A DNA stretch of 64,000 nucleotides, taken from NCBI RefSeq assembly GCF_021730615.1, contig NZ_JAJLMN010000001.1, forward strand, positions 2,367,501 through 2,431,500, in the 5' to 3' direction. The DNA is from Lichenibacterium dinghuense. Its GTDB lineage: Bacteria; Pseudomonadota; Alphaproteobacteria; Rhizobiales; Beijerinckiaceae. Both the position numbers and the translations under genes were made by a program. Shown one piece after another: positions 1 to 64,000 of the stretch. The stretch's first letter is position 1, and every line of letters begins with the position of its first letter. Under the pieces are notes generated by a model. The model ran no database searches, was not told where the DNA came from, and saw only the letters and a program-made list of their open reading frames with translations.

Positions 1-1
1 A

Positions 2-160
2 TCAGATCGGGGCCACGATGGCGATCATCACCGTGGCGGCCAGCACCACGGCCGTCGCCGCGATGCCGATCCGGTTGCCGGCGAGGGTGAGGTCGCGCGC
101 GGCCACCTTCAGGGGCGAGGGGACGGGGAACGACGGGCCGGTGTCGGGAGGAGCGCGCAT
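2..160 (-). CDS. 52-residue single-pass membrane protein, unknown function
   Basis: A complete small reading frame runs from ATG to TGA and ends one base from the window edge. The product begins MRAPPDTGPSFPVPSPLKVA and ends with one strongly hydrophobic stretch at about residues 31-51, rich in Ala, Val and Ile. It should therefore be a single-pass inner-membrane peptide with its Pro-rich N-terminus in the cytoplasm. A purine-poor sequence precedes the start, so translation is not assured. I do not recognise a family. The main support is the coding-like third-position G+C bias and the sharp hydrophobic segment. Confidence 0.4.
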   Translation of the reverse strand: MRAPPDTGPSFPVPSPLKVAARDLTLAGNRIGIAATAVVLAATVMIAIVAPI

Positions 161-274
161 CGGGTCGCCTCGGCTGGCGAGAGTTGGGAAGGCCCGCGCG
201 ACGCGGGCGCGACCATCAAAGCACCGCCGCGGCGCTTTTGTGCCATAAAACTTAATTTAAACTCAGGATCGCCC

Positions 275-1915
275 TCAGGTGGGCCGCTTGCGGCGGCGCA
301 GCACGAGCATCCAGCCGAGCCCCACCAGCGCCAGGATCACCGTCGCGGTGATGAAGACGCCCTGGTCGGCGAGGAGCCGCGGCGCGATCGTCAGGGTGAA
401 GGCGGCCACCACCAGCGCGATGGCGAGGCGCGTCGCCGCGACCTCGATGCCGTGGATCAGCTGGTCCATCCCCTTGATCTCGATCTCCACCGTCATCTTG
501 CCCTGCTTCAGGCGCACCAGCATCAGGTGCACGAGGGCGGGCAGGTCGGACAGGGTGGAGAACAGCCCGGCGCCCATGCCGGCGACCTTCTTCTTCAGAC
601 CCTCCAGCGAGAAGCGCGCCTTCATGTTCTGCTGCACGGTGGGGCCGGCGGCGGTGAACAGGTCGAACTCGGGGTCGAGCTGGCGCATCACGCCGTCGGC
701 CGACACGAGGCTCTTGAACAGGATGGCGAGATCGGTCGGCATGGCGAGGTCGTTCTCGCGCGCCATGGTCATGAAGTCGGTCAGCACCTCGGCGAGGTTG
801 AGGCTCACCCCTGAATGGCGCTGCACGAAGGCGTGGGCGGCGCCGTCGAGGCGGGCGAGGTCGGGCGCGCTGCTGCCGCTCCAGTCGATCAGCACCGCCA
901 TCAGCCCGTCGGCGTTCTGGCCCAGCATGGCGCCGATCATCATCAGAAGCTGGTCGCGCCGCTTCTGCGACAGGCGGCCGATCATGCCGAAGTCGATGAA
1001 GCCGATGCGGTTGCCCGACAGCGCCAGCAGGTTGCCGGGGTGCGGATCGGCGTGGAACATGCCCTCGATGAGGGCCATCTGCAGGAAGGCGTCCGTGCCC
1101 TTCTGGGCGAGCAGCGGCTTGTCGTAGTGGCCGGCGTCGAGCCGCGCGTGGTCGGTGAGCGGGATGCCGTGCAGGAACTCCTGCACGAGCACGCGCTCGG
1201 TCGTGTGCTCCCAGTGGATCTTGGGGAAGACGATGTCCTCGCGGTCGGCGAAGATGGCGGCCAGCATCTCGCAGTTGCGGGCCTCGTTGATGAGGTCGAG
1301 CTCGCCGTTGATGCCCGCCGCGAGGTGGCGCATCTGCTCCTGCGGCTTGTAGCGGGCGATCTCGGCCCATTCCCGCTCGACGATGCGGGCGCCGTTGCTC
1401 ATCAGGCGCAGGTCGGCCTCGATGATCTTGCGGATGCCGGGCCGCAGCACCTTGACGATGACCTCCTCGCCCGTCTTCAGGCGGGCCTTGTAGACCTGGG
1501 CGATGGAAGCGGAGGCGATCGGGTTGTGGTCGAACTCGCCGAAGATGAGGTCGGGCGGGCCGCCGAGGTCCTCCTCGAGCTGCGGGCGCACCTTCTCCCA
1601 CGGCACGGGCGACACCTGGCTGTGCAGGCGGGCGAGCTCGTCGGTCCATTCGGGGCCGAGGAGGTCGGAGCGGGACGCCAGGATCTGGCCGAGCTTGATG
1701 AAGGTGGGGCCGAGCGCCTCGATGGCGCGCCGCGCCCGCTGGGGCGGGGTGAGCCGCGACACGTTGGGGAAGGAGGCGTTGCGCGCCGCCGCGCGGGCGA
1801 TGGCCTGGAGCCCCAGCCGGTCCACGACCTTGTTGAAGCCGAAGCCGATGAGCACGCCGGCGATGACGAACAGCCGGCGGTGATCGCGCGCGGACACGAA
1901 TGCGGTCTTGAACAT
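275..1915 (-). CDS. ubiB: UbiB/ABC1 family protein kinase-like ubiquinone biosynthesis protein
   Basis: The 546-residue product is an atypical ADCK/ABC1 kinase-like protein needed for ubiquinone synthesis; it is thought to act as an ATPase on the UbiI-UbiK complex at the inner membrane. Visible hallmarks are the KxGQ motif (FIKLGQILASR, residues 72-82), the Ala-rich nucleotide loop (SASIAQVYKA), the catalytic-loop equivalent FHADPHPGNL and the metal-binding DFG (FIDFGMIG). Two hydrophobic helices near the C-terminus form the membrane anchor, and a Lys/Arg-rich tail follows. Length is normal for the family. Other ubiquinone genes are not adjacent; ubiA lies 36 kb away. Confidence 0.95.
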   Translation of the reverse strand: MFKTAFVSARDHRRLFVIAGVLIGFGFNKVVDRLGLQAIARAAARNASFPNVSRLTPPQRARRAIEALGPTFIKLGQILASRSDLLGPEWTDELARLHSQVSPVPWEKVRPQLEEDLGGPPDLIFGEFDHNPIASASIAQVYKARLKTGEEVIVKVLRPGIRKIIEADLRLMSNGARIVEREWAEIARYKPQEQMRHLAAGINGELDLINEARNCEMLAAIFADREDIVFPKIHWEHTTERVLVQEFLHGIPLTDHARLDAGHYDKPLLAQKGTDAFLQMALIEGMFHADPHPGNLLALSGNRIGFIDFGMIGRLSQKRRDQLLMMIGAMLGQNADGLMAVLIDWSGSSAPDLARLDGAAHAFVQRHSGVSLNLAEVLTDFMTMARENDLAMPTDLAILFKSLVSADGVMRQLDPEFDLFTAAGPTVQQNMKARFSLEGLKKKVAGMGAGLFSTLSDLPALVHLMLVRLKQGKMTVEIEIKGMDQLIHGIEVAATRLAIALVVAAFTLTIAPRLLADQGVFITATVILALVGLGWMLVLRRRKRPT

Positions 1916-2040
1916 GCGCTCGGATTAGCTCTCGACTGCGGTGCGGATGTGACGGTCGGGGTGCGGTGCAACACCCTTAACGCCGAACGCGGGCGAAGTC
2001 GCGGGCGGGGACGACGTTCCGTCGTCCGAAGATGACGCCC

Positions 2041-3588
2041 CTAGCCCTCCGGCGGCCGCACCCGCTTCGGCCGCGAGGGCAGCGTCATGGCTTCGACGCG
2101 CAGCAGCGCGTCGAGCTCGGCCGGGGTCAGCAGGCCCTCCTCCAGCACGAGCTCGGCGACGCCGCGGTTCTCCGCGAGCGCGCGCTGGGCGATGCGCGAG
2201 GAGGCCTCGTAGCCGAGCGCGGGGCCGAGCGCCGTCACGATGCCGATCGAGCCCCCGACCAGCGCCTCGCACCGGGCGCGGTCGGCCTCGATGCCGGCGA
2301 CGCAGCGCGACGCGAGCGTGTCGACCGCGGCGGTCAGCATCTTAATGGAGTTCAGCACGCAGTAGCCGATGGTGGGCTCGAAGGCGTTGAGCTGGAGCTG
2401 GCCGCCCTCGGCGCACATGGTCACGGTGAGGTCGTGGCCGATCACCAGGAAGGCCACCTGGTTGACCACCTCGGGGATCACCGGGTTGACCTTGCCGGGC
2501 ATGATGGAGGAGCCCGCCTGCACGGGCGGCAGCCGGATCTCGGCGAAGCCCGTGCGCGGGCCCGACGACAGCAGGCGGAGGTCGTTGCAGATCTTGCTGA
2601 GCTTGACCGCGATGCGCTTCAACAGCCCCGAATAGAGCACGAAGGCGCCCATGTCGGAGGTCGCCTCGATGAGGTTGGTGGCCAGCACCATGGGCTGGCC
2701 GGAGAGGCGCGCCAGCTCCTCGACGGCGAGGGCCGCGTAGCGCGGGTCGGCGTTGATGCCGGTGCCGATGGCGGTGGCGCCGAGGTTCACCTCGCGGAAC
2801 AGGGCCGACAGGTCGCCGAGCCGCGCCACGTCCTCCTTGATCGTCACCGCGAAGGCGTCGAACTCCTGGCCGAGCGTCATCGGCACGGCGTCCTGGAGCT
2901 GGGTGCGGCCCATCTTGACGATGTCGGCGAAGTCGACCGCCTTGGTGCGGAACGCGAAGCTGAGGTCGCCGAGCGCCCGCACGAGCGGCGCCGTCGCGAG
3001 GATGATGCCGAGCCGGAGCGCGGTCGGATAGGCGTCGTTGGTCGACTGCGCCATGTTGACATCGTCGTTGGGGTGGAGCGCCGCGTAGTCGCCGCGCCCC
3101 TTCCCCATCAGGCCGAGCGCCACGTTGGCGATGACTTCGTTGGCGTTCATGTTGGTGGAGGTGCCGGCGCCGCCCTGCACGGCGTCGACCACGAACTGGT
3201 CGTGGAAGCGGCCCTCCTCCGCGATGAGCCGGCAGGCCTCGTCGATGTGCCTCGCCTTGTCGTCGTCGAGCAGGTGGAGGCGCCGGTTGGCGCGGGCCGC
3301 AGCCTGCTTGACCAGCGCCAGGGCGCGCACGAAGTCCGGGAAGTGCCCCACCGGCACGCCGGTGATCGGGAAGTTCTCCACCGCCCGCTTGGTGTGGACG
3401 CCCCAGTAGGCCTCGGCCGGCACGTCGGACTCGCCGAGCAGGTCGTGCTCGCGCCGCGTCGCCACCTCGCGCAGCGGGATCGACTGGGTGGTGGCGACCT
3501 GCAGCGTCGCGGCCGGGTCGTCGGCCGGGGGCGGGACGGGGACGGAGGCGTCGGTCAAAGCGGGGACTCCCTGCTGGGCGGGGCGCAC
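2041..3588 (-). CDS. aspA: Aspartate ammonia-lyase
   Basis: Converts L-aspartate reversibly to fumarate and ammonia; a cytosolic homotetramer of the fumarase/aspartase superfamily. Recognised by GGAGTSTNMNANEVIAN, typical of aspartase rather than class II fumarase (which has GSGTQSNMNVNEV), and by the superfamily signature GSSIMPGKVNPVIPEVVN. At 515 residues it has an N-terminal extension of about 45 residues, rich in Pro and Ala, before the conserved REHDLLGESDVP. A TTG codon at the internal LTDASV would give a slightly shorter protein, so the start is uncertain. A divergent AraC-type regulator gene lies next door and is a candidate controller. Confidence 0.9.
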   Translation of the reverse strand: MRPAQQGVPALTDASVPVPPPADDPAATLQVATTQSIPLREVATRREHDLLGESDVPAEAYWGVHTKRAVENFPITGVPVGHFPDFVRALALVKQAAARANRRLHLLDDDKARHIDEACRLIAEEGRFHDQFVVDAVQGGAGTSTNMNANEVIANVALGLMGKGRGDYAALHPNDDVNMAQSTNDAYPTALRLGIILATAPLVRALGDLSFAFRTKAVDFADIVKMGRTQLQDAVPMTLGQEFDAFAVTIKEDVARLGDLSALFREVNLGATAIGTGINADPRYAALAVEELARLSGQPMVLATNLIEATSDMGAFVLYSGLLKRIAVKLSKICNDLRLLSSGPRTGFAEIRLPPVQAGSSIMPGKVNPVIPEVVNQVAFLVIGHDLTVTMCAEGGQLQLNAFEPTIGYCVLNSIKMLTAAVDTLASRCVAGIEADRARCEALVGGSIGIVTALGPALGYEASSRIAQRALAENRGVAELVLEEGLLTPAELDALLRVEAMTLPSRPKRVRPPEG

Positions 3589-3684
3589 CCCGGCGGCGCC
3601 AGCCTACAGGGCGCGGACCGGATCGGCGACAGGGCCGGGACGGCCGGCCCCGGCGCGGCGAAGGGTGGGGGGAGACCCGCCGCG

Positions 3685-4788
3685 GTGCGACGATCGGGAC
3701 GATGTTCCGCTCTGTCACCGCCCCGGCCGAGGCCTAGATGGGGCCGAACCGAGAGAGCCAAAGGACGCCCCCACCTGCCTTCGTCGCCTTCCCCGAACCC
3801 CGCGCGGAGACGCCTGGACTTCACGGCCGCGGATCCCGACGCCTTCGGCGCCTACCACGACCTTTACGCGGGCGGCTCGACGGTGTCGCGCCTGGGGGCC
3901 GGCTTCAGCGCGGCCGTCGTGGCCTACCGCTTCCCGCACATGCTGCTCTTCGACCGCAAGGTCGCCGGCGCCATGCACCACCGCGACGCGGCACACGTGC
4001 GCCGGGACGGGCTCGACCACTTCACGCTCCAGGTGCTGCGCAGCGGGCGGATGCTGGCCGGCCGGGCCGGCGAGGAGCGGGCCATGCGGCCCGGGGACGT
4101 CGCGGTCTACGGCACCACGCGCCCGCAGCGCACCGTGGTGGAGCGGGCGCACTACATCGCCCTCACGCTGCCGCGGGACGTGGTCGAGTCCGTGCTGCCG
4201 ACCGCCCGTGACCTTCACGGGACGATCCTGCCCCGCGCCGCCGCCGGCCTGCTCGGCGACTTCATCGGGTCGCTGGTCCGGAACGCCTCCACCATGGGCC
4301 CGGCTTCGGCCGCCCGCGGGGGCGCGATGGTGGCGGAACTCCTCGCCGGCGTCGCGGGCGATGCGGCGCCGCGCCGATCCGACGACGAGCATACCCTCGC
4401 GCTGCAGCGCGCCCGGGGCGAAGCCTACATCGACGCTCATCTCCACGACCGCGACCTCGACGTGAACCGCGTGGCGGCCGCGCTCGGCCTGTCCCGGGCC
4501 ACGCTCTACCGCGCCTTCGCGCCCGTCGACGGGGTGGCGCGGCAGATCCTGCGCCGGCGGCTGAAGCGGCTGCAGGCGGCCCTGGCCGCGCCGGGCGAGT
4601 TGCGGAGCGTCGCCGCGCTCGGCTTCGACCTGGGCTTCGCCAGCGAGAGCCACTGCAGCCGCGCCTTCAAGAGCGCCTTCGGCGTCACCCCGGGCCAGTT
4701 CCGCGCGGCGGCGCGCCACGCCGGGCCGTTCGAGGACAGCGCGGCACGGACGGGCGACCTGATCGACTGGTATCGCGACCTGGCCTGA
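3685..4788 (+). CDS. AraC family transcriptional regulator (start uncertain)
   Basis: The recognisable product runs from LDFTAADPDAF to the stop. An AraC-binding-like sensor domain covers about the first 170 residues. A C-terminal double helix-turn-helix follows, with LDVNRVAAALGLSRATLYRAF as the first helix pair and the AraC signature region GFDLGFASESHCSRAFKSAF, GVTPGQFR as the second. No ATG precedes the sensor domain in this frame. I chose GTG at 3685, which has a GGGGAGA element upstream and gives 367 residues. CTG codons at 3775 or 3814, or an ATG at 3738 in another frame followed by a frameshift, are alternatives. It is divergent from aspA. Confidence 0.75.
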   Translation: MRRSGRCSALSPPRPRPRWGRTERAKGRPHLPSSPSPNPARRRLDFTAADPDAFGAYHDLYAGGSTVSRLGAGFSAAVVAYRFPHMLLFDRKVAGAMHHRDAAHVRRDGLDHFTLQVLRSGRMLAGRAGEERAMRPGDVAVYGTTRPQRTVVERAHYIALTLPRDVVESVLPTARDLHGTILPRAAAGLLGDFIGSLVRNASTMGPASAARGGAMVAELLAGVAGDAAPRRSDDEHTLALQRARGEAYIDAHLHDRDLDVNRVAAALGLSRATLYRAFAPVDGVARQILRRRLKRLQAALAAPGELRSVAALGFDLGFASESHCSRAFKSAFGVTPGQFRAAARHAGPFEDSAARTGDLIDWYRDLA

Positions 4789-4867
4789 GCGCCGCGGTCC
4801 CTCCGAGGCGTGCCACGGGGGGAAAGGCGCGGTCGACCGGGTGGCCCGCGCCGGGTCGAGCCCGGTC

Positions 4868-4915
4868 CCACGGCCCCGCTTCCGAGGTCATCACAGCGCA
4901 GAAGCGGGGCCGTGG
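4868..4915. terminator. Perfect 15-bp inverted repeat, probable bidirectional terminator
   Basis: Arms CCACGGCCCCGCTTC (4868-4882) and its exact complement (4901-4915) surround an 18-base loop. The element sits in the 307-bp space between the converging AraC and glycogen-synthase-like genes, where a two-way terminator is expected. No U tract follows. The rest of this space (4789-5095) shows only a short direct repeat of GGCGTCTCAGA near 5000 and no gene. Confidence 0.55.
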
Positions 4916-5095
4916 TCCTGCCAGAGCCGGGAGCCTCCGGGAAGACCCGAGGCCCTGCGCGGATCAATCTGCGCGACGTTCGAGCCACCGTCCATGCCTC
5001 GGCGTCTCAGAGGCTTGCCCCGGCGTCTCAGACTGCCGGCGCCGTCCCGGCCGGCGGCCTCCGCCGGCCCTGCGGACCGCCGCGACCGGGGCGGG

Positions 5096-6334
5096 TCAGC
5101 GTGCCCCGTCGGCCCGCGCCGCGTGCTGCTCCAGCACCTTGCCGTACATCTCCAGCGTCTGCTCGGCGATGGCGTCCCAGGAGAAGTGCGCCTCGACGCG
5201 CTTGCGCCCGGCGGCGCCGAAGCGGTCCCGCAGCGCCGGGTCGCGCGCGAGGCGGTTCACCGCGTCGGCGAGGCCCTGCGCGAAAGCGGCCGGGTCGGCA
5301 GGGTCGAAGGAGCCGGGCACGAGGCCGGGATCGACCAGGAGGCCGGTCTCCTCCGGCACCACCACCTCGGGGATGCCGCCGACGCTCGTCGCCACCACGG
5401 CGGTGCCGCAGGCCATGGCTTCGAGGTTGATGATGCCGAAGGGCTCGTAGACCGACGGGCAGCAGAACACCGCCGCGTGGGTGTAGAGCTGGATCACGTC
5501 GGCCCGCGGCAGCATCTCGCGGATCCAGATCACGCCGGGGCGCTCGACGGCCGCCACCGCGTCCGTCATCTCGCGCCCGATCTCGGGCGTGTCGGGCGCG
5601 CCGGCGCAGAGCACGATCTGCAGGTCGGGGTCGATCTGCGGGATCGCGTTGACGAGGTGGATGATGCCCTTCTGCCGCGTGATGCGGCCGACGAACAGCA
5701 GGAACGGCCGCGACGGGTCGATGCCGTGGCGCGTCAGCACGTCCGTGCCCTCGACGGCCCGGTATTCGTCGAGGTCGATGCCGTTGTGGATCACGTGGAC
5801 GCGCTCGGGGTCCACGTCGAACAGGCGCAGCACGTCGGCCTTGGTTTCACGGGAAACAGCCACGATGCCGTCCGCCGACTCGATGGCGGTGCGCTCCATC
5901 CAGGCCGACAGGTGGTAGCCGTTGCCGAGCTGCTCGACCTTCCAGGGCCGGAGCGGCTCCAGCGAGTGGATGGTGAGGACGTTGGGCACGCCCCACAGCT
6001 TGGCGGCGATCACGCCGCCCATGTCGGTGTACCAGGTGTGGCAGTGGACGAGGTCCGCGTCGAGCGTGTCCTTGGCCATGGCGAGCGAGCGCGCGAAGGC
6101 GTCCACCGCGCCCACGAAGCGCGGGTCCGTGCCGCGCTTGGTCTCGTCCCACTGCGGGTAGCCCTTGACCGTGAGCCGCCCCTCCTGGCTCGACTGGTCG
6201 CCGAAGCAGCGCATCTCGACGTCGATCGATTTCGCGAGGGCCGCCGCCAGATATTCGACGTGGACGCCGGCGCCGCCGTAGACGTAGGGCGGGTATTCCT
6301 TCGACAGAAACGCGACTTTCTTCGGGGCCGGCAT
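5096..6334 (-). CDS. GT4 glycosyltransferase, actinobacterial-type glycogen synthase (GlgA/GlgM-like)
   Basis: The 412-residue protein has the two-domain GT-B fold. The N-terminal donor/acceptor region contains KEYPPYVYGGAGVHVEYL. The C-terminal half has FVGRITRQKG and the GT4 E-x7-E motif EPFGIINLE within a CPSVYEPFG block. This matches the Corynebacterium/Mycobacterium glycogen synthase type, whose members make alpha-1,4-glucan from ADP-glucose or, as GlgM, maltose-1-phosphate; the sequence cannot separate these. No glgB, glgC or glgE gene is nearby. ATG at 6334 is chosen because MPAPKKVAFLSKEYPP begins directly at the first Rossmann strand. A parS-like 16-mer lies inside the gene at 5843-5858. 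Confidence 0.85.
   Translation of the reverse strand: MPAPKKVAFLSKEYPPYVYGGAGVHVEYLAAALAKSIDVEMRCFGDQSSQEGRLTVKGYPQWDETKRGTDPRFVGAVDAFARSLAMAKDTLDADLVHCHTWYTDMGGVIAAKLWGVPNVLTIHSLEPLRPWKVEQLGNGYHLSAWMERTAIESADGIVAVSRETKADVLRLFDVDPERVHVIHNGIDLDEYRAVEGTDVLTRHGIDPSRPFLLFVGRITRQKGIIHLVNAIPQIDPDLQIVLCAGAPDTPEIGREMTDAVAAVERPGVIWIREMLPRADVIQLYTHAAVFCCPSVYEPFGIINLEAMACGTAVVATSVGGIPEVVVPEETGLLVDPGLVPGSFDPADPAAFAQGLADAVNRLARDPALRDRFGAAGRKRVEAHFSWDAIAEQTLEMYGKVLEQHAARADGAR
5843..5858. promoter_or_regulatory. Weak parS-like palindrome inside the glycogen synthase gene
   Basis: GGTTTCACGGGAAACA differs from the bacterial ParB site consensus TGTTTCACGTGAAACA at two positions (1 and 10). On the minus strand it carries the same CCCGTGAAAC variant seen at 37808 and 42726. 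It lies about 44 kb from the strong sites near parAB, so ParB binding is only a possibility. Confidence 0.25.
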
Positions 6335-6426
6335 GGGATCGCCTCGGGTCGGAGCGGACGGGGGCCATCCTAGCCGTGCGGTCGAAGGATGTGCAACGCC
6401 GCCCGGCGGAGCGGCGCGGCGCCGCG

Positions 6427-8238
6427 CTATTCCGCAGCCGCGGCCGCCCTGCGCGGCCCCTCGGCGTCGAACTGCAGGCGGGCGAGGCGCGCGTAGAGGC
6501 CGTCCCGCGCCATCAGGGTCGCGTGGGTGCCCTCCTCCACGATGGCGCCGTCCTGCATCACGAGGATGCGGTCGGCCGTCACCACGGTGGCGAGGCGGTG
6601 GGCGATCACCAGCGTGGTGCGGCCGCGCATCACCTCGTCGAGTGCCCGCTGCACCAGCGTCTCGCTTTCGGCGTCGAGGGCGCTCGTCGCCTCGTCGAGC
6701 AGCAGCACCGGCGCGTCCTTGAGGATGGCGCGCGCGATGGCGAGGCGCTGGCGCTGGCCGCCCGACAGCGTCACGCCGCGCTCGCCCACGAGCGTCTGCG
6801 CGCCGTCCGGCATGGCGGAGATGAAGCCCCAGGCGGCGGCGCGCTCGGCCGCGGCGCGCACCTCCGCGTCGGTCGCGTCCGGGCGGCCGAAGCGGATGTT
6901 GTCGGCCACGGAGGACGAGAAGATCGCCGGGTCCTGCGGCACGAGCGCGATACGGGCCCGCACGGCGGCGGGGTCGGCGTCGCGCAGGTCGATCCCGTCC
7001 ACGAGCACGCGGCCCGCCGTGGGGTCGTAGAAGCGCGTCAGCAGGCCGAACAGGGTCGACTTGCCGGCGCCGGACGGCCCCACGATGGCGACGCGCTCGC
7101 CCGGCCGCACCGCGAAGGAGAGGTCGCTCACCACGGCGTCGCCGGCCCGCGTCGGATAGGCGAAGCCGACGCGCTCGAAGCTGACCGAGCCCCGCGCGGG
7201 CTGCGGCAGGGCCGCGGGCGCCGCCGGGGCCGCGATGGCCGGGGCGACGCTCAGGATCTCGCTGAGCCGGCCGGCGGCGCCGGCCGCCGCCGAGATCTCG
7301 TTCATCACCTCGCTGAGCTGGCCGAGGGCGCTCGCGCCGAACACCGCGTAGAGCACGAACTGCGACAGCAGCCCGCCCGACATGCGGCCCGCGATCACCT
7401 CGTGGGCGCCGAACCACAGCACGCCCACCACGCTGCCGAAGGCGAGGAAGATCGCCACGACGGTGAGGAGCGCCCGCGCCCGCGCCGCGCGGGCGGCGGC
7501 GCGGTAGGACCCCTCCACGGCGCGGTCGAAGCGCGACGTCGAGACCCGCTCGGCCCCGAAGGCCTGGACGGTCCGCATCGCGCCGAGGTTCTCGGTGGCG
7601 AACGACATGGCCTCGGCCAGCCGGTCCTGTGCGGCGCGCGAGCGGCGGCGCACGCCGCGGCCGGACAGCACCAGCGGCAGCACGATGACCGGGATGGCCA
7701 GCAGCACGAAGCCCGACAGCTTCGGGCTCGACGCGACCATCATCACCACGGCGCCGACGAACAGGAACAGGTTGCGCAGCGCCACGGAGGCGGAGGAGCC
7801 GAAGGTGGACTTGAGCTGCGTCGTGTCGGCGGTGAGGCGCGACACGAGCTCGCCCGTCTGCGAGCGGTCGAAGAAGCCGGCGTCGAGCCGGGTCAGGTGG
7901 GCGTAGAGGTCGGAGCGCAGGTCGGCCACCACGCGCTCGCCCAGCGTCATGACGAGGTAGTAGCGGGCGCCCGACGCGAGGGCCAGCACCGCCACAACGC
8001 CCGCCATAGCGGCGAAATAAGCGTTGATGAGGCCCGCCCGGTCCTCCGAGAAGCCGAAGTCGACGAGGCGCCGCACGGCTTCCGGCACCACCAGCGTGGC
8101 GGCGGAGGCCACCGCGAGGGCCAGCACGCCGAGGGCGATGCGGCCGCGGTAGCGCCTCACATAGGGCATCAGCGGCTTCAAGGCCTTGAGCGAGCCGCGC
8201 GGCGCCCCCGCATCCGCCGTTCCCCTGTTGCGTTTCAT
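6427..8238 (-). CDS. MsbA-like ABC exporter, fused permease and ATPase
   Basis: A 603-residue half-transporter that should work as a homodimer in the inner membrane. Residues 1 to about 320 form the six-helix ABC exporter membrane domain, starting with a hydrophobic segment after RRYRGRIALG. The ATPase domain shows Walker A GPSGAGKSTLFG, Q-loop LVPQDPAIF, signature LSGGQRQRLAIARAI, Walker B VLLLDEATSALD and the switch His in VIAHRL. The substrate is not evident; relatives move lipids, lipid A precursors or drugs. In alphaproteobacteria a transporter of this kind is often divergent from rpmE, as here. Confidence 0.92.
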   Translation of the reverse strand: MKRNRGTADAGAPRGSLKALKPLMPYVRRYRGRIALGVLALAVASAATLVVPEAVRRLVDFGFSEDRAGLINAYFAAMAGVVAVLALASGARYYLVMTLGERVVADLRSDLYAHLTRLDAGFFDRSQTGELVSRLTADTTQLKSTFGSSASVALRNLFLFVGAVVMMVASSPKLSGFVLLAIPVIVLPLVLSGRGVRRRSRAAQDRLAEAMSFATENLGAMRTVQAFGAERVSTSRFDRAVEGSYRAAARAARARALLTVVAIFLAFGSVVGVLWFGAHEVIAGRMSGGLLSQFVLYAVFGASALGQLSEVMNEISAAAGAAGRLSEILSVAPAIAAPAAPAALPQPARGSVSFERVGFAYPTRAGDAVVSDLSFAVRPGERVAIVGPSGAGKSTLFGLLTRFYDPTAGRVLVDGIDLRDADPAAVRARIALVPQDPAIFSSSVADNIRFGRPDATDAEVRAAAERAAAWGFISAMPDGAQTLVGERGVTLSGGQRQRLAIARAILKDAPVLLLDEATSALDAESETLVQRALDEVMRGRTTLVIAHRLATVVTADRILVMQDGAIVEEGTHATLMARDGLYARLARLQFDAEGPRRAAAAAE

Positions 8239-8400
8239 GCGTCCCCGCTGGCCTTTCGTTCGGCCGGCCGCGTGCTGCGGGCTGGCCTTCGATGCGCGTC
8301 TGGTTTATAGGCGCGCACCATCTTTATCGTGCATGGCGAATATCACGAGGGCTCCATCCGGTCCTCACGCCGCCCTGCGTGACGCCGACCGAGGACTGAG

Positions 8401-8631
8401 ATGAAAGAAGCGACGCATCCCCACTACCACATGATCAAGGTCGTGATGACCGACGGCAGCGAGTTCATGACCCGCTCGACCCTCGGCGCCGAGGGCGACA
8501 CCCTGAACCTCGACATCGACCCCAAGACCCACCCGGCCTGGACCGGCGGCTCCCAGCAGCTGATGGACCGCGGCGGCCGCCTGTCGCGCTTCAACTCCCG
8601 CTTCGCCGGAATCAGCTTCGGCAAGAAGTGA
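8401..8631 (+). CDS. rpmE: 50S ribosomal protein L31, zinc-free form
   Basis: The 76-residue protein starts [19 protein letters not shown] and contains the L31 core [11 protein letters not shown] and the C-terminal [13 protein letters not shown]. The cysteines that coordinate zinc in the classical form are absent, so this is the C-minus type, common in alphaproteobacteria. It is a small large-subunit protein at the intersubunit bridge. ATG at 8401 immediately follows GAGGACTGAG, a good ribosome-binding site. It is transcribed away from the ABC exporter, with a 162-bp promoter region between them containing A+T-rich TTTATAGG. Confidence 0.97.
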
Positions 8632-8653
8632 GGCGGAGTTAAGTTTGGCCCGG

Positions 8654-8674
8654 CCCCGCCGCGAAGCGGCGGGG
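8654..8674. terminator. Hairpin terminator after rpmE
   Basis: CCCCGCCGC, loop GAA, GCGGCGGGG form a perfect 9-bp stem 22 bases after the rpmE stop. It lies between converging genes and has no U run, so it may work in both directions or with Rho. Confidence 0.6.
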
Positions 8675-8698
8675 CGAAAGGTCGCCGGTCACGCATTT

Positions 8699-8722
8699 CC
8701 CTTCTCCCCTCGCGGGAGGAGG
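8699..8722. repeat. Half copy of the CCTTCTCCC palindromic element
   Basis: CCTTCTCCC - CTCGC - GGGAGGAGG, one mismatch in the stem. It has the same core as the perfect hairpin at 11706 and the composite elements at 27898 and 47886. Confidence 0.5.
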
Positions 8723-8733
8723 ATCCAGTCGTT

Positions 8734-9984
8734 TCACCCCGCCGCCTCACCCTCGGCCTGCGCCTTCGGCACGTCCGCCACGCGCCGCCGCCCGGCGATG
8801 ACCTCGCGGTAAAGGTCGAGCGTCGCCCGCTCCATCCGGTCCAGCGAGAAGTGCTCGGCCACGTGCGCCTGCGCGCGCCGCGCCATGGCGTCGCGCGCGC
8901 TGGCGCCGAGCGCCAGGGCTTCGCCGACCGCCAGCGCGAGCGTGCGGGGATCGTCGGGCGGCACCACCCAGCCGGTGCGGGCCTCTTCGGGGACGCGCGG
9001 CACGGACAGCACCGTCTCGGGCACGGCCCCGTGGTCCGTCACCACCACGGGCGTGCCCATGGCCTGGGCCTCGACGGCGGAGCGGCCGAAGGCCTCGGGC
9101 TTGGTGGAGGGCACCGCCACGACGCTCGCGGCCAGAAAGGCCGCCGGCATGTCCTCGACGTGGCCGACGCGCTTCACCACGCCCTTGAGCCCGGCTTCCG
9201 CGATGGCGGCGTCGAGCTCCGCCGCGTAGCGGTCGCGGCCCTGCGGGTCGCCGGCCAGCACGAAGCTCGTGCCGTCGAGCCCCGCCTGCCGCAGCAGCCG
9301 CGCCGCCTCGATCAGCACGCGCTGGCCCTTCCAGGCGGTGAGGCGCGCGGCCAGCAGCACCACGCGGTCGCCGACCTCGACGCCCCAGTCCGAGCGCAGC
9401 TTCTCGACCCGCGCCGGTGCCACCGCGGCGGGGGTGAAGCGGCGCAGGTCCGTGCCGCGGTGCACCACCTCGATCTGCGGCACCGCCCAGGGGTAGAGCG
9501 AGGCGATGAGCGAGCGGGTGTAGTCGGAGTTGGCGATCACGACGTCGCCGCGCGCCATCACGGAATTGTAGCGCAGCTTCAGCGCGCTCGTGCCCCCGTA
9601 GGCGCCGTGGAAGGTCGTCATGAAGGGCACGCCGGTGAGGCGTGCGGCGCCCAGCGCCACCCAGGCGGGCGCGCGCGAGCGGGCGTGGACGACCGCGGGG
9701 CGCTCCTGCCGGATCAGGCGCGCTAGGCGCCCGACGTTCCAGGCCATGGCGGCGGGGTTCTTGCTGTTGGCCGGGAACGGCAGCCAGATGCCGCCGCGCG
9801 CCTGCAGCTCGCTGACGAGGCGGCCGCCGCGGCTCGCCACCAGCGCCCGCCCGCCCGCCTCGACGATCGCGCCCGCGACGTCGATGGTGGTGCGCTCCGC
9901 CCCCCCGGCGTCGAGCGCCGGGATGATCTGCAGCACGGTGGCGCCGGCGAGGTCCTCGGGTCCCCTCGGGGAAGCTTGCGGCAT
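8734..9984 (-). CDS. GT4 family glycosyltransferase
   Basis: The 416-residue GT-B enzyme begins its first Rossmann strand with VLQIIPALDAGGAERTTID, the usual start of GT4 enzymes building cell-surface glycans. The C-terminal domain shows AARLTAWKGQRVLIEA and the E-x7-E nucleotide-sugar motif EAFGRSAVEAQAMGTPVV. It is probably cytosolic or membrane-associated, acting in lipopolysaccharide or exopolysaccharide synthesis; donor and acceptor are unknown. It converges with rpmE and is divergent from a hydrolase gene, and no sugar-synthesis cluster surrounds it. The ATG at 9984 fits the family start with a short leader. Confidence 0.85.
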   Translation of the reverse strand: MPQASPRGPEDLAGATVLQIIPALDAGGAERTTIDVAGAIVEAGGRALVASRGGRLVSELQARGGIWLPFPANSKNPAAMAWNVGRLARLIRQERPAVVHARSRAPAWVALGAARLTGVPFMTTFHGAYGGTSALKLRYNSVMARGDVVIANSDYTRSLIASLYPWAVPQIEVVHRGTDLRRFTPAAVAPARVEKLRSDWGVEVGDRVVLLAARLTAWKGQRVLIEAARLLRQAGLDGTSFVLAGDPQGRDRYAAELDAAIAEAGLKGVVKRVGHVEDMPAAFLAASVVAVPSTKPEAFGRSAVEAQAMGTPVVVTDHGAVPETVLSVPRVPEEARTGWVVPPDDPRTLALAVGEALALGASARDAMARRAQAHVAEHFSLDRMERATLDLYREVIAGRRRVADVPKAQAEGEAAG

Positions 9985-10040
9985 CAGGGCCTACGGTGTT
10001 TCGTGCGCATGGATTGGATCCCGAGATCGGTGCCCTGATT

Positions 10041-10829
10041 ATGCCGCATGACGCCCCGACCACAATGCTGCCCGTGCGGACGGCCCGCGGCGCCCGCCGC
10101 CTCGCCACCGTGGCGCGCCCCGCCGCGGCCGGCCGGGCGCGGCCCGGCCTCGTGTGGCTCGGCGGCTTCAAGTCGGACCTGACCTCGGGCAAGGCGGTGG
10201 CGCTCGACGCGCGGGCGGGCGAGGACGGGCGCGCCTGCCTGCGCTTCGATTATTCCGGCCACGGCGCCTCGGAGGGCCGCTTCGAGGACGGCACGATCGG
10301 CCTGTGGCTCGACGACGCCCTGGCGGCCATCCGGGCGCTGAGCGCGGGGCCGCAGATTCTGGTCGGCTCGTCCATGGGGGCCTGGATCGCGCTGCTCGCC
10401 GCGCGGGCCCTGGCCGAGGCCGGCGAGGCCGGCCGGATCGCCGGCCTCGTGCTGATCGCGCCGGCGGTGGACTTCACCGAAGCGCTGATGTGGGACCGGT
10501 TCGGCCCCGAGATCCGCCGCGAGATCGCGGAGACGGGCCGCTGGATGCGCCCCTCCCCCTACGGGCCGGAGCCCTACCCGGTCACGCGGGCGCTGATCGA
10601 GGACGGGCGGGACCACCTGCTGTTCGGCGGCCCCATCCGCGCCCACGGGCCGGTGCACATCCTGCAGGGCATGCGCGACGAGGACGTGCCGTGGCAGCAC
10701 GCCATGCGGCTCGTCGAGCACCTCGCCGCCGACCCCGTCAGCATCACGCTGGTCAAGGACGGCGACCACCGCCTGTCGCGCGACGAGGACGTGGCGCGGC
10801 TCCTCGCGGCGGTCGACCTCCTGGCGTGA
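10041..10829 (+). CDS. Alpha/beta hydrolase (ABHD10-like)
   Basis: The 262-residue protein has the alpha/beta hydrolase fold. The strand-nucleophile-helix elbow is VGSSMGAWIALL, with Ser in GSSMG. Oxyanion-region residues lie in LGGFKSDLTSGKA, the central LRFDYSGHGASEG is typical of the family, and the C-terminal GDHRLS holds the catalytic His. The overall pattern resembles ABHD10/serine-aminopeptidase-type esterases that cleave thioesters or small esters; the substrate is unknown. I chose ATG at 10041 (MPHDAPTTML); an in-frame ATG at 9996 would add 15 residues but leaves only 11 bases to the divergent glycosyltransferase. Confidence 0.8.
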   Translation: MPHDAPTTMLPVRTARGARRLATVARPAAAGRARPGLVWLGGFKSDLTSGKAVALDARAGEDGRACLRFDYSGHGASEGRFEDGTIGLWLDDALAAIRALSAGPQILVGSSMGAWIALLAARALAEAGEAGRIAGLVLIAPAVDFTEALMWDRFGPEIRREIAETGRWMRPSPYGPEPYPVTRALIEDGRDHLLFGGPIRAHGPVHILQGMRDEDVPWQHAMRLVEHLAADPVSITLVKDGDHRLSRDEDVARLLAAVDLLA

Positions 10830-10862
10830 CCGCGCCCGCCGGCCTCCCCGGCCGGCGCCGCG

Positions 10863-11201
10863 TCACACCGGGTCGAGCCGGATGCAGCGGTAGGTCCAGC
10901 CCTCGAAGCGGCCGTCCTCGCCCCGCTCCTGCGTGGTCATCGACTCGCCGAGGCGGACGGGCCGCTCGCGGAGATCGGTGCGGATGAAGCGGACCTCCTC
11001 GTCGGCGTAGTCGGAGCCGAAGTCGATGCGGCCGTCGGCCAGGAGCACGAAGGGGTAGAAGGACGAGGCCATCTGCCCCGTGAAGCCGAAGAAGGCCGTG
11101 CGCTCGACGACACGGTCGCCCGACAGGACGAGGTCGAAGGTCATCACCGTGTCCTCGCCGTCGATCCAGCGGTACACGGCGCGCATGTGCTGTCGGTCCA
11201 C
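10863..11201 (-). CDS. Conserved hypothetical protein, 112 residues
   Basis: Starts at GTG with a strong GGGGGAGAG ribosome-binding site six bases upstream. The product is soluble, acidic and beta-rich by appearance (MTFDLVLSGDRVVERTAFFGF, GRIDFGSDYADEEVRF), with no signal peptide or membrane helix and a single Cys. I do not recognise the family. It is the last gene of a minus-strand run, 39 bases after the Mop-like gene, so co-expression is likely. Confidence 0.55.
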   Translation of the reverse strand: MDRQHMRAVYRWIDGEDTVMTFDLVLSGDRVVERTAFFGFTGQMASSFYPFVLLADGRIDFGSDYADEEVRFIRTDLRERPVRLGESMTTQERGEDGRFEGWTYRCIRLDPV

Positions 11202-11240
11202 GTCGCACTCTCCCCCGCCCCTGACGGCGTGGTGGGAGCC

Positions 11241-11498
11241 CTACCGCGACACGCGCCCCGCGGTCGACCCCGCCGCGCCGGATGGGGGCCGCGTCAGCAG
11301 CACATTGATGGCCTTGGCGAGGACGTGCACCGTGTCGCCCCCGGCGAGGCCCATGGCGTCGAGGAAATCCACCGTCATCACGGAGGTCATGCGGTAGTCC
11401 GTCCCGTCCAGGCGGACGTCGACCTGGGCCATCACGTCGCCGCGCTTGATGGCGACGACGCGGGCCGGCAGGTCGTTGCGGGCGTTGTGGTCCGTCAT
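11241..11498 (-). CDS. Mop/TOBE domain molybdate-binding protein
   Basis: The 85-residue protein is a single Mop (TOBE) domain: SARN-like start HNARNDLPARVVAIKRGDVMAQVDV, then TSVMTVDFLDAMGLAGGDTVHVLAKAINVLL. Such molbindins assemble into hexamers that store or buffer molybdate or tungstate in the cytosol; the same domain occurs at the C-terminus of ModC and ModE. A Ser/Gly/Arg tail of about 15 residues follows the domain. No mod transport genes are near. ATG 11498 is preferred over the upstream ATG at 11681 because the domain begins immediately. Confidence 0.85.
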   Translation of the reverse strand: MTDHNARNDLPARVVAIKRGDVMAQVDVRLDGTDYRMTSVMTVDFLDAMGLAGGDTVHVLAKAINVLLTRPPSGAAGSTAGRVSR

Positions 11499-11801
11499 GC
11501 GGTGTTCGTCCCTTTCTGATGCGGCCGCCCGTCGACGCGGGGCGCGAAGGCTCCGGGCACGGTGACGACATAGCGCCCGCGACCGGCCCCGGCACCCCGC
11601 CGGAGGTTCCCCCTCCCCGGATCGCGCGCGGGAGCGAGGCTCGGGCGCCATCCTCCCCCGCATCGCCGCGGTCGTACCCACCCATCTGGCGGCCGGCCGG
11701 TTCTGCCCTTCTCCCCTCGCGGGAGAAGGGCGCCGACCCCGATGCTCAGAGATCTGAGAATACCGTCGGCGGACGGGCCGGGGCGCCCGGTCGAGCCCCC
11801 G
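11499..11801. other. Intergenic space between topoisomerase and Mop gene
   Basis: This 303-bp stretch has no credible gene. It presumably holds the promoter of the Mop gene near 11500-11560 and, near its other end, the perfect palindrome described at 11706-11730. Confidence 0.5.
11706..11730. repeat. Perfect CCCTTCTCCC/GGGAGAAGGG hairpin element
   Basis: A 10-bp perfect stem with loop CTCGC. It has the same core as the elements at 8699, 27898 and 47886. Its position shortly after the topoisomerase stop suggests it also serves as a transcription terminator. Confidence 0.6.
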
Positions 11802-14198
11802 TCAGAACGGCGCGGCCGACGCCCCGTCCGACGGTGCGGCCGCCCTGCGCCGCGACGGGCGGCGGGGCGCGCGGGCCTTGGCGCCCGGCTCCCGCGCAGA
11901 CCTCGACGGTTTCGCCCCCGCCTCCGGTGCCCCCTTCGCCGCGCCGCCGTGCGCGTCGAGGAAGCGGCGGCAGGCCGAAAAGTCCTCCGCCACCTCGGCC
12001 GGGCAGTCCGTGCCGAGCTGCCGGGCGAGGCTCTGCGCGTAGCGCAGCATGGCGGGGCTCGGCGGCCGGCCCCCTGCCCCTTTGGCCGGCGCTTCGGCCC
12101 GCTCCGGCCGCGGCTCCGCGTGCTCGCCGAGGAAGGTGCGGCATATCCTGGCGTCGGTCTTGAGGCCGCGGGGCAGCTTCAGCCCCTTCCGCTCCGCGAG
12201 CGCGACCGCATAGGCCACCATGGCGGCGGTCGGTGCCCGCGCCGGGCCGCCCGGCCCAGACGCGTCGCGCGCGCCCGGCCGCACGTCGAGCGCCGCCGAG
12301 CCGCTGACCGCCGCGATCAGCTCGCCGACGCGGGCCCGCGTGCGCCGCCGAAAGGCTTCGGCGCGCCGCAGGGCCTCGGCCCGCGTGGGCGCCTGCCCGA
12401 CCTCCGCCAGCTCGGCCTCGAAGGCGGCGCGGCCGACGGGGTCGCCGTAGGCCGGGAACACGCGGCGCACCGCGGCCAGGAAGGCGAGCCCCACCTCCGT
12501 CACCTCGATGGCCGGGTCCTTGCCCTTCTGGAGCGCGATGTAGTGGCTCTTCATGAGCTTCGGCAGCATCGTGTCGCGGGTCGCGGCCGTGCCGAGGCCC
12601 TTCGGCTCGTTCGGGTTGGCGGGGTTCTCCAGCGCGCGCTTGACGGCCGGGTCGTCCACCTGGTCGATCAGGCGACCCATCACCACCGGCAGCTCGCCGC
12701 GGGTGACGCGGCGGGGCGGCTCGGTGACGGCCGTGGCGACGTCGGCGCCGGTGGCCTTCGCGTCCTCGCCGTCGCCGACCGCGGGCAGGCGCGCCACCAG
12801 CGCCTCGTCGTCGCGCTTGGCCTTGCCGGGCACGGCCTCGGCGTCGGGCTCCGCCTCGGCGCCGTAGATCGCGCGCCAGCCGGGGACGCGCACCACGCTG
12901 CCGCCGACCGTGAAGCGCTTCGCCCCGAGCGGCGTGGCGACCTCGACCGACACGGTCGTGCGGGCGTCGACCCCGTCCGGCATGTGGGCCGCGAGGAACG
13001 ATTTGGCGACGAGCTCCCACAGGCGCGACAGGTCCGGCGCGAGGCCGGCACCGGCCGGCACCTTGCGCAGCGGCACGACCGCGTGGTGCTCGCCGGGGTC
13101 CTTGACGTAGTGGCCCTTGAGCCCGCGCCGGAACACCAGCGCCTCCGGCAGGAGCGGCGCACAGTCGCTGAGCACGGTCACGACCGCGGCCACCACCGCG
13201 GCGGCGTCGCCGGTCTGGCTTTCCGGCAGGTGCTCGGATTCGGTGCGGGGGTAGGACAGGTAGCCCCTGTCGTAGAGCTCCTGGGCGAGCTTGGCGGTGT
13301 GCTGCGGGTCCCAGCCGAAGCGCTTGGCGCAGCGCCGGGCCAGCGTGTCCTTGGAGAACAGCTTCGGGGGCGGGCGCCGCACGTCCTTCTGCTCGACGGC
13401 GAGCCGCCCCGACCAGCGCGCCGCGGCGTCGCGGATCGCCTCCGCGGCCTCGCGCTCGAAGATGCGCTCCTTCGGCGCGTGCCAGAGCGTGAGCTTCGCC
13501 CCGCCGCGGGTGACGACGGGCAGGCCGACCTTGAAGAAGTCGCGCGGCACGAAGTCCCGGATGCGCGTCTCGAGGTCGGCCAGGATGGCGAGGGTCGGCG
13601 TCTGCACGCCGCCGAAGCGCCACGGCTCGCGGAACGCCGCGGGCCGGAGGCGCAGCGACACCGCGCGGGTGCCGTTGAGCCCGAGGTGGTAGTCCTCGTA
13701 TTGGCGGCACAGCGCTTCGAGGTAGGCGGCATAGTCGCGCTGGCCCGAATCCGGCTCCTTCGCCATGACCGCGAAGGCGCGCCGGATCGACAGGTCGTCG
13801 AGGGCGCCGAGCTTCAGGCGGTCGACGCGGCCGCGCCAGCCGAGGTGCTCCAGCACCTCCCAGGCGATCATCGACCCTTCCCGGCCCGGATCGGTCGCGA
13901 TCACCACGCGGTCTGCGTCGCGCAGCGCCTGCCGGATCGCGTCGAGCTTGGGCTTGTGCGACTGGCCGGAGCGGTTCTTGCCGGCCCGCACCGGGATGGC
14001 GTCGAGCACGATGGGCAGCTCGTCGAAGCGCCACGGCTTCCACTCGGGCCGCAGGTCGCCCGGCTCCTCGGCGCTGAGCAGGTGGCCCTCGGCCGCCACG
14101 CAGGTCGTGGTGGGCGACTTGAAGAAGCGCTGCAGCTGGCGCATCGCCGAGGGCTTCTCGAAGAAGAACAGCGTGCGCTCGCCGGCCGGCCTCGACAT
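11802..14198 (-). CDS. Type IA DNA topoisomerase (topoisomerase III-like, TraE-type) with altered TOPRIM
   Basis: The 798-residue protein should cleave and pass single DNA strands. The TOPRIM domain starts with LFFFEKPSAM (Glu14). The second metal motif reads ATDPGREGSMIAW at residues 101-113, so the usual D-x-D-x-E is D103-x-G105-x-E107. The catalytic tyrosine lies in GYLSYPRTESEHLPE (Tyr316), and the family residues GLNGTRA and TPTLAIL are present. There are no C-terminal zinc ribbons. Instead, two roughly 40-residue repeats of the form P(T/S)xAMxxYAxxLA...FLxxHx end the protein, followed by an Ala/Arg-rich basic tail. Such repeats are known in plasmid TraE-like topoisomerases. The gene may therefore come from a mobile element; it stands alone here. 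Confidence 0.85.
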   Translation of the reverse strand: MSRPAGERTLFFFEKPSAMRQLQRFFKSPTTTCVAAEGHLLSAEEPGDLRPEWKPWRFDELPIVLDAIPVRAGKNRSGQSHKPKLDAIRQALRDADRVVIATDPGREGSMIAWEVLEHLGWRGRVDRLKLGALDDLSIRRAFAVMAKEPDSGQRDYAAYLEALCRQYEDYHLGLNGTRAVSLRLRPAAFREPWRFGGVQTPTLAILADLETRIRDFVPRDFFKVGLPVVTRGGAKLTLWHAPKERIFEREAAEAIRDAAARWSGRLAVEQKDVRRPPPKLFSKDTLARRCAKRFGWDPQHTAKLAQELYDRGYLSYPRTESEHLPESQTGDAAAVVAAVVTVLSDCAPLLPEALVFRRGLKGHYVKDPGEHHAVVPLRKVPAGAGLAPDLSRLWELVAKSFLAAHMPDGVDARTTVSVEVATPLGAKRFTVGGSVVRVPGWRAIYGAEAEPDAEAVPGKAKRDDEALVARLPAVGDGEDAKATGADVATAVTEPPRRVTRGELPVVMGRLIDQVDDPAVKRALENPANPNEPKGLGTAATRDTMLPKLMKSHYIALQKGKDPAIEVTEVGLAFLAAVRRVFPAYGDPVGRAAFEAELAEVGQAPTRAEALRRAEAFRRRTRARVGELIAAVSGSAALDVRPGARDASGPGGPARAPTAAMVAYAVALAERKGLKLPRGLKTDARICRTFLGEHAEPRPERAEAPAKGAGGRPPSPAMLRYAQSLARQLGTDCPAEVAEDFSACRRFLDAHGGAAKGAPEAGAKPSRSAREPGAKARAPRRPSRRRAAAPSDGASAAPF

Positions 14199-14250
14199 CC
14201 TGCGCGCTCCCGAAGGGGACCCGGCAGGGGCTGCCGTTCCCGTCCCGTTC

Positions 14251-15129
14251 TCATAGAAGGGGATCGGCGCTCCCCGCGCAAGGGGCGGCCTCGAGCGCGT
14301 CGAGGAACAGCGTCGCGGCGAGGAGGTCCGCCGAGCCGCCGGGGCTGAGGCGCCGCGCGACGAACGCGTGGTGGAGCCGCGCGGCCTCGTCCCGCCAGTC
14401 TGGCGCGCCGACGCCGCCCGCCGCGAGGAAGCGCGCCGCCGATGCCGTCGCGAAGGCGAGGCCGCCGCGGCCGCCGCGGTGGAGCAGGTTGGTGTCGTCG
14501 ACGGCGGCCATCAGGGCGAAGAAGCAGTGGACCCGCGCCGCCACGGGGTCGTCCGGCCGCAGCCGCCGGCCCTCGCGCAGCCCCGGCAGGCCGGTGCGGC
14601 GCAGGGTCGGGAAGCCCGCCGCGGCCTCCTCCCGCGCGCCGCCGACGCCGAAGCGCAGCACCGCGGCGGCGCCGTTGCTGGAGGCCGGCGCCGGCCCGCC
14701 CCGGATCGCCCCGCCCCACAGCGCGCCGACCGCGCGGGCGCGGCCCTCGGCGCTGCCCCCCGCCCCACCCACCACGCCCTCGGCGGCCGCGAGGAGGCCG
14801 AGCGAGAAGATGGCGCCGCGGTGCGCGTTGACCCCGCCCGTCGCCGCCATCATGGCGGCCTCGGCGGCGAGGCCGATGCGCCTGAGCTCGGCCATGCCGG
14901 CCCGCCCCTCCCCGGCCCGCACGAGGTCGGCGAAGAAGGGGCGGATGGCGTCGGCGCTGCGTTTGAGCGCGCCGGCGTCCATGTCGGCGTGGCTGCCGCT
15001 GTCGACGAGACTGACGAGGCCGGGTTTCGGCCAAGCCTCCAGCTCGGCGATCAGCGCCGCGTGGGCCAGCGCCGCGACGCGCTCGGGCCGGCCGGCCGGG
15101 GGAGCCTCTAGCTCGGCGCTCAGCGGCAC
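14251..15129 (-). CDS. mdcB: Triphosphoribosyl-dephospho-CoA synthase (MdcB/CitG)
   Basis: Makes the 2'-(5''-triphosphoribosyl)-3'-dephospho-CoA precursor of the malonate decarboxylase (or citrate lyase) acyl-carrier prosthetic group from ATP and dephospho-CoA. Family motifs are KPGLVSLVDSGSHADMD, GGVNAHRGAIFSLGLL, VDDTNLLHRGG and the C-terminal SPGGSADLLAATLFLD. I set the start at GTG 15129, which overlaps the end of mdcG by 10 bases and gives 292 residues, the usual length. Translational coupling to mdcG is likely. No mdc structural genes are within the window. Confidence 0.88.
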   Translation of the reverse strand: MPLSAELEAPPAGRPERVAALAHAALIAELEAWPKPGLVSLVDSGSHADMDAGALKRSADAIRPFFADLVRAGEGRAGMAELRRIGLAAEAAMMAATGGVNAHRGAIFSLGLLAAAEGVVGGAGGSAEGRARAVGALWGGAIRGGPAPASSNGAAAVLRFGVGGAREEAAAGFPTLRRTGLPGLREGRRLRPDDPVAARVHCFFALMAAVDDTNLLHRGGRGGLAFATASAARFLAAGGVGAPDWRDEAARLHHAFVARRLSPGGSADLLAATLFLDALEAAPCAGSADPLL

Positions 15130-15815
15130 GCGGGCGCCCCGGCGCCGAGGATCGTCTCGGCGCGCACGAAGCCGGCGCGGTCGAGCGATTTCGCCAGCAC
15201 GGCGGCGCCCCCGCCCCGCCGGGCCGCGGCCAGCTCGCGCCACTGCACGCCGCCGAAGGGCGTCAGCACCTCGCCGTCGACCGCCATCGGCGCCGCAGCG
15301 GCGATCGCGCCTAGCCCGTCGAGCAGCGGCCCGATGGCGCGCCCGTCCTCCGCGGGCCACAGAAGGTCGAGGTCCGACCCCGGCCCGAGGTAGGCCAGTC
15401 CCGTCTTCGCGCGCCACAGCAGCGCGCCGAAGACCCGCGGCACGAGGCCGACCGCGTCGGCGAGACGGAGCAGCGCGTCGATCGCGCCGCGCCAGGGCGC
15501 GGGCGCGAGGGCCGCGGCCTCCGCCAGCGTCACGGGCGGCACGGGCCGCCACGGCACGCCGGCGGGGATCAGCAGCGCGACGCGGCCCTTGCCGAGGCGC
15601 GGCGGCAGGGGCAGGCCCGCCGGCACCGCGCCGGGCGCGTCGCCGGGGGCGGGGCGCCGGGCGATGACCGGCCGGCCCGCCTCGGCCCAGCCCCGGACCA
15701 GCGCCGCGGCGCCGGACGGCAGCTCGGGCCGGCCGGGAAGCGCGGCGAGGACCGCGGGCCAGTCGGCGGGCGCGACGAGGAGGAGGTCGTGGCGCGCCGG
15801 TTTGGGAGGTCTCAC
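15120..15815 (-). CDS. mdcG: Malonate decarboxylase holo-ACP synthase (MdcG)
   Basis: The 231-residue nucleotidyltransferase transfers the phosphoribosyl-dephospho-CoA arm onto the acyl carrier subunit of malonate decarboxylase. Visible family features are the N-terminal RHDLLLVAPADW, the catalytic-type FGALLWRAKTGLAYLGPGSDLDLLW with the paired aspartates of SDLD, and DGEVLTPFGGVQWRELA. It is the first gene of a two-gene unit with mdcB. The acyl carrier mdcC and the decarboxylase subunits mdcADE are not here, so its client must be encoded elsewhere. Confidence 0.87.
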   Translation of the reverse strand: MRPPKPARHDLLLVAPADWPAVLAALPGRPELPSGAAALVRGWAEAGRPVIARRPAPGDAPGAVPAGLPLPPRLGKGRVALLIPAGVPWRPVPPVTLAEAAALAPAPWRGAIDALLRLADAVGLVPRVFGALLWRAKTGLAYLGPGSDLDLLWPAEDGRAIGPLLDGLGAIAAAAPMAVDGEVLTPFGGVQWRELAAARRGGGAAVLAKSLDRAGFVRAETILGAGAPACR

Positions 15816-15890
15816 GCGCCGGCCGCGAAACGAGTTCCGATGCGATCCGCGCGGACGGGGCGCAACCGACCCGACCTCATCGGAACCGCT

Positions 15891-17045
15891 TCACGCGGCC
15901 TCGACCAGCCCCACCCAGTAGCGGATGCCCGACGAGATGGCCCGGTCGTCGAAGTCGTAGGCGGGGTGGTGCAGCCCGGCCGTGTCGCCGTTGCCGATGA
16001 ACGAGAAGGCGCCCGGCTTCACCTCGAGGAAGCGCGCGAAGTCCTCGCCGATCATCAGCGGCGGCATGGCCGCGTCGGCGTTGCCCGGCCCGGCCACGCC
16101 CTCGGCCACGCGCGCCGCGAGGCCCGCCTCGGCGGCATGGTTCACGGTGGCGGGCGAGATGCGGTCGTAGGTGACGCGCGCCTGCGCGCCGTTGAGCCGC
16201 GCCACGCCCTCGGCCACCTCGCGCAGCCGCCGCTCGATCGTGTCGCGCGAGGCCGCGGTGAGGGCCCGGCAGGTGCCGAGCAGCCGCGCCGTGTCGGGCA
16301 GCACGTTGAAGGCGTCGCCGGCCTGGATCGCGCCCACCGTCACCACGGCGGGCTCCAGCGGATCGAGGTTGCGCGACACGATGGACTGCAGCGCCACCAC
16401 GATCTGGCTCGCCACCAGCACGGCGTCGACGCCCTGGTGCGGCATGGCCGCGTGGGCGCCGCGCGCCTCCACCAGCACCTCGAAGCGGTCGACCGAGGCC
16501 ATAACGGGGCCGGGCCGCGTCGCGAAATGGCCCACGGGGAGGCCCGGCAGGCTGTGCAGCCCGTAGACGCTGTCGACGCGCACGCGGTCGAACAGCCCGT
16601 CCTCGATCATGGCGAGGGCGCCCTCGCTCGTCTCCTCGGCGGGCTGGAACAGGAACACCGCCGTGCCGGCGAAGTCGCGCGCCCCGCTGAGGTGCTTGGC
16701 GGCGCCGAGCAGCATGGCGGTGTGGCCATCGTGGCCGCAGGCGTGCATCTTCCCCGCCTCGCGCGACGCGTGGCCGAGATTGGTCTGCTCGAAGATCGGC
16801 AGCGCGTCCATGTCGGCGCGGAGCGCGACCGCGCGGTCCCCGCCGCGGCGGCCGCGCAGCACGCCGACCACGCCGGTGCGGCCCACGCCCTCCATCACCT
16901 CGTCGAAGCCGAAGGCGCGCAGCTTGTCGGCGACGAGGGACGCCGTGGGCCCGACGTCGAAGGCGATCCCCGGATGCCGATGGATCTCGCGCCGCCACTC
17001 GGCGACCTCCCCGGCCAGGGCTTCGATCGACGCGGCATCGGACAT
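15891..17045 (-). CDS. M20 family amidohydrolase (hippurate hydrolase / amino-acid deacylase type)
   Basis: The 384-residue enzyme starts EWRREIHRHPGIAFDV, typical of the M20D subfamily. It carries the dinuclear metal motifs RADMDALP, MHACGHDGHTAMLL, the catalytic-base region QPAEETSEGA and the C-terminal metal His in GLHHPAYDFDD. Relatives remove acyl groups from N-acyl amino acids or hydrolyse amino-acid conjugates such as hippurate or indole-acetyl amino acids; the substrate cannot be read from sequence. It is cytosolic with no signal peptide. It is upstream of mdcG with a 75-bp gap, so separate expression is possible. Confidence 0.9.
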   Translation of the reverse strand: MSDAASIEALAGEVAEWRREIHRHPGIAFDVGPTASLVADKLRAFGFDEVMEGVGRTGVVGVLRGRRGGDRAVALRADMDALPIFEQTNLGHASREAGKMHACGHDGHTAMLLGAAKHLSGARDFAGTAVFLFQPAEETSEGALAMIEDGLFDRVRVDSVYGLHSLPGLPVGHFATRPGPVMASVDRFEVLVEARGAHAAMPHQGVDAVLVASQIVVALQSIVSRNLDPLEPAVVTVGAIQAGDAFNVLPDTARLLGTCRALTAASRDTIERRLREVAEGVARLNGAQARVTYDRISPATVNHAAEAGLAARVAEGVAGPGNADAAMPPLMIGEDFARFLEVKPGAFSFIGNGDTAGLHHPAYDFDDRAISSGIRYWVGLVEAA

Positions 17046-17174
17046 GGTGGACCCTCCGCCCGGACGATGGCGCCCCTCGTCGGCCGGTGTCAACGCGCGG
17101 GTCGGGAACGGTCCCGCTCCCGGCCCCGTTGTGCGCCCGTGGGCGAGAGGTGCATCGCCCGTCACGGGAGCGCC

Positions 17175-17654
17175 ATGAGCCGCCTCGATTCCTTCATCCG
17201 CCGCATGCAGGCCCAGCGCGACATCCTCAACGCCCTGCCGCGCCGGCTCGACGGCGTGCCGGGCCTCGTCCTGGAGTTCGGCCTCGGCAGCGCCCGCACC
17301 TACGACCACCTGCGCGGGCTGCTCCCGGACCGCCGCATCGTGGTCTTCGAGAGCGTGGTGGTGGAGGGCGTGAGGCCCCGCCCCGCGCTCGAGGACTTCG
17401 TGGTCGGGCACCTCCGCGACACAGCCGCGGCTTGGCCGGACGGCTGCGCGGCCCTGGTGCACGCCGACATCGAGACCGGCGACGAGGCCGGCGACGCCGA
17501 ACTCCTGACTTGGCTGCCGGCGCTCGCGGCCCGGCTGCTCGTGCCGGGGGGATACGCCGTGAGCGGCGGCGCGCTGCCCCACCCGGACCTCGCGCCCGAG
17601 CCGCTGCCCCCCGGCGTGGCCGAGGGGCGCTACCACGTGCTGCGGCGCGTCTAA
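17175..17654 (+). CDS. Small class I SAM-dependent methyltransferase
   Basis: The 159-residue protein contains the SAM-binding glycine motif VLEFGLGSARTYDHLRG (residues about 31-47) and the second acidic residue in IVVFESV. It matches the short single-domain methyltransferase family of Pfam Methyltransf_17 type, whose substrates are unknown. The start ATG follows CACGGGAGCGCC, a good ribosome-binding site. Its stop overlaps the stop of the converging SDR gene by four bases. Confidence 0.75.
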   Translation: MSRLDSFIRRMQAQRDILNALPRRLDGVPGLVLEFGLGSARTYDHLRGLLPDRRIVVFESVVVEGVRPRPALEDFVVGHLRDTAAAWPDGCAALVHADIETGDEAGDAELLTWLPALAARLLVPGGYAVSGGALPHPDLAPEPLPPGVAEGRYHVLRRV

Positions 17655-18505
17655 CGCTCGCCCGCCGGGTAGTCGGTGTCGAGCGCGGTCTGGCGCCGGC
17701 CCTCGACCTCGGCCAGCGTGTCGCGCAGCTTCTTCACCACCGCATCGTGGCCCCACTCGCCGAGCACGAGGTGGAGGGGCGGGTTGGCCTCGCCGACGAG
17801 GTCGATCATCGCCTGCCCGGCCCGCACGGGGTCGCCCGCCTGGGTGCCGCTGTTCCTGGAGGTCGTGGCGAGGCGCGCCGCCACGGTCTCGGCGTAGTCC
17901 GGGATCGTGCTCTTCGTCTGCGCCATCGAGCGGCCGGCCCAGTCGGTGCGGAAGGGGCCGGGCTCCACCACCGTGACCTTGACGCCGAGCGGCGCCATCT
18001 CCTTCGACAGCGAGTCCGAGAAGCCCTCGACCGCGTGTTTCGAGGCCGCATAATAGCCCGAGCCCGGGAAGCCGCAGAAGCCCGCCACGGAGGCGATGTT
18101 GATGACGTGGCCGCTCTTCTGCCTGCGCATCACGGGCAGCACGGCGCGCGTCATGGCGAAGAGGCCGAAGACGTTGGCCTCGAACTGCGCGCGCACCTCC
18201 TCGGGCACGCCCTCCTCGATGGAGGACAGGTAGCCGTAGCCGGCGTTGTTCACCAGCACGTCGATGCGGCCGAACCTCTCGACCGCCGCCTTCACGCCGG
18301 CCTCGATCTCGTCGTCGTCGATCACGTCGAGCGACAGGGCGAGGGCGCGGTCGCCACCGAGCTTCGCCAGATCCTCGACGCGTTCCCTGTCGCGCGCCGT
18401 CACCACGGCCCGCCAGCCGCGGTCGAGCACCAGCTTCGCGAGTTCGCGGCCGAAGCCCGTGGAGCAGCCGGTGATGAACCACACCGGCGTCGACTGATCA
18501 GACAT
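17651..18505 (-). CDS. SDR family oxidoreductase
   Basis: A classical short-chain dehydrogenase of 284 residues. The cofactor motif is TGCSTGFGRELA. NNAGYGY, the catalytic Ser in NIASVAG and the YxxxK motif in SGYYAASKHAVEGF follow. The ARD after the second strand suggests NADP preference. The unusually long C-terminus (residues 230-284) fits the Adh_short family acting on sterols, retinoids or other lipophilic alcohols, but the substrate is unknown. The next gene downstream on the same strand lies beyond a convergent overlap, so it is probably transcribed alone or from the nearby aldo/keto reductase side. Confidence 0.85.
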   Translation of the reverse strand: MSDQSTPVWFITGCSTGFGRELAKLVLDRGWRAVVTARDRERVEDLAKLGGDRALALSLDVIDDDEIEAGVKAAVERFGRIDVLVNNAGYGYLSSIEEGVPEEVRAQFEANVFGLFAMTRAVLPVMRRQKSGHVINIASVAGFCGFPGSGYYAASKHAVEGFSDSLSKEMAPLGVKVTVVEPGPFRTDWAGRSMAQTKSTIPDYAETVAARLATTSRNSGTQAGDPVRAGQAMIDLVGEANPPLHLVLGEWGHDAVVKKLRDTLAEVEGRRQTALDTDYPAGER

Positions 18506-18543
18506 ATGCGAAATCCTCGAAATATTTCGTGACTATTGGGGGC

Positions 18544-20414
<1,871 letters not shown>

Positions 20415-21062
20415 ATGCGTGTGATGGGTTTGGTCGCCGCCGTTCTGGTGAGCCTCGGCGTGTGGGCCGCTCCGGCCGAGGCCGCCGTCGACATCCAGGT
20501 GGACCTGTCGACGCAGACGATGCACGTCCGCTCCGCGAATGGCGCCGCCTACGACTGGCCCGTCTCGACGGCGCGCATGGGCTACGTGACCCCGAACGGG
20601 CACTACGGCGTGCAGAGCCTCCAGGCGATGCACTATTCCAAGAAATACCACAACTCGCCGATGCCGCACTCGATCTTCTTCCACGGCGGCTACGCGATCC
20701 ACGGCACCTACGCGACCGGCTCGCTCGGCGCCGCCGCGTCGCACGGTTGCGTGCGGCTGTCGCCGGCCCACGCCGCCCAGCTCTACGACATGGTCAAGGC
20801 CGAGGGGGCCAGCATCAACATCGTCGGCAGCCGCCCCGGCCGCGGCGAGGTGCAGGTCGCCCGCCGCCGTCATGCCGAACCCGAGGCTGTGGCCTATGCC
20901 GACGACGACCAACCCCTCGTGACGCGCCGCACCCGCCACCGCGACTACGCCCGCCAGGACCGCTACCGCGAGCCGGCCCTCGGCTACGCCGCGGTGCGGC
21001 GGGCGCCGAGCTACGGCGACTGGCTGGATGACCCTTTCGGGGCGGTCCTGAGCGGCTACTGA
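20415..21062 (+). CDS. Secreted L,D-transpeptidase (YkuD domain)
   Basis: The 215-residue protein has a Sec signal peptide (MRVMGLVAAVLVSLGVWAAP, cleaved after AEA) and then the YkuD domain with the active-site block IHGTYATG and SHGCVRLSPAHAAQLYDMV, where Cys is the nucleophile. Such enzymes form 3-3 peptidoglycan cross-links or attach proteins to the wall in the periplasm. After the domain comes a His/Arg/Tyr-rich tail of about 75 residues. ATG 20415 has GGAG eight bases upstream and starts the signal peptide cleanly; GTG 20367 or ATG 20373 would add an N-terminal leader. It overlaps the stop of the convergent TPP enzyme gene. Confidence 0.9.
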   Translation: MRVMGLVAAVLVSLGVWAAPAEAAVDIQVDLSTQTMHVRSANGAAYDWPVSTARMGYVTPNGHYGVQSLQAMHYSKKYHNSPMPHSIFFHGGYAIHGTYATGSLGAAASHGCVRLSPAHAAQLYDMVKAEGASINIVGSRPGRGEVQVARRRHAEPEAVAYADDDQPLVTRRTRHRDYARQDRYREPALGYAAVRRAPSYGDWLDDPFGAVLSGY

Positions 21063-22750
21063 CAGGACCCAGAGGGGCCTCGGCGCCCCGCTCGCTCCCG
21101 GATCGCGCTCAGCGTGGTTGCGGGGGTGATGGCCTCCGGGTCGACCTTGACGTGGAGGATGGCCGGCAGGCCGGACGCCTCGGCCCGCGCGAAGGCGCCC
21201 GGAAAGTCCTCCGTCCGCTCCACCGTCTCGCCGTGGCCGCCGAAGGCGCGCGCGTAGGCGGCGAAGTCGGGGTTGCGCAGCGCCGTGCCGCTGACCCGGC
21301 CCGGGTATTCGCGCTCCTGGTGCATGCGGATCGTGCCATACATGCCGTTGTCGACCACGACCACGATCACGGCCAGGCCGTATTGCACCGCCGTGGCGAA
21401 GTCCTGCCCCGTCATCAGGAAGCAGCCGTCGCCCGCGAAGGCCACGACCGTGCGCGACGGGTCGAGCCGCTTGGCGCCGATCGCGGCGGGCACGCCGTAG
21501 CCCATCGAGCCGGAGGTCGGCGCGAGCTGGGCGTTGAAGGCGCGGAAGCGGTGGAACCGGCCGGGCCAGATCGCGTAGTTGCCGGCCCCGTTGGCCACGA
21601 TCGCGTCCGCCGGCAAATGCTCTCGCAGCCAGCACACGACCTCGCCCATGTTCACGGGGCCCGGCACGGCGGGGGGGCGCTCCGTCCAGGCGAGGTAGTC
21701 GGCGTGGGCTGCGGCCCCCGCGCCGGACCAGCGGATCGCCTGCGGCGGCTGCACGGCCTCGAGCGAGGCCGCGAAGGTGCGGGCCGCCGCGTGGATGCCG
21801 AGCGCCGGGGCGTAGACCCGACCGATCTCGCCCGCGTCCGGGTGGACGTGCACGAGGCGCTGGCGCGGCACCGGCACGTCGAGCAGCGTGTAGCCCTGCG
21901 ACGGCATCTCGCCCATGCGGGCGCCGACGAGCAGCAGCAGATCGGCCCCCGCGAGGCGGTCGCGCAGCTTCGGGTTCGGCCCGATGCCGATCTCGCCGGC
22001 GTAGTTCGGATGCGCGGCGTCGAACAGGCCGGCGCGGCGGAACGAGCAGGCGACCGGCAGGTCGAAGCGCTCGGCGAAGCGCGCCACGGCGGCCGAGGCC
22101 TGCGCGGTCCAGCCCGAGCCGCCCAGCACCATCGCGGGCCGCTCGGCGGCCCAGAGCATCTTCTGCAACTCCGCCATCTGCGGCAGGCCCGGCCAGGGCA
22201 GCGCCGGCTCGACGCGCGGCGCGTCCGCGACGGCGGCGACGCTCGTGAGAACGTCCTCGGGCAGGGCCACGACGACGGGGCCGGGGCGGCCCTGCAGCGC
22301 CACGTGGAAGGCGCGCGAGATCACCTCGGGCAGGCGGGCCGGGTCGTCGACCTCGACGGCCCATTTGGCGACCGTGCCGAACACAGCCGCGTAGTCCAGC
22401 TCCTGGAACGCCCCCCTGCCCCGCATCGCGCGCCCGACCTGCCCGACGAAGACGATCAGCGGCACGGAATCGTGCTCGGCCACGTGGAGGCCCGCCATGG
22501 CGTTGGCGGCGCCGGGGCCGCGCGTCACCATGCAGACGCCGGGGCGACCGGTGAGCCGCGCCACCGCGTCCGCCATCATGGCGGCGCCGGCCTCGTGGCG
22601 GCACACCGTGAGTCGGATCGGCGAATCGTGCAGCGCGTCGAGCGCCGCGAGGTAGCTCTCGCCCGGCACGCAGAAGACGTGGCCGACGCCCTGCGCGGCC
22701 AAGCCCTCGACCAGGATGCGGCCGCCGGTGCGGGGCGCGATGTCCGTCAT
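21056..22750 (-). CDS. Thiamine-diphosphate enzyme, acetolactate synthase-like
   Basis: The 564-residue protein has the three-domain layout of the acetolactate synthase/decarboxylase family. The N-terminal PYR domain includes the catalytic Glu in VCRHEAGAAMMADA and GVCMVTRGPGAANAM. A central Rossmann-like domain and a C-terminal PP domain follow, the latter with the ThDP/Mg motif VAFAGDGCFLMTGQDFATAV through DNGMYGT. It is not a clear acetolactate synthase (no ilvH partner) nor oxalyl-CoA decarboxylase. Its gene start overlaps the stop of a class III CoA-transferase gene by four bases, suggesting an acyl-CoA lyase or decarboxylase role. Confidence 0.85.
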   Translation of the reverse strand: MTDIAPRTGGRILVEGLAAQGVGHVFCVPGESYLAALDALHDSPIRLTVCRHEAGAAMMADAVARLTGRPGVCMVTRGPGAANAMAGLHVAEHDSVPLIVFVGQVGRAMRGRGAFQELDYAAVFGTVAKWAVEVDDPARLPEVISRAFHVALQGRPGPVVVALPEDVLTSVAAVADAPRVEPALPWPGLPQMAELQKMLWAAERPAMVLGGSGWTAQASAAVARFAERFDLPVACSFRRAGLFDAAHPNYAGEIGIGPNPKLRDRLAGADLLLLVGARMGEMPSQGYTLLDVPVPRQRLVHVHPDAGEIGRVYAPALGIHAAARTFAASLEAVQPPQAIRWSGAGAAAHADYLAWTERPPAVPGPVNMGEVVCWLREHLPADAIVANGAGNYAIWPGRFHRFRAFNAQLAPTSGSMGYGVPAAIGAKRLDPSRTVVAFAGDGCFLMTGQDFATAVQYGLAVIVVVVDNGMYGTIRMHQEREYPGRVSGTALRNPDFAAYARAFGGHGETVERTEDFPGAFARAEASGLPAILHVKVDPEAITPATTLSAIRERAGRRGPSGSCQ

Positions 22751-23928
22751 GCATGTCCTCCCCAGGCCGGGTCGGCCAGGATCTCGTCCCTATGCTGGTC
22801 GAGGCCCGGCGCCGGGCGCGGGCTCGCCTGGGGCGCGCCGTCGATCAGGATCGGCGAGCGGATGCCGGGCGTCGTGCCCCCCTCCGCGGCCGGGTTGGGC
22901 AGCCGGAGCGCCATGCCCCGCGCCGCGACCTGCGGGTCGGCGAAGACCTGCCCCACGGTGTTGATGGGGCCGGCCGGCACGCCGGCGGCGTCGAGTCTGG
23001 CCAGCAGCTCCGCCGCGGCTCGGCGCGACGTGAGCGCGTGGAGCGCCGCGGTCAGGGCCGCGCGCTGGGCGACGCGGCCCCGGTTGGTCGTGTAATCAGG
23101 GTGAGCGGCGAGCGCCGGGTCGCCGAGCACGTCGCACAGGCGCCGGAACTGCCCGTCGTTGCCGGTGGCGATGACGACGTGGCCGTCCGCGACCGGGAAC
23201 ACGTCGTAGGGCACGATGGAGGGGTGGGCGTTGCCGAGGCGGCGGGGCTCGCGGCCCGAGACGAGGTAGTTCAGCCCCTGCGAGCTCAGCATGGCGACCT
23301 GGCTGTCGAGCAGGGCGCAGTCGATCGTGGCCCCCTCCCCCGTGACGGCCCGCCGGATCAGCGCCGCCTGGATGGCGTTGGCGGCGTAGAGGCCGGTGAA
23401 CAGGTCCGCGACGGCCATGCCGGACTTGGTGGGCGGGCCGTCAGCCTCGCCGGTGACCGACATGGCGCCGCCCATGCCCTGGATCAGGAAGTCGTAGCCG
23501 GCGCGGGACGCGTAGGGGCCGTCCTGGCCGAAGCCGGAGATGGAGCAGACCACGAGGCGCGGGTTCAGCGCGCGCAGCGAGGCCGGGTCGAGCCCGTAGC
23601 GCTCGAGGCCGCCGACCTTGAAGTTCTCGACCACCACGTCGGCGTGCAGCGCCAGGCGGCGCACGAGGGCCCGGCCCTCCTCCGCCTCGAAGTCGGCCGC
23701 GACGCAGCGCTTGCCGCGGTTGCAGCTGTGGAAATAGGCGGCGCCGAGGTCGGAGCCGTCGGCCGCGGGGACGAAGGGCGGCCCCCACTGCCGCGTGTCG
23801 TCGCCGGCCCCCGCCCGCTCGACCTTGACGACGTCCGCGCCGAGGTCGGCGAGGAGCTGCCCGCACCAGGGGCCGGCCAGGATGCGGGCCAGCTCGAGGA
23901 CGCGGATGCCGTGGAGGGGTGGTGACAT
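22747..23928 (-). CDS. Class III CoA-transferase (CaiB/BaiF family)
   Basis: The 393-residue enzyme starts LHGIRVLELARILAGPWCGQLLADLGADVVKVE, the typical family III opening, with QWGPPFVP and AAYFHSCNRGKR. The active-site Asp lies in the GYDFLIQGMGG region. Members move CoA between carboxylic acids such as formate/oxalate, carnitine or succinate/malate-type acids by a covalent Asp-CoA intermediate. It overlaps the downstream ThDP enzyme by four bases, so the two are almost certainly co-translated. The donor and acceptor acids are not evident. Confidence 0.88.
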   Translation of the reverse strand: MSPPLHGIRVLELARILAGPWCGQLLADLGADVVKVERAGAGDDTRQWGPPFVPAADGSDLGAAYFHSCNRGKRCVAADFEAEEGRALVRRLALHADVVVENFKVGGLERYGLDPASLRALNPRLVVCSISGFGQDGPYASRAGYDFLIQGMGGAMSVTGEADGPPTKSGMAVADLFTGLYAANAIQAALIRRAVTGEGATIDCALLDSQVAMLSSQGLNYLVSGREPRRLGNAHPSIVPYDVFPVADGHVVIATGNDGQFRRLCDVLGDPALAAHPDYTTNRGRVAQRAALTAALHALTSRRAAAELLARLDAAGVPAGPINTVGQVFADPQVAARGMALRLPNPAAEGGTTPGIRSPILIDGAPQASPRPAPGLDQHRDEILADPAWGGHA

Positions 23929-24103
23929 GCGGATGACCCGGGGCGATGCCCGGGTCTAAGCAGGTTTGCGCCGGCAAGCCAACGCTTCACCGATGCGGGA
24001 CGCCACCGCGGCGCCGGCCCGACGCGGACGGGCGCGGCCTGCATCCCCCAATCGGCACGGGCCGAGGGGCGGGGCCGGTCGAGCGCCCCGCCGGTCTCGA
24101 TAC

Positions 24104-24592
24104 TCAGGCGAGGTGCGAGGAGAGGAGCTTGTTCAGCTCGAACATCGTCGCCTTGTCCTTGCCGAAGATGACCTTCAGCTTGTCGTCGGCGAGGATCTCG
24201 CGCTTGTCCTCGGGGTTCTGCAGCTCGTGCTTGCGGATGTAGTCCCACATCTTGCTGACCACGGCGGTGCGGGGCAGCGGCTCGTCGCCGACGATCTCGG
24301 CGAGGTCCTTGGACGGGGTGACGGGCTTGCCGAGCGCCTTGGCCGGGCCCTTGGTGGAGGTCTTGGCGTCGGCCTCGGCGACCTTCTCGCCCTTGGGGGC
24401 CTTGCCGGTGCTCTTCTTGGCGGCGGCGCCCTTCGGCACGCGCTCCTCCTCGGTGACCGGCTCGGACTTGTCGTCCTCGTGGGTCTCGGCCTTGGCGTGC
24501 TTGGCCGCCTTGGCCTTGGGCTCGTGCTTCTCGGCCGCCTTGGGGGCGGGCTTCTCGGCCGCCTCGGCGGTCGCCTTCGCTTTCGTCGCCAT
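24104..24592 (-). CDS. SWIB domain protein with basic Lys/Ala-rich N-terminus
   Basis: The 162-residue protein has two parts. Residues 1-80 are a low-complexity Lys/Ala/Glu region resembling histone H1 tails (MATKAKATAEAAEKPAPKAA). Residues 84-160 form a SWIB/MDM2 domain: LGKPVTPSKDLAEIVG, KMWDYIRKHELQNPEDKREI, DDKLKVIFGKDKATMFELNK. SWIB proteins in chlamydiae and some alphaproteobacteria are thought to bind DNA or condense the nucleoid, but the role is not established. The gene stands alone with 175-282 bp on either side. Confidence 0.88.
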   Translation of the reverse strand: MATKAKATAEAAEKPAPKAAEKHEPKAKAAKHAKAETHEDDKSEPVTEEERVPKGAAAKKSTGKAPKGEKVAEADAKTSTKGPAKALGKPVTPSKDLAEIVGDEPLPRTAVVSKMWDYIRKHELQNPEDKREILADDKLKVIFGKDKATMFELNKLLSSHLA

Positions 24593-24874
24593 CTCGATCG
24601 TCTCCTGCTGTCCCGATGCCGTCCTCGGACCCGCGCCGTGGAACCGGAACAGGCCTAATCGTCGAGCGTAGTCCGGGCGGGCTCGCGGCGGCAATCGCCT
24701 GTGGAGCGGCCCTTCCGGATTTCCGAATGCGCGCAGGGCTTCAGCGTTCCCGCCGGCCTGTCTTGAAGCAGGGGAAAGCCCGCCCCCGCGGCATCCCGCC
24801 GTCATGAGGAGCCTAAACACGGCATCGTTAACGCCGTCTCTCCGCCGGCGCGGACTCGGCCGCGGGCTGCACGA

Positions 24875-25945
24875 TCAGCCGTCGAATCGTGCGTCCGGGG
24901 CGCGTGCGCCCGCGAAGAGCGGCGCCACGGCTTCCACGACGTCGCGCGGGAAGCTGCGCAGCTCCTCGGGGCGGAACGGCAGATGCGGCATGTGCCTGGC
25001 CACGAGGGCCGCCACGGCGCGCGCCTGGGCGGCATCCCGGCCCGTCTTCAACGGATCGCGGTCCGGACGGCGGGACATCCATAGCTTGTGGACCGCGAAG
25101 GCGCGGGGGTCGGGCACCACGATGTGCAGCGGGAAGCCCCGCGCGTCGATGGCCGTCGCCGAGAAGGGCGGCGCATTCTCGCTCCAGATCAGCCCCTCGA
25201 TCTGCACGGCGTCGAGGTCTGTCGCGGGGTCGGCGACGCCGGTCTGCTCGGCGCGCCAAGGCGGATGCCGCATGGGGTGGACCAGGTCGACCAGGAAGCC
25301 GTCGCGGTTCGACGCCCGAAACGTCTGGCGCCCGCGCTCGAAGGACCGGTCTACCCGCCTCAGCAGCCCCATCAACGATCGCTCGGGGAGATCCTCCCCG
25401 GCCTGCAGGACGATGGAGGCCCGCGCATCGAACAGGAGGTCGATGTCCTCCGTCGTCGTCACGTCGGGGGCGAGGTGGATTCCCGCCGCGGCCTCGTAGG
25501 CGTAGAGCGCGTGTGTGCCGACGACCCGCAGGCCGCGCCCCATCAGGCCCGCCGCGTCGAGCGCGCGGACGATCCGCGCGGCGAGCGACGGAACGCGGCC
25601 GAGGCCGAGCGCGCGGTTCAGGCCGGCCTGCCGCTCGACCGCGTCCCGCGCCGCCGCGAGCCGCTCTTCTGCCTGCCGCCGCCCGGCGTCGAACTCGGCC
25701 TTGGTCCGCTCCGCGTCGGGGCTGCGCGGGCCGAGCGACGTCTGACGGCGGCGTCCGGTCTTCGGATCGTAGAAGCTGCGCAGAAGGTAGTCTCCGCCGT
25801 TCACGGTGGCGAAGACCATGGACCCGCGGTAGCCGTCCGCGCGCGCCTTGGCGTCTCGGAACAGGTCGAAGCGCTGGCGCGTGTTGATCGTCTCGCGGCG
25901 CTGGTCGCCGTCAGGGCTCTGAAAAGGAAGATTTTCAACAGTCAT
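24875..25945 (-). CDS. GSU2403-family nucleotidyltransferase-fold protein
   Basis: The 356-residue protein belongs to the NTP_transf_8 (GSU2403-like) family. A helical N-terminal half with YRGSMVFATVNGGDYLLRSFYD is followed by the nucleotidyltransferase core VVGTHALYAYE (residues 141-151) and the paired aspartates of TTEDIDLLFDAR (165-175). The C-terminal part has IEGLIWSENAPPFSATAI and VHKLWMSRRPDRDPLK. Biochemical function is unknown; the fold is shared with AbiEii and MNT-type toxins. The start codon and second codon sit inside a perfect 12-bp inverted repeat (25932-25973). No antitoxin-like partner is adjacent. Confidence 0.8.
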   Translation of the reverse strand: MTVENLPFQSPDGDQRRETINTRQRFDLFRDAKARADGYRGSMVFATVNGGDYLLRSFYDPKTGRRRQTSLGPRSPDAERTKAEFDAGRRQAEERLAAARDAVERQAGLNRALGLGRVPSLAARIVRALDAAGLMGRGLRVVGTHALYAYEAAAGIHLAPDVTTTEDIDLLFDARASIVLQAGEDLPERSLMGLLRRVDRSFERGRQTFRASNRDGFLVDLVHPMRHPPWRAEQTGVADPATDLDAVQIEGLIWSENAPPFSATAIDARGFPLHIVVPDPRAFAVHKLWMSRRPDRDPLKTGRDAAQARAVAALVARHMPHLPFRPEELRSFPRDVVEAVAPLFAGARAPDARFDG

Positions 25946-25973
25946 GTCGGTTTTTCCGCTCGACTGTTGAAAA
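25932..25973 (-). promoter_or_regulatory. Perfect 12-bp inverted repeat enclosing the start of the NTP_transf_8 gene
   Basis: TTTTCAACAGTC at 25932-25943 and its exact complement at 25962-25973 flank an 18-base spacer containing the ribosome-binding region. The arm nearer the gene includes the G of the ATG and the next codons (ACT GTT GAA AA). In mRNA it would form a stem with the Shine-Dalgarno region in the loop; in DNA it is a good dimeric repressor operator. Both suggest tight control, perhaps autoregulation. Confidence 0.6.
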
Positions 25974-26005
25974 GCCTAATCCGCCCTGCCCAGCCAGGCC
26001 AGGCC

Positions 26006-26836
26006 TTATGCGGCCGGCAGGCGCAGGAGGCTTCGGGCCTCGGCGGCCGTGGCCACCGCGCGGCCGTGCTTGGCCACGAGGTCCGCAGCGACGCGCACCA
26101 GCTCGGCATTGCCGGAGGCGAGCCGGTCCTTCGTGATGCGGATGTTGTCCTCGAGCCCCGTGCGGATGTGCCCGCCCATGCCGAGCGCCCAGTCGGCCAC
26201 CTCGCTCTGGTGGCGGCCGATGCCGGCCGCCGTCCAGGTCATGTCGGGCAGCGCCGCGCGGGCCTCCTCGACCAGGACCTTGAGCAGCCGCTCCATCGCC
26301 GGCATGGCGTTCTTCACGCCGAGAACGAACTGCAGGTGGGCGTGGCGGTCCATCAGGCCGGCGTCGACGAGGCGCTTGGCGCCGTGGATGTGCGACAGGT
26401 CGAAGACCTCGATCTCGGGCTTCACGCCGAAATGCTTCATCTTGCCGGCCAGCTCGTCGACCAGCGGCGGCTGGTTCTCGTAGACGATGGACGGGAAGTT
26501 GACCGAGCCGGTCGACAGCGACGCCATGTCGGGCCGGAACTCCAGCGCGGCCGAGCGCTGCGCCGGGGTGCGGCCGCGGCCGCCGGTCGAGAACTGCACG
26601 ATCATGCCGGGGCAGTGCCGGCGCACGCCCTCCTGCACCTGCCGGAACAGCTCGGGGTCGGAGGAGGGCGACTCGTCGGGCTCGCGCACGTGGATGTGGA
26701 CCAGCGTGGCGCCGGCCTCGAAGGCGGCGTGGGTCGACTCGACCTGCTCGGACGGCGTCACCGGCAGGGCCGGGTTGTCGCGTCTGCGCGGCACCGAGCC
26801 CGTGATGGCGATGGCGATGATGACGGGGGACGGCAT
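26006..26836 (-). CDS. Beta-keto acid cleavage enzyme (BKACE, DUF849)
   Basis: The 276-residue TIM-barrel enzyme carries the BKACE metal motif VHIHVREP (HxH) near residue 47, the acidic loop with ETxE-like residues, QFSTGGRGRT, SLSTGSVNF and the C-terminal GLEDNIRITKDRLASGNAELV. Family enzymes use Zn to condense a beta-keto acid with acetyl-CoA, giving acetoacetate plus a new acyl-CoA; the founding member is 3-keto-5-aminohexanoate cleavage enzyme (Kce). Here the gene follows pcaB by nine bases inside a protocatechuate cluster lacking pcaIJ and pcaF. I infer beta-ketoadipate as substrate, giving succinyl-CoA and acetoacetate. Confidence 0.85.
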   Translation of the reverse strand: MPSPVIIAIAITGSVPRRRDNPALPVTPSEQVESTHAAFEAGATLVHIHVREPDESPSSDPELFRQVQEGVRRHCPGMIVQFSTGGRGRTPAQRSAALEFRPDMASLSTGSVNFPSIVYENQPPLVDELAGKMKHFGVKPEIEVFDLSHIHGAKRLVDAGLMDRHAHLQFVLGVKNAMPAMERLLKVLVEEARAALPDMTWTAAGIGRHQSEVADWALGMGGHIRTGLEDNIRITKDRLASGNAELVRVAADLVAKHGRAVATAAEARSLLRLPAA

Positions 26837-26845
26837 GGCGGCCTC

Positions 26846-27886
26846 TCAGGCGGGGCGGATCGGAAAGGACAGGCGCTCGACCAGCGACAGCGCCGTGCGC
26901 AGCGAGGCACCGGCCGCGACGACGAGCTGCGGCAGGACGAGCCATTCGAGCGTCCAGGCGGCGCCCGAGCGCTCGTTCTCGTGGACGAGCGCCCCCGTCA
27001 GCGTGCCGGACAGGCCGGCCGCGAGCCGCGCGAGGCTCACCAGCAGCTCCGCCGGGACGGGGTTCGACTTGTGGGCCATGGCCGAGGACGTGCCGCCCCC
27101 GGCGAGGCGCGCCGCGCCGACCTCGTTCTGCACCATGAGGGCGACGTCCTGGCCTATCTTGCCGAGGCTGCCGCAGACCAGCGCTAGCCAGGCGCCGAGC
27201 TCGGCCACGCCGTCGCGCTGCGCATGCCAGGCGGGGGAGTCGGCGAGGCCGAGGCGCCCGGCGACGCGCGCGGCGACGGCCTCGGCATAGGCGCCGAGCT
27301 CGGCGCGGGTGCCGACGGGGCCGCCGAGCTGCAGGCGCAGCACGCGGGGGCGCAGCGCGGCGAGCCGGGCGCGGTGGCGCGGCAGCGGCCCACGCCAGGT
27401 CTCGACCTTGTCGGCGGCCGTGAACGGCAGCGCGCGCTGCATGCGGGTCTGCGCCATCAGGGGCACCGCGCCGTCGCGGGTCGACAGGGCGGCCAGGGCG
27501 GCGTCGAGCGCGTCGAGGCGGGTGTCGAGCACGTCGAGCGCGGGGCCGAGGCGGAGCATGAGGCTCGTGTCGACGGCGTCCTGGCTGGTGGCGCCGCGGT
27601 GGAGGTGTTTTCCGTGCGGCTCACCGATCGCGGCGCGGAGCTGGCGCACCAGCTCCGGCACGGGCACGCCGTCGCGGGCCACGCCGGCGCGGAGCGCCGC
27701 CCAGTCGGGCGCGAAGGAGGCGAGCGCCCCGGCGATGCGCGCGGCGGCTTCCAGCGGCACCATGCCGGCGGCCGCCTGAGCCTCGGCGAGGGCCGCCTCG
27801 AAGCGCAGCATCGCGGCGAGGTCGGCCTCGTCGGTGAAGAAGGCCTCGATCTCGGGATCGCCGGCGAGGGCGGAGAGCAGGGTCAT
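26846..27886 (-). CDS. pcaB: 3-carboxy-cis,cis-muconate cycloisomerase
   Basis: Second step after ring opening in the protocatechuate branch: cyclises beta-carboxy-cis,cis-muconate to gamma-carboxymuconolactone. The 346-residue product is a member of the fumarase/aspartase superfamily, with the signature GGGTSSAMAHKSNPVPAE, the HRGATSQDAVDTS active-site block and QTRMQRALPFT. It is shorter than fused or adenylosuccinate-lyase-like homologues but normal for alphaproteobacterial PcaB. It is separated from pcaG by a 192-bp spacer containing a palindromic element, and precedes the BKACE gene by 9 bp. Confidence 0.93.
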   Translation of the reverse strand: MTLLSALAGDPEIEAFFTDEADLAAMLRFEAALAEAQAAAGMVPLEAAARIAGALASFAPDWAALRAGVARDGVPVPELVRQLRAAIGEPHGKHLHRGATSQDAVDTSLMLRLGPALDVLDTRLDALDAALAALSTRDGAVPLMAQTRMQRALPFTAADKVETWRGPLPRHRARLAALRPRVLRLQLGGPVGTRAELGAYAEAVAARVAGRLGLADSPAWHAQRDGVAELGAWLALVCGSLGKIGQDVALMVQNEVGAARLAGGGTSSAMAHKSNPVPAELLVSLARLAAGLSGTLTGALVHENERSGAAWTLEWLVLPQLVVAAGASLRTALSLVERLSFPIRPA

Positions 27887-27897
27887 GGCGCGACGCT

Positions 27898-28062
27898 CCC
27901 CTTCTCCCCTCGCGGGAGAAGGTGGCCCGACGAAGTCGGGTCGGATGAGGGGGTCCGGCGCAACGCTCGACGATCATCCTTTCGACCCTGCGAGGTCGAG
28001 CCATGCCCCCTCATCCGCCCTGACTGCGTCAGGGCACCTTCTCCCGCGAGGGGAGAAGGGGG
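27898..28062. repeat. Composite palindromic element between pcaG and pcaB
   Basis: Two hairpins of the CCTTCTCCC/GGGAGAAGG type (27900-27922 and 28037-28059) stand in inverted orientation. Between them lie inverted CGGATGAGGGGG (near 27943) and CCCCCTCATCCG (near 28008). The whole 165-bp unit is thus itself a near-palindrome. A similar unit lies at 47886-47997. Its location inside a probable operon suggests it could attenuate or process the pca transcript between pcaHG and pcaB. Confidence 0.75.
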
Positions 28063-28078
28063 CCACGTCGTGAGGGGC

Positions 28079-28711
28079 TCACACATCGAAGAACACCGTC
28101 TCGTGGTGACCCTGGAGGTGGACGTCGAAGGTGTAGACCGGCAGGCCGTCCTCCTCGCTCCGCGGCGCGATCAGGGTTTCCCGCCGCGACGGGTGCTCGA
28201 TGCGCTTCAGCACCGGGCACTCGGCGTTGGCCGCGGCCTCGTCGCCGAAATACATCCGGGTGTGCAGGCCGATGTTGATGCCGCGCGCCACGATGTAGAC
28301 CGTGATGTGCGGGGCCATCGGCCGCCCGTCCGTATAGGGCACGCGGCCGGGCTTGATCGTCTCGAAGCGGAACTCGCCCGTCTCGCGGTGGGTGGGCTGG
28401 CGCCCCCAGCCGGCGAAGTTCGGGTCCGCCCTGCCCCGCCGCTCCTCGGCGCTGTTGTAGAGCCCGTCGGCGTCGGCCTGCCAGATCTCGACGAGGGCGT
28501 CGTTGAGCGGCTTGCCGAGCCCGTCGAAGATGCGGCCGCGCACCAGGATGCGCTCGCCCTTCGTGTCGGGCCCGACCAGCACGAGGCCGAGGTCGCCCTC
28601 CCACACGCCGGTGATCTCGACCCAGTTGGGGTTGGTGCCGATGTGGACGTAGGGTCCGGCCGTCTGCGACGGGGATTCCTTGTACACGGGACGGGGCACG
28701 CCGAGGCTCAT
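28079..28711 (-). CDS. pcaG: Protocatechuate 3,4-dioxygenase alpha subunit
   Basis: The 210-residue alpha subunit forms the intradiol dioxygenase with PcaH, opening protocatechuate to beta-carboxy-cis,cis-muconate. Visible are the shared fold elements SQTAGPYVHIGTNP, VRGRIFDGLGKPLNDALVEIWQADADG, NFAGWGRQPT and the C-terminal HVHLQG-like DVHLQGHHETVFFDV. As usual for alpha subunits, the iron-binding Tyr/His set of the beta subunit is not fully conserved. ATG 28711 shares one base with the pcaH stop codon (TGATG), so translation is coupled. Confidence 0.95.
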   Translation of the reverse strand: MSLGVPRPVYKESPSQTAGPYVHIGTNPNWVEITGVWEGDLGLVLVGPDTKGERILVRGRIFDGLGKPLNDALVEIWQADADGLYNSAEERRGRADPNFAGWGRQPTHRETGEFRFETIKPGRVPYTDGRPMAPHITVYIVARGINIGLHTRMYFGDEAAANAECPVLKRIEHPSRRETLIAPRSEEDGLPVYTFDVHLQGHHETVFFDV

Positions 28712-29439
28712 CAGTTCCCCTCCATCCGGTTCTCGAACGGCGTCGAGCGCCGGCCGCGCAGCACGATGTCGAAGCGGTAGGCCAGCGAGTCCATGTGGGT
28801 GGTGTTCTGCCGGTCGAGCGCGGCGATGAGCTGCTCCACGGCGAGCCTGTCGGGGATCGTGCCGACGATCGGGCACTGCCAGATCATCGGGTCGCCCTCG
28901 AAATACATCTGCGTCACCAGCCGCTGCGCGAAGGCGTGGCCGAACAGCGAGAAGTGGATGTGCGCCGGGCGCCAGTCGTTGACGCGGTTGGGCCAGGGAT
29001 AGGCGCCGGGCTTGACCGTGCGGAAGCGGTAGGAGCCGTCCGCCGCGGTGATGCAGCGCCCGCAGCCGCCGAAGTTGGGGTCGAGCGCGGCGTGGTAGGT
29101 TTCCTTGTGGTGGCGGTAGCGCCCGCCCGCGTTGGCCTGCCAGAACTCGACCAGCGTGTCCGGCAGCCCGCGGCCGTTCTCGTCCATCACGCGCCCGTGG
29201 ACGACGATGCGCTGGCCGATGGCGTCGCCGGTCTTGGACCAGTTGGTGATGAGGTCGTCGTCGCGCGGCCCCAGCATGGCGTGGCCGAAGACGGGGCCGG
29301 TCATCTCCGAGATCGTGTTGTCGATCGACAGCAGCGCCTGCTTGGGCGAGCGCAGCACGCTCGTCTTGTAGTCGGGCGTGTAGGCGGGCGGGTGCCAGTC
29401 GCGGTCGCGCTGGTAGAAGCTGCCCTTGTGGTCCGACAT
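28711..29439 (-). CDS. pcaH: Protocatechuate 3,4-dioxygenase beta subunit
   Basis: The 242-residue catalytic subunit carries the ferric-iron ligands: Tyr in [11 protein letters not shown], Tyr in [21 protein letters not shown], and both His of AHIH. The N-terminal [18 protein letters not shown] and ISEMTGP are typical of PcaH. I chose ATG 29439, with an excellent AGGAGGAGG ribosome-binding site; an upstream in-frame start at 29469 would add ten residues. It is the first dioxygenase gene, 26 bases after the permease stop. Confidence 0.96.
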
Positions 29440-29465
29440 GGCCCCCTCCTCCTGGTCTCCGGGCC

Positions 29466-30845
29466 TCACACCCGCGCCTGCGCCATGCCGCCGGCCGGGC
29501 CGTCGAACGCCTCCGGCGTGGCGTCACGATGGCCGAGGTCGGCGAGGCGGATGCGGTAGGTTTCCCGCGTCGTGAAGGCCGCCGCCGCCGAGATCAGCGT
29601 GACCACCAGGGCGAAGGTCCCGATCGTGACCGGGATGCCGGTCGAGCCGGGGGGCGCGATATAGGCGAAGAGCGCCGGCAGGGCGGCCGTGATGGCGGTG
29701 CCGACGTTCTGGGCGATCGCCATGGCGGTCACGCGCACCCGCGTCTGGAACAGCTCCGGATAGAAGGACGGGTAGACGGCGTTGTAGCCCTGGTAGACGA
29801 TGCCCCACATCAGGATCGACAGGACGAAGGCCAGCGGCACGCTGCCGATCGAGATGGCCCAGAGGTAGGCGTAGGACAGCAGGCCCGAGCCGACCGCCCC
29901 GACCATGACGGGCAGGCGCCGGCCGATGCGGTCCGACAGGGCGCCGACGTAGGGGATCACCAGCACGGCCACGATGTTCCCCACCACGGGGATCCAGAGG
30001 TAGACGTCCTTGGCGAAGCCGATGCCGTAGGCGGGCTGCACCGCGTAGGCGGCGCCGAAGATGGTCGCGACCGTCGGGATGACGTTCATCAGCGCCATGC
30101 AGACGACGCGCAGCATGTCGTCCCACGACAGGCGGAAGGCCTCGGGGATGGGCGCGCGCGGCACGGCGCGCTCCGCGCTCTCCTCGGCGAAGGCCGGGGT
30201 CTCCTCCACCTCGCGGCGGATGACGTAGCCGGCGACGATCACCAGCGCGGAGAGCAGGAAGGGCACGCGCCAGCCCCAGGCGTTGAAGCTGTCCGTCGGC
30301 ATGAAGCGGGCCAGCGGCAGGAACACGGCGGCGGCCAGGATCTGCCCGGCCTGCACGCCCTGGAGCGTGAAGCTGGCGAAGTAGCCGCGCCGGCCGAAGG
30401 GCGCGTGCTCCAGGATCATCGAGGAGGCGCCCGAGATCTCGCCCGCCACGGCGAAGCCCTGGATCAGGCGCATCATCACGAGGAGGACGGGCGCCCAGAC
30501 GCCGACCTGGCCGTAGGTCGGCAGCAGGCCGACCGCCATGGTCGAGAAGCCCATCAGGAACATGCACAGCAGGAGCACGTTCTTGCGTCCGTGCGTGTCG
30601 CCCCAGTGGCCCAGCGCGAAGGCGCCGATCGGCCGCGCCACGTAGCCGGCCCCGTAGGTGGCGAGGGACGCCACGATGGCGGTGTTCGGGTCGGTCGACG
30701 GGAAGAACAGCTGCGGGAACACCAGCGCCGAGGCGGTGGCGTAGATGAAGAAGTCGTAATATTCGAGCGCCGAACCGATCCAGCCGCTCGCCGCGGCCTT
30801 CTTCGACTGATTCCTGGAATGCGCGCTGACCTGTGAGCCGTCCAT
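29466..30845 (-). CDS. MFS transporter, metabolite:H+ symporter (MHS) family, aromatic/shikimate uptake
   Basis: The 459-residue protein has 12 predicted membrane helices and the MHS hallmarks: [23 protein letters not shown] at the first helix, the loop motif [17 protein letters not shown] after helix 2 and [15 protein letters not shown] in helix 5. The family takes up organic acids such as shikimate, citrate, alpha-ketoglutarate and protocatechuate by proton symport. Position between shikimate dehydrogenase and pcaHG points to shikimate, quinate or protocatechuate as cargo. ATG 30845 is followed by a short hydrophilic leader and preceded by AGGAAGGACACGCC. Confidence 0.9.
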
Positions 30846-30937
30846 GGCGTGTCCTTCCTGATGGTGGTGGGGTCGGCGGCCTTCTGGTGGGCCGCTCGTT
30901 CGCAACGTCTGCGGCCCGCGCGGGCCGCCGAAACCTC

Positions 30938-31849
30938 TCAGCTCCCGGCCCGGATGGCGCCGAAGGCCGCGACCATGCGCTCGCTGTCCGGCTCGCGGCC
31001 CGAGAAGAGCCGGAACGCCTCCACGGCCTGGAACACCGCCATGCCGCCGCCGTCGAGCGTGCGGCAGCCGATCGCCCGCGCGCGGCGCAAGAGCTCGGTT
31101 TCCAGCGGGAAGTAGATCACCTCGGCGACCCAGAGGCGGGGGTGGAGCAGCTCGGCCGGCAGCGGCAGGCCGGGATGGGCCTCCATGCCGATCGGCGTCG
31201 CGTTGATCAGCCCGTCCGCTTCGGCCAGGGAGGCCTTCCGGTCCTCGCCGACGGCGGCACGCCCCGCGAAGGTCGTATCGAGGTTGGCGACGAGCGCCTC
31301 GGCGCGGTCGCGGTCCGTGTCGAAGATTGTGAGCCGCTCGACGCCGAGCGTCAGCGCCGCATGGGCCACCGCCGCGCCGGCCCCGCCCGCGCCGAGCTGC
31401 ACCACGCGCCCGAGCGGCACGCCGGCCATGTGGCGCCTGAACGGCTCCGCGAAGCCGGACCAGTCCGTGTTGTGGCCGATGCGCCTGCCGTCCCGGAACA
31501 GCACGGTGTTGACGGCGCCGAGCGCGCGGGCGTCGGGCGACAGCTCGTCGAGCAGCGGGATCACGGCCTGCTTGCAGGGATGGGTGATGTTCAGCCCGTC
31601 GAAGCCGAGGCGCTGAGCGCCGGCCAGCAGGTCGGGCAGCGCCTCGACGCCGACGCCGAGCGCGGCGAGGTCGATGAGGCGGTAGACGCAGCGCATCCCC
31701 TGCGCCTCGGCCTCGCGCATCTGCATCTCGGGCGTGAGCGAGGCGCCGATGTTCTGGCCGATCAGGCCGAGCAGGAGCGCGGGCCGACGGCTCCCGCGGG
31801 TTCGGACGGACGCCGCCGCAGCGCCCGCAACTTCATCCCCCGCCGCCAT
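30938..31849 (-). CDS. Shikimate/quinate dehydrogenase (catabolic AroE paralogue)
   Basis: The 303-residue protein has the AroE fold. The substrate domain begins LLGLIGQNIGASLTPEMQMREA, the variant opening of catabolic shikimate/quinate dehydrogenases, and continues with GLNITHPCKQAV (catalytic Lys) and NTDWSGF. The nucleotide domain has QLGAGGAGAAVAHAALTLG, and the acidic DTDRDRAE after the next strand suggests NAD use. It should oxidise shikimate to 3-dehydroshikimate (or quinate to 3-dehydroquinate), feeding the QuiC dehydratase encoded divergently. The genome's biosynthetic aroE is presumably elsewhere. Confidence 0.88.
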   Translation of the reverse strand: MAAGDEVAGAAAASVRTRGSRRPALLLGLIGQNIGASLTPEMQMREAEAQGMRCVYRLIDLAALGVGVEALPDLLAGAQRLGFDGLNITHPCKQAVIPLLDELSPDARALGAVNTVLFRDGRRIGHNTDWSGFAEPFRRHMAGVPLGRVVQLGAGGAGAAVAHAALTLGVERLTIFDTDRDRAEALVANLDTTFAGRAAVGEDRKASLAEADGLINATPIGMEAHPGLPLPAELLHPRLWVAEVIYFPLETELLRRARAIGCRTLDGGGMAVFQAVEAFRLFSGREPDSERMVAAFGAIRAGS

Positions 31850-31937
31850 CCTCGCCTCCTCGCCGGATTGTATTCCGATCGCTGGGATGCAGGATGACGC
31901 CGATCGGCGCTCCGCGCCATGATCAAGATCGGCCCTG

Positions 31938-32861
31938 CTATGAACTTCGCGTTAATTTCAGCCGCGCGACCGCCGGCTCGGCGGCCGTCATCTCCGCGCG
32001 CAGCCGCTCCACGAAATGCGCGGCGTGCACGGACATCTCCGAGCCGCGCTTCGTCGCGACGAAGGTTTCGAAGCGCGTGGGCTCGGCGATGGGGAGCATC
32101 GTCACGCCCGGCATGGCGTCGGCCAGGGTGAACTGGTCGATCACGGCGATGCCGAGCCCCGCCTTGACGAGCGCGCAGACGGTGGAGCCGAACCGCGCCC
32201 GGATCGGGACGTCGTAGGCGAGCTTCAGGCCGGCGAACAGGCCCGCCATGACGGCGCCGTAGGGGTCGGCGGCGTCGATGCCGATCAGCGGGTGGCGGCA
32301 GATCTCGGCCGCGCTGACGACGGGCCGCGCCGCCAGGGGGTGACGGTCGGGGACGATGCAGAACAGCTCGCCCGCGGCGAGCGGATGCACGTCGAGGCCG
32401 GGATGGTCGAGGCGGTAGCTCATCGCCACGCATTCCACCTTGTCGAGCAGCAGGTGGTTCAGCACCTCCTCGAGCTTGAGCACGTTGATGTTGAACCTGA
32501 GGTCCGGGTAGCGCCGGCGCACGGCCGCGACCGCGCGGGGCACCATCACCTGCGCGATGCTGGGGACGGCCCCGATCCGCAGCTCCGACGAGGTCCCGCG
32601 GCCGATGGCCGTGATGGTGTCGCCGAGGTCGTCGATCTTGCGGTACACCTCGTCGATCTGCTCGAAGATGCTGCGCGCCTCCGCGGTCGGGACGAAGCGC
32701 CCGTTGCGCCGGTCGAAGAACCGGACGGCGTGCGCGCGCTCGGCGTGCTTGACGAGCCGGCTGATGCCGGGCGCCGACACGTTGAGGATCTTGGCCGCGC
32801 CGTTGACGCTGCCCGCCACCATCACGGCCCGGATGACCTCGATCTGGCGCAGCGTCATCAT
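31938..32861 (-). CDS. LysR family transcriptional regulator of the aromatic cluster
   Basis: The 307-residue protein has the LysR N-terminal winged helix, MTLRQIEVIRAVMVAGSVNGAAKILNVSAPGISRLVKHAE, and a C-terminal type 2 periplasmic-binding effector domain (ELRIGAVPSIAQVMVP, LGIAVIDQFTLADAMPG). It is divergent from quiC across 160 bp and is the first gene of the minus-strand pca set. It likely controls quiC and its own operon in response to an aromatic or shikimate-type ligand. Two ATGs in tandem (32861, 32858) are possible starts. Confidence 0.9.
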   Translation of the reverse strand: MMTLRQIEVIRAVMVAGSVNGAAKILNVSAPGISRLVKHAERAHAVRFFDRRNGRFVPTAEARSIFEQIDEVYRKIDDLGDTITAIGRGTSSELRIGAVPSIAQVMVPRAVAAVRRRYPDLRFNINVLKLEEVLNHLLLDKVECVAMSYRLDHPGLDVHPLAAGELFCIVPDRHPLAARPVVSAAEICRHPLIGIDAADPYGAVMAGLFAGLKLAYDVPIRARFGSTVCALVKAGLGIAVIDQFTLADAMPGVTMLPIAEPTRFETFVATKRGSEMSVHAAHFVERLRAEMTAAEPAVARLKLTRSS

Positions 32862-32961
32862 CGGCGGCCGTCCTCCCCGGCTCGCCGCCCCGTCCCTTCT
32901 CGGGCCGAAGGATGGACGGGGGCGGCGGCTTCGGAGAGGATGCCCCGCCGGGGAGGCCGTT

Positions 32962-32973
32962 GGAAGCGCTTCC
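32962..32973. promoter_or_regulatory. Perfect palindrome GGAAGCGCTTCC, LacI-type operator candidate
   Basis: The 12-bp perfect palindrome lies 48 bp upstream of the quiC start in the LysR-quiC divergent promoter region. Its AAGCGCTT core matches the general LacI/GalR operator pattern. No LacI-type gene is in the window. The site would overlap or follow a quiC promoter and so could repress it. Confidence 0.4.
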
Positions 32974-33021
32974 CGTGATCTGCCGCGGCGGACGGCCCCG
33001 CCGCCGGAGCCCGGACGCGCC

Positions 33022-34905
33022 ATGAAGACATCGATCGCCACCGTGTCCATCAGCGGCACCCTCGAGGAGAAGATCTCCGCCATCGCCCAGGCGGGCTTCG
33101 ACGGCGTCGAGATCTTCGAGCAGGACTTCATCGCCTTCGACCATTCGCCGCGCGAGGTCGGCCGCATGGTGCGCGACGCGGGCCTCGAGGTCACGCTGTT
33201 CCAGCCGTTCCGCGACTTCGAGGGCCTGCCCGAGCCGTTCCGCACCCGCGCCTTCCACCGCGCTGAGCGCAAGTTCGACGTGATGGAGGAGATCGGCGCG
33301 AAGCTGCTCCTCGTCTGCTCCAGCGTGTCGCCGCACGCGCAGGGCGGCATCGACCGCGCCGCCGCGGACCTGCGCGAGCTCGGCGAGCGGGCGGCGCGGC
33401 GGGGGCTGAAGGTCGGCTTCGAGGCCCTGGCCTGGGGCCGCTTCGTCAGCGACCACCGCGACGCGTGGGAGATCGTGCGGCGCGCCGACCATCCGGCGGT
33501 CGGCCTCATCCTCGACAGCTTCCACACCCTGTCGCGCGGCATCGACACGGCCAGCATCAGGGCCATCCCGCAGGACAGGATCGCGCTCGTGCAGATGGCG
33601 GACGCGCCGCGCCTGCAGATGGACCTCCTGTCGTGGAGCCGGCACTTCCGCTCCATGCCGGGGCAGGGCGACCTGCCGCTCGCCCAGTTCTGGGAAGCCG
33701 TGCGGGCGACGGGCTACGACGGCGTGCTGTCCCTGGAGATCTTCAACGACAGCTTCCGGGCCGGGTCGGCGGGCGCCGTCGCGGTGGATGGGCACCGCTC
33801 GCTGGTCTACCTCGACGACGAGGTGCGCAAGCGGCTCGACCCGCGCGCCGCGGATGCCCTGCCCCCGCGGTCGCGCTCCTCCGGCGTCGAGTTCATCGAG
33901 TTCGCCCTCGGCGAGGAAGCGCCGGCCTTCGAATCCCTGATCGGCGCGCTCGGCTTTCGCCGCACCGCCACGCACAGGTCGAAGCGGGTGGCGCTCTGGT
34001 CGCAGAACGGCGTCAATCTCGTGGTCAACGGCGACCCGCACGGCTTCGCGCACTCGTCCTACCTGGTGCACGGCCCGTCGGTCTGCGCCATCGGCCTCAG
34101 GGTCGCCGACGCCGCGGCCGTGATGGCGCGGGCCGAGGCGCTCGGCGCGACGCCGTTCCACCAGAAGGTGCTGGAGGGCGAGCTGGAGATCCCGGCCATC
34201 CGCGGCGTCGGCGGCAGCCTGCTCTACTTCGTCGACCCGCACGGCGACCTGTCCCGCCTGTGGGACGTCGACTTCGTGCCCGTCACCCCGGCGCCGGAGC
34301 CCGGCGCGGTCGGCCTGCGGGGCATCGACCACGTCGCGCAGTCGATGGACCACGACGAGATGCTGTCCTGGCTGCTCTTCTACACGTCGATCCTCGACCT
34401 CGGGAAAACGCCGGGCCTCGACATCGCCGACCCGCGCGGCCTCGTCCACAGCCTCGTCGTCGAGAACGACGACCAGTCGCTGAGCCTCGTGCTCAACGGC
34501 TCGCAGGGCCAGGGGACCGCGGCGGCGCGCTTCGTCAGCGAGTTCTCCGGCTCGGGCGTGCAGCACATCGCCTTCGAGACCGCGGACATCGTCGCCACGG
34601 CGCGCGCCCTGAGGGAGGCCGGCCTCGCCACGCTGCCCATCCCCGAGAACTATTACGACGACCTCGAAGCCCGCTTCGACCTGCCCGACGCGGTGCTGGC
34701 GGAGTTCCGAAGCCTCGGCATCATGGTCGAGCGCGACGGCGAGGGGGAGTTCCTCCAGCTCTTCACCACGACCTTCGCCGAGCTGTTCTTCTTCGAGATC
34801 GTCGAGCGGCGCGGCGGCTACCGGGGCTTCGGGGCCACCAACGCGGCGGTGCGCCTCGCGGCGCAGAACCGCCTGTCGCGCCCCCCGGCCATCCCGCGGC
34901 GGTAG
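33022..34905 (+). CDS. quiC: Bifunctional 3-dehydroshikimate dehydratase / HPPD-like protein
   Basis: The 627-residue fusion matches Pseudomonas QuiC1-type enzymes. The N-terminal TIM-barrel (residues 1 to about 275; MKTSIATVSISGTLEEKISA, GFDGVEIFEQDF, GLILDSFHTLSRG, QMADAP, LSLEIFNDSFR) is the metal-dependent dehydratase converting 3-dehydroshikimate to protocatechuate. The C-terminal half (about 285-620) is a 4-hydroxyphenylpyruvate dioxygenase-like vicinal-oxygen-chelate module with metal residues in GIDHVAQ, VQHIAFET and FFEIVER. The role of that half is unsettled in the family. ATG 33022 follows a 160-bp promoter region shared with lysR. Confidence 0.93.
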   Translation: MKTSIATVSISGTLEEKISAIAQAGFDGVEIFEQDFIAFDHSPREVGRMVRDAGLEVTLFQPFRDFEGLPEPFRTRAFHRAERKFDVMEEIGAKLLLVCSSVSPHAQGGIDRAAADLRELGERAARRGLKVGFEALAWGRFVSDHRDAWEIVRRADHPAVGLILDSFHTLSRGIDTASIRAIPQDRIALVQMADAPRLQMDLLSWSRHFRSMPGQGDLPLAQFWEAVRATGYDGVLSLEIFNDSFRAGSAGAVAVDGHRSLVYLDDEVRKRLDPRAADALPPRSRSSGVEFIEFALGEEAPAFESLIGALGFRRTATHRSKRVALWSQNGVNLVVNGDPHGFAHSSYLVHGPSVCAIGLRVADAAAVMARAEALGATPFHQKVLEGELEIPAIRGVGGSLLYFVDPHGDLSRLWDVDFVPVTPAPEPGAVGLRGIDHVAQSMDHDEMLSWLLFYTSILDLGKTPGLDIADPRGLVHSLVVENDDQSLSLVLNGSQGQGTAAARFVSEFSGSGVQHIAFETADIVATARALREAGLATLPIPENYYDDLEARFDLPDAVLAEFRSLGIMVERDGEGEFLQLFTTTFAELFFFEIVERRGGYRGFGATNAAVRLAAQNRLSRPPAIPRR

Positions 34906-34958
34906 CGGGAGATCGGCTCGGTCGCGCCCCGTCCGCCGCCTCCACCAAACTTCGCATG

Positions 34959-35042
34959 GTCCCCCTCCTCCGCTCGGCCGAGGAGGATCGGCGCATGACG
35001 CGGGCCACCGCGATCCCCCTCCGTGCGACGGAGGAGGGGGAC
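34959..35042. repeat. Inverted repeat between quiC and pcaC
   Basis: GTCCCCCTCCTCCG at 34959-34972 is exactly complementary to 35029-35042. Each arm also lies in its own smaller palindrome (for example CCCCCTCCGT GCG ACGGAGGAGGGGG). It lies between converging genes and may terminate both. Confidence 0.55.
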
Positions 35043-35098
35043 CGCCCGAGAGGCGGTGGAGGGGGCCGACCGGGTGCGGGGGTGCGGGCGTCCGACGC

Positions 35099-35506
35099 TC
35101 AGGCGCTCCCCTGCCCCTTCGCCGCCTCGGCCTCCATGGCCGCGTAGGTCTGCTTGACGACCTTGATGGCGCTGTTGGCGGCCGGCACGCCGGCGTAGAC
35201 GGCGACGTGCAGCATGGCCTCCGCCACGTCGTCCGGCGTCGCCCCGGTGTTGGCGGTGGCGCGCACGTGCAGCGCCACCTCCTCGTGATGGCCGAGCGCG
35301 GCCAGGAGCGCCAGCGTCACGATCGAGCGCTCGCGCTTGGTGAAGCCCGGCCGCGACCAGACCGAGCCCCAGGCCCCCTCGGTGATGAAGCGCTGGAAGT
35401 CGGCGTCGAAGGGCGTGACGGCGGCCGAGGCCCGCGCCACGTGGGCCTCGCCCAGCACCGAGCGGCGCACGGCGAGGCCCTGTTGATAGCGCGCGTCGTC
35501 AGTCAT
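35099..35506 (-). CDS. pcaC: 4-carboxymuconolactone decarboxylase
   Basis: The 135-residue AhpD-fold protein decarboxylates gamma-carboxymuconolactone to 3-oxoadipate enol-lactone. Family features are YQQGLAVRRSVLGEAHVARA at the N-terminus, FTKRERSIVTLALLAALGHHEEVALHVRA in the core (His of HHEE) and VAVYAGVPAANSAIKVVK. It is a stand-alone PcaC, not the fused PcaL form. Its start overlaps the end of pcaD by eight bases, so the two are translationally coupled. Confidence 0.94.
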   Translation of the reverse strand: MTDDARYQQGLAVRRSVLGEAHVARASAAVTPFDADFQRFITEGAWGSVWSRPGFTKRERSIVTLALLAALGHHEEVALHVRATANTGATPDDVAEAMLHVAVYAGVPAANSAIKVVKQTYAAMEAEAAKGQGSA

Positions 35507-36299
35507 CGTCGGTGACCTGGTCCAGGAGCTCGGTCATCAGCGCCGCCATCTCGTCCGGCCGCTCGATGCAGGGCAGGTGCCCGGCGCCCTCGATCACGGC
35601 GAAGCGCGCGCCGGGGATCATCTCCGCCGTGGCGCGGACGAGGTCGGGCGGGGACGCCTCGTCGGCGTCGCCCACGAGCACGAGGGTGGGCACGTCGATC
35701 CGGGGCGCTTCGTTCGACAGGTCGGCGTCGCGGATCGCCTCGCAGGAGGCGATATAGCCCTTCGCCGACTGGCGGGTGAGCATGTTGCGCCAGATGCGCA
35801 GCGGCATGTCCTCCTCGGCGCGGTAGTCGGCGGTGAACCAGCGCTCCATCGTGGCGTCGCCGATCGCCTCCATGCCGCCCGCCTCGATCCTGGCGATGCG
35901 CTCGTTCCAGCTCGCGGCGTCGCCCATCTTGACCGCCGTGTCGCACAGGATCAGCGCTGCGAGCCGCTCGGGCGCGCGCACGGCGAGGCGCTGGGCGATC
36001 AGGCCGCCGATCGACAGGCCGACGAGGCCGAAGCGGTCGACCCCGAAGTGGTCCACCAGGGCCAGGAGGTCGTCGACGTGGCGGTCGATGGTGACGGGCC
36101 CCTGCCCGAGGTCCGACAGGCCGTGGCCGCGCTTGTCGTAGAGCAGCAGGCAATAGTCCTCGGCGAAGTGGGACGCGACCTGGTCCCAGATGCGGAAGTC
36201 CGTGCCGAGCGAGTTCACGAAGCAGAGGACGGGCTGTTCCTCGGGGTCGCCGATCAGCTCGGCGTGGATGACGGCGTCGCCGCTCTCGACGAAGATCAT
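35499..36299 (-). CDS. pcaD: 3-oxoadipate enol-lactonase
   Basis: The 266-residue alpha/beta hydrolase opens 3-oxoadipate enol-lactone to beta-ketoadipate. Motifs are VLCFVNSLGTDFRIWDQV (oxyanion region), LLLYDKRGHGLS, the nucleophile elbow GLSIGGLIAQRLA, VGDADEASPP (catalytic Asp) and GAGHLPCIERP (catalytic His). The cap-domain segment EAIGDATMERWFTADYR is typical of PcaD. ATG 36299 has AAGGACAC upstream. Transcribed with pcaC, downstream of pobA across a 190-bp spacer with palindromes. Confidence 0.94.
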   Translation of the reverse strand: MIFVESGDAVIHAELIGDPEEQPVLCFVNSLGTDFRIWDQVASHFAEDYCLLLYDKRGHGLSDLGQGPVTIDRHVDDLLALVDHFGVDRFGLVGLSIGGLIAQRLAVRAPERLAALILCDTAVKMGDAASWNERIARIEAGGMEAIGDATMERWFTADYRAEEDMPLRIWRNMLTRQSAKGYIASCEAIRDADLSNEAPRIDVPTLVLVGDADEASPPDLVRATAEMIPGARFAVIEGAGHLPCIERPDEMAALMTELLDQVTDDD

Positions 36300-36326
36300 G
36301 GCGGGCGTGTCCTTCTGGTTCGGTTT

Positions 36327-36453
36327 CCGAAGGCGGTCGGCCTTCGGCGGAGTTGCGGGGCGGAGCCCCGTCGTGAGGACAGATGGCCGCTCACGGACCC
36401 CCCTCCTCGTCCTGAGCCGGGGCCGAAGGCCCCGTGTCGAAGGATGAGGGAGG
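36327..36453. repeat. Cluster of three hairpins between pobA and pcaD
   Basis: Perfect stems are CCGAAGG/CCTTCGG (36327-36347), CGGGGC/GCCCCG (36356-36370) and CGGGGCC/GGCCCCG (36418-36434). The last is nested in an imperfect outer repeat with CCTCGTCCT and AGGATGAGG arms ending near 36453. The outer repeat matches an intergenic palindrome type common in Rhizobiales. The cluster may separate pobA and pcaDC expression. Confidence 0.5.
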
Positions 36454-36489
36454 TAGAGCAACGGCGTCCGGGCGTCACGGGTTCGCGCC

Positions 36490-37683
36490 TCACATCGGCA
36501 GGCCGACGTAGTTCTCGGCCAGGGTGGTCTGCGCGGCGCGGGAGCCGCGGATGTAGGCGAGCTCCGCCACCTGCATCCGCCGCGCGAACGGGTCCGTGTC
36601 GGGGAAGCGGTGCATCAGGCCGGTGAACCACCAGGAGAACCGCTCGGCCTTCCACACGCGGGCCAGGGCGCGGGCCGAGTAGCCGTCGATGCCCGCCGTC
36701 GCGCCCTCCTCGAAGAAGTCGACCAGCGCCTCGCCCAGCATGGTCACGTCCGACACGGCGAGGTTCATGCCCTTGGCGCCGGTCGGCGGCACGATGTGGG
36801 CGGCGTCGCCGGCGAGGAACAGCCGGCCGTGGCGCATCGGCTCGCCCACGAAGCTCCGGAGCGGCGCCACCGTCTTCTCGAACGAGGGGCCGCGGGTGAC
36901 GCGGCTCGCCACCTCCGGGCCGAGGCGCAGGCACAGCTCGTCCCAGAACCGCTCGTCCGGCCAGTCCTCGACGCGCTCGCCGGCGGAGCATTGCAGGTAG
37001 TAGCGGCTGCGCGTCGCCGAGCGCATGGAGGCGAGGGCGAAGCCGCGCGCGTGCGAGCAGTAGATCAGCTCGCCATCCGCCGGGGGCACGTCGGCCAGGA
37101 TGCCGAGCCAGCCGAAGGCGTAGACGCGCTCGAAAGTCTCGAGCACGCCCGCCGGGATGGCGGCGCGGCTGACGCCGTGAAAGCCGTCGCAGCCCGCCAC
37201 CACGTCGCAGTCGACGACGTGGTCGACGCCGCCGCGCCGGTAGCGGAGGCGGGGCGTGTCGGTCTCGACATCCTCGATCCGGAGATCCTCGGCGCCGAAG
37301 ACGACGTCGAGGCCGCGCGTCTCGGCGGCGTCGAACAGGTCCTTCATCACCTCCTGCTGGCCGTAGACCGTCACGGTGGCGCCGCCGGTGAGCGCCGCGA
37401 AATCGATGCGGAAGGCATCCCCGTCGACCGACAGCACCGTGCCGGAATGGACGAGGCCTTCGCGCCTCAGGCGCCGGTCGAGGCCGAGCCGCGCGAGCAG
37501 ATCGACGGTGCCCCGCTCCAGCACGCCGGCGCGGACGCGGCCCTCGACATAGGCGCGGTCGCGGCGCTCCAGGATGACGACGTCGATGCCGTGCTGGCGC
37601 AGCAGGTGCCCGAGCAGCATGCCGGCCGGCCCCGCCCCGACGATCCCGACCTGACGCCTCGTCCTGCTCCGACCCTCGACCAT
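36490..37683 (-). CDS. pobA: 4-hydroxybenzoate 3-monooxygenase
   Basis: The 397-residue FAD monooxygenase makes protocatechuate from 4-hydroxybenzoate with NADPH and O2. Visible motifs are the FAD GxGxxG QVGIVGAGPAGMLLGHLL, RVRAGVLERGTVDLL in the substrate region, the DG motif VVAGCDGFHGVSR and the second FAD motif GDAAHIVPPTGAKGMNLAVSDV. YFRRP-like substrate residues lie in RYYLQCSAGERVEDW. Length is exactly that of PobA. It heads the pobA-pcaD-pcaC strand. No AraC-type PobR gene is adjacent; the next gene upstream is 277 bp away. Confidence 0.95.
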   Translation of the reverse strand: MVEGRSRTRRQVGIVGAGPAGMLLGHLLRQHGIDVVILERRDRAYVEGRVRAGVLERGTVDLLARLGLDRRLRREGLVHSGTVLSVDGDAFRIDFAALTGGATVTVYGQQEVMKDLFDAAETRGLDVVFGAEDLRIEDVETDTPRLRYRRGGVDHVVDCDVVAGCDGFHGVSRAAIPAGVLETFERVYAFGWLGILADVPPADGELIYCSHARGFALASMRSATRSRYYLQCSAGERVEDWPDERFWDELCLRLGPEVASRVTRGPSFEKTVAPLRSFVGEPMRHGRLFLAGDAAHIVPPTGAKGMNLAVSDVTMLGEALVDFFEEGATAGIDGYSARALARVWKAERFSWWFTGLMHRFPDTDPFARRMQVAELAYIRGSRAAQTTLAENYVGLPM

Positions 37684-37807
37684 GCGGCGTCGCTCCCCCT
37701 GCCCCGCGCGGCGCGGCCCTGCCACGGCGTCCGCCGGACGATAGACCCGCCGGAGAGCGATCGCCACACAGCTTTCGGGGCGGCGCCCGAGGCGGCCGGG
37801 GCGGGCA

Positions 37808-37823
37808 TGTTTCCCGTGAAACA
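37808..37823. promoter_or_regulatory. parS-like site upstream of pobA
   Basis: TGTTTCCCGTGAAACA matches the ParB consensus TGTTTCACGTGAAACA at 15 of 16 positions. It lies in the pobA-ubiA intergenic space, about 12 kb from the strong site at 49569. It is the closest match in the window apart from its one altered central base, so it could be a functional secondary parS. Confidence 0.45.
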
Positions 37824-37960
37824 CCCGCCGGCGCCCGAGCGGCCGGCGCGCGGAACGGGGGGAGCGCCTCCGGCGAGCGTGAGCACCGTCGCGCCGGTCT
37901 CCCCGCGCGCAGCCCTGCCACAATCCTCGGGCAGCTACGCCCGTCGGAGCCCTTCGCCCG

Positions 37961-38902
37961 TCATGGATGGGCCGCGGACGCCCAGGCTTGGACCGCGAGT
38001 CCGGCGAAGAGCAGCAGGCTCGCGCCGAAGTTCGAGTGGAACAGGGCGCGGGCGTGGGACGCGTCCTCGCGACGGATGCGCGACACCTGCCAGGCGAGAT
38101 GGGCCGCGAAACCGGCGAAGCCCATCCAGCCCCACACGCCCGTGCCGGTCCCGACCAGGGCGGCGGCAACCGCGATCAGCCCGAGCCCGTAGAGCGCGCC
38201 CACGCCGCCCCGGACGCGGTCGCCGAACTGGATCGCGGTCGAGCCGATGCCGGCCCCGACATCGTCGGCGATGTCCTGAAGCGCGTAGATCGTGTCGTAG
38301 CCCATGGTCCACAGGATGGCGCCGGCGTAGAGCGCCAGCGCCGGCCAGGCGAGCGACCCCGCCGTGGCGGACCAGCCCACCAACGCCCCCCAGGCGAAGG
38401 CGAGGCCGAGCACGAACTGCGGCCAGTTGGTGATCCGCTTCATGAAGGGATAGACGGCGACGGGCAGCAGCGCCGCGACGCCGAGCGCCACCGTGAAGCC
38501 GTTGAAGCACAGCAGCACCGCGAGCCCGACGAGCGACTGGGCGACCAGGAAGGCCGCGGCCTGCTTCGTCGACACCCGCCGGCTCGCCAGCGGCCGACCG
38601 CGGGTGCGCTCCACGGCGCGGTCGATGTCGCGGTCGACGATGTCGTTGCCGGTCGAGCCCGCGCCGCGCATCGCGATCGATCCGACCGTGAAGAGCGCGA
38701 GATGGGCGAGGTTCGGCGCGGCGTGGGTGGCGACCGCCACCAGCGCGGTCGACCACCAACAGGGGGCGAGCAGGAGCTGCCAGCCGATCGGCCGGTCCCA
38801 CCGCGCGAGCTGGGCATAGGGGCGGACCGCAGCCGGCCAACGCCGCAGCGTGGCGTCAGGCAGGTCCGGCGACGCGCCGTGCTGGCCGACGCGGTCCGTC
38901 AC
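37961..38902 (-). CDS. ubiA: 4-hydroxybenzoate polyprenyltransferase
   Basis: The 313-residue membrane enzyme attaches the polyprenyl tail to 4-hydroxybenzoate in ubiquinone synthesis. Both Asp-rich motifs that bind the prenyl diphosphate are present: NDIVDRDIDR and YALQDIADDVGAGIGS. RPIGWQLLLAPCWWS at the first helix is typical, and about eight membrane helices follow. I set the start at GTG 38902, which overlaps the stop of the secreted Cys protein gene (GTGA). It competes for the same substrate as PobA encoded next to it. Confidence 0.93.
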   Translation of the reverse strand: MTDRVGQHGASPDLPDATLRRWPAAVRPYAQLARWDRPIGWQLLLAPCWWSTALVAVATHAAPNLAHLALFTVGSIAMRGAGSTGNDIVDRDIDRAVERTRGRPLASRRVSTKQAAAFLVAQSLVGLAVLLCFNGFTVALGVAALLPVAVYPFMKRITNWPQFVLGLAFAWGALVGWSATAGSLAWPALALYAGAILWTMGYDTIYALQDIADDVGAGIGSTAIQFGDRVRGGVGALYGLGLIAVAAALVGTGTGVWGWMGFAGFAAHLAWQVSRIRREDASHARALFHSNFGASLLLFAGLAVQAWASAAHP

Positions 38903-39372
38903 AACGGGCCGGTGGGGAGCTTCAGCGCCGGAACCTGCGCGGCCTGCTGCTGGGCGGCCGCGGCGGCCTGCTGGGCCTGCATCTGCTTGATCTTGGCGAT
39001 CATGCCGCAGGCCTTCACGGCGAAGCCGCTGATCTGCGCCTGGGCGGCGGAACTCTGGGCGACCACCTGGTCGGGCAGGGAGCACCAGTCCTTGTTCTGC
39101 TTCATGTAGGACACCATGGCGCCCTGCGCGGCCGCCAGCGCCCTGAGCTGCGGGCAGGCCGAGATGGGGTCGAGCTTGCCGCCGTGCGCCTTCTTGTTGG
39201 CGTCGAGCAGGGCGCTGGCCGAGGCCCGCTTGGCCGACAGCGCGGCCATGTCGACGTTGCAGTCGGCCCGCGCGGCGGTCGACGACAGCAGCGTCGCCGC
39301 AATCACGCCGGCCTGGACCGCGCCGGCCAGGAGGGCCGCGGTGCGATGCGAGGAGGGCTGGCGAAGGATCAT
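38899..39372 (-). CDS. Secreted four-cysteine protein of unknown function
   Basis: The 157-residue product has a signal peptide (Ala/Leu-rich, cleaved after TAARA) and a mature part starting DCNVDMAALSAKRASA. Four cysteines (in ADCNV, SACPQL, KDWCSLP, VKACGM) suggest two disulfides in the periplasm. The C-terminus is a Gln/Ala-rich helix (QMQAQQAAAAAQQQAAQ). ATG 39372 is preferred over 39408 because it begins the signal sequence more compactly. It is coupled to ubiA by a four-base overlap. I do not recognise a named family. Confidence 0.7.
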   Translation of the reverse strand: MILRQPSSHRTAALLAGAVQAGVIAATLLSSTAARADCNVDMAALSAKRASASALLDANKKAHGGKLDPISACPQLRALAAAQGAMVSYMKQNKDWCSLPDQVVAQSSAAQAQISGFAVKACGMIAKIKQMQAQQAAAAAQQQAAQVPALKLPTGPL

Positions 39373-39544
39373 GCGGGGCTCTCGACTGGGGCGGGCATCA
39401 TCGCGCACCGCCGCGGGAACAAGCGTCTCTGCCCGAGATGGAGGCCCACCAAAAGAGGCAGCTTCATGGCACCCCGCCTTGACAGCCTCCCCCGTCCGGC
39501 GCAGGGCGGAGCCCGTCGCCCCGCCCGCGAGGAAGCCGAACGCC

Positions 39545-40288
39545 TTGGCCCGCTACGATTTTTCCGCCCCGCGCCTCCACGTCGAGGGCGACCTCGCCGC
39601 GGGGAGCGCGGTTCCCCTGACGAAGGATCAGGCGCATTATTTAACCAATGTGTTGCGCCTCGGCAACGGTGACGCGGTGATGGCCTTCAACGGGCGGGAC
39701 GGCGAGTGGCGTTGCGCACTCGAAGGCCGCAAGGCCCACGCGGCCCTGGTGCCCGGCGAGATGACGCGGCCGCAGCCGGCTGCTCCGCCGCTGCACCTGC
39801 TGTTCGCCCCGCTGAAGCACGCGCGGCTCGACTACATGGTGCAGAAGGCCGTCGAGATGGGGGCCGGCGTCCTGCAGCCCGTCATCACCCGGCGCACGCA
39901 GGCGGCACGGGTCAACGAGGAGCGCATGCGCGCCAACGCGGTCGAGGCCGCCGAGCAGTGCGGCATCCTCCACGTGCCGGAGGTGCGCTCCCCCGCCCGC
40001 TTCGACGCGCTGCTGGCGGGATGGGACGCGGCGCGGCTCATGGTGTTCTGCGACGAGGACGCGGACGTGGCCGACCCGCTCGCCGCCCTGCGCGGGGCGC
40101 CGCGCGGACCCGCCGCCGTGATCATCGGGCCGGAGGGCGGCTTCGACGAGGGCGAGCGGGCGGCGCTGCTCGCCCTGCCCCGGCGCCTGCGCCTGTCGCT
40201 CGGGCCCCGCATCCTGCGCGCCGACACGGCGGCCGTGGCCGCCCTGGCGCTGGTCGGCGCCGTGCTGGGCGACATCGGCGCGGAGTAG
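39545..40288 (+). CDS. rsmE: 16S rRNA (uracil-1498-N3)-methyltransferase
   Basis: The 247-residue SPOUT methyltransferase modifies U1498 of 16S rRNA. It has the N-terminal PUA-like domain (RYDFSAPRLHVEGDL, HYLTNVLRLGNGDAV) and the trefoil-knot SAM site IIGPEGGFDEGE with LGPRILRADTAAVAAL. MVQKAVEMGAGVLQPVITRRTQA is also typical. No ATG is placed correctly; TTG 39545 follows GAGGAAG at good spacing and gives the full-length protein. It is divergent from the secreted-protein/ubiA pair and ends three bases from the converging SDR gene. Confidence 0.93.
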   Translation: MARYDFSAPRLHVEGDLAAGSAVPLTKDQAHYLTNVLRLGNGDAVMAFNGRDGEWRCALEGRKAHAALVPGEMTRPQPAAPPLHLLFAPLKHARLDYMVQKAVEMGAGVLQPVITRRTQAARVNEERMRANAVEAAEQCGILHVPEVRSPARFDALLAGWDAARLMVFCDEDADVADPLAALRGAPRGPAAVIIGPEGGFDEGERAALLALPRRLRLSLGPRILRADTAAVAALALVGAVLGDIGAE

Positions 40289-40291
40289 CGG

Positions 40292-41167
40292 TCAGAAGAT
40301 CGGCATGGCGCCCGCGACGGTGATCAACGCGCCCGACGTGTAGCTGCTCTCGTCGGAGGCCAGCATGACGTAGGAGGGCGCGAGCTCGGCCGGCTGGCCC
40401 GGACGGCCGTAGGGCGTCTGCGAGCCGAAGCTCTGCACCGACTCGTCGTCCATGCCGGCCGGGATGAACGGCGTCCAGATCGGGCCGGGCAACACGCCGT
40501 TCACCCGGATCCCCTTCTCGGCCAGCATGCCCGACAGGCTGATCACCATGTTGCTCAGCGCGCCCTTGGTGGCCGAATAGGCGAAGAGCGACGGCATGGG
40601 GTGCTTCGAGTTCACCGACGAGGTGATGACGATCGAGCCGCCCGGCTTCATGTGCCGCACCGCCGCCTTGGTGAGGTAGAAGGGCGCGAAGACGTTGACC
40701 CGGAAGTGCTTCTCGAAGACGTCGTCGTCGATGTCGTCGAGCCCCTTGTTGGGCTGCTGGAAGGCCTCGTTGTTGACCAGCACGTCGATGCGGCCGAGCT
40801 CTTTCGCGGTGCGGTCGGCGTGGTCGCGGCACAGGCTGGCCGAGGACATGTCGCCCGGCAGCAGCAGGCAGCGGCGGCCGGCCTTCTCGATCCAGGTCTT
40901 CACCTCCTGCGCGTCCTTGCCCTCCTGGTCGAGGTAGGACAGGGCGACGTCGGCGCCCTCGCGCGCGAAGGCGATGGCCACGGCGCGGCCGATGCCGCTG
41001 TCGCCGCCCGTCACGATGGCGACCTTGCCCTCCAGGCGGCCGGAGCCCTTGTAGCTCCCCTCGCCGTGGTCGGGCTCGGGCGACATCTTGCTCGTCAGGC
41101 CCGGGAAGCTCTGGGGCTGCGCCTTGAAGGGCGGGCGCGGGTATTTCTTCAGCGGATCGTCGGTCAC
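40292..41167 (-). CDS. SDR family oxidoreductase (YghA/stress type)
   Basis: The 291-residue protein begins with the extended N-terminus typical of the YghA/YdaD-type reductases (PLKKYPRPPFKAQPQSFPGL, SKMSPEPDHGEGSYKGSGRL). It continues with the cofactor motif VTGGDSGIGRAVAIA, the catalytic Ser in TSSVNS and FAYSATKGAL (YxxxK). The usual NNAA motif reads NNEA here. C-terminal GALITVAGAMPIF is intact. Substrate unknown; relatives reduce aldehydes under stress. GTG 41167 has AGGAG at good spacing. Confidence 0.85.
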   Translation of the reverse strand: MTDDPLKKYPRPPFKAQPQSFPGLTSKMSPEPDHGEGSYKGSGRLEGKVAIVTGGDSGIGRAVAIAFAREGADVALSYLDQEGKDAQEVKTWIEKAGRRCLLLPGDMSSASLCRDHADRTAKELGRIDVLVNNEAFQQPNKGLDDIDDDVFEKHFRVNVFAPFYLTKAAVRHMKPGGSIVITSSVNSKHPMPSLFAYSATKGALSNMVISLSGMLAEKGIRVNGVLPGPIWTPFIPAGMDDESVQSFGSQTPYGRPGQPAELAPSYVMLASDESSYTSGALITVAGAMPIF

Positions 41168-41232
41168 GGCGCGGCTCCTGGTGCGCCGCTTCAACCGTCG
41201 CCACCGATGGGTGTTCCGCCGCCCCCGCACCG

Positions 41233-41329
41233 CGCGTGGCCGGCCTTCCTCGATGTTTCGCCGGCCCGCTGCGCGTGGCCGGTCCTCCTTGATGTTTTGC
41301 CGGCACGCTACGCGTGGCCGGCCTGGCTC
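41233..41329. repeat. 39-bp tandem repeat, about 2.5 copies
   Basis: Units 41233-41271 and 41272-41310 are near-identical 39-mers. A partial third unit follows from 41311 into the last codons of yqgE. The unit is 13 codons long and includes GCGTGGCCGG and GATGTTT. It lies between the SDR start and the YqgE stop and may have grown by duplication of the yqgE end. Confidence 0.65.
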
Positions 41330-41919
41330 GACAGGCTGCCGGGGTCGATCCCGATCTTGCGCAGGGCGCGGTCGTATTTCGTGTCGAGCGCGGGGTCGAA
41401 GATCAGCGCCTCGTCGGCCGGGCAGTGCAGCCAGCCCATCTGGCGGATCTCGGCCTCCAGCTGGCCCGGCTTCCAGCCCGCGTAGCCGAGCGCCAGCATG
41501 GCGCGGTGGGGCCCGAGCCCCTTGGCGATGGCGCGCAGCACGTCGACCGTGGCGGTGAGCGACACGCCGCCGTCGATCGACATGGTGGAGCTGTCGACGT
41601 GATAGTCGGTCGAATGGAGCACGAAGCCGCGCCCCGTGTCGACCGGGCCGCCCTTCACCACCGGAACCCCGCCGACGCCGGGCGGCAGGCGGATCGCCTC
41701 GTCGGGCTCGATCACCTCGAGCTGCACCAGGAGGTCCGTAAAGCTGACCTTCTTGGCCGGGTGGTTGATGATGATGCCCATCGCCCCGTCCGACGAGTGC
41801 GCGCAGAGGTAGATGACCGCGCGCTCGAACCGCTTGTCGCCCATGCCCGGCATGGCGACGAGCAGCTGCCCGTCGAGGAAGGACGCTTGGGGGGTGTCGA
41901 AGGGGGACGCGGGCGGCAT
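41308..41919 (-). CDS. YqgE/AlgH family protein (UPF0301)
   Basis: The 203-residue protein has the family opening [42 protein letters not shown] and core [44 protein letters not shown]. Molecular function is not established; AlgH is linked to alginate regulation in Pseudomonas. It is cytosolic. ATG 41919 gives the conserved length. The last codons (SQAGHA) are part of a 39-bp tandem repeat that continues downstream. Confidence 0.92.
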
Positions 41920-41992
41920 GTGCGATCCTAGGCCAGCCGTCGCCGCAGCCGCAAGCTGGCCGAAGTCGCGGGGGCGCGCTACCTGCCCCCGC

Positions 41993-42859
41993 ATGGACCC
42001 TTCCCGCACCGCACGCCGCCGTGGCCTTCCCCTGACCGCGTGGGCCGTCCTGGCCGCCGCCCTGCTCCTGCCCCGCGCCGCGGCGGCCGACGTTTCGGCG
42101 TGGGTCAGGAGCGCCCAATCGGAGGCGCGGCTGGTCGGCGCCGGCCCCGCGCCCGACGGCCGCGGGCTGCTGGCCGGGGTCGAGATCCGGCTCCAGCCCC
42201 GCTTCGTGACCTACTGGCGCGACCCCGGCGACGCGGGCGTGCCCCCGACCTTCGCCTTCTCGGGCTCGACCAACCTGGCGGGCGCGACCGTGCGCTACCC
42301 TGCCCCGTCGCGCTTCGACGAGGCCGGCGCCGAAGCCTTCGGCTACGCGGACGACGTGGTGTTCCCGATCCTGGTCGTGCCCGCGGACGCGTCGAAGCCG
42401 GTCGACCTCGCGGTGACGCTCGACTACGCGGCCTGCCACGACATCTGCCTGCCGGCCCACGCCGACCTTCGCCTGACGCTCGACCGGCAGCCCACGCCGG
42501 ATGCCGGCCCCGTGCTGAAGGCTCTCGCGGCCGTGCCCCGGCCGTCGACGGTCGGCGCGGGGGGGACGGCGCCCGCGGTCCTGGCCGTCACGGCGCCGGG
42601 CGCCGCGGGCGGCTTCACGGTGCGGGCCGCCCTGCCGGATGCGGACGGGAGCCTCTTCGTCGAGGCGCCCGAGGGCTGGGCCTACGCGGCCGGCCCGGCG
42701 GTGCCGGACGGCCCCGGCCGGGCGACGTTTCCCGTGAAACAGCTCGACGCGCCCAAGGGCGAGGCCCGCCCGCCGGCGCCCCTCACCCTGACGCTCACGT
42801 CCCCGGCCGGCGCCGTCGAGGTGCCGGTGACGCTCGACGCCGCCGGGGCGAAGCCCTAG
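41993..42859 (+). CDS. Secreted DsbD N-terminal-like (thiol:disulfide interchange) domain protein
   Basis: The 288-residue product has a signal peptide ([20 protein letters not shown], cleaved near AAA-D) and then an immunoglobulin-like DsbD alpha domain: [60 protein letters not shown]. The two cysteines of CHDIC are the redox pair. No transmembrane DsbD or thioredoxin domain follows, so it is a free periplasmic module that must pair with another electron donor. It precedes a peroxiredoxin gene by 33 bases, fitting a redox-defence unit. Confidence 0.82.
42726..42741. promoter_or_regulatory. Weak parS-like site inside the DsbD-like gene
   Basis: CGTTTCCCGTGAAACA matches the ParB consensus at 14 of 16 positions and encodes FPVK. 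It shares the CCCGTGAAAC deviation with 37808 and, on the opposite strand, 5843. Confidence 0.3.
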
Positions 42860-42892
42860 ACCGGGAGCCCCGACCCTGACCGGAGCCCCTCC

Positions 42893-43408
42893 ATGGCGAT
42901 CCAACCCGGCGACCGCCTGCCCGCCGTCGACTTCTTCGTCACCACGCCGGACGGCCTCGACACCCGCTCGACCGACGACGTGTTCAAGGGCCGCCGCGTG
43001 GTGCTGGTCGGGGTGCCCGGCGCCTTCACCCCGACCTGCGACCGCAACCACCTGCCCGGCTTCGTGGAGCATGCCGACGCCATCCTGGCCCGCGGCATCG
43101 ACGCCATCGCGGTCACGGCCGTCAACGACGCCTTCGTGCTGAAGGCCTGGGCCGCCAAAGCCGACCCGGAGGGGCGCATCACCTTCCTCGGCGACGGCAA
43201 CGGCACCTTCGCCCGCGCCATCGGCCTCGAGGCGGACGCGACCGCCCGCGGCTTCGGCCTGCGCTCGCAGCGCTATTCCATGCTGGTCGAGGACGGCGTC
43301 GTGGCGGCGCTGTCGCTCGAAGAGGTCCGCGGCCAAGTCGGCGTGTCCGGCGCCGAAGCGATGCTGGCCGCACTGGCGACGCCGGCGCCCGACGTGGCTT
43401 CCCCTTGA
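42893..43408 (+). CDS. Peroxiredoxin, Prx5 type
   Basis: The 171-residue thiol peroxidase reduces hydroperoxides. The Prx5 active-site motif PGAFTPTCDRNHLPGF contains the peroxidatic Cys, the only cysteine in the protein, so it acts as a 1-Cys enzyme using an external thiol such as glutathione. AVTAVNDAFVLKAWA and LRSQRYSMLVEDG also match the family. ATG 42893 follows CGGAGCCCCTCC. It is the second gene after the DsbD-like protein. Confidence 0.93.
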   Translation: MAIQPGDRLPAVDFFVTTPDGLDTRSTDDVFKGRRVVLVGVPGAFTPTCDRNHLPGFVEHADAILARGIDAIAVTAVNDAFVLKAWAAKADPEGRITFLGDGNGTFARAIGLEADATARGFGLRSQRYSMLVEDGVVAALSLEEVRGQVGVSGAEAMLAALATPAPDVASP

Positions 43409-43539
43409 GTTGTACGCGGACGCTCACGACACTATAGACCGACGCACCCGCACGGTCGCCCGCGCCCTGCCCCGCCCGCCGGGCGCCCCGCTCCGCCGCG
43501 AGCCGCACCCGCGCCTGCCCCCGAGAAGAGCCTCAGCCC

Positions 43540-44769
43540 TTGGACGCCGCCACCCTGCCCCCGCCCGTCACGGCCCCGACGCCGGTCCCCGTCAAGCCGT
43601 CGCTCGCCGGCATGACGCGCGCCGAACTCGCCGAAGCCCTGCGCGGCCTCGGCCTGCCGGAGCGCGAGATCAAGATGCGCGTGTCGCAGCTCTGGCACTG
43701 GATCTACTTCCAGGGCGCTACGCGCTTCGACGCCATGCTCAACGTCGGCAAGGCGCTGCGGGCGCTGCTCGCGGAGCGTTACACGCTGGAGCGCCCGGCC
43801 GTGGTGGCTGAGCAGGTGTCCGTCGACGGCACCCGCAAGTGGCTGATCCGCATGCCTTCGACCGGACCGCACGACCGCGGCGCCGAGATCGAATGCGTGT
43901 ACATCCCGGAATCCGACCGCGGGACGCTCTGCGTGTCGAGCCAGGTGGGCTGCACGCTGACCTGCACCTTCTGCTACACCGGCACGCAGAAGCTCGTCCG
44001 CAACCTGTCCTCGCGCGAGATCGTCCAGCAGCTCCTGGTGGCGCGCGACCGGCTCGGCGACTTCCCCGGCCTCGTCCCCCCGACCGACGGCCTGATCCCG
44101 TCCGGCGAGGGCGTGCGCGCCGTGTCCAACATCGTGTTCATGGGCATGGGCGAGCCGCTCTACAACCTCGACGGCGTGCGCGACGCCATCGGCGTGATGT
44201 CGGACGGCGACGGCCTGTCGCTGTCGCGCCGCCGCATCACCGTCTCGACCTCCGGCGTCGTGCCGCAGATCGAGGCGCTGGGGCGCGACGTCGGCACGAT
44301 GCTGGCGATCTCGCTCCACGCCGTGCGGGACGAGCTGCGCGACGAGCTGGTGCCGCTGAACCGGAAATACCCGATCCGCGAGCTGCTCGACGCCTGCCGG
44401 GCCTATCCCGGCGTCTCCAACGCGCGCCGCATCACCTTCGAATACGTCATGCTGAAGGGCGTGAACGACTCGCCGAAGGACGCGCGCGAGCTGGTGCGCC
44501 TGCTGAAGGGCATCCCGGCCAAGATCAACCTGATCCCCTTCAACCCCTGGCCGGGCACCCGCTACGGCTGCTCGGACTGGTCCACGATCGAGGCCTTCTC
44601 GGACATCGTGTTCAAGGCCGGCTACGCCAGCCCGGTGCGGACCCCGCGCGGCCGGGACATCCTGGCCGCCTGCGGCCAGCTCAAGAGCGAGACCGAGAAG
44701 CTGCGCGCCCGTGCCCGCCTGATGCTGGAGGCCGAAGCGGCGCCAGAAGCCTCGCCCGCGGGCGCGTGA
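43540..44769 (+). CDS. rlmN: 23S rRNA (adenine-2503-C2)/tRNA methyltransferase RlmN
   Basis: The 409-residue radical SAM enzyme methylates A2503 of 23S rRNA and A37 of some tRNAs. It has the cluster motif [48 protein letters not shown], the [12 protein letters not shown] block and GCSDW with the catalytic Cys. The N-terminal helical domain starts [22 protein letters not shown] 43540 is the likely start, with AGAAGAG upstream, adding a Pro-rich leader; the internal ATG of MTRAE is possible. Confidence 0.94.
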
Positions 44770-45190
44770 CCGGGACGATTGCGGCCGAACCGGGGAAAAA
44801 CGGGCCGCCGCGGCGTTTTCTGGCGCCCCTCGCGACGAAAGGACTTGGCGGACCGCGAGACTTCATCTAAGCTGCATCAGCAAATCGGGATTGAACACCC
44901 GCGCGGATGCTGCTCAGCACCCCTCCCGTCCTCTCTCGCTCCACTCCGCCTCAGCTTTGATCCCCTCGTGATCGGCTGGGCGTTCCTGGTGCATCGGTGG
45001 CACGGTTCGCCTTCGGCAGAACCCGCGACGGACTCTCGCCTGTTTCCCCCTCGACTTCCGCCCGCCTCGGGCCGGACGCCGCAGACGGAATGAACGAGCT
45101 GCACAGCATCAACACGATGGCGCCGCTGGCGGGAGCCCCGCAGGTCGATCCTGCGCGGTCACGGGCCTGATGTCACCCCAAGGACGATCG
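44770..45190. other. Intergenic region and long leader before the DUF4167 gene
   Basis: These 421 bases carry no credible gene. A sigma70-like promoter is suggested at 44845-44873, leaving a leader of about 300 bases before the DUF4167 start. The leader is rich in C and T runs (CTCCCGTCCTCTCTCGCTCC), a composition that would favour Rho loading. I see no known riboswitch. Confidence 0.4.
44845..44873 (+). promoter_or_regulatory. Possible sigma70 promoter of the DUF4167 gene
   Basis: TTGGCG (44845-44850) and TAAGCT (44868-44873) are separated by 17 bases, a standard spacing. Each hexamer is a fair match to the alphaproteobacterial housekeeping consensus. Confidence 0.3.
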
Positions 45191-46459
45191 ATGAGACCAG
45201 GTCAGAACAAGCGGATGCGCGGTGGGCGCCCGAACAACAACGGCGGAAACCGCAAGGGCCCCAATCCTCTCACCCGTTCCTACGAATCGAACGGCCCCGA
45301 CGTGAAGATCCGGGGCAACGCCCACCACGTCGCCGAGAAATACCTGCAGCTGGCGCGGGACGCGCAGTCCTCCGGCGACCCCGTCGCGGCCGAAAGCTAT
45401 CTCCAGCACGCCGAGCACTATTTCCGCCTCATCGCCAGCGCCCAGGCGGCCCAGGCCGGCTACGCCCGCCAGCCCGACGCGGTCGACACCGAAGTCGACG
45501 ACGACGACGACAGCGGCATCCCGGACCGTTTCGCGTCACCGCAGCCCGCCGCTCCGGCGCCCTTCGTGCCCCAGGCCGCCGCGCAGCCGTACCAGGGCGA
45601 GCAGCGCCAGCCCTACACCGGCGAGCGCCAGCCCTACGGCGACCGCCAGAACGGGCAGGGGGGCGAGCGCCAGCCCTACAACGGGCAGGGCGACCGGCAG
45701 CCCTACAACGACCGCAACAACTACAATCGCCAGGACCGCAACAACCAGAACCGTCGCCCCTACCGCGACAACAACGGCAACGAGATCCGCGCCGACGACC
45801 GGCAGCAGGGGCAGCAGAGCGGGGATCGCCCCTACGGCGACCGCCAGAGCCGCCGCGAGCGTTTCGCGCAGGAACGCCTGGAGCGCCAGGAGCGGCAGGC
45901 CAACGGCAACGTCGCCGGGCAGGACCGGCCCTACAACGACCGCGGCTACGACCGCCCCCGCGACGGCGACCGTTACCGCGAAGAGCAGCCCGCCGAGCCG
46001 ACGACCGACTTCGGCAGCGGCGAGCAGCCCCGCGTCGAGGCAGTGCCCGAGCGGCAGGTCGAGCGCCAGCCGGAGCAGCCCTCCGAGACCGCGCTCCAGC
46101 CCGCGCCGGTGGGGGAGCAGCAGTCCGTCTCCGCGCCCGTCTCCGAGGCGCAGCCCGAGGTGGCGTCGCGCCGCGCCGAGGCGCCGCGCCGCCGCGAGCG
46201 CGCCGAGCGGTCCGCCCCGGCTCCAGTCGACGATGCGCCGGGCCTGCCGTCGTTCATCACCGCGCCGCCGCGCGCCGTCGCGCCCTCCCAGCCCGCCGCC
46301 GAGGGGGGCGAGCCGAGCCTGACCACCGCCACCGCCTTCCCCGGCGACGACGCCGACGAGGCGCCGAAATTCCCGCGCCGCCGCCGCCGGACCACCCGCG
46401 CGACGGCCGAGGCCGAGGCTGCGGCCCCCGCTGCCGAGCCGTCCGCCTCCGACGACTGA
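45191..46459 (+). CDS. DUF4167 domain protein, low-complexity RNA-binding candidate
   Basis: The 422-residue protein begins MRPGQNKRMRGGRPNNNGGN and has the DUF4167 core at about residues 28-80: LTRSYESNGPDVKIRGNAHH, VAEKYLQLARDAQSSGDPVA, AESYLQHAEHYFRLI. The rest is disordered: repeats of GERQPY/GDRQPYN at residues 135-190, an Arg/Gln/Asn-rich stretch and an acidic/Pro-rich tail ending with basic RRRRRTTRATAEAE. Such composition suggests RNA binding or phase-separating behaviour; function is unknown. ATG 45191 has AAGGA seven bases upstream; ATG 45170 would add seven residues. Confidence 0.85.
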   Translation: MRPGQNKRMRGGRPNNNGGNRKGPNPLTRSYESNGPDVKIRGNAHHVAEKYLQLARDAQSSGDPVAAESYLQHAEHYFRLIASAQAAQAGYARQPDAVDTEVDDDDDSGIPDRFASPQPAAPAPFVPQAAAQPYQGEQRQPYTGERQPYGDRQNGQGGERQPYNGQGDRQPYNDRNNYNRQDRNNQNRRPYRDNNGNEIRADDRQQGQQSGDRPYGDRQSRRERFAQERLERQERQANGNVAGQDRPYNDRGYDRPRDGDRYREEQPAEPTTDFGSGEQPRVEAVPERQVERQPEQPSETALQPAPVGEQQSVSAPVSEAQPEVASRRAEAPRRRERAERSAPAPVDDAPGLPSFITAPPRAVAPSQPAAEGGEPSLTTATAFPGDDADEAPKFPRRRRRTTRATAEAEAAAPAAEPSASDD

Positions 46460-46606
46460 CCATCGGCAGGGCCGGCGGGCTACCCGCCCACCGGCCCGCG
46501 CGGCGTCCGATCCCAAGCCCCCGTTCTTCCCCCCCTTCACAGCGACCGCGACCGCCGCCCCTGACGGGCCGCACGCGCGGCCTTCCTCCGAGGACGCACT
46601 TCCCCC

Positions 46607-47875
46607 ATGCCGGAGATCAAACTCCAGGACCTCAAGTCCAAGTCGCCCCCCGACCTCCTCGCCTTCGCCGACGAACACGAGGTCGAGAACGCCTCCCTGC
46701 TGCGCAAGCAGGAGCTCCTCTTCGCCATCCTGAAGGAGCTCGCCGCCAAGGAGATCGACATCATCGGCCAGGGCGTGGTCGAGGTGCTGCAGGACGGCTT
46801 CGGCTACCTGCGCTCGCCCGACGCGAACTACCTCGCCGGGCCGGACGACATCTACATCTCGCCTTCGCAGATCCGCCGCTTCGGCCTCAGGACCGGCGAC
46901 ACGGTCGAGGGCCAGATCCGCGCCCCCAAGGAGGGCGAGCGCTACTTCGGCCTCGTGAAGGTGTCGACGATCAACTTCGACGACCCCGAGAAGGTGCGCC
47001 ACAAGGTCAACTTCGACAACCTGACGCCCCTCTACCCCGAGCAGCGCCTGAAGCTCGAGATCGAGGACAACACCAAGAAGGACATGTCGAGCCGCGTCAT
47101 CGACGTGGTGGCGCCGATCGGCAAGGGCCAGCGCGCCCTCATCGTGGCGCCGCCGCGCACCGGCAAGACGGTCCTCCTGCAGAACATCGCCCAGTCGGTC
47201 ACGGCCAACCACCCCGAGTGCTACCTCATCGTGCTGCTCATCGACGAGCGCCCCGAGGAGGTGACCGACATGAAGCGCTCGGTGCGGGGCGAGGTCGTGT
47301 CCTCCACCTTCGACGAGCCGGCGACCCGCCACGTGCAGGTGGCCGAGATGGTGATCGAGAAGGCCAAGCGCCTCGTCGAGCACGGCCGCGACGTCGTCAT
47401 CCTGCTCGACTCGATCACGCGCCTCGGCCGCGCCTACAACACCACCGTGCCGTCCTCCGGCAAGGTTCTGACCGGCGGCGTCGACGCCAACGCCCTGCAG
47501 CGGCCCAAGCGCTTCTTCGGCGCGGCCCGCAACATCGAGGGGGGCGGCTCGCTGACCATCATCGCCACCGCGCTGATCGACACCGGCTCGCGCATGGACG
47601 AGGTGATCTTCGAGGAGTTCAAGGGCACAGGCAACTCCGAGATCATCCTCGACCGCAAGGTCGCGGACAAGCGGGTCTACCCGGCGCTCGACATCACGCG
47701 CTCCGGCACCCGCAAGGAGGAGCTGCTCGTCCCGAACGACACGCTCAAGAAGATGTACGTGCTGCGCCGCATCCTCAACCCGATGGGCACGGTCGACGGC
47801 ATCGAGTTCCTGATGGGCAAGCTGCGCGAGACGCCGAAGGGCAACCAGGCCTTCTTCGACTCGATGAACACCTGA
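46607..47875 (+). CDS. rho: Transcription termination factor Rho
   Basis: The 422-residue hexameric RNA helicase terminates transcription. It has the N-terminal Rho domain ([20 protein letters not shown]), the OSB RNA-binding fold ([30 protein letters not shown]), Walker [13 protein letters not shown], the [17 protein letters not shown] Walker B region, the Q-loop/R-loop [20 protein letters not shown] and the conserved end [12 protein letters not shown]. It is full length. It lies upstream of mnmE with a palindromic element between. Confidence 0.98.
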
Positions 47876-47885
47876 TCCAGCCCTG

Positions 47886-47997
47886 CCCTTCTCCCCTCCG
47901 GGGAGAAGGTGCCGGCAGGCGGATGAGGGACGCCCGAAGGGCGCCCCGACCCCTCATCCGGCGCTTCGCGCCACCTTCTCCCCGGAGGGGAGAAGGG
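47886..47997. repeat. Composite palindromic element between rho and mnmE
   Basis: Hairpins CCTTCTCCCC-TCC-GGGGAGAAGG (47887-47909) and CCTTCTCCCC-GGA-GGGGAGAAGG (47974-47996) stand in inverted orientation. CGGATGAGGG and CCCTCATCCG lie between them. It has the same architecture as 27898-28062. It ends rho and likely terminates transcription or stabilises the 3' end. Confidence 0.8.
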
Positions 47998-48042
47998 CAG
48001 GACGTCACCGGCGGCGCCTTCTCGAGAGAGGCGGCAGCCGCG

Positions 48043-49341
48043 GTGCCTGACCACACCATCTTCGCGCCCGCGACCGCCCCCGGCCGCTCCGCCGTCGCGG
48101 TGATCCGCGTGTCCGGCCCTGCCACGCAGGGCGCCGTCGAGGTTCTCGCCGGCCGCGTGCCCGAGCCGCGCCGCGCCACCCTGGCGCCCCTCCGCCACGG
48201 CGGCGCCCTCCTCGACCGCGCGCTCGTGCTCTGGTTTCCGGGGCCATCCTCCTTCACCGGCGAGGACTCCGCCGAGTTCCAGCTCCACGGGGGCAGGGCG
48301 GTCGTGGCCGCCGTGCTGAAGGCCCTGGCCGCTGTGCCGGGATGCCGCCCGGCCGAGCCCGGCGAGTTCACCCGGCGCGCCTTCCTCAACGGCAAGCTCG
48401 ACCTCGGCGCCGTCGAGGGCCTGGCCGACCTCATCGACGCGCAGACCGAGGCCCAGCGCCGCCAGGCCCAGCGCCAGCTCGACGGCGCCCTCGGCCGCTG
48501 GGTCGAGGGGCTGCGGGAGGACCTGCTCGCCGCGCTGGCCCTGGCCGAGGGCGCGATCGACTTCGCCGAGGAGGACGACCTCGTCGCCTTCTTCGAGGCC
48601 GAGCTCGGGCGCCTCGTCGATGGGGTGTCGCGCCGGATCGCGGCCGAGCTCGCCCGCGAGGGGCGGGGACTGCGGCTGCGCGAGGGATTGGCGGTCGCCA
48701 TCGCGGGGCCGCCCAACGCCGGCAAGTCGACGCTGCTCAACGCCATCGCGGGCCGCGAGGTCGCGATCGTGTCGTCCCTAGCCGGGACCACCCGCGACGC
48801 CCTGACGGTCGATCTGGAGCTCGGCGGTTATCCAGTCCAGCTCATCGACACGGCCGGGCTTCGCGACACCGACGACCCGCTGGAGCGCGAGGGCATCGCG
48901 CGGGCGCGAGCGCGGGCCGCCTCGGCCGACCTCGTGCTCTGGCTCCATGCGGCGGACCAGCCCGCGGCGCCCGAAGTCGAGACCGCCGGCGCGCTGTGGA
49001 CCGTCGCGACCAAGGCGGACCTCGGGCCGGGGCAGGGCGATCACCGCGTGTCGGCGCTGACCGGCGATGGGCTCGACGCCCTGGTGGCGGCGCTCGCGCG
49101 CTTCGCCGCCGACGCGCTGACCGACGGGGAAGGAGCCGTGGTGACGCGGCTTCGGCACCGCACCGCGCTGGAGGACGCGAGCCGCTGCCTCGACCGGATC
49201 CGCGCGGGGCAGGGGAGGTCGTTCGAACTCGTGGCCGAGGACCTGCGCGGCGCCGGCGCGGCCCTGGCCGCCCTGGTCGGCCGGATCGGCACCGAGGAGG
49301 TGCTCGGCAGCATCTTCGCCCGGTTCTGCATCGGCAAATAG
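48043..49341 (+). CDS. mnmE: tRNA uridine-5-carboxymethylaminomethyl GTPase MnmE
   Basis: The 432-residue GTPase, with MnmG, modifies U34 of tRNAs. Features are the tetrahydrofolate-binding N-domain (TIFAPATAPGRSAVAVIRVSG, PGEFTRRAFLNGKLDL), the G1 motif GPPNAGKSTLLNAIAG, switch AGTTRDALT, G3 DTAGLRDT, G4 TKAD and the invariant C-terminal FCIGK. I set the start at GTG 48043, the only good codon near the conserved VPDHTIFA start. It is followed by a hairpin and the parS-bearing mnmG promoter region. Confidence 0.95.
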   Translation: MPDHTIFAPATAPGRSAVAVIRVSGPATQGAVEVLAGRVPEPRRATLAPLRHGGALLDRALVLWFPGPSSFTGEDSAEFQLHGGRAVVAAVLKALAAVPGCRPAEPGEFTRRAFLNGKLDLGAVEGLADLIDAQTEAQRRQAQRQLDGALGRWVEGLREDLLAALALAEGAIDFAEEDDLVAFFEAELGRLVDGVSRRIAAELAREGRGLRLREGLAVAIAGPPNAGKSTLLNAIAGREVAIVSSLAGTTRDALTVDLELGGYPVQLIDTAGLRDTDDPLEREGIARARARAASADLVLWLHAADQPAAPEVETAGALWTVATKADLGPGQGDHRVSALTGDGLDALVAALARFAADALTDGEGAVVTRLRHRTALEDASRCLDRIRAGQGRSFELVAEDLRGAGAALAALVGRIGTEEVLGSIFARFCIGK

Positions 49342-49367
49342 CCGGGGTCGAGAGGCCCCCTATCTCT

Positions 49368-49388
49368 CGCGGGGCGCGGAGCCCCGCG
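49368..49388. terminator. Hairpin after mnmE
   Basis: CGCGGGGC, loop GCGGA, GCCCCGCG form a perfect 8-bp stem 27 bases after the mnmE stop. No U run follows, so it may act with Rho or as an RNA end. Confidence 0.5.
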
Positions 49389-49420
49389 GAACCCACCTCA
49401 CGATCCTGTTCGCGCTCCAT

Positions 49421-49541
49421 CGTCATCGCGAGCGTAGCGAAGCGATCCATCAGACCCGCTCCGGAGGGATCGCTTCGCGCCGGGTCAAGCTGACGTGGCA
49501 GCTCCTGACGGCTGGATCGCTTCGCTGCGCTCGCGATGACG
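49421..49541. repeat. Long inverted repeat of the CGTCATCGCGAGCG family between mnmE and mnmG
   Basis: A 29-base arm at 49421-49449 is complementary, with one mismatch, to 49513-49541; the arms begin CGTCATCGCGAGCG. Repeats of this type are widespread in alphaproteobacterial intergenic regions. The 63-base centre holds no gene. The rest of the 300-bp mnmE-mnmG space is the terminator hairpin and a parS site. Confidence 0.65.
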
Positions 49542-49568
49542 GGGGCTGATCTTCCGCAGACCGCCTCC

Positions 49569-49584
49569 CGTTCCACGTGAAACA
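49569..49584. promoter_or_regulatory. parS site upstream of mnmG
   Basis: CGTTCCACGTGAAACA matches the ParB consensus TGTTTCACGTGAAACA at 14 of 16 positions, with the central CACGTGAAAC intact. It lies 58 bp before the mnmG start and 3.5 kb from parB, the usual setting of chromosomal parS sites. Confidence 0.75.
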
Positions 49585-49641
49585 GGTGACCCGGCGCGCG
49601 GCGCGGCTTATAGCTTCCGCTCCAGCCCACCCGGTCCTCCC

Positions 49642-51510
<1,869 letters not shown>

Positions 51511-51585
51511 GGCTACCTTTCCCGCCAACCCTCTCCGCCCCGGCGTCGCGCGCCCTCCCCGCCGGGGAGAAGGGCGCCACGCCCC

Positions 51586-52237
51586 ATGGTCGAACCCTTG
51601 TCACCCATCTCCGACGACCGCCGCCGCGCCCTCGCCCTGGTCCCCGTTTCACGTGAAACCGAGGAGCGATTCGCCGTCTACGCCGACCTGCTCGCGCGCT
51701 GGCAGCGCATCAAGAACCTCGTCTCGCCGACGACGCTGCCCGAGGTGTGGACGCGCCACCTCGCCGACTCGGCGCAGATCCAGCCCCTGATGCCGAGCGC
51801 GCTACGCTGGGCCGACATCGGCTCGGGCGCCGGCTTCCCCGGCCTCGTCGTCGCCATCCTGCTCGCGGGCCGGCCGGGCGCACACGTCGACCTCGTCGAG
51901 GCCAACGCGCGCAAGTGTGCCTTCCTGCGCGAGGCGGCCCGCGCCTGCGGCGCCCCCGCGACCGTGCACAACGGCCGCATCGCGGACGTGCTGCCGCGGC
52001 TACACTCGATCGATGTTCTGTCCGCCCGGGCGCTCGCGCCCTTGCCCGACCTCCTCGAAATGGGCAAGGTCCTGATCGACGGCGGCACGGGGGCCGTGTT
52101 CCTCAAGAGCGGGGCGGAGGTCGGCGACGATCCCGGCCTCGGGCCCGATTACGAGGTCCGCACGGTGCCGAGCGTCACGTCGCCCGACGGCCGCATCCTC
52201 GTGGTGCGGCGCGCCGTCCTCCCGAAAGGCCCGAGCC

Positions 52238-52245
<8 letters not shown>
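51586..52245 (+). CDS. rsmG: 16S rRNA (guanine-527-N7)-methyltransferase RsmG
   Basis: The 219-residue enzyme methylates G527 of 16S rRNA. It shows the family features VYADLLARWQRIKNLVSPTTLPEVWTRHLADSAQI and the SAM-binding WADIGSGAGFPGLVVAILL, plus HLVEAN-like VDLVEANARKCAFLREAAR and SARALAPLPDLL. The codons for PVSRETEE near residue 22-28 contain a parS site. Its stop overlaps the parA start by eight bases, so the two are coupled. Confidence 0.96.
51645..51660. promoter_or_regulatory. parS site inside rsmG
   Basis: CGTTTCACGTGAAACC holds a perfect 14-bp palindrome, GTTTCACGTGAAAC, and matches the ParB consensus at 14 of 16 positions, both differences at the ends. It encodes Val-Ser-Arg-Glu-Thr of RsmG. 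A parS site at this place in rsmG is known in other alphaproteobacteria. Confidence 0.88.
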
Positions 52246-53041
<796 letters not shown>

Positions 53042-53055
53042 AAGGGATCGCTTCC

Positions 53056-53949
<894 letters not shown>

Positions 53950-53963
53950 ATCCGGGATCTCGA

Positions 53964-54032
53964 AGGGCCTTCGGCCCTCCGGCGGGTTCGAGGGCGGAGC
54001 CCTGATCGAACCCCGGCGGGGCTCCGCCCCGC
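53964..54032. terminator. Two hairpins after parB
   Basis: AGGGCC-TTC-GGCCCT (53964-53978) and GCGGGGC-TCC-GCCCCGC (54016-54032) are perfect stems in the space after parB. A related AAGGGCC...GGAGACCCTT sequence follows near 54040-54060. Together they likely end the rsmG-parA-parB transcript. Confidence 0.5.
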
Positions 54033-54138
54033 ACCCCGCGAAGGGCCGGAGACCCTTCGATCCCATGCCGATAATTGAGGCAGCGCGGGGCTCATGATGC
54101 GTTTCGCGGCGCGCAAGCCCCGTGATAAGCCCTGGCCC

Positions 54139-54654
54139 ATGTTATCCACCATCGTCGTCCTGTCCCCCGCTGCCGCGGACGCCTCCGCTCGGGCCGGCGC
54201 CCTCATGCGAACGCTGGCGGCGCTCGTGCCGGCGACCGTCGAGGGCGTCGTGCGCGACGTGACCCTGCTGCAGGTGGGCGACGCGGCTCCGCTCGCCGCG
54301 ATCGCGGACGAGGCCGGCTGCAGCGTCGTTCAGGACAGCGACTTCCGGGCCGCCCTCGCGCGCGGCGTGGCGGGCGCGCGGTCGCCCTGGATCTTCGTCG
54401 TCAAGGCCGGCGTCGTGCCGTCCCGCCTGTTCGGCGAGGAGGTCGCGCGCGCGCTGGAGGGGGGCAGGGCCGTGGTCCTGCGCGAGGAGCCGGCGAGCCT
54501 TCGGGCACGCTGGTTCCCATCGCTGGCGCCGGTCGCCGGCGTCGTCCTGCCCCGCGACAGGATCGCGGAGGCGCCCTGCGCGAGCTTCGCCGACGTGGTC
54601 CGCCGCGCCCGGCCCGCGCGCGCCCTGCCGACCCCCGCCTTCGCGCTCCGGTGA
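54139..54654 (+). CDS. Short glycosyltransferase-like protein of unknown function
   Basis: The 171-residue protein begins MLSTIVVLSPAAADASARAGALMRTLAALVP and has a Rossmann-like pattern resembling the start of GT2 enzymes (VEGVVRDVTLLQVGDAAPLAAIADEAGCSVVQ, SPWIFVVKAGVVPSRLFGEEV). The usual GT2 catalytic DxD is not evident and the protein stops well short of a full GT2 domain. Similar short proteins annotated as glycosyltransferase occur in related bacteria. ATG 54139 is preferred; ATG 54094 would add 15 basic residues. In many relatives this place after parB holds holA. Confidence 0.55.
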   Translation: MLSTIVVLSPAAADASARAGALMRTLAALVPATVEGVVRDVTLLQVGDAAPLAAIADEAGCSVVQDSDFRAALARGVAGARSPWIFVVKAGVVPSRLFGEEVARALEGGRAVVLREEPASLRARWFPSLAPVAGVVLPRDRIAEAPCASFADVVRRARPARALPTPAFALR

Positions 54655-54715
54655 GCGACGCCGCGGACCGCCCCCGCCCGTGACGGCGGGAGGGGTCCGC
54701 GAGCGCCGCTCGCCG

Positions 54716-55081
54716 TCACTTCTTCGGAGCCGTGCCGTCCACGGTGGTCGGCGTGGTCTTGGCGACGTCGCTGGTGTCGGCGGCGTTGGATGGCTTCGGG
54801 CTGTCGCCGCAGGTGGCGGTCGGCCCGGTGCCGGTGCAGGCGGCCTTGTCGGTCACGACGGGCTGGCCCTTGTCGCCCGCGGCCGGCGAGCCGTTGGGGC
54901 TGTTGGGGAACGCCACCGTGTCGGGCTTCTTGGCGGAGTCGCCGTTCGCGGGCGCCGGCGTCGAGGTCGCGGCATTGTCGGCCAGGACCATCGGCGCCGA
55001 GGCCTGACGGGCGTCGGGGCAGGCCGCGGCCGCACCGGCGAGGAGGAGCGGCAGCGCCGCCCCGAGGATGATCGCGCGCAT
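54716..55081 (-). CDS. Small secreted low-complexity protein
   Basis: The 121-residue product has a signal peptide (MRAIILGAALPLLLAGAAAA) and a mature part rich in Pro, Thr, Ala, Asp and Asn. Three Cys occur at the mature N-terminus (ACPDAR) and in ACTGTGPTATCGD. It lacks a clear lipobox. It starts 11 bases after the GMC oxidoreductase stop with a strong GGGAGGCGGG ribosome-binding site, so it belongs to that operon. Function unknown; possibly a periplasmic accessory of the dehydrogenase. Confidence 0.7.
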   Translation of the reverse strand: MRAIILGAALPLLLAGAAAACPDARQASAPMVLADNAATSTPAPANGDSAKKPDTVAFPNSPNGSPAAGDKGQPVVTDKAACTGTGPTATCGDSPKPSNAADTSDVAKTTPTTVDGTAPKK

Positions 55082-55092
55082 TCCCGCCTCCC

Positions 55093-56667
55093 TCAGATGT
55101 CGCGGCTCTGCATGCGGCCGGCGATGTGGTCGGCCTGCCGGATGGCGAGCGCCACGATCGTCAGCGTGGGATTGCAGGCCGCGCCCGAGGTGAACTGCGA
55201 GCCGTCCGACACGAACAGGTTCTTGACGTCGTGGGCCTGGCCGAACTTGTTGATCACGCCGTCGCGCGGCTTCTCGCTCATGCGGTTCGTGCCCATGTTG
55301 TGGGTCGACGGATAGGGCGGGGTCGGCAGCGTCACGGTGGCGCCCACCGCCTGGTAGATCGCCGCGCTCTGCTGGTAGGCGTGGTTGCGCATCGCGATGT
55401 CGTTGGCGTGGTCGTCGTAGTGGACGGAGGCCACGGGCATGCCGTGCTTGTCCTTGGCGACGGGATCGAGGGTGATGCGGTTGGTCTCCTGCGGCATGTC
55501 CTCGCCGATCAGCCACATGCCGGCCATCCGGGGATAGGCCTCCATGGACGAGGTGAAGGTGCGGCCCCAGGCTCCGGGGTTGAGGAAGGCGGCCATGAAG
55601 GGCAGGCCGAGCGACAGCGTCTCCATCTCGTAGCCGCCGTTGAAGCCGCGCTTCGGGTTGTGGACCGCCTCGTCGCGGATGATGCCGGCCATGGTGGTGC
55701 CGCGGTACATGTGCACCGGCCGCTCGAAGATGCCGTACATCGTGCCGGTCATGTGCCGCATGTAGTTGCGGCCGACCTGGCCGGACGAGTTGGCGAGCCC
55801 GTCCGGGAACATGGTGGAGGCGCTGTTCAGCAGCAGGCGCGGGCTCTCGATCGAGTTGCCCGCCACCGCCACGACGCGCGCCTTCTGGCGCTGGGTCTGG
55901 CCCTCGCCATCCACGTAGACGACGGCGTTCACCTTGCCGCTCTGGTCGTGCTCGATCTTGAGCACCTGACTGTCCGGGCGCACCTCGAGGTTGCCGGTCG
56001 ACTCGCCGGCCGGGATCTCGGTGTAGAGCGTCGACCACTTCGCGCCCGACTTGCAGCCCTGGAAGCAGAAGCCGATCTGCTGGCACGAGCCGCGGCCCAT
56101 GCGCGGCTGCGAGTTGATGGCCATGCGGCCGGTGTGGACCTCCTTGTAGCCGATCTTGCGGGCGCCGGCCTCCATGACCTTGAAGTTGTTGTTGCCGGGC
56201 AGGCCGGGGATGTTGTTGGTGCGGGTCACGCCCATCTTGTACTCGGCCTTCTCGTACCAGGGGTCGAGGTCGGCGCGGGTGATCGGCCAGTCGAGCAGGT
56301 TGGCGCCGTCGAGGCCGCCGTAGGTCGACTTGATCTGGAACTCGTGCGGCTCGAAGCGGAGCGAGGCGCCCGCCCAGTGCACCGTGGAGCCGCCGACCGA
56401 CTTCACGATCCAGGCTGGCAGGTTCGGGAAGTCGTGGGCGACGCGCCACGAGCCCGAGGTGGTGCGCATGTCGGTCCAGGCGAGCTGGGCGAAGCTTTCC
56501 CACTCGTCGTTGATGAAATCGGCGATCTCGTTGCGGGAGCCCGCCTCCAGGATCACGACCTTGATGCCCTTCTGGGCCAGCTCGTTGCCGAGCGTGCCGC
56601 CGCCCGCCCCCGAGCCGACGATGACGACGACGCTGTCGTCGTTCTTGTCGAACTGTGCCTGTGCCAT
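55093..56667 (-). CDS. GMC family FAD oxidoreductase, large subunit
   Basis: The 524-residue flavoprotein has the FAD motif VVIVGSGAGGGTLGNELAQKG, GGSTVHWAGASLRFEP, and the C-terminal GTNRMSEKPRDGVINKFGQA, VKNLFVSDGSQFTSGAACNPTLTIVALAIRQADHI with the family His/Asn catalytic area. Cys-rich CQQIGFCFQGCKSGAK in the middle is typical of the large subunits of membrane gluconate, sorbitol or 2-keto-gluconate dehydrogenases. With the small subunit and cytochrome c encoded upstream it should oxidise a sugar or polyol in the periplasm and pass electrons to the respiratory chain. Confidence 0.88.
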   Translation of the reverse strand: MAQAQFDKNDDSVVVIVGSGAGGGTLGNELAQKGIKVVILEAGSRNEIADFINDEWESFAQLAWTDMRTTSGSWRVAHDFPNLPAWIVKSVGGSTVHWAGASLRFEPHEFQIKSTYGGLDGANLLDWPITRADLDPWYEKAEYKMGVTRTNNIPGLPGNNNFKVMEAGARKIGYKEVHTGRMAINSQPRMGRGSCQQIGFCFQGCKSGAKWSTLYTEIPAGESTGNLEVRPDSQVLKIEHDQSGKVNAVVYVDGEGQTQRQKARVVAVAGNSIESPRLLLNSASTMFPDGLANSSGQVGRNYMRHMTGTMYGIFERPVHMYRGTTMAGIIRDEAVHNPKRGFNGGYEMETLSLGLPFMAAFLNPGAWGRTFTSSMEAYPRMAGMWLIGEDMPQETNRITLDPVAKDKHGMPVASVHYDDHANDIAMRNHAYQQSAAIYQAVGATVTLPTPPYPSTHNMGTNRMSEKPRDGVINKFGQAHDVKNLFVSDGSQFTSGAACNPTLTIVALAIRQADHIAGRMQSRDI

Positions 56668-56726
56668 CTCGCGTTTCCTCCGACCGTTCTGTCCCTTGGT
56701 GATTTTTCCTTCGCTCGACTGGGTGC

Positions 56727-57275
56727 CTACACCTTCGGGAGCCAGTCGATGTCGTTGAAGCCGCGGTTGAGATAGCCGCCGTACTCGGCCGAGGAGCCCT
56801 CGTATCCGAACTTCGGCCAAAGGTCGTGCTGGTTGTACAGTGACACGACCATGTCGGCCCGGATCTTCTTGAAAAAGTCGGTGTGCTCGATGCCCTGCAG
56901 CAGCACCACGCGGTCCGCCTCCCAGGGCACGTCCACGTAGGCGACCTTGAAGCGGTCCTTGGCATCGGCGTCGAGCCGGCCGACGCCCTCGGTCAGCATG
57001 GTCTTGATGCCGGCGTCGCCGGCGGCCTTCTTGTCCCAGGGCTTGATGGCGGTGATGTAGTAGACGTCGCCGAGGAAGTCGTGCGGGTAGATGTCCCGCG
57101 CCATCTTCACCATGGTCTTGAGCTGCGGCGCGCTCAGGGCCTGCGCGTCCTCGGCCCAGGCGTCGGTGATGCTGAGCCCGGTGCCGGCCGCGATGGCGGC
57201 GGCGGGGGCGGCCGAGGCCGCGCCCTTCAGGAAGGTGCGCCGGCTGTAGCGGCTGCGCGGATCGATCTCTCTCAT
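56727..57275 (-). CDS. Gluconate 2-dehydrogenase subunit 3-like small subunit
   Basis: The 182-residue protein starts MREIDPRSRYSRRTFLKGAA, a twin-arginine signal (SRRTFLK) followed by a hydrophobic stretch and AWA cleavage region, and then a subunit 3 domain: LSAPQLKTMVKMARDIYPHDFLGDVYYI. It chaperones and carries the folded FAD subunit through the Tat pathway, as the GMC subunit has no signal of its own. It lies 59 bases upstream of the GMC gene. The C-terminal YNQHDLWPKFGYEGSSAEYGGY is family-like. Confidence 0.86.
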   Translation of the reverse strand: MREIDPRSRYSRRTFLKGAASAAPAAAIAAGTGLSITDAWAEDAQALSAPQLKTMVKMARDIYPHDFLGDVYYITAIKPWDKKAAGDAGIKTMLTEGVGRLDADAKDRFKVAYVDVPWEADRVVLLQGIEHTDFFKKIRADMVVSLYNQHDLWPKFGYEGSSAEYGGYLNRGFNDIDWLPKV

Positions 57276-57354
57276 GGCAGTTCCTCCGGAGGGGGCTTGG
57301 GCCTCGCCGGAGGGGCGGTCTCGTGCCGCCTGTCTCCGACGGGCCGTCGATGCG

Positions 57355-57750
57355 TCAGCCGAAGCGGCCGCCGCGCTGGATGACCTCGATCTTGTAGCCG
57401 TCGGGGTCGGTGGCGAAGAAGAAGCGGGCGAGGGTCTGGCCCTCGTGCTTGAAGTCCTTCGGGGCGGTGGCGGGGAAGCCTTCGCGCTCGAAGCGGGCGT
57501 GCTCGGCGTCCACGTCGTCGACCACGACGGCGAGGTGGCCGTAGCCGTTGCCGAGGTCGTAGTCCTTCTCCTGGTCCTTGTTGACCGTGAGCTCCAGTTC
57601 GAACGGCGAGGACGGGTGGCGCAGGTAGATCAGCGCGAAACCGCCGAAGTCGAACTTCTCGGCCTGCTCCAATCCGAAGGCGCGGGCATAGTAGTCGGTG
57701 CTGCGCTTCTCGTCGCGCACGCGGATCATGGAATGGACGGGCTTGGCCAT
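57355..57750 (-). CDS. VOC superfamily protein, glyoxalase I-like
   Basis: The 131-residue protein has the lactoylglutathione lyase fold: HSMIRVRDEKRSTDYYARAFGLE, FALIYLRHPSSPFELELTVN (metal Glu), GNGYGHLAVVVDDVD (metal His) and DPDGYKIEVIQ (metal Glu). Arg residues for glutathione are present, so glyoxalase I activity is plausible, but other VOC functions are possible. It lies between the cytochrome c and small-subunit genes, two bases after the cytochrome stop, and so is part of the dehydrogenase operon. Confidence 0.85.
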   Translation of the reverse strand: MAKPVHSMIRVRDEKRSTDYYARAFGLEQAEKFDFGGFALIYLRHPSSPFELELTVNKDQEKDYDLGNGYGHLAVVVDDVDAEHARFEREGFPATAPKDFKHEGQTLARFFFATDPDGYKIEVIQRGGRFG

Positions 57751-57752
57751 GG

Positions 57753-58148
57753 TCAGTGGAGGTCCTTCAGGTAGTCGATGATGGCCTTTCTGACCTCCGG
57801 CTTGGCCTGCTTGTAAGGCATGATGGCGCCGGGGATCACGGCCTGCGGGTTGGTCAGCCACGGGTCGAGGTGGGCCTCGTCCCAGTTCCAATCGGCCTTC
57901 TCGAACCCCGCCGAGTAGTGATAGTCGGCCACCGAGCCGGCTTTGCGGCCGTAGACGCCTTCGAGCGTCGGTCCCTGCCGCTTGGGATCCGACGCGTGGA
58001 TCGTGTGGCAGGCCGCGCACTGGTTCTTGAACAGCTTCGCGCCGTCCGGCGCCGACGCTTCCGGGGCGGCCATCTGGGCCGAGGCGGAGTTCGCCAGGGC
58101 CGCCGCGGACAGGAGCCCGATGAAGACCGCACGTGTCGTCGCCCGCAT
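57753..58148 (-). CDS. Periplasmic monohaem cytochrome c
   Basis: The 131-residue product has a signal peptide (AVFIGLLSAAALANSASA) and a class I cytochrome c domain with CAACHTIH as haem-binding motif, and the axial Met in AIMPYKQ. It is like cytochrome c2/c550 proteins. It is the first gene of the operon and likely takes electrons from the GMC dehydrogenase to a terminal oxidase. A 295-bp divergent region separates it from the PilZ gene. Confidence 0.9.
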   Translation of the reverse strand: MRATTRAVFIGLLSAAALANSASAQMAAPEASAPDGAKLFKNQCAACHTIHASDPKRQGPTLEGVYGRKAGSVADYHYSAGFEKADWNWDEAHLDPWLTNPQAVIPGAIMPYKQAKPEVRKAIIDYLKDLH

Positions 58149-58443
58149 TCGTCAGCCCCTCCCGCGGTCGTTCCGCCTCTGTGGGAAAGCCGTCGAGGGC
58201 TTCCTCCGGGCGTCGACCTCGCGCACAGGTTAGGGAGCATCGCCGCCGCCGTGGTGGTAGCGGGCTTTGGCGCCCCCGAAAAAATCGCCGGTGCCGCGCG
58301 GTCGACGGCGCCCGCGCTCCCCGTCTCCGTGCAATTCGCGGCCACATATCAACCGGGCCTTAGGGGTTGAACCTCCATCAAGGGATGTGCAACGCGCGTC
58401 CGGCGATGCGGGCGGCGGCCGGGGAGCAGCGGAGAGCCGATCC

Positions 58444-59592
58444 ATGGACGTCACGCTGACCAGGCCCTCCGCCGTCGATCCGCCGTCGGGACCCGACGAT
58501 GCGATCGTCAGCCTCCGGCCGAACCGGGGGCGGTGGAACGCCATGCTGGCGCGCTCGACGGCGGTGCTCGACGCCGCCCTGCGGGCCTCGCTGACGGCCG
58601 ACCAGGGCACCGCTCCCCTGGCGCCCTGGCAGCGGACCTGGGCGGCCGGCGCCGCCCTGGCGGGCGCGGCCGGCGTCGGCTCGCTCGCCGCGCTGGCCGG
58701 CTTCCGGCCCGACCTCGGCCCCTACGAGCCCGCGGCCCTCACGGCGGCGGTCGCGGCGGCCGGCGTGCCGGTGGCGCTCTGCATCCGCCGCGCGGTCGTC
58801 GGAGCGGAGCGCCGCTCGGCCGGGGCGGCCCCCGCCGCGCCCCCGCCCGGTCCCGGCCCGTCGCGGGCACCGCCGGTCAGGCGGGAGGGAGTTCTCCGCC
58901 GCCTGATGGACGGCCTGCGCCGGCCGGACCGCGCCGCGCGGCGTCGCTCGCGCCGTCAGGACCGCGCCGTCGCCCGCGCGCGGGCCGACATCGCGCGGCG
59001 CGAGCAGCGCTTGGCCGAGCGCATCGCGGCGACCGACGAGCCTCGGCGCGAACCGTCCTCCGCTTCCCCGGCGCCCCGCCCCGCCCCGACGGCGCGGTCG
59101 CGCGCGCCGGCCTCCCCGTCCGATCCCGCTCCCGCCCGGACCGGGGCGCGGGAGACGGGCGCGGCACCCTGGACCCTGCCGCGGGAGATCACCGAGGCGC
59201 TGACCGACCTCGAAGCCCGCGAACGGCTGCACGCCGAGCGGGTCGCAGTGGCGCGCCGCGCGTCGGCCGCGGCCCCTCCGGCATCGCCCGCCGCCAACGC
59301 AGGGCGTGCCGGCGCCCCCGCCGTCAAGGCGCGTCGGCACGCCCGCATCAAGCCGCGCAACACGCGCACGCTCATCGCGACGGAGGACGGCCGCAGGCTC
59401 AACGCCCTGATCATCGACGTGTCGCAGTCGGGCGTCGCGATCGAGGGCAACCTGCCGGGCCTGTGGATCGGCAGCATGGTGACGGTGGGCAGCCGCCGCG
59501 CCAAGGCGGTGCGGGTGCTGCCGCGCGGCATGGCCTTCGAGTTCTCCATGCCGGTGCCGGCGGAAGCGCTGACGGTCGACTTCGTGCTGTGA
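58444..59592 (+). CDS. PilZ domain protein with long disordered linker
   Basis: The 382-residue protein has two hydrophobic stretches at about residues 65-120 (WQRTWAAGAALAGAAGVGSL, and AALTAAVAAAGVPVALCI), probably two membrane helices. A long Arg/Pro/Ala-rich linker follows, then a PilZ domain at about 290-380: RIKPRNTRTLIATEDGRRLN, DVSQSGVAIEGNLPGLWIGS. The c-di-GMP motifs RxxxR (RIKPR) and DxSxxG are both present. It is probably a membrane-tethered c-di-GMP receptor; the partner is unknown. ATG 58444 is chosen as the first in a purine-rich context (GGGAGCAGCGGAGAG). Confidence 0.75.
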   Translation: MDVTLTRPSAVDPPSGPDDAIVSLRPNRGRWNAMLARSTAVLDAALRASLTADQGTAPLAPWQRTWAAGAALAGAAGVGSLAALAGFRPDLGPYEPAALTAAVAAAGVPVALCIRRAVVGAERRSAGAAPAAPPPGPGPSRAPPVRREGVLRRLMDGLRRPDRAARRRSRRQDRAVARARADIARREQRLAERIAATDEPRREPSSASPAPRPAPTARSRAPASPSDPAPARTGARETGAAPWTLPREITEALTDLEARERLHAERVAVARRASAAAPPASPAANAGRAGAPAVKARRHARIKPRNTRTLIATEDGRRLNALIIDVSQSGVAIEGNLPGLWIGSMVTVGSRRAKAVRVLPRGMAFEFSMPVPAEALTVDFVL

Positions 59593-59712
59593 GGTCGGCC
59601 GGTCAGGCGGAAGAGACAGGGCAGACAAGGAGCGATTCCGCGGGGGTTCGAAGCCGGGCACCGAAGGCCGGCAGACGCCCGACCTCCACCTCGGTTCGCC
59701 CCCCGCGGCTCC

Positions 59713-61314
59713 TCAGAATGGGTGGTACTGGAACAGCCAGGTCTCGCTGAGCGTCTCGCCGCCGCTCTTGAGGTACATGCGCAACTCCACCGGGTCGGTG
59801 CCGTCGACCGACAGGTCGAAGGAGGTCATCCAGTGACCCGGCACGCCGTCCGCCACGGCTTCGGTGATCTGGTAGGGCCCGATCGTCCCGCGCGACGCCG
59901 TCACGACGTGCTCGGGCTTGGTGCCGTAGGGCAGGGACTCCAGCGGGCCGCCGAGGAACTCCACCATGAACTTGCGCACGCCCGGCGGGCGGGGCTGGCC
60001 GGGCTGGCCGCCGCGGCCGAGGCGCGTCGCCGTCACCTTGGCGAGCGGCGCCGGGAAAGGCTCGTAGGCGAGCCAATATTGCTTGTAGTGGAACGCGTAA
60101 TCGTTGCCGGCCTTGGCGGCGTCCTTGGGAACCCACATGGCCACGACGTTGTCGTGGATCTCGTCGTCGGTGGGGATCTCGATGAGCTGAACCGAGCCGG
60201 CGCCCCAGCTGCCGAGCGGCTCCACCCACACGCTCGGGCGCCGGTCGTAGTACACGCCGTCGATGTAATGGTCGAAGATGCGGTCGCGCTGCATCGTGCC
60301 GAAGCCCTTCGGCGACACGTCCGAGAAGGCCGAGGCGGTGGTGCGCGGCGGGTTGTTCAGCGCGCGCCACAGCCGCTCGCCGGAGCCGGTCCACAGCGCC
60401 AGGCCGTCGGAATCGTGCACCTCCGGCCGCCAGTCGATCGCGGTGGGCTTCGCGGTCTCGGAGAACCAGTACATGGTGGTCAGCGGCGCGATGCCGAGCC
60501 GCGTCACGTCCTTGCGCAGGTGCAGCGTGTGGTCGATCTCGATGATCACGCCCTTGGCGCGCGTCATCAGGAACTTGTAGGCGCCCGTCACCGAGGGGCC
60601 GTCGAGCAGCGCGTAGACCGTGAGTGTGTCGCCGTCGCCCGCCGGCGTCTCGATGAAGAACTTCGTGAAGTCCGGAAACTCCTCCGGGCGGTCGGCCACG
60701 GCCGTGTCGATGGCGACGCCGCGGGCCGACTGGCCGTACTGGTAGAGCTCGCCGATGGCGCGGAAGTAGGAGGCGCCGAGGAAGGCCGCCCAGTCGTTCT
60801 TGCGCCAGTCGAGCTTGCCGTTCCGCGGCTCCTGCACCCGGAAGCCCGCGAAGCCGATGCCCTTCGGCAGCTTGCGCGCCGGCGAGTCCGCCGGGATGTT
60901 GAACATCGACTGGTCGTAGACGATCTCGCGCGACACGCCGTCCTTGACCACCAGCATGTCGACCGATTTGGCGAAGAACATGCCGAGGTGGAAGAACGTC
61001 ACCGGGAACTCGCCGGGGCCGTCCGCGAACAGCGCCTCGTCGGTGTTGAAGGTGATCTGCCCCCACTTCTCGTAGTCGAGCTGCTTGACGATGTCGTTCG
61101 CCGGCAGCATCGGCGCCTTGTAGGGCTGGCCCGCCATGGCCTTGGCCTCGGCCTTCAGCGCGTCGAACGAGAAGGGCTTCGGGTCGGCGAGCTTCAGCGC
61201 GCCGGCGCCGGCCGCGGTCTGCGCGTCGGCGGGCGTCACGGCCGCGGGCAGGAGCCCGAAGGCCGAGGCGGCCGCCAGGGCCGTCAGCAGCGAGCGGCGG
61301 TCGGTGTCGGTCAT
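59713..61314 (-). CDS. Periplasmic glucan biosynthesis protein (OpgG/OpgD family)
   Basis: The 533-residue protein contains a signal sequence with TDTDRRSLLTALAAASAFGL (twin-arginine-like, as in OpgD) and the OpgG fold: PFSFDALKAEAKAMA, YDQSMFNIP, GFAGFRVQEP, ASYFRAIGELYQYGQSARG, AMWVPKD and PKGFGTMQRDRIFDHY. OpgG/OpgD shape osmoregulated periplasmic glucans, cutting or branching the beta-glucan backbone. No opgH glucosyltransferase is next to it; a 78-residue membrane protein is upstream. The ATG is preferred to the upstream in-frame positions because the signal starts there. Confidence 0.9.
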   Translation of the reverse strand: MTDTDRRSLLTALAAASAFGLLPAAVTPADAQTAAGAGALKLADPKPFSFDALKAEAKAMAGQPYKAPMLPANDIVKQLDYEKWGQITFNTDEALFADGPGEFPVTFFHLGMFFAKSVDMLVVKDGVSREIVYDQSMFNIPADSPARKLPKGIGFAGFRVQEPRNGKLDWRKNDWAAFLGASYFRAIGELYQYGQSARGVAIDTAVADRPEEFPDFTKFFIETPAGDGDTLTVYALLDGPSVTGAYKFLMTRAKGVIIEIDHTLHLRKDVTRLGIAPLTTMYWFSETAKPTAIDWRPEVHDSDGLALWTGSGERLWRALNNPPRTTASAFSDVSPKGFGTMQRDRIFDHYIDGVYYDRRPSVWVEPLGSWGAGSVQLIEIPTDDEIHDNVVAMWVPKDAAKAGNDYAFHYKQYWLAYEPFPAPLAKVTATRLGRGGQPGQPRPPGVRKFMVEFLGGPLESLPYGTKPEHVVTASRGTIGPYQITEAVADGVPGHWMTSFDLSVDGTDPVELRMYLKSGGETLSETWLFQYHPF

Positions 61315-61373
61315 GGGGAGGAGCTCTGTGGAGACGGGGGAGGGGAGCGCGGGGAGCCTCGACGGCCCGTGAC

Positions 61374-61610
61374 TCAGTGGCTGAGTGGCTCGACCCTGAC
61401 GGCGGCGCGCATGAAGAAGTAGAGGCCGACGAAGCCCGACAGGCCGAACACGATCTCCACGCCGCGCGCGATGGCGGGGGCGAGGCCGAACAGGCCGCCG
61501 AGCGCCCAACCGGCCGCCCAGGACATGCCGACCAGCTCCGTGCCCACCAGGATGCACACCGACACGATGGTGGTGAGGTTGCCCCAGTTGATGATCCGCG
61601 CTTGCGCCAA
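61374..61610 (-). CDS. 78-residue two-helix membrane protein
   Basis: Starts at TTG 61610, with CGGAG at good spacing, giving LAQARIINWGNLTTIVSVC and then two hydrophobic helices (about residues 14-32 and 38-66). It ends RAAVRVEPLSH. I recognise no family. It precedes the glucan protein by 59 bases on the same strand, so it may be co-expressed. Confidence 0.6.
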   Translation of the reverse strand: MAQARIINWGNLTTIVSVCILVGTELVGMSWAAGWALGGLFGLAPAIARGVEIVFGLSGFVGLYFFMRAAVRVEPLSH

Positions 61611-61741
61611 AATGAACTCCGGAGGTGTGCGGCCCTGGCTTGACCTATAGCGGGGCAGGGTGGGTTGCAAGGCGAGGACCGGGACCGCAGCGCGGGCAGC
61701 GTTGCGCGTCACGCCTTCCGGCGTCGTCCCGGCCCTGAGCC

Positions 61742-61805
61742 GGGACCCAGCCGACCGGCCGGGCCAGGCCTCGGCAGGTTCAGCCCGGCCGCGCGGCTGG
61801 GTCCC
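61742..61805. repeat. Inverted repeat GGGACCCAGCCG with wider palindrome
   Basis: GGGACCCAGCCG (61742-61753) and its complement (61794-61805) flank a G+C-rich centre. Outer bases (GTCCCGG and CCGGGATGACAG) extend the similarity. It belongs to the abundant rhizobial GGGACCCAG-type intergenic repeats. It fills the 262-bp space between the 78-residue protein and the radical SAM gene. Confidence 0.55.
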
Positions 61806-61872
61806 GGGGCGCCGCTGCGCTCCGCCCGGGATGACAGCGTCGGAGGCGGAGCGAGACGCCGAGGCCCATCCG

Positions 61873-63024
61873 TCACGTCCAGTAGAGCACCCGCGCGGCC
61901 GGCAGGTGGAGCGCGAGCAGCGCCGTCAGCTCGGCGCGCATCTCCTTCATCGTGGCGGCGGGGTAGACGTGCTTGACCGAGCCGAACTTGGTCAGCTTGC
62001 GGCTCCGCTTCTCCTCGTCCATCTCGAGCTTCGAGGCCGGGTACCAGCCCTGGAGCACGCCCTTCGACTTCGGCGTGAAGCGGTGGGTGATCAGCTCCGC
62101 CGTGAGGTCGAGGTTCGGCGCGCCGCCGAGCTCGCGCGCCGCGGCGGCGAAGAGCGCGGCATAGCCGGCGCGCCAGTCGTCGACCGGCTGGATCGGCGCC
62201 ACCGTCAGCCCGACCCTATAACCCGCGCGGGCGAGCTCGCCGAGGGCGCGCAGCCGCTCGGGCAGGGGGCTCGTGCCGCCCTCGAAGCGGATCAGGTGCG
62301 CGGCGTTGACCGACATGCGTACGCGCGTGCGCCCGCGGTGGTCGAGGCCGAGCAGCGGCGACACGTCCGCGAACTTGGTGGTGAAGCGGAGCTGCACGGG
62401 CGCGTCCCAGCGCCCGAAGAAGCGCACCGCCTCCGACAGCGAGCCCGTGAGGTGCTCGACGCCGAGCGGGTCGGCGTAGCAGGAGGCCTCGAAGGTCGTG
62501 CCCTCGCCCGAGCGCTCGGCCGAGGCGCTGGTGATCGTGCCCTTGCCCACGTAGTCGGCGAGGCCGGAAAGGATCTCCTCGACGTTGGCGTAGGCGCGGG
62601 TGATCGGCGGCCCCGCCAGCGAGCCCGCGAGGTAGCAGTACTGGCAGTGCGCCGGGCAGCCCTCGGCGAGGTCGAAGCGCCAGTCGGCCGAGGGCGGGAT
62701 CGGCTGGAGCCGCCGCTTCGCCGCCGAGGCCACCACCACCGCCATCGTGGCCTTGGCGAGCCGGTAGTCGGCGGCCGCCCCCTCGCCGGAGGTCAGCCCG
62801 GTCAGCCGGTCGTTCGGCAGCTCCACCACCTCGGCGCCGAGCGCCGCGGCCCGCTCCGCCATCAGGAGCGCGCGCGGGAAGGCGCGGGCGCTCCGCGTGA
62901 CGAGCACGCGCTTCGGCCGCCACAGGCGATGGTGCCGCAGCGGCGGCAGCGCTTCCGGATGGAGCAGGGGCGCCGCGGCGCCGGAGAACAGGTGCGGCGC
63001 CGGGGCGGTCGTGTCGGTGTCCAT
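61873..63024 (-). CDS. Radical SAM protein, spore photoproduct lyase-like (SplB family)
   Basis: The 383-residue protein resembles spore photoproduct lyase. It has the radical SAM cluster motif DLAEGCPAHCQYCYLAGSL (CxxxCxxC), EASCYADPLGVEHLTGSL, RFTTKFADVSPLLGLDHRGR, MSVNAAHLIRFEGGT and the C-terminal FTPKSKGVLQGWYP, KFGSVKHVYPAATM. In spore formers it repairs the thymine dimer called spore photoproduct. Homologues in non-sporulating alphaproteobacteria have unknown function, perhaps DNA repair. It is divergent from a methyltransferase gene. Confidence 0.88.
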   Translation of the reverse strand: MDTDTTAPAPHLFSGAAAPLLHPEALPPLRHHRLWRPKRVLVTRSARAFPRALLMAERAAALGAEVVELPNDRLTGLTSGEGAAADYRLAKATMAVVVASAAKRRLQPIPPSADWRFDLAEGCPAHCQYCYLAGSLAGPPITRAYANVEEILSGLADYVGKGTITSASAERSGEGTTFEASCYADPLGVEHLTGSLSEAVRFFGRWDAPVQLRFTTKFADVSPLLGLDHRGRTRVRMSVNAAHLIRFEGGTSPLPERLRALGELARAGYRVGLTVAPIQPVDDWRAGYAALFAAAARELGGAPNLDLTAELITHRFTPKSKGVLQGWYPASKLEMDEEKRSRKLTKFGSVKHVYPAATMKEMRAELTALLALHLPAARVLYWT

Positions 63025-63099
63025 GCGCGCCAACGCGCGAGCGCGGAGGCCGGCGCCGCAGCCCTTTGACGCTCCCGCGCGAGGGGCCATATCGGAGCC

Positions 63100-63984
63100 G
63101 TGACCGACCGACCGCAAGCCCCGACGATCTTCGACCGCGCCCTGATCCGGCGCCGCCTGGCCCGCGCGGCGGCCTCCGGCGCGGAGCACTTCCTGCTCGC
63201 CCGCGCGGCGGAGGACCTCGTCGAGCGCCTGAGCGTGGTCAAGCGCGACTTCCGCCGCGTGCTCGACCTCGGCAGCCCCCGGCCCGACGTGGCGCGGGCG
63301 CTCAGCGCGGCGCGGCCCGAGGCCGAGATCACGCGTTTCGCGCCGCTGCCCGAGGCGCCGGACGCGCGCTGGCGCACGGTGGTCGGCGACGAGGAGCGCC
63401 AGCCCTTCGGCGCCGGCAGCTTCGACCTCGCCGTGTCGTGCCTGTCGCTGCACGCCGTCAACGACCTGCCGGGCGCGCTGGTGCAGGCGCGCCGCGCGCT
63501 CAAGCCCGACGGGCTGTTCCTGTGCTGCCTGCTCGGCGGCAACACCCTGACCGAGCTTCGCTCCGCCCTGTCGGCGGCGGAGAGCGAGGTGTCGGGCGGC
63601 GCGAGCCCGCGCGTGGCGCCCTTCTCGGACCTGCGCGACCTCGGCGGGCTGCTGCAGCGGGCCGGCTTCGCGCTGCCGGTGACCGACGTCGAGCCGCTGG
63701 TGGTGCGCTACCGCGCGCTCGGCCGGCTGTTCACCGACCTGCGCGACATGGGCGCCACCAACGCGCTGGCGCTGCGCCACCGCGGGCCGCTGCCCCGCAC
63801 CGTGCTCGCGCGCGCCGCGGCGGTCTATGCCGAGCGGTTCTCGGACCCGGACGGGCGGCTGCGCGCCACCTTCGACGCCGTGTGGCTGTCCGGCTGGGCC
63901 CCACACGAGAGCCAGCAGAAGCCGCTCAAGCCCGGCTCCGCCAAGGCGTCGCTCGAAGCGGCGCTGCTGAAGGCGCGGGAGTAG
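63100..63984 (+). CDS. NDUFAF5-like SAM-dependent methyltransferase family protein
   Basis: The 294-residue protein has the BioC/NDUFAF5-type layout: TIFDRALIRRRLARAAASG, VVKRDFRRVLDLGSPRPDVARAL, the SAM loop region DLGSPRPD, DLAVSCLSLHAVNDLPGALVQARRALKPDGLFLCCLLGG and FSDLRDLGGLLQRAGFALP. Mitochondrial NDUFAF5 hydroxylates an arginine of complex I, and the bacterial orthologue is thought to do similarly. GTG 63100 is the start. It continues to 16 bases before the window end. Confidence 0.87.
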   Translation: MTDRPQAPTIFDRALIRRRLARAAASGAEHFLLARAAEDLVERLSVVKRDFRRVLDLGSPRPDVARALSAARPEAEITRFAPLPEAPDARWRTVVGDEERQPFGAGSFDLAVSCLSLHAVNDLPGALVQARRALKPDGLFLCCLLGGNTLTELRSALSAAESEVSGGASPRVAPFSDLRDLGGLLQRAGFALPVTDVEPLVVRYRALGRLFTDLRDMGATNALALRHRGPLPRTVLARAAAVYAERFSDPDGRLRATFDAVWLSGWAPHESQQKPLKPGSAKASLEAALLKARE

Positions 63985-64000
63985 GCCGGCTCCGGCGGCC

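Follow-up and report, generated by a model that had tools for sequence, protein, structure and literature searches.

The window analyzed here, the whole stretch of 64 kb, sits in a 6.1-Mb genome that is assembled into 5 contigs and is 99.24% complete. The source bacterium is a relative of lichen-dwelling species, and the window carries a gene cluster for the degradation of plant aromatic acids. The genes of this cluster and its flank are:

21056-23928, downstream of BKACE: span of a gene pair, a thiamine-diphosphate enzyme (NF006052, 881.6 bits) and the CaiB-type enzyme of the next entry, which overlap by 4 bases
22747-23928, about 2 kb below BKACE: CaiB-type (class III) CoA-transferase (565 bits to succinate-glutarate CoA-transferase, cut-off 750)
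26006-26836, minus strand: BKACE (DUF849, PF05853), predicted 3-oxoadipate:acetyl-CoA acetyltransferase, 276 amino acids (NF053568, 450.7 bits, cut-off 350)
26846-27886, minus strand: pcaB, 3-carboxy-cis,cis-muconate cycloisomerase, 346 amino acids (TIGR02426, 380.5, cut-off 355.75)
28079-28711, minus strand: pcaG, protocatechuate 3,4-dioxygenase alpha (TIGR02423, 245.7, cut-off 126.25; scanned as 28079-28714)
28711-29469, minus strand: pcaH, protocatechuate 3,4-dioxygenase beta (TIGR02422, 371.2, cut-off 296.4)
29466-30905, minus strand: predicted MFS transporter of the metabolite:H+ symporter type (TIGR00883, 350 bits, under the cut-off of 443.45)
30938-31849, minus strand: shikimate/quinate dehydrogenase-like protein of the AroE family (NF009201, 446.4, cut-off 235)
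31938-32861, minus strand: LysR-type regulator (the 25 families displayed are all regulators, each under its cut-off)
33022-34905, plus strand: fusion of a 3-dehydroshikimate dehydratase and an HPPD-like domain, QuiC-like (NF042435, 689.9, under the cut-off of 1200; Pfam AP_endonuc_2 and Glyoxalase_5)
35099-35506, minus strand: pcaC, 4-carboxymuconolactone decarboxylase (TIGR02425, 184.6, cut-off 155.7)
35499-36299, minus strand: pcaD, 3-oxoadipate enol-lactonase (TIGR02427, 323.5, cut-off 255.85)
36490-37683, minus strand: pobA, 4-hydroxybenzoate 3-monooxygenase (TIGR02360, 629.1, cut-off 538.7)

Read on the minus strand, the order is LysR, shikimate-dehydrogenase-like gene, MFS transporter, pcaH, pcaG, pcaB and BKACE, with gaps of 88, 32, -4, -1, 192 and 9 bases. 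The QuiC-like fusion is oriented opposite to this run, and pcaC, pcaD and pobA follow past the fusion on the minus strand. A preliminary description of this DNA had reported a DUF849 enzyme 9 bp after pcaB in a cluster with pobA, pcaHG, pcaB, pcaC and pcaD, and both statements were borne out: the two genes share a strand with a 9-base gap (26836/26846), the enzyme passes NF053568, and each of the named genes scores over its TIGR cut-off, such that the upper protocatechuate branch (pcaH, pcaG, pcaB, pcaC, pcaD) is complete. Because of the families to which its genes belong, the cluster should convert 4-hydroxybenzoate, and also shikimate or quinate, to beta-ketoadipate. The expected product of the QuiC-like fusion is protocatechuate; since its score (690 of 1200 bits) is well under the QuiC equivalog cut-off, the protein possibly represents a divergent branch. 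The 192 bases between pcaG and pcaB (27887-28078) contain an imperfect inverted repeat of the CCCTTCTCCCCTCGCGGGAGAAGG type, read by eye, that resembles a dispersed repeat element.

The BKACE protein belongs to PF05853 (311 bits, cut-off 24.8). The genome encodes four BKACE genes, and only the copy in the window passes the 3-oxoadipate:acetyl-CoA acetyltransferase equivalog NF053568, the other three scoring 162, 64 and 50 bits. The closest solved structures by sequence are 3no5, 3chv, 3fa5 and those of Kce. In the alignments, the window protein keeps the positions that match the zinc ligands (H47, H49, E229) and the catalytic residues (S83, E143, R225, D230) of Kce. The position of Glu14 of Kce is Val15 in the window protein. 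The Arg208 position (GIGRHQ) was considered as an active-site fingerprint for beta-ketoadipate and was rejected, because it varies among pca-linked BKACE proteins and is no marker of the substrate.

Whole-genome searches for PcaI/ScoA, CoA_trans and PcaF gave no match within the window, which agrees with the earlier report of a cluster devoid of pcaIJ and pcaF. PcaF over the cut-off is absent from the whole 99.24% complete genome: all 19 candidates were scored, yielding four matches, the best at 404.5 versus a cut-off of 597. This best match is a PhaA-like thiolase adjoining phaR, and the second and third both come from fragments of the same FadA-like gene, adjoining a FadB-like gene. The search works in this order, because the model is positive in 115 of 199 same-order genomes. 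The cut-off is strict, since it is passed in none of 14 named control genomes (C. glutamicum among them), and in principle the search could overlook a divergent PcaF. The model may also catch phenylacetate thiolases. A CoA-transferase of the PcaIJ or CatIJ type was likewise not found in the genome-wide CoA_trans search, in which four matches form two pairs, one ScoAB-like and one AtoDA-like. Since CatI and CatJ of Microvirga both match PF01144, this search should have covered CatIJ. The best structure match of the ScoAB-like pair is 3cdk, subunit A of a succinyl-CoA:3-ketoacid CoA-transferase, and the solved structures nearest to the two pairs are succinyl-CoA:3-ketoacid, 3-oxoacid and acetate CoA-transferases. 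TIGR02429 scores in the order sample fall into two groups, one at 306 bits or more (24 hits, of which 18 lie within 5 kb of pcaF) and one at 275 bits or less; ScoA (263 bits) and the AtoD-like protein (217 bits) of this genome both belong to the lower group, a separation from PcaI that is drawn from a gap in scores. None of the thiolases and ScoAB/AtoDA pairs lies near pca genes. The preliminary description had named intact pcaIJ and pcaF induced with the cluster as evidence against its reading; the genome searches brought up only ScoAB- and AtoDA-type pairs and low-scoring thiolases, and the usual PcaIJF alternative is nearly excluded in this genome.

The missing genes could lie in a gap of the assembly, which consists of 5 contigs and is 99.24% complete. 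Very little of the genome is missing, however, and the PcaI class, the CatIJ type and PcaF would all have to be lost while two ScoAB/AtoDA pairs are present; we regard an assembly gap as extremely improbable. The classical steps could also run in trans, with ScoAB, AtoDA or the CaiB-type enzyme (22747-23928) charging beta-ketoadipate, the PhaA- or FadA-like thiolase cleaving the product, and BKACE catalyzing a side reaction or acting on another substrate. Such non-dedicated CoA-transferases and thiolases are indeed encoded in the genome, ScoAB and PcaIJ are homologous and hit the same model TIGR02429, and other species carry BKACE together with PcaIJF or CatIJ/PcaF. Against this stand the place of ScoA and AtoD in the lower TIGR02429 group apart from PcaI, the nearest structures named above, the scores of the thiolases far under the PcaF cut-off, and the distance of these thiolases and the ScoAB/AtoDA pairs from the pca genes, which together make catalysis in trans unlikely.

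As judged from sequence, BKACE probably substitutes here for PcaIJ and PcaF at the end of the protocatechuate pathway, with acetoacetate being recycled by ScoAB and a thiolase. The substrate and metal of BKACE, its cellular reaction and what becomes of acetoacetate are inferred as follows. PcaHGBCD would make beta-ketoadipate, which a zinc-dependent BKACE would convert with acetyl-CoA to succinyl-CoA and acetoacetate. ScoAB (succinyl-CoA:acetoacetate CoA-transferase, C1:72006) would then form acetoacetyl-CoA and succinate from acetoacetate and succinyl-CoA, and the PhaA-like thiolase (C1:1102610) would cleave acetoacetyl-CoA with CoA to two acetyl-CoA. The arithmetic sum of the BKACE, ScoAB and thiolase steps is beta-ketoadipate + CoA -> succinate + acetyl-CoA, which equals the net reaction of PcaIJ and PcaF. 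The term "shortcut" used in the preliminary description is therefore misleading: a single dedicated gene would, together with housekeeping enzymes, take the place of three, a saving in genes but not in energy as long as acetoacetate is not diverted, e.g. into PHB.

Recycling of acetoacetate elsewhere, also part of the preliminary description, has its candidate genes in the ScoAB-like and PhaA-like loci, both of which are present in the genome and far from the cluster. An acetoacetate-activating enzyme was found in 11 of the 12 same-order genomes that have pcaH and BKACE without PcaF and in 176 of all 199, and because of this wide presence the finding tests nothing; such enzymes were rejected as support for the BKACE route. 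One locus among the best 80 of at least 569 relatives, on a Microvirga plasmid, has the order pcaHG-BKACE-pcaDC-scoA-scoB. Its ScoA and ScoB are 78 and 81% identical to those of the window genome, its ScoA (273 bits) falls into the lower, ScoAB-like group, and the proposed acetoacetate-activating step is thereby joined to the cluster itself. Another genome, G032, has BKACE and a ScoA-type gene on one strand, about 0.8 kb apart, and elsewhere a pcaH with an adjoining PcaF.

Among 199 genomes of the same order, BKACE over the cut-off was found in 53, pcaH in 87 and PcaF in 115. The 87 genomes with pcaH comprise 27 with both BKACE and PcaF, 12 with BKACE only, 47 with PcaF only and a single one with neither (G114, 71% complete); the twelve BKACE-only genomes include the window's own, and four of the twelve share one family. 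BKACE is present in 12 of 13 PcaF-less versus 27 of 74 PcaF-bearing pcaH genomes (p = 1.9e-4, kinship ignored). Among PcaF-less genomes it is present in 12 of 13 with pcaH versus 11 of 71 without pcaH (p = 1.3e-7, kinship ignored). At 13 of the 92 pcaH places in these genomes, window included, BKACE lies at most 25 kb from pcaH. PcaF was found within 25 kb at none of these 13 places versus 28 of the 79 others (p = 0.008); ten of the genomes with pcaH-linked BKACE encode it elsewhere, and in the other three (G000, G024, G095) it was found nowhere. The family of the window genome itself holds several combinations: G082 is the reverse of the window genome, in that PcaI (366 bits) and PcaF are present and none of its BKACE scores passes the cut-off; G042 and G147 have BKACE in a pca cluster and PcaF on another contig; and G117, G174 and G196 have BKACE (69-70% identical) without pcaH and without PcaF over the cut-off. 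Genomic context was fetched at 40 of the 55 over-cut-off BKACE places of the order sample; the remaining 15 are that of the window and 14 more (G173, G195, G134, G032, G057, G064, G006, G113, G183, G014, G080, G016, G161, G104).

The rest of the class was sampled with 285 further genomes (289 searched, 4 shared). Here the order-level pattern fails, with BKACE in none of the nine PcaF-less pcaH genomes, and all five pcaH genomes with BKACE also have PcaF. Taken as a general rule, mutual avoidance of BKACE and PcaF is borne out by the order sample (12/13) and not by the rest of the class (0/9). At the level of the locus, 3 of 50 pcaH places are BKACE-linked and none of them has PcaF near; pooling both samples, PcaF is near 0 of 16 BKACE-linked versus 33 of 126 other pcaH places (p = 0.023). 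The genomes with pcaH and neither PcaF over the cut-off nor this BKACE are G209, G231, G319, G359, G384, G422, G427, G456 and G477.

The nearest named relative, among the best 80 of at least 569, is Lichenibacterium ramalinae, whose BKACE is 92% identical to and on the tree the sister of the window protein. The gene order from pcaD through the CaiB and thiamine-diphosphate genes is identical in both, the latter pair adjoining the cluster in L. ramalinae as well; the fetched stretch stops short of where pobA would be. Given this likeness, the window probably comes from the same genus or one close to it. The arrangement of pca genes and BKACE is not due to chance, because L. ramalinae keeps the order from pcaD to BKACE and the proximity of BKACE and pcaH recurs at 13 of 92 pcaH places.

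A quick tree was calculated from 119 BKACE proteins and 2 distant outgroup rows, two identical proteins having been dropped beforehand. Firm pcaH or pcaG genes lie near BKACE in 35 of the 119, window included. The linkage label changes 20 times on the tree, with at least 12 changes forced by well supported branches. The count had been 21 until one locus (L065) was relabelled as unlinked, because its genome has no pcaH and its dioxygenase match is weak (28% identity, 64 bits). On these numbers, the idea that pca-linked BKACE proteins form a clade of their own was rejected; the label is also clustered, since shuffling gives a mean of 30.5 changes. In all 34 fetched loci with firm pcaH or pcaG these genes are on the strand of BKACE, which comes after pcaG and before any pcaB in 28 and first in 5. 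The order of the window, pcaH-pcaG-pcaB-BKACE, was seen in one of the 34, that of L. ramalinae.

Neighbourhoods were compared at the best 80 loci of at least 569 relatives. Neighbours were assigned by tblastn with the proteins of the window and of a few other loci rather than by full annotation, and because contig ends or the fetched length cut some flanks, missing neighbours are no proof of absence. In these 80, the fetched stretch contains pcaH, pcaG or pcaB at 25 loci, of which 20 are without classical or Sco neighbours, one has scoAB and four, all from Microvirga, have CatIJ; at 54 loci it is without pcaH/G/B, PcaF, PcaIJ, CatIJ and ScoAB. Three of the Microvirga loci (L128, L152, L157) have BKACE beside a cluster with CatIJ and PcaF, and the fourth (L139) has it beside CatIJ, the fetched stretch ending soon after. 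Because of these loci, the separation of BKACE and PcaF is not absolute at the locus level either. In Acetobacter garciniae (L126, 6202-12346) a PcaR-like regulator, pcaI (331 bits), pcaJ, pcaF (678), BKACE and a short-chain fatty acid transporter are consecutive. Both pathway endings apparently share one operon there, with BKACE perhaps serving as a second exit; its place among beta-ketoadipate genes even in this locus speaks for the substrate more than for a replacement. BKACE is not always a replacement, because these five loci (L126, L128, L139, L152, L157) carry it along with classical genes. The earlier proposal that BKACE stands in for pcaIJ and pcaF thus remains the best reading for the window, given the equivalog, the lack of PcaF, PcaIJ and CatIJ in the searches and the recurring arrangement, and does not extend to a general rule.

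A module of MFS transporter (71-75% identical to that of the window), BKACE and CaiB homologue recurs in Bradyrhizobium loci (e.g. L105, 8392-14454). Some of these loci have two BKACE genes, and in L105 BKACE and CaiB are separated by an additional MFS gene. Homologues of the window's MFS transporter with 71-79% identity adjoin BKACE in Bradyrhizobium loci and in one further locus (L101). The Bradyrhizobium modules have no pca genes in the fetched stretch, which is what would be expected if BKACE had a related beta-keto acid as its substrate and lay by pcaB because of a different pathway, e.g. for another dicarboxylic acid via MFS transporter and CaiB-type enzyme, with beta-ketoadipate as a minor substrate. 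The CaiB homologue at 22747-23928 also fits such a pathway, as does the promiscuity of BKACE enzymes reported in the available text of PMC4922564. Nevertheless, the window protein passes the beta-ketoadipate equivalog, pca linkage recurs over the tree, and the genome searches turned up no other known exit for beta-ketoadipate, so we consider another main substrate quite unlikely.

A wider reading, which we put forward as speculation and hold to be rather doubtful, is that in this lineage BKACE is the sole beta-ketoadipate exit and, through its release of free acetoacetate, connects the breakdown of aromatics and shikimate directly to the ketone-body and PHB pool (ScoAB, PhaA beside phaR), that carbon from aromatics can thereby enter PHB stores before any passage through free acetyl-CoA, and that the ending was swapped in and out repeatedly in Alphaproteobacteria.

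None of the papers searched names both Lichenibacterium and protocatechuate in its text. In the accessible parts of PMC6449761 (2019), a COG3246 protein in the catechol regulon of R. eutropha H16 is suggested to cleave a beta-keto acid such as beta-ketoadipate, and COG3246 homologues are associated with protocatechuate 3,4-dioxygenase genes. The sections available of PMC8963497 (2022) describe Methylobacterium pca clusters without pcaI, pcaJ and pcaF and with a DUF849 gene in almost all strains, propose beta-ketoadipate as its substrate and leave open whether PcaIJF homologues are encoded elsewhere in the genome. According to the portions at hand of PMC12379598 (2025), pcaHGBL and kce of M. 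nodulans conferred growth on protocatechuate to M. extorquens PA1; a kce deletion does not appear in these portions. An island of M. extorquens SLI 505 is described as encoding PcaIJ and PcaF in the excerpts of PMC12542667 (2025). The window provides a natural test case, being part of a near-complete genome in which the upper protocatechuate pathway is entire, the searches found no PcaF, PcaIJ or CatIJ and the cluster contains one BKACE, and the loophole in the consulted text of the 2022 Methylobacterium paper, PcaIJF homologues elsewhere, is nearly closed in this genome. A BKACE ending may explain genomes that seem incomplete for the beta-ketoadipate pathway, and might offer a one-gene ending for the engineering of lignin-derived aromatics.

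Compared with known systems, PcaIJ and PcaF have the same net outcome as the BKACE route if acetoacetate is recycled; chemistry and proteins differ, and no such genes were found in this genome. Kce is of the same sequence family as the window protein, to which its zinc and catalytic positions align, whereas it differs in its substrate class and in Glu14, where the window has Val15. The window protein exceeds the curated cut-off of NF053568, a membership that is predicted here by sequence. As far as the available text of PMC6449761 goes, the COG3246 gene of the CatM/BenM regulon in R. eutropha H16 resembles the window in belonging to the BKACE family and in its proposed cleavage of beta-ketoadipate, but acts in the catechol branch of a betaproteobacterium. 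The Methylobacterium clusters, in the parts consulted of PMC8963497 and PMC12379598, are like the window in having BKACE in a pcaHGB cluster without pcaIJ and pcaF and in the reaction proposed; they differ in that BKACE lies between pcaG and pcaB instead of after pcaB, and in that the 2022 paper left homologues elsewhere open whereas the window genome was searched and none was found. The BKACE ending has already been proposed in print (PMC6449761, PMC8963497, PMC12379598), and the window is a new example of it, not a new kind.
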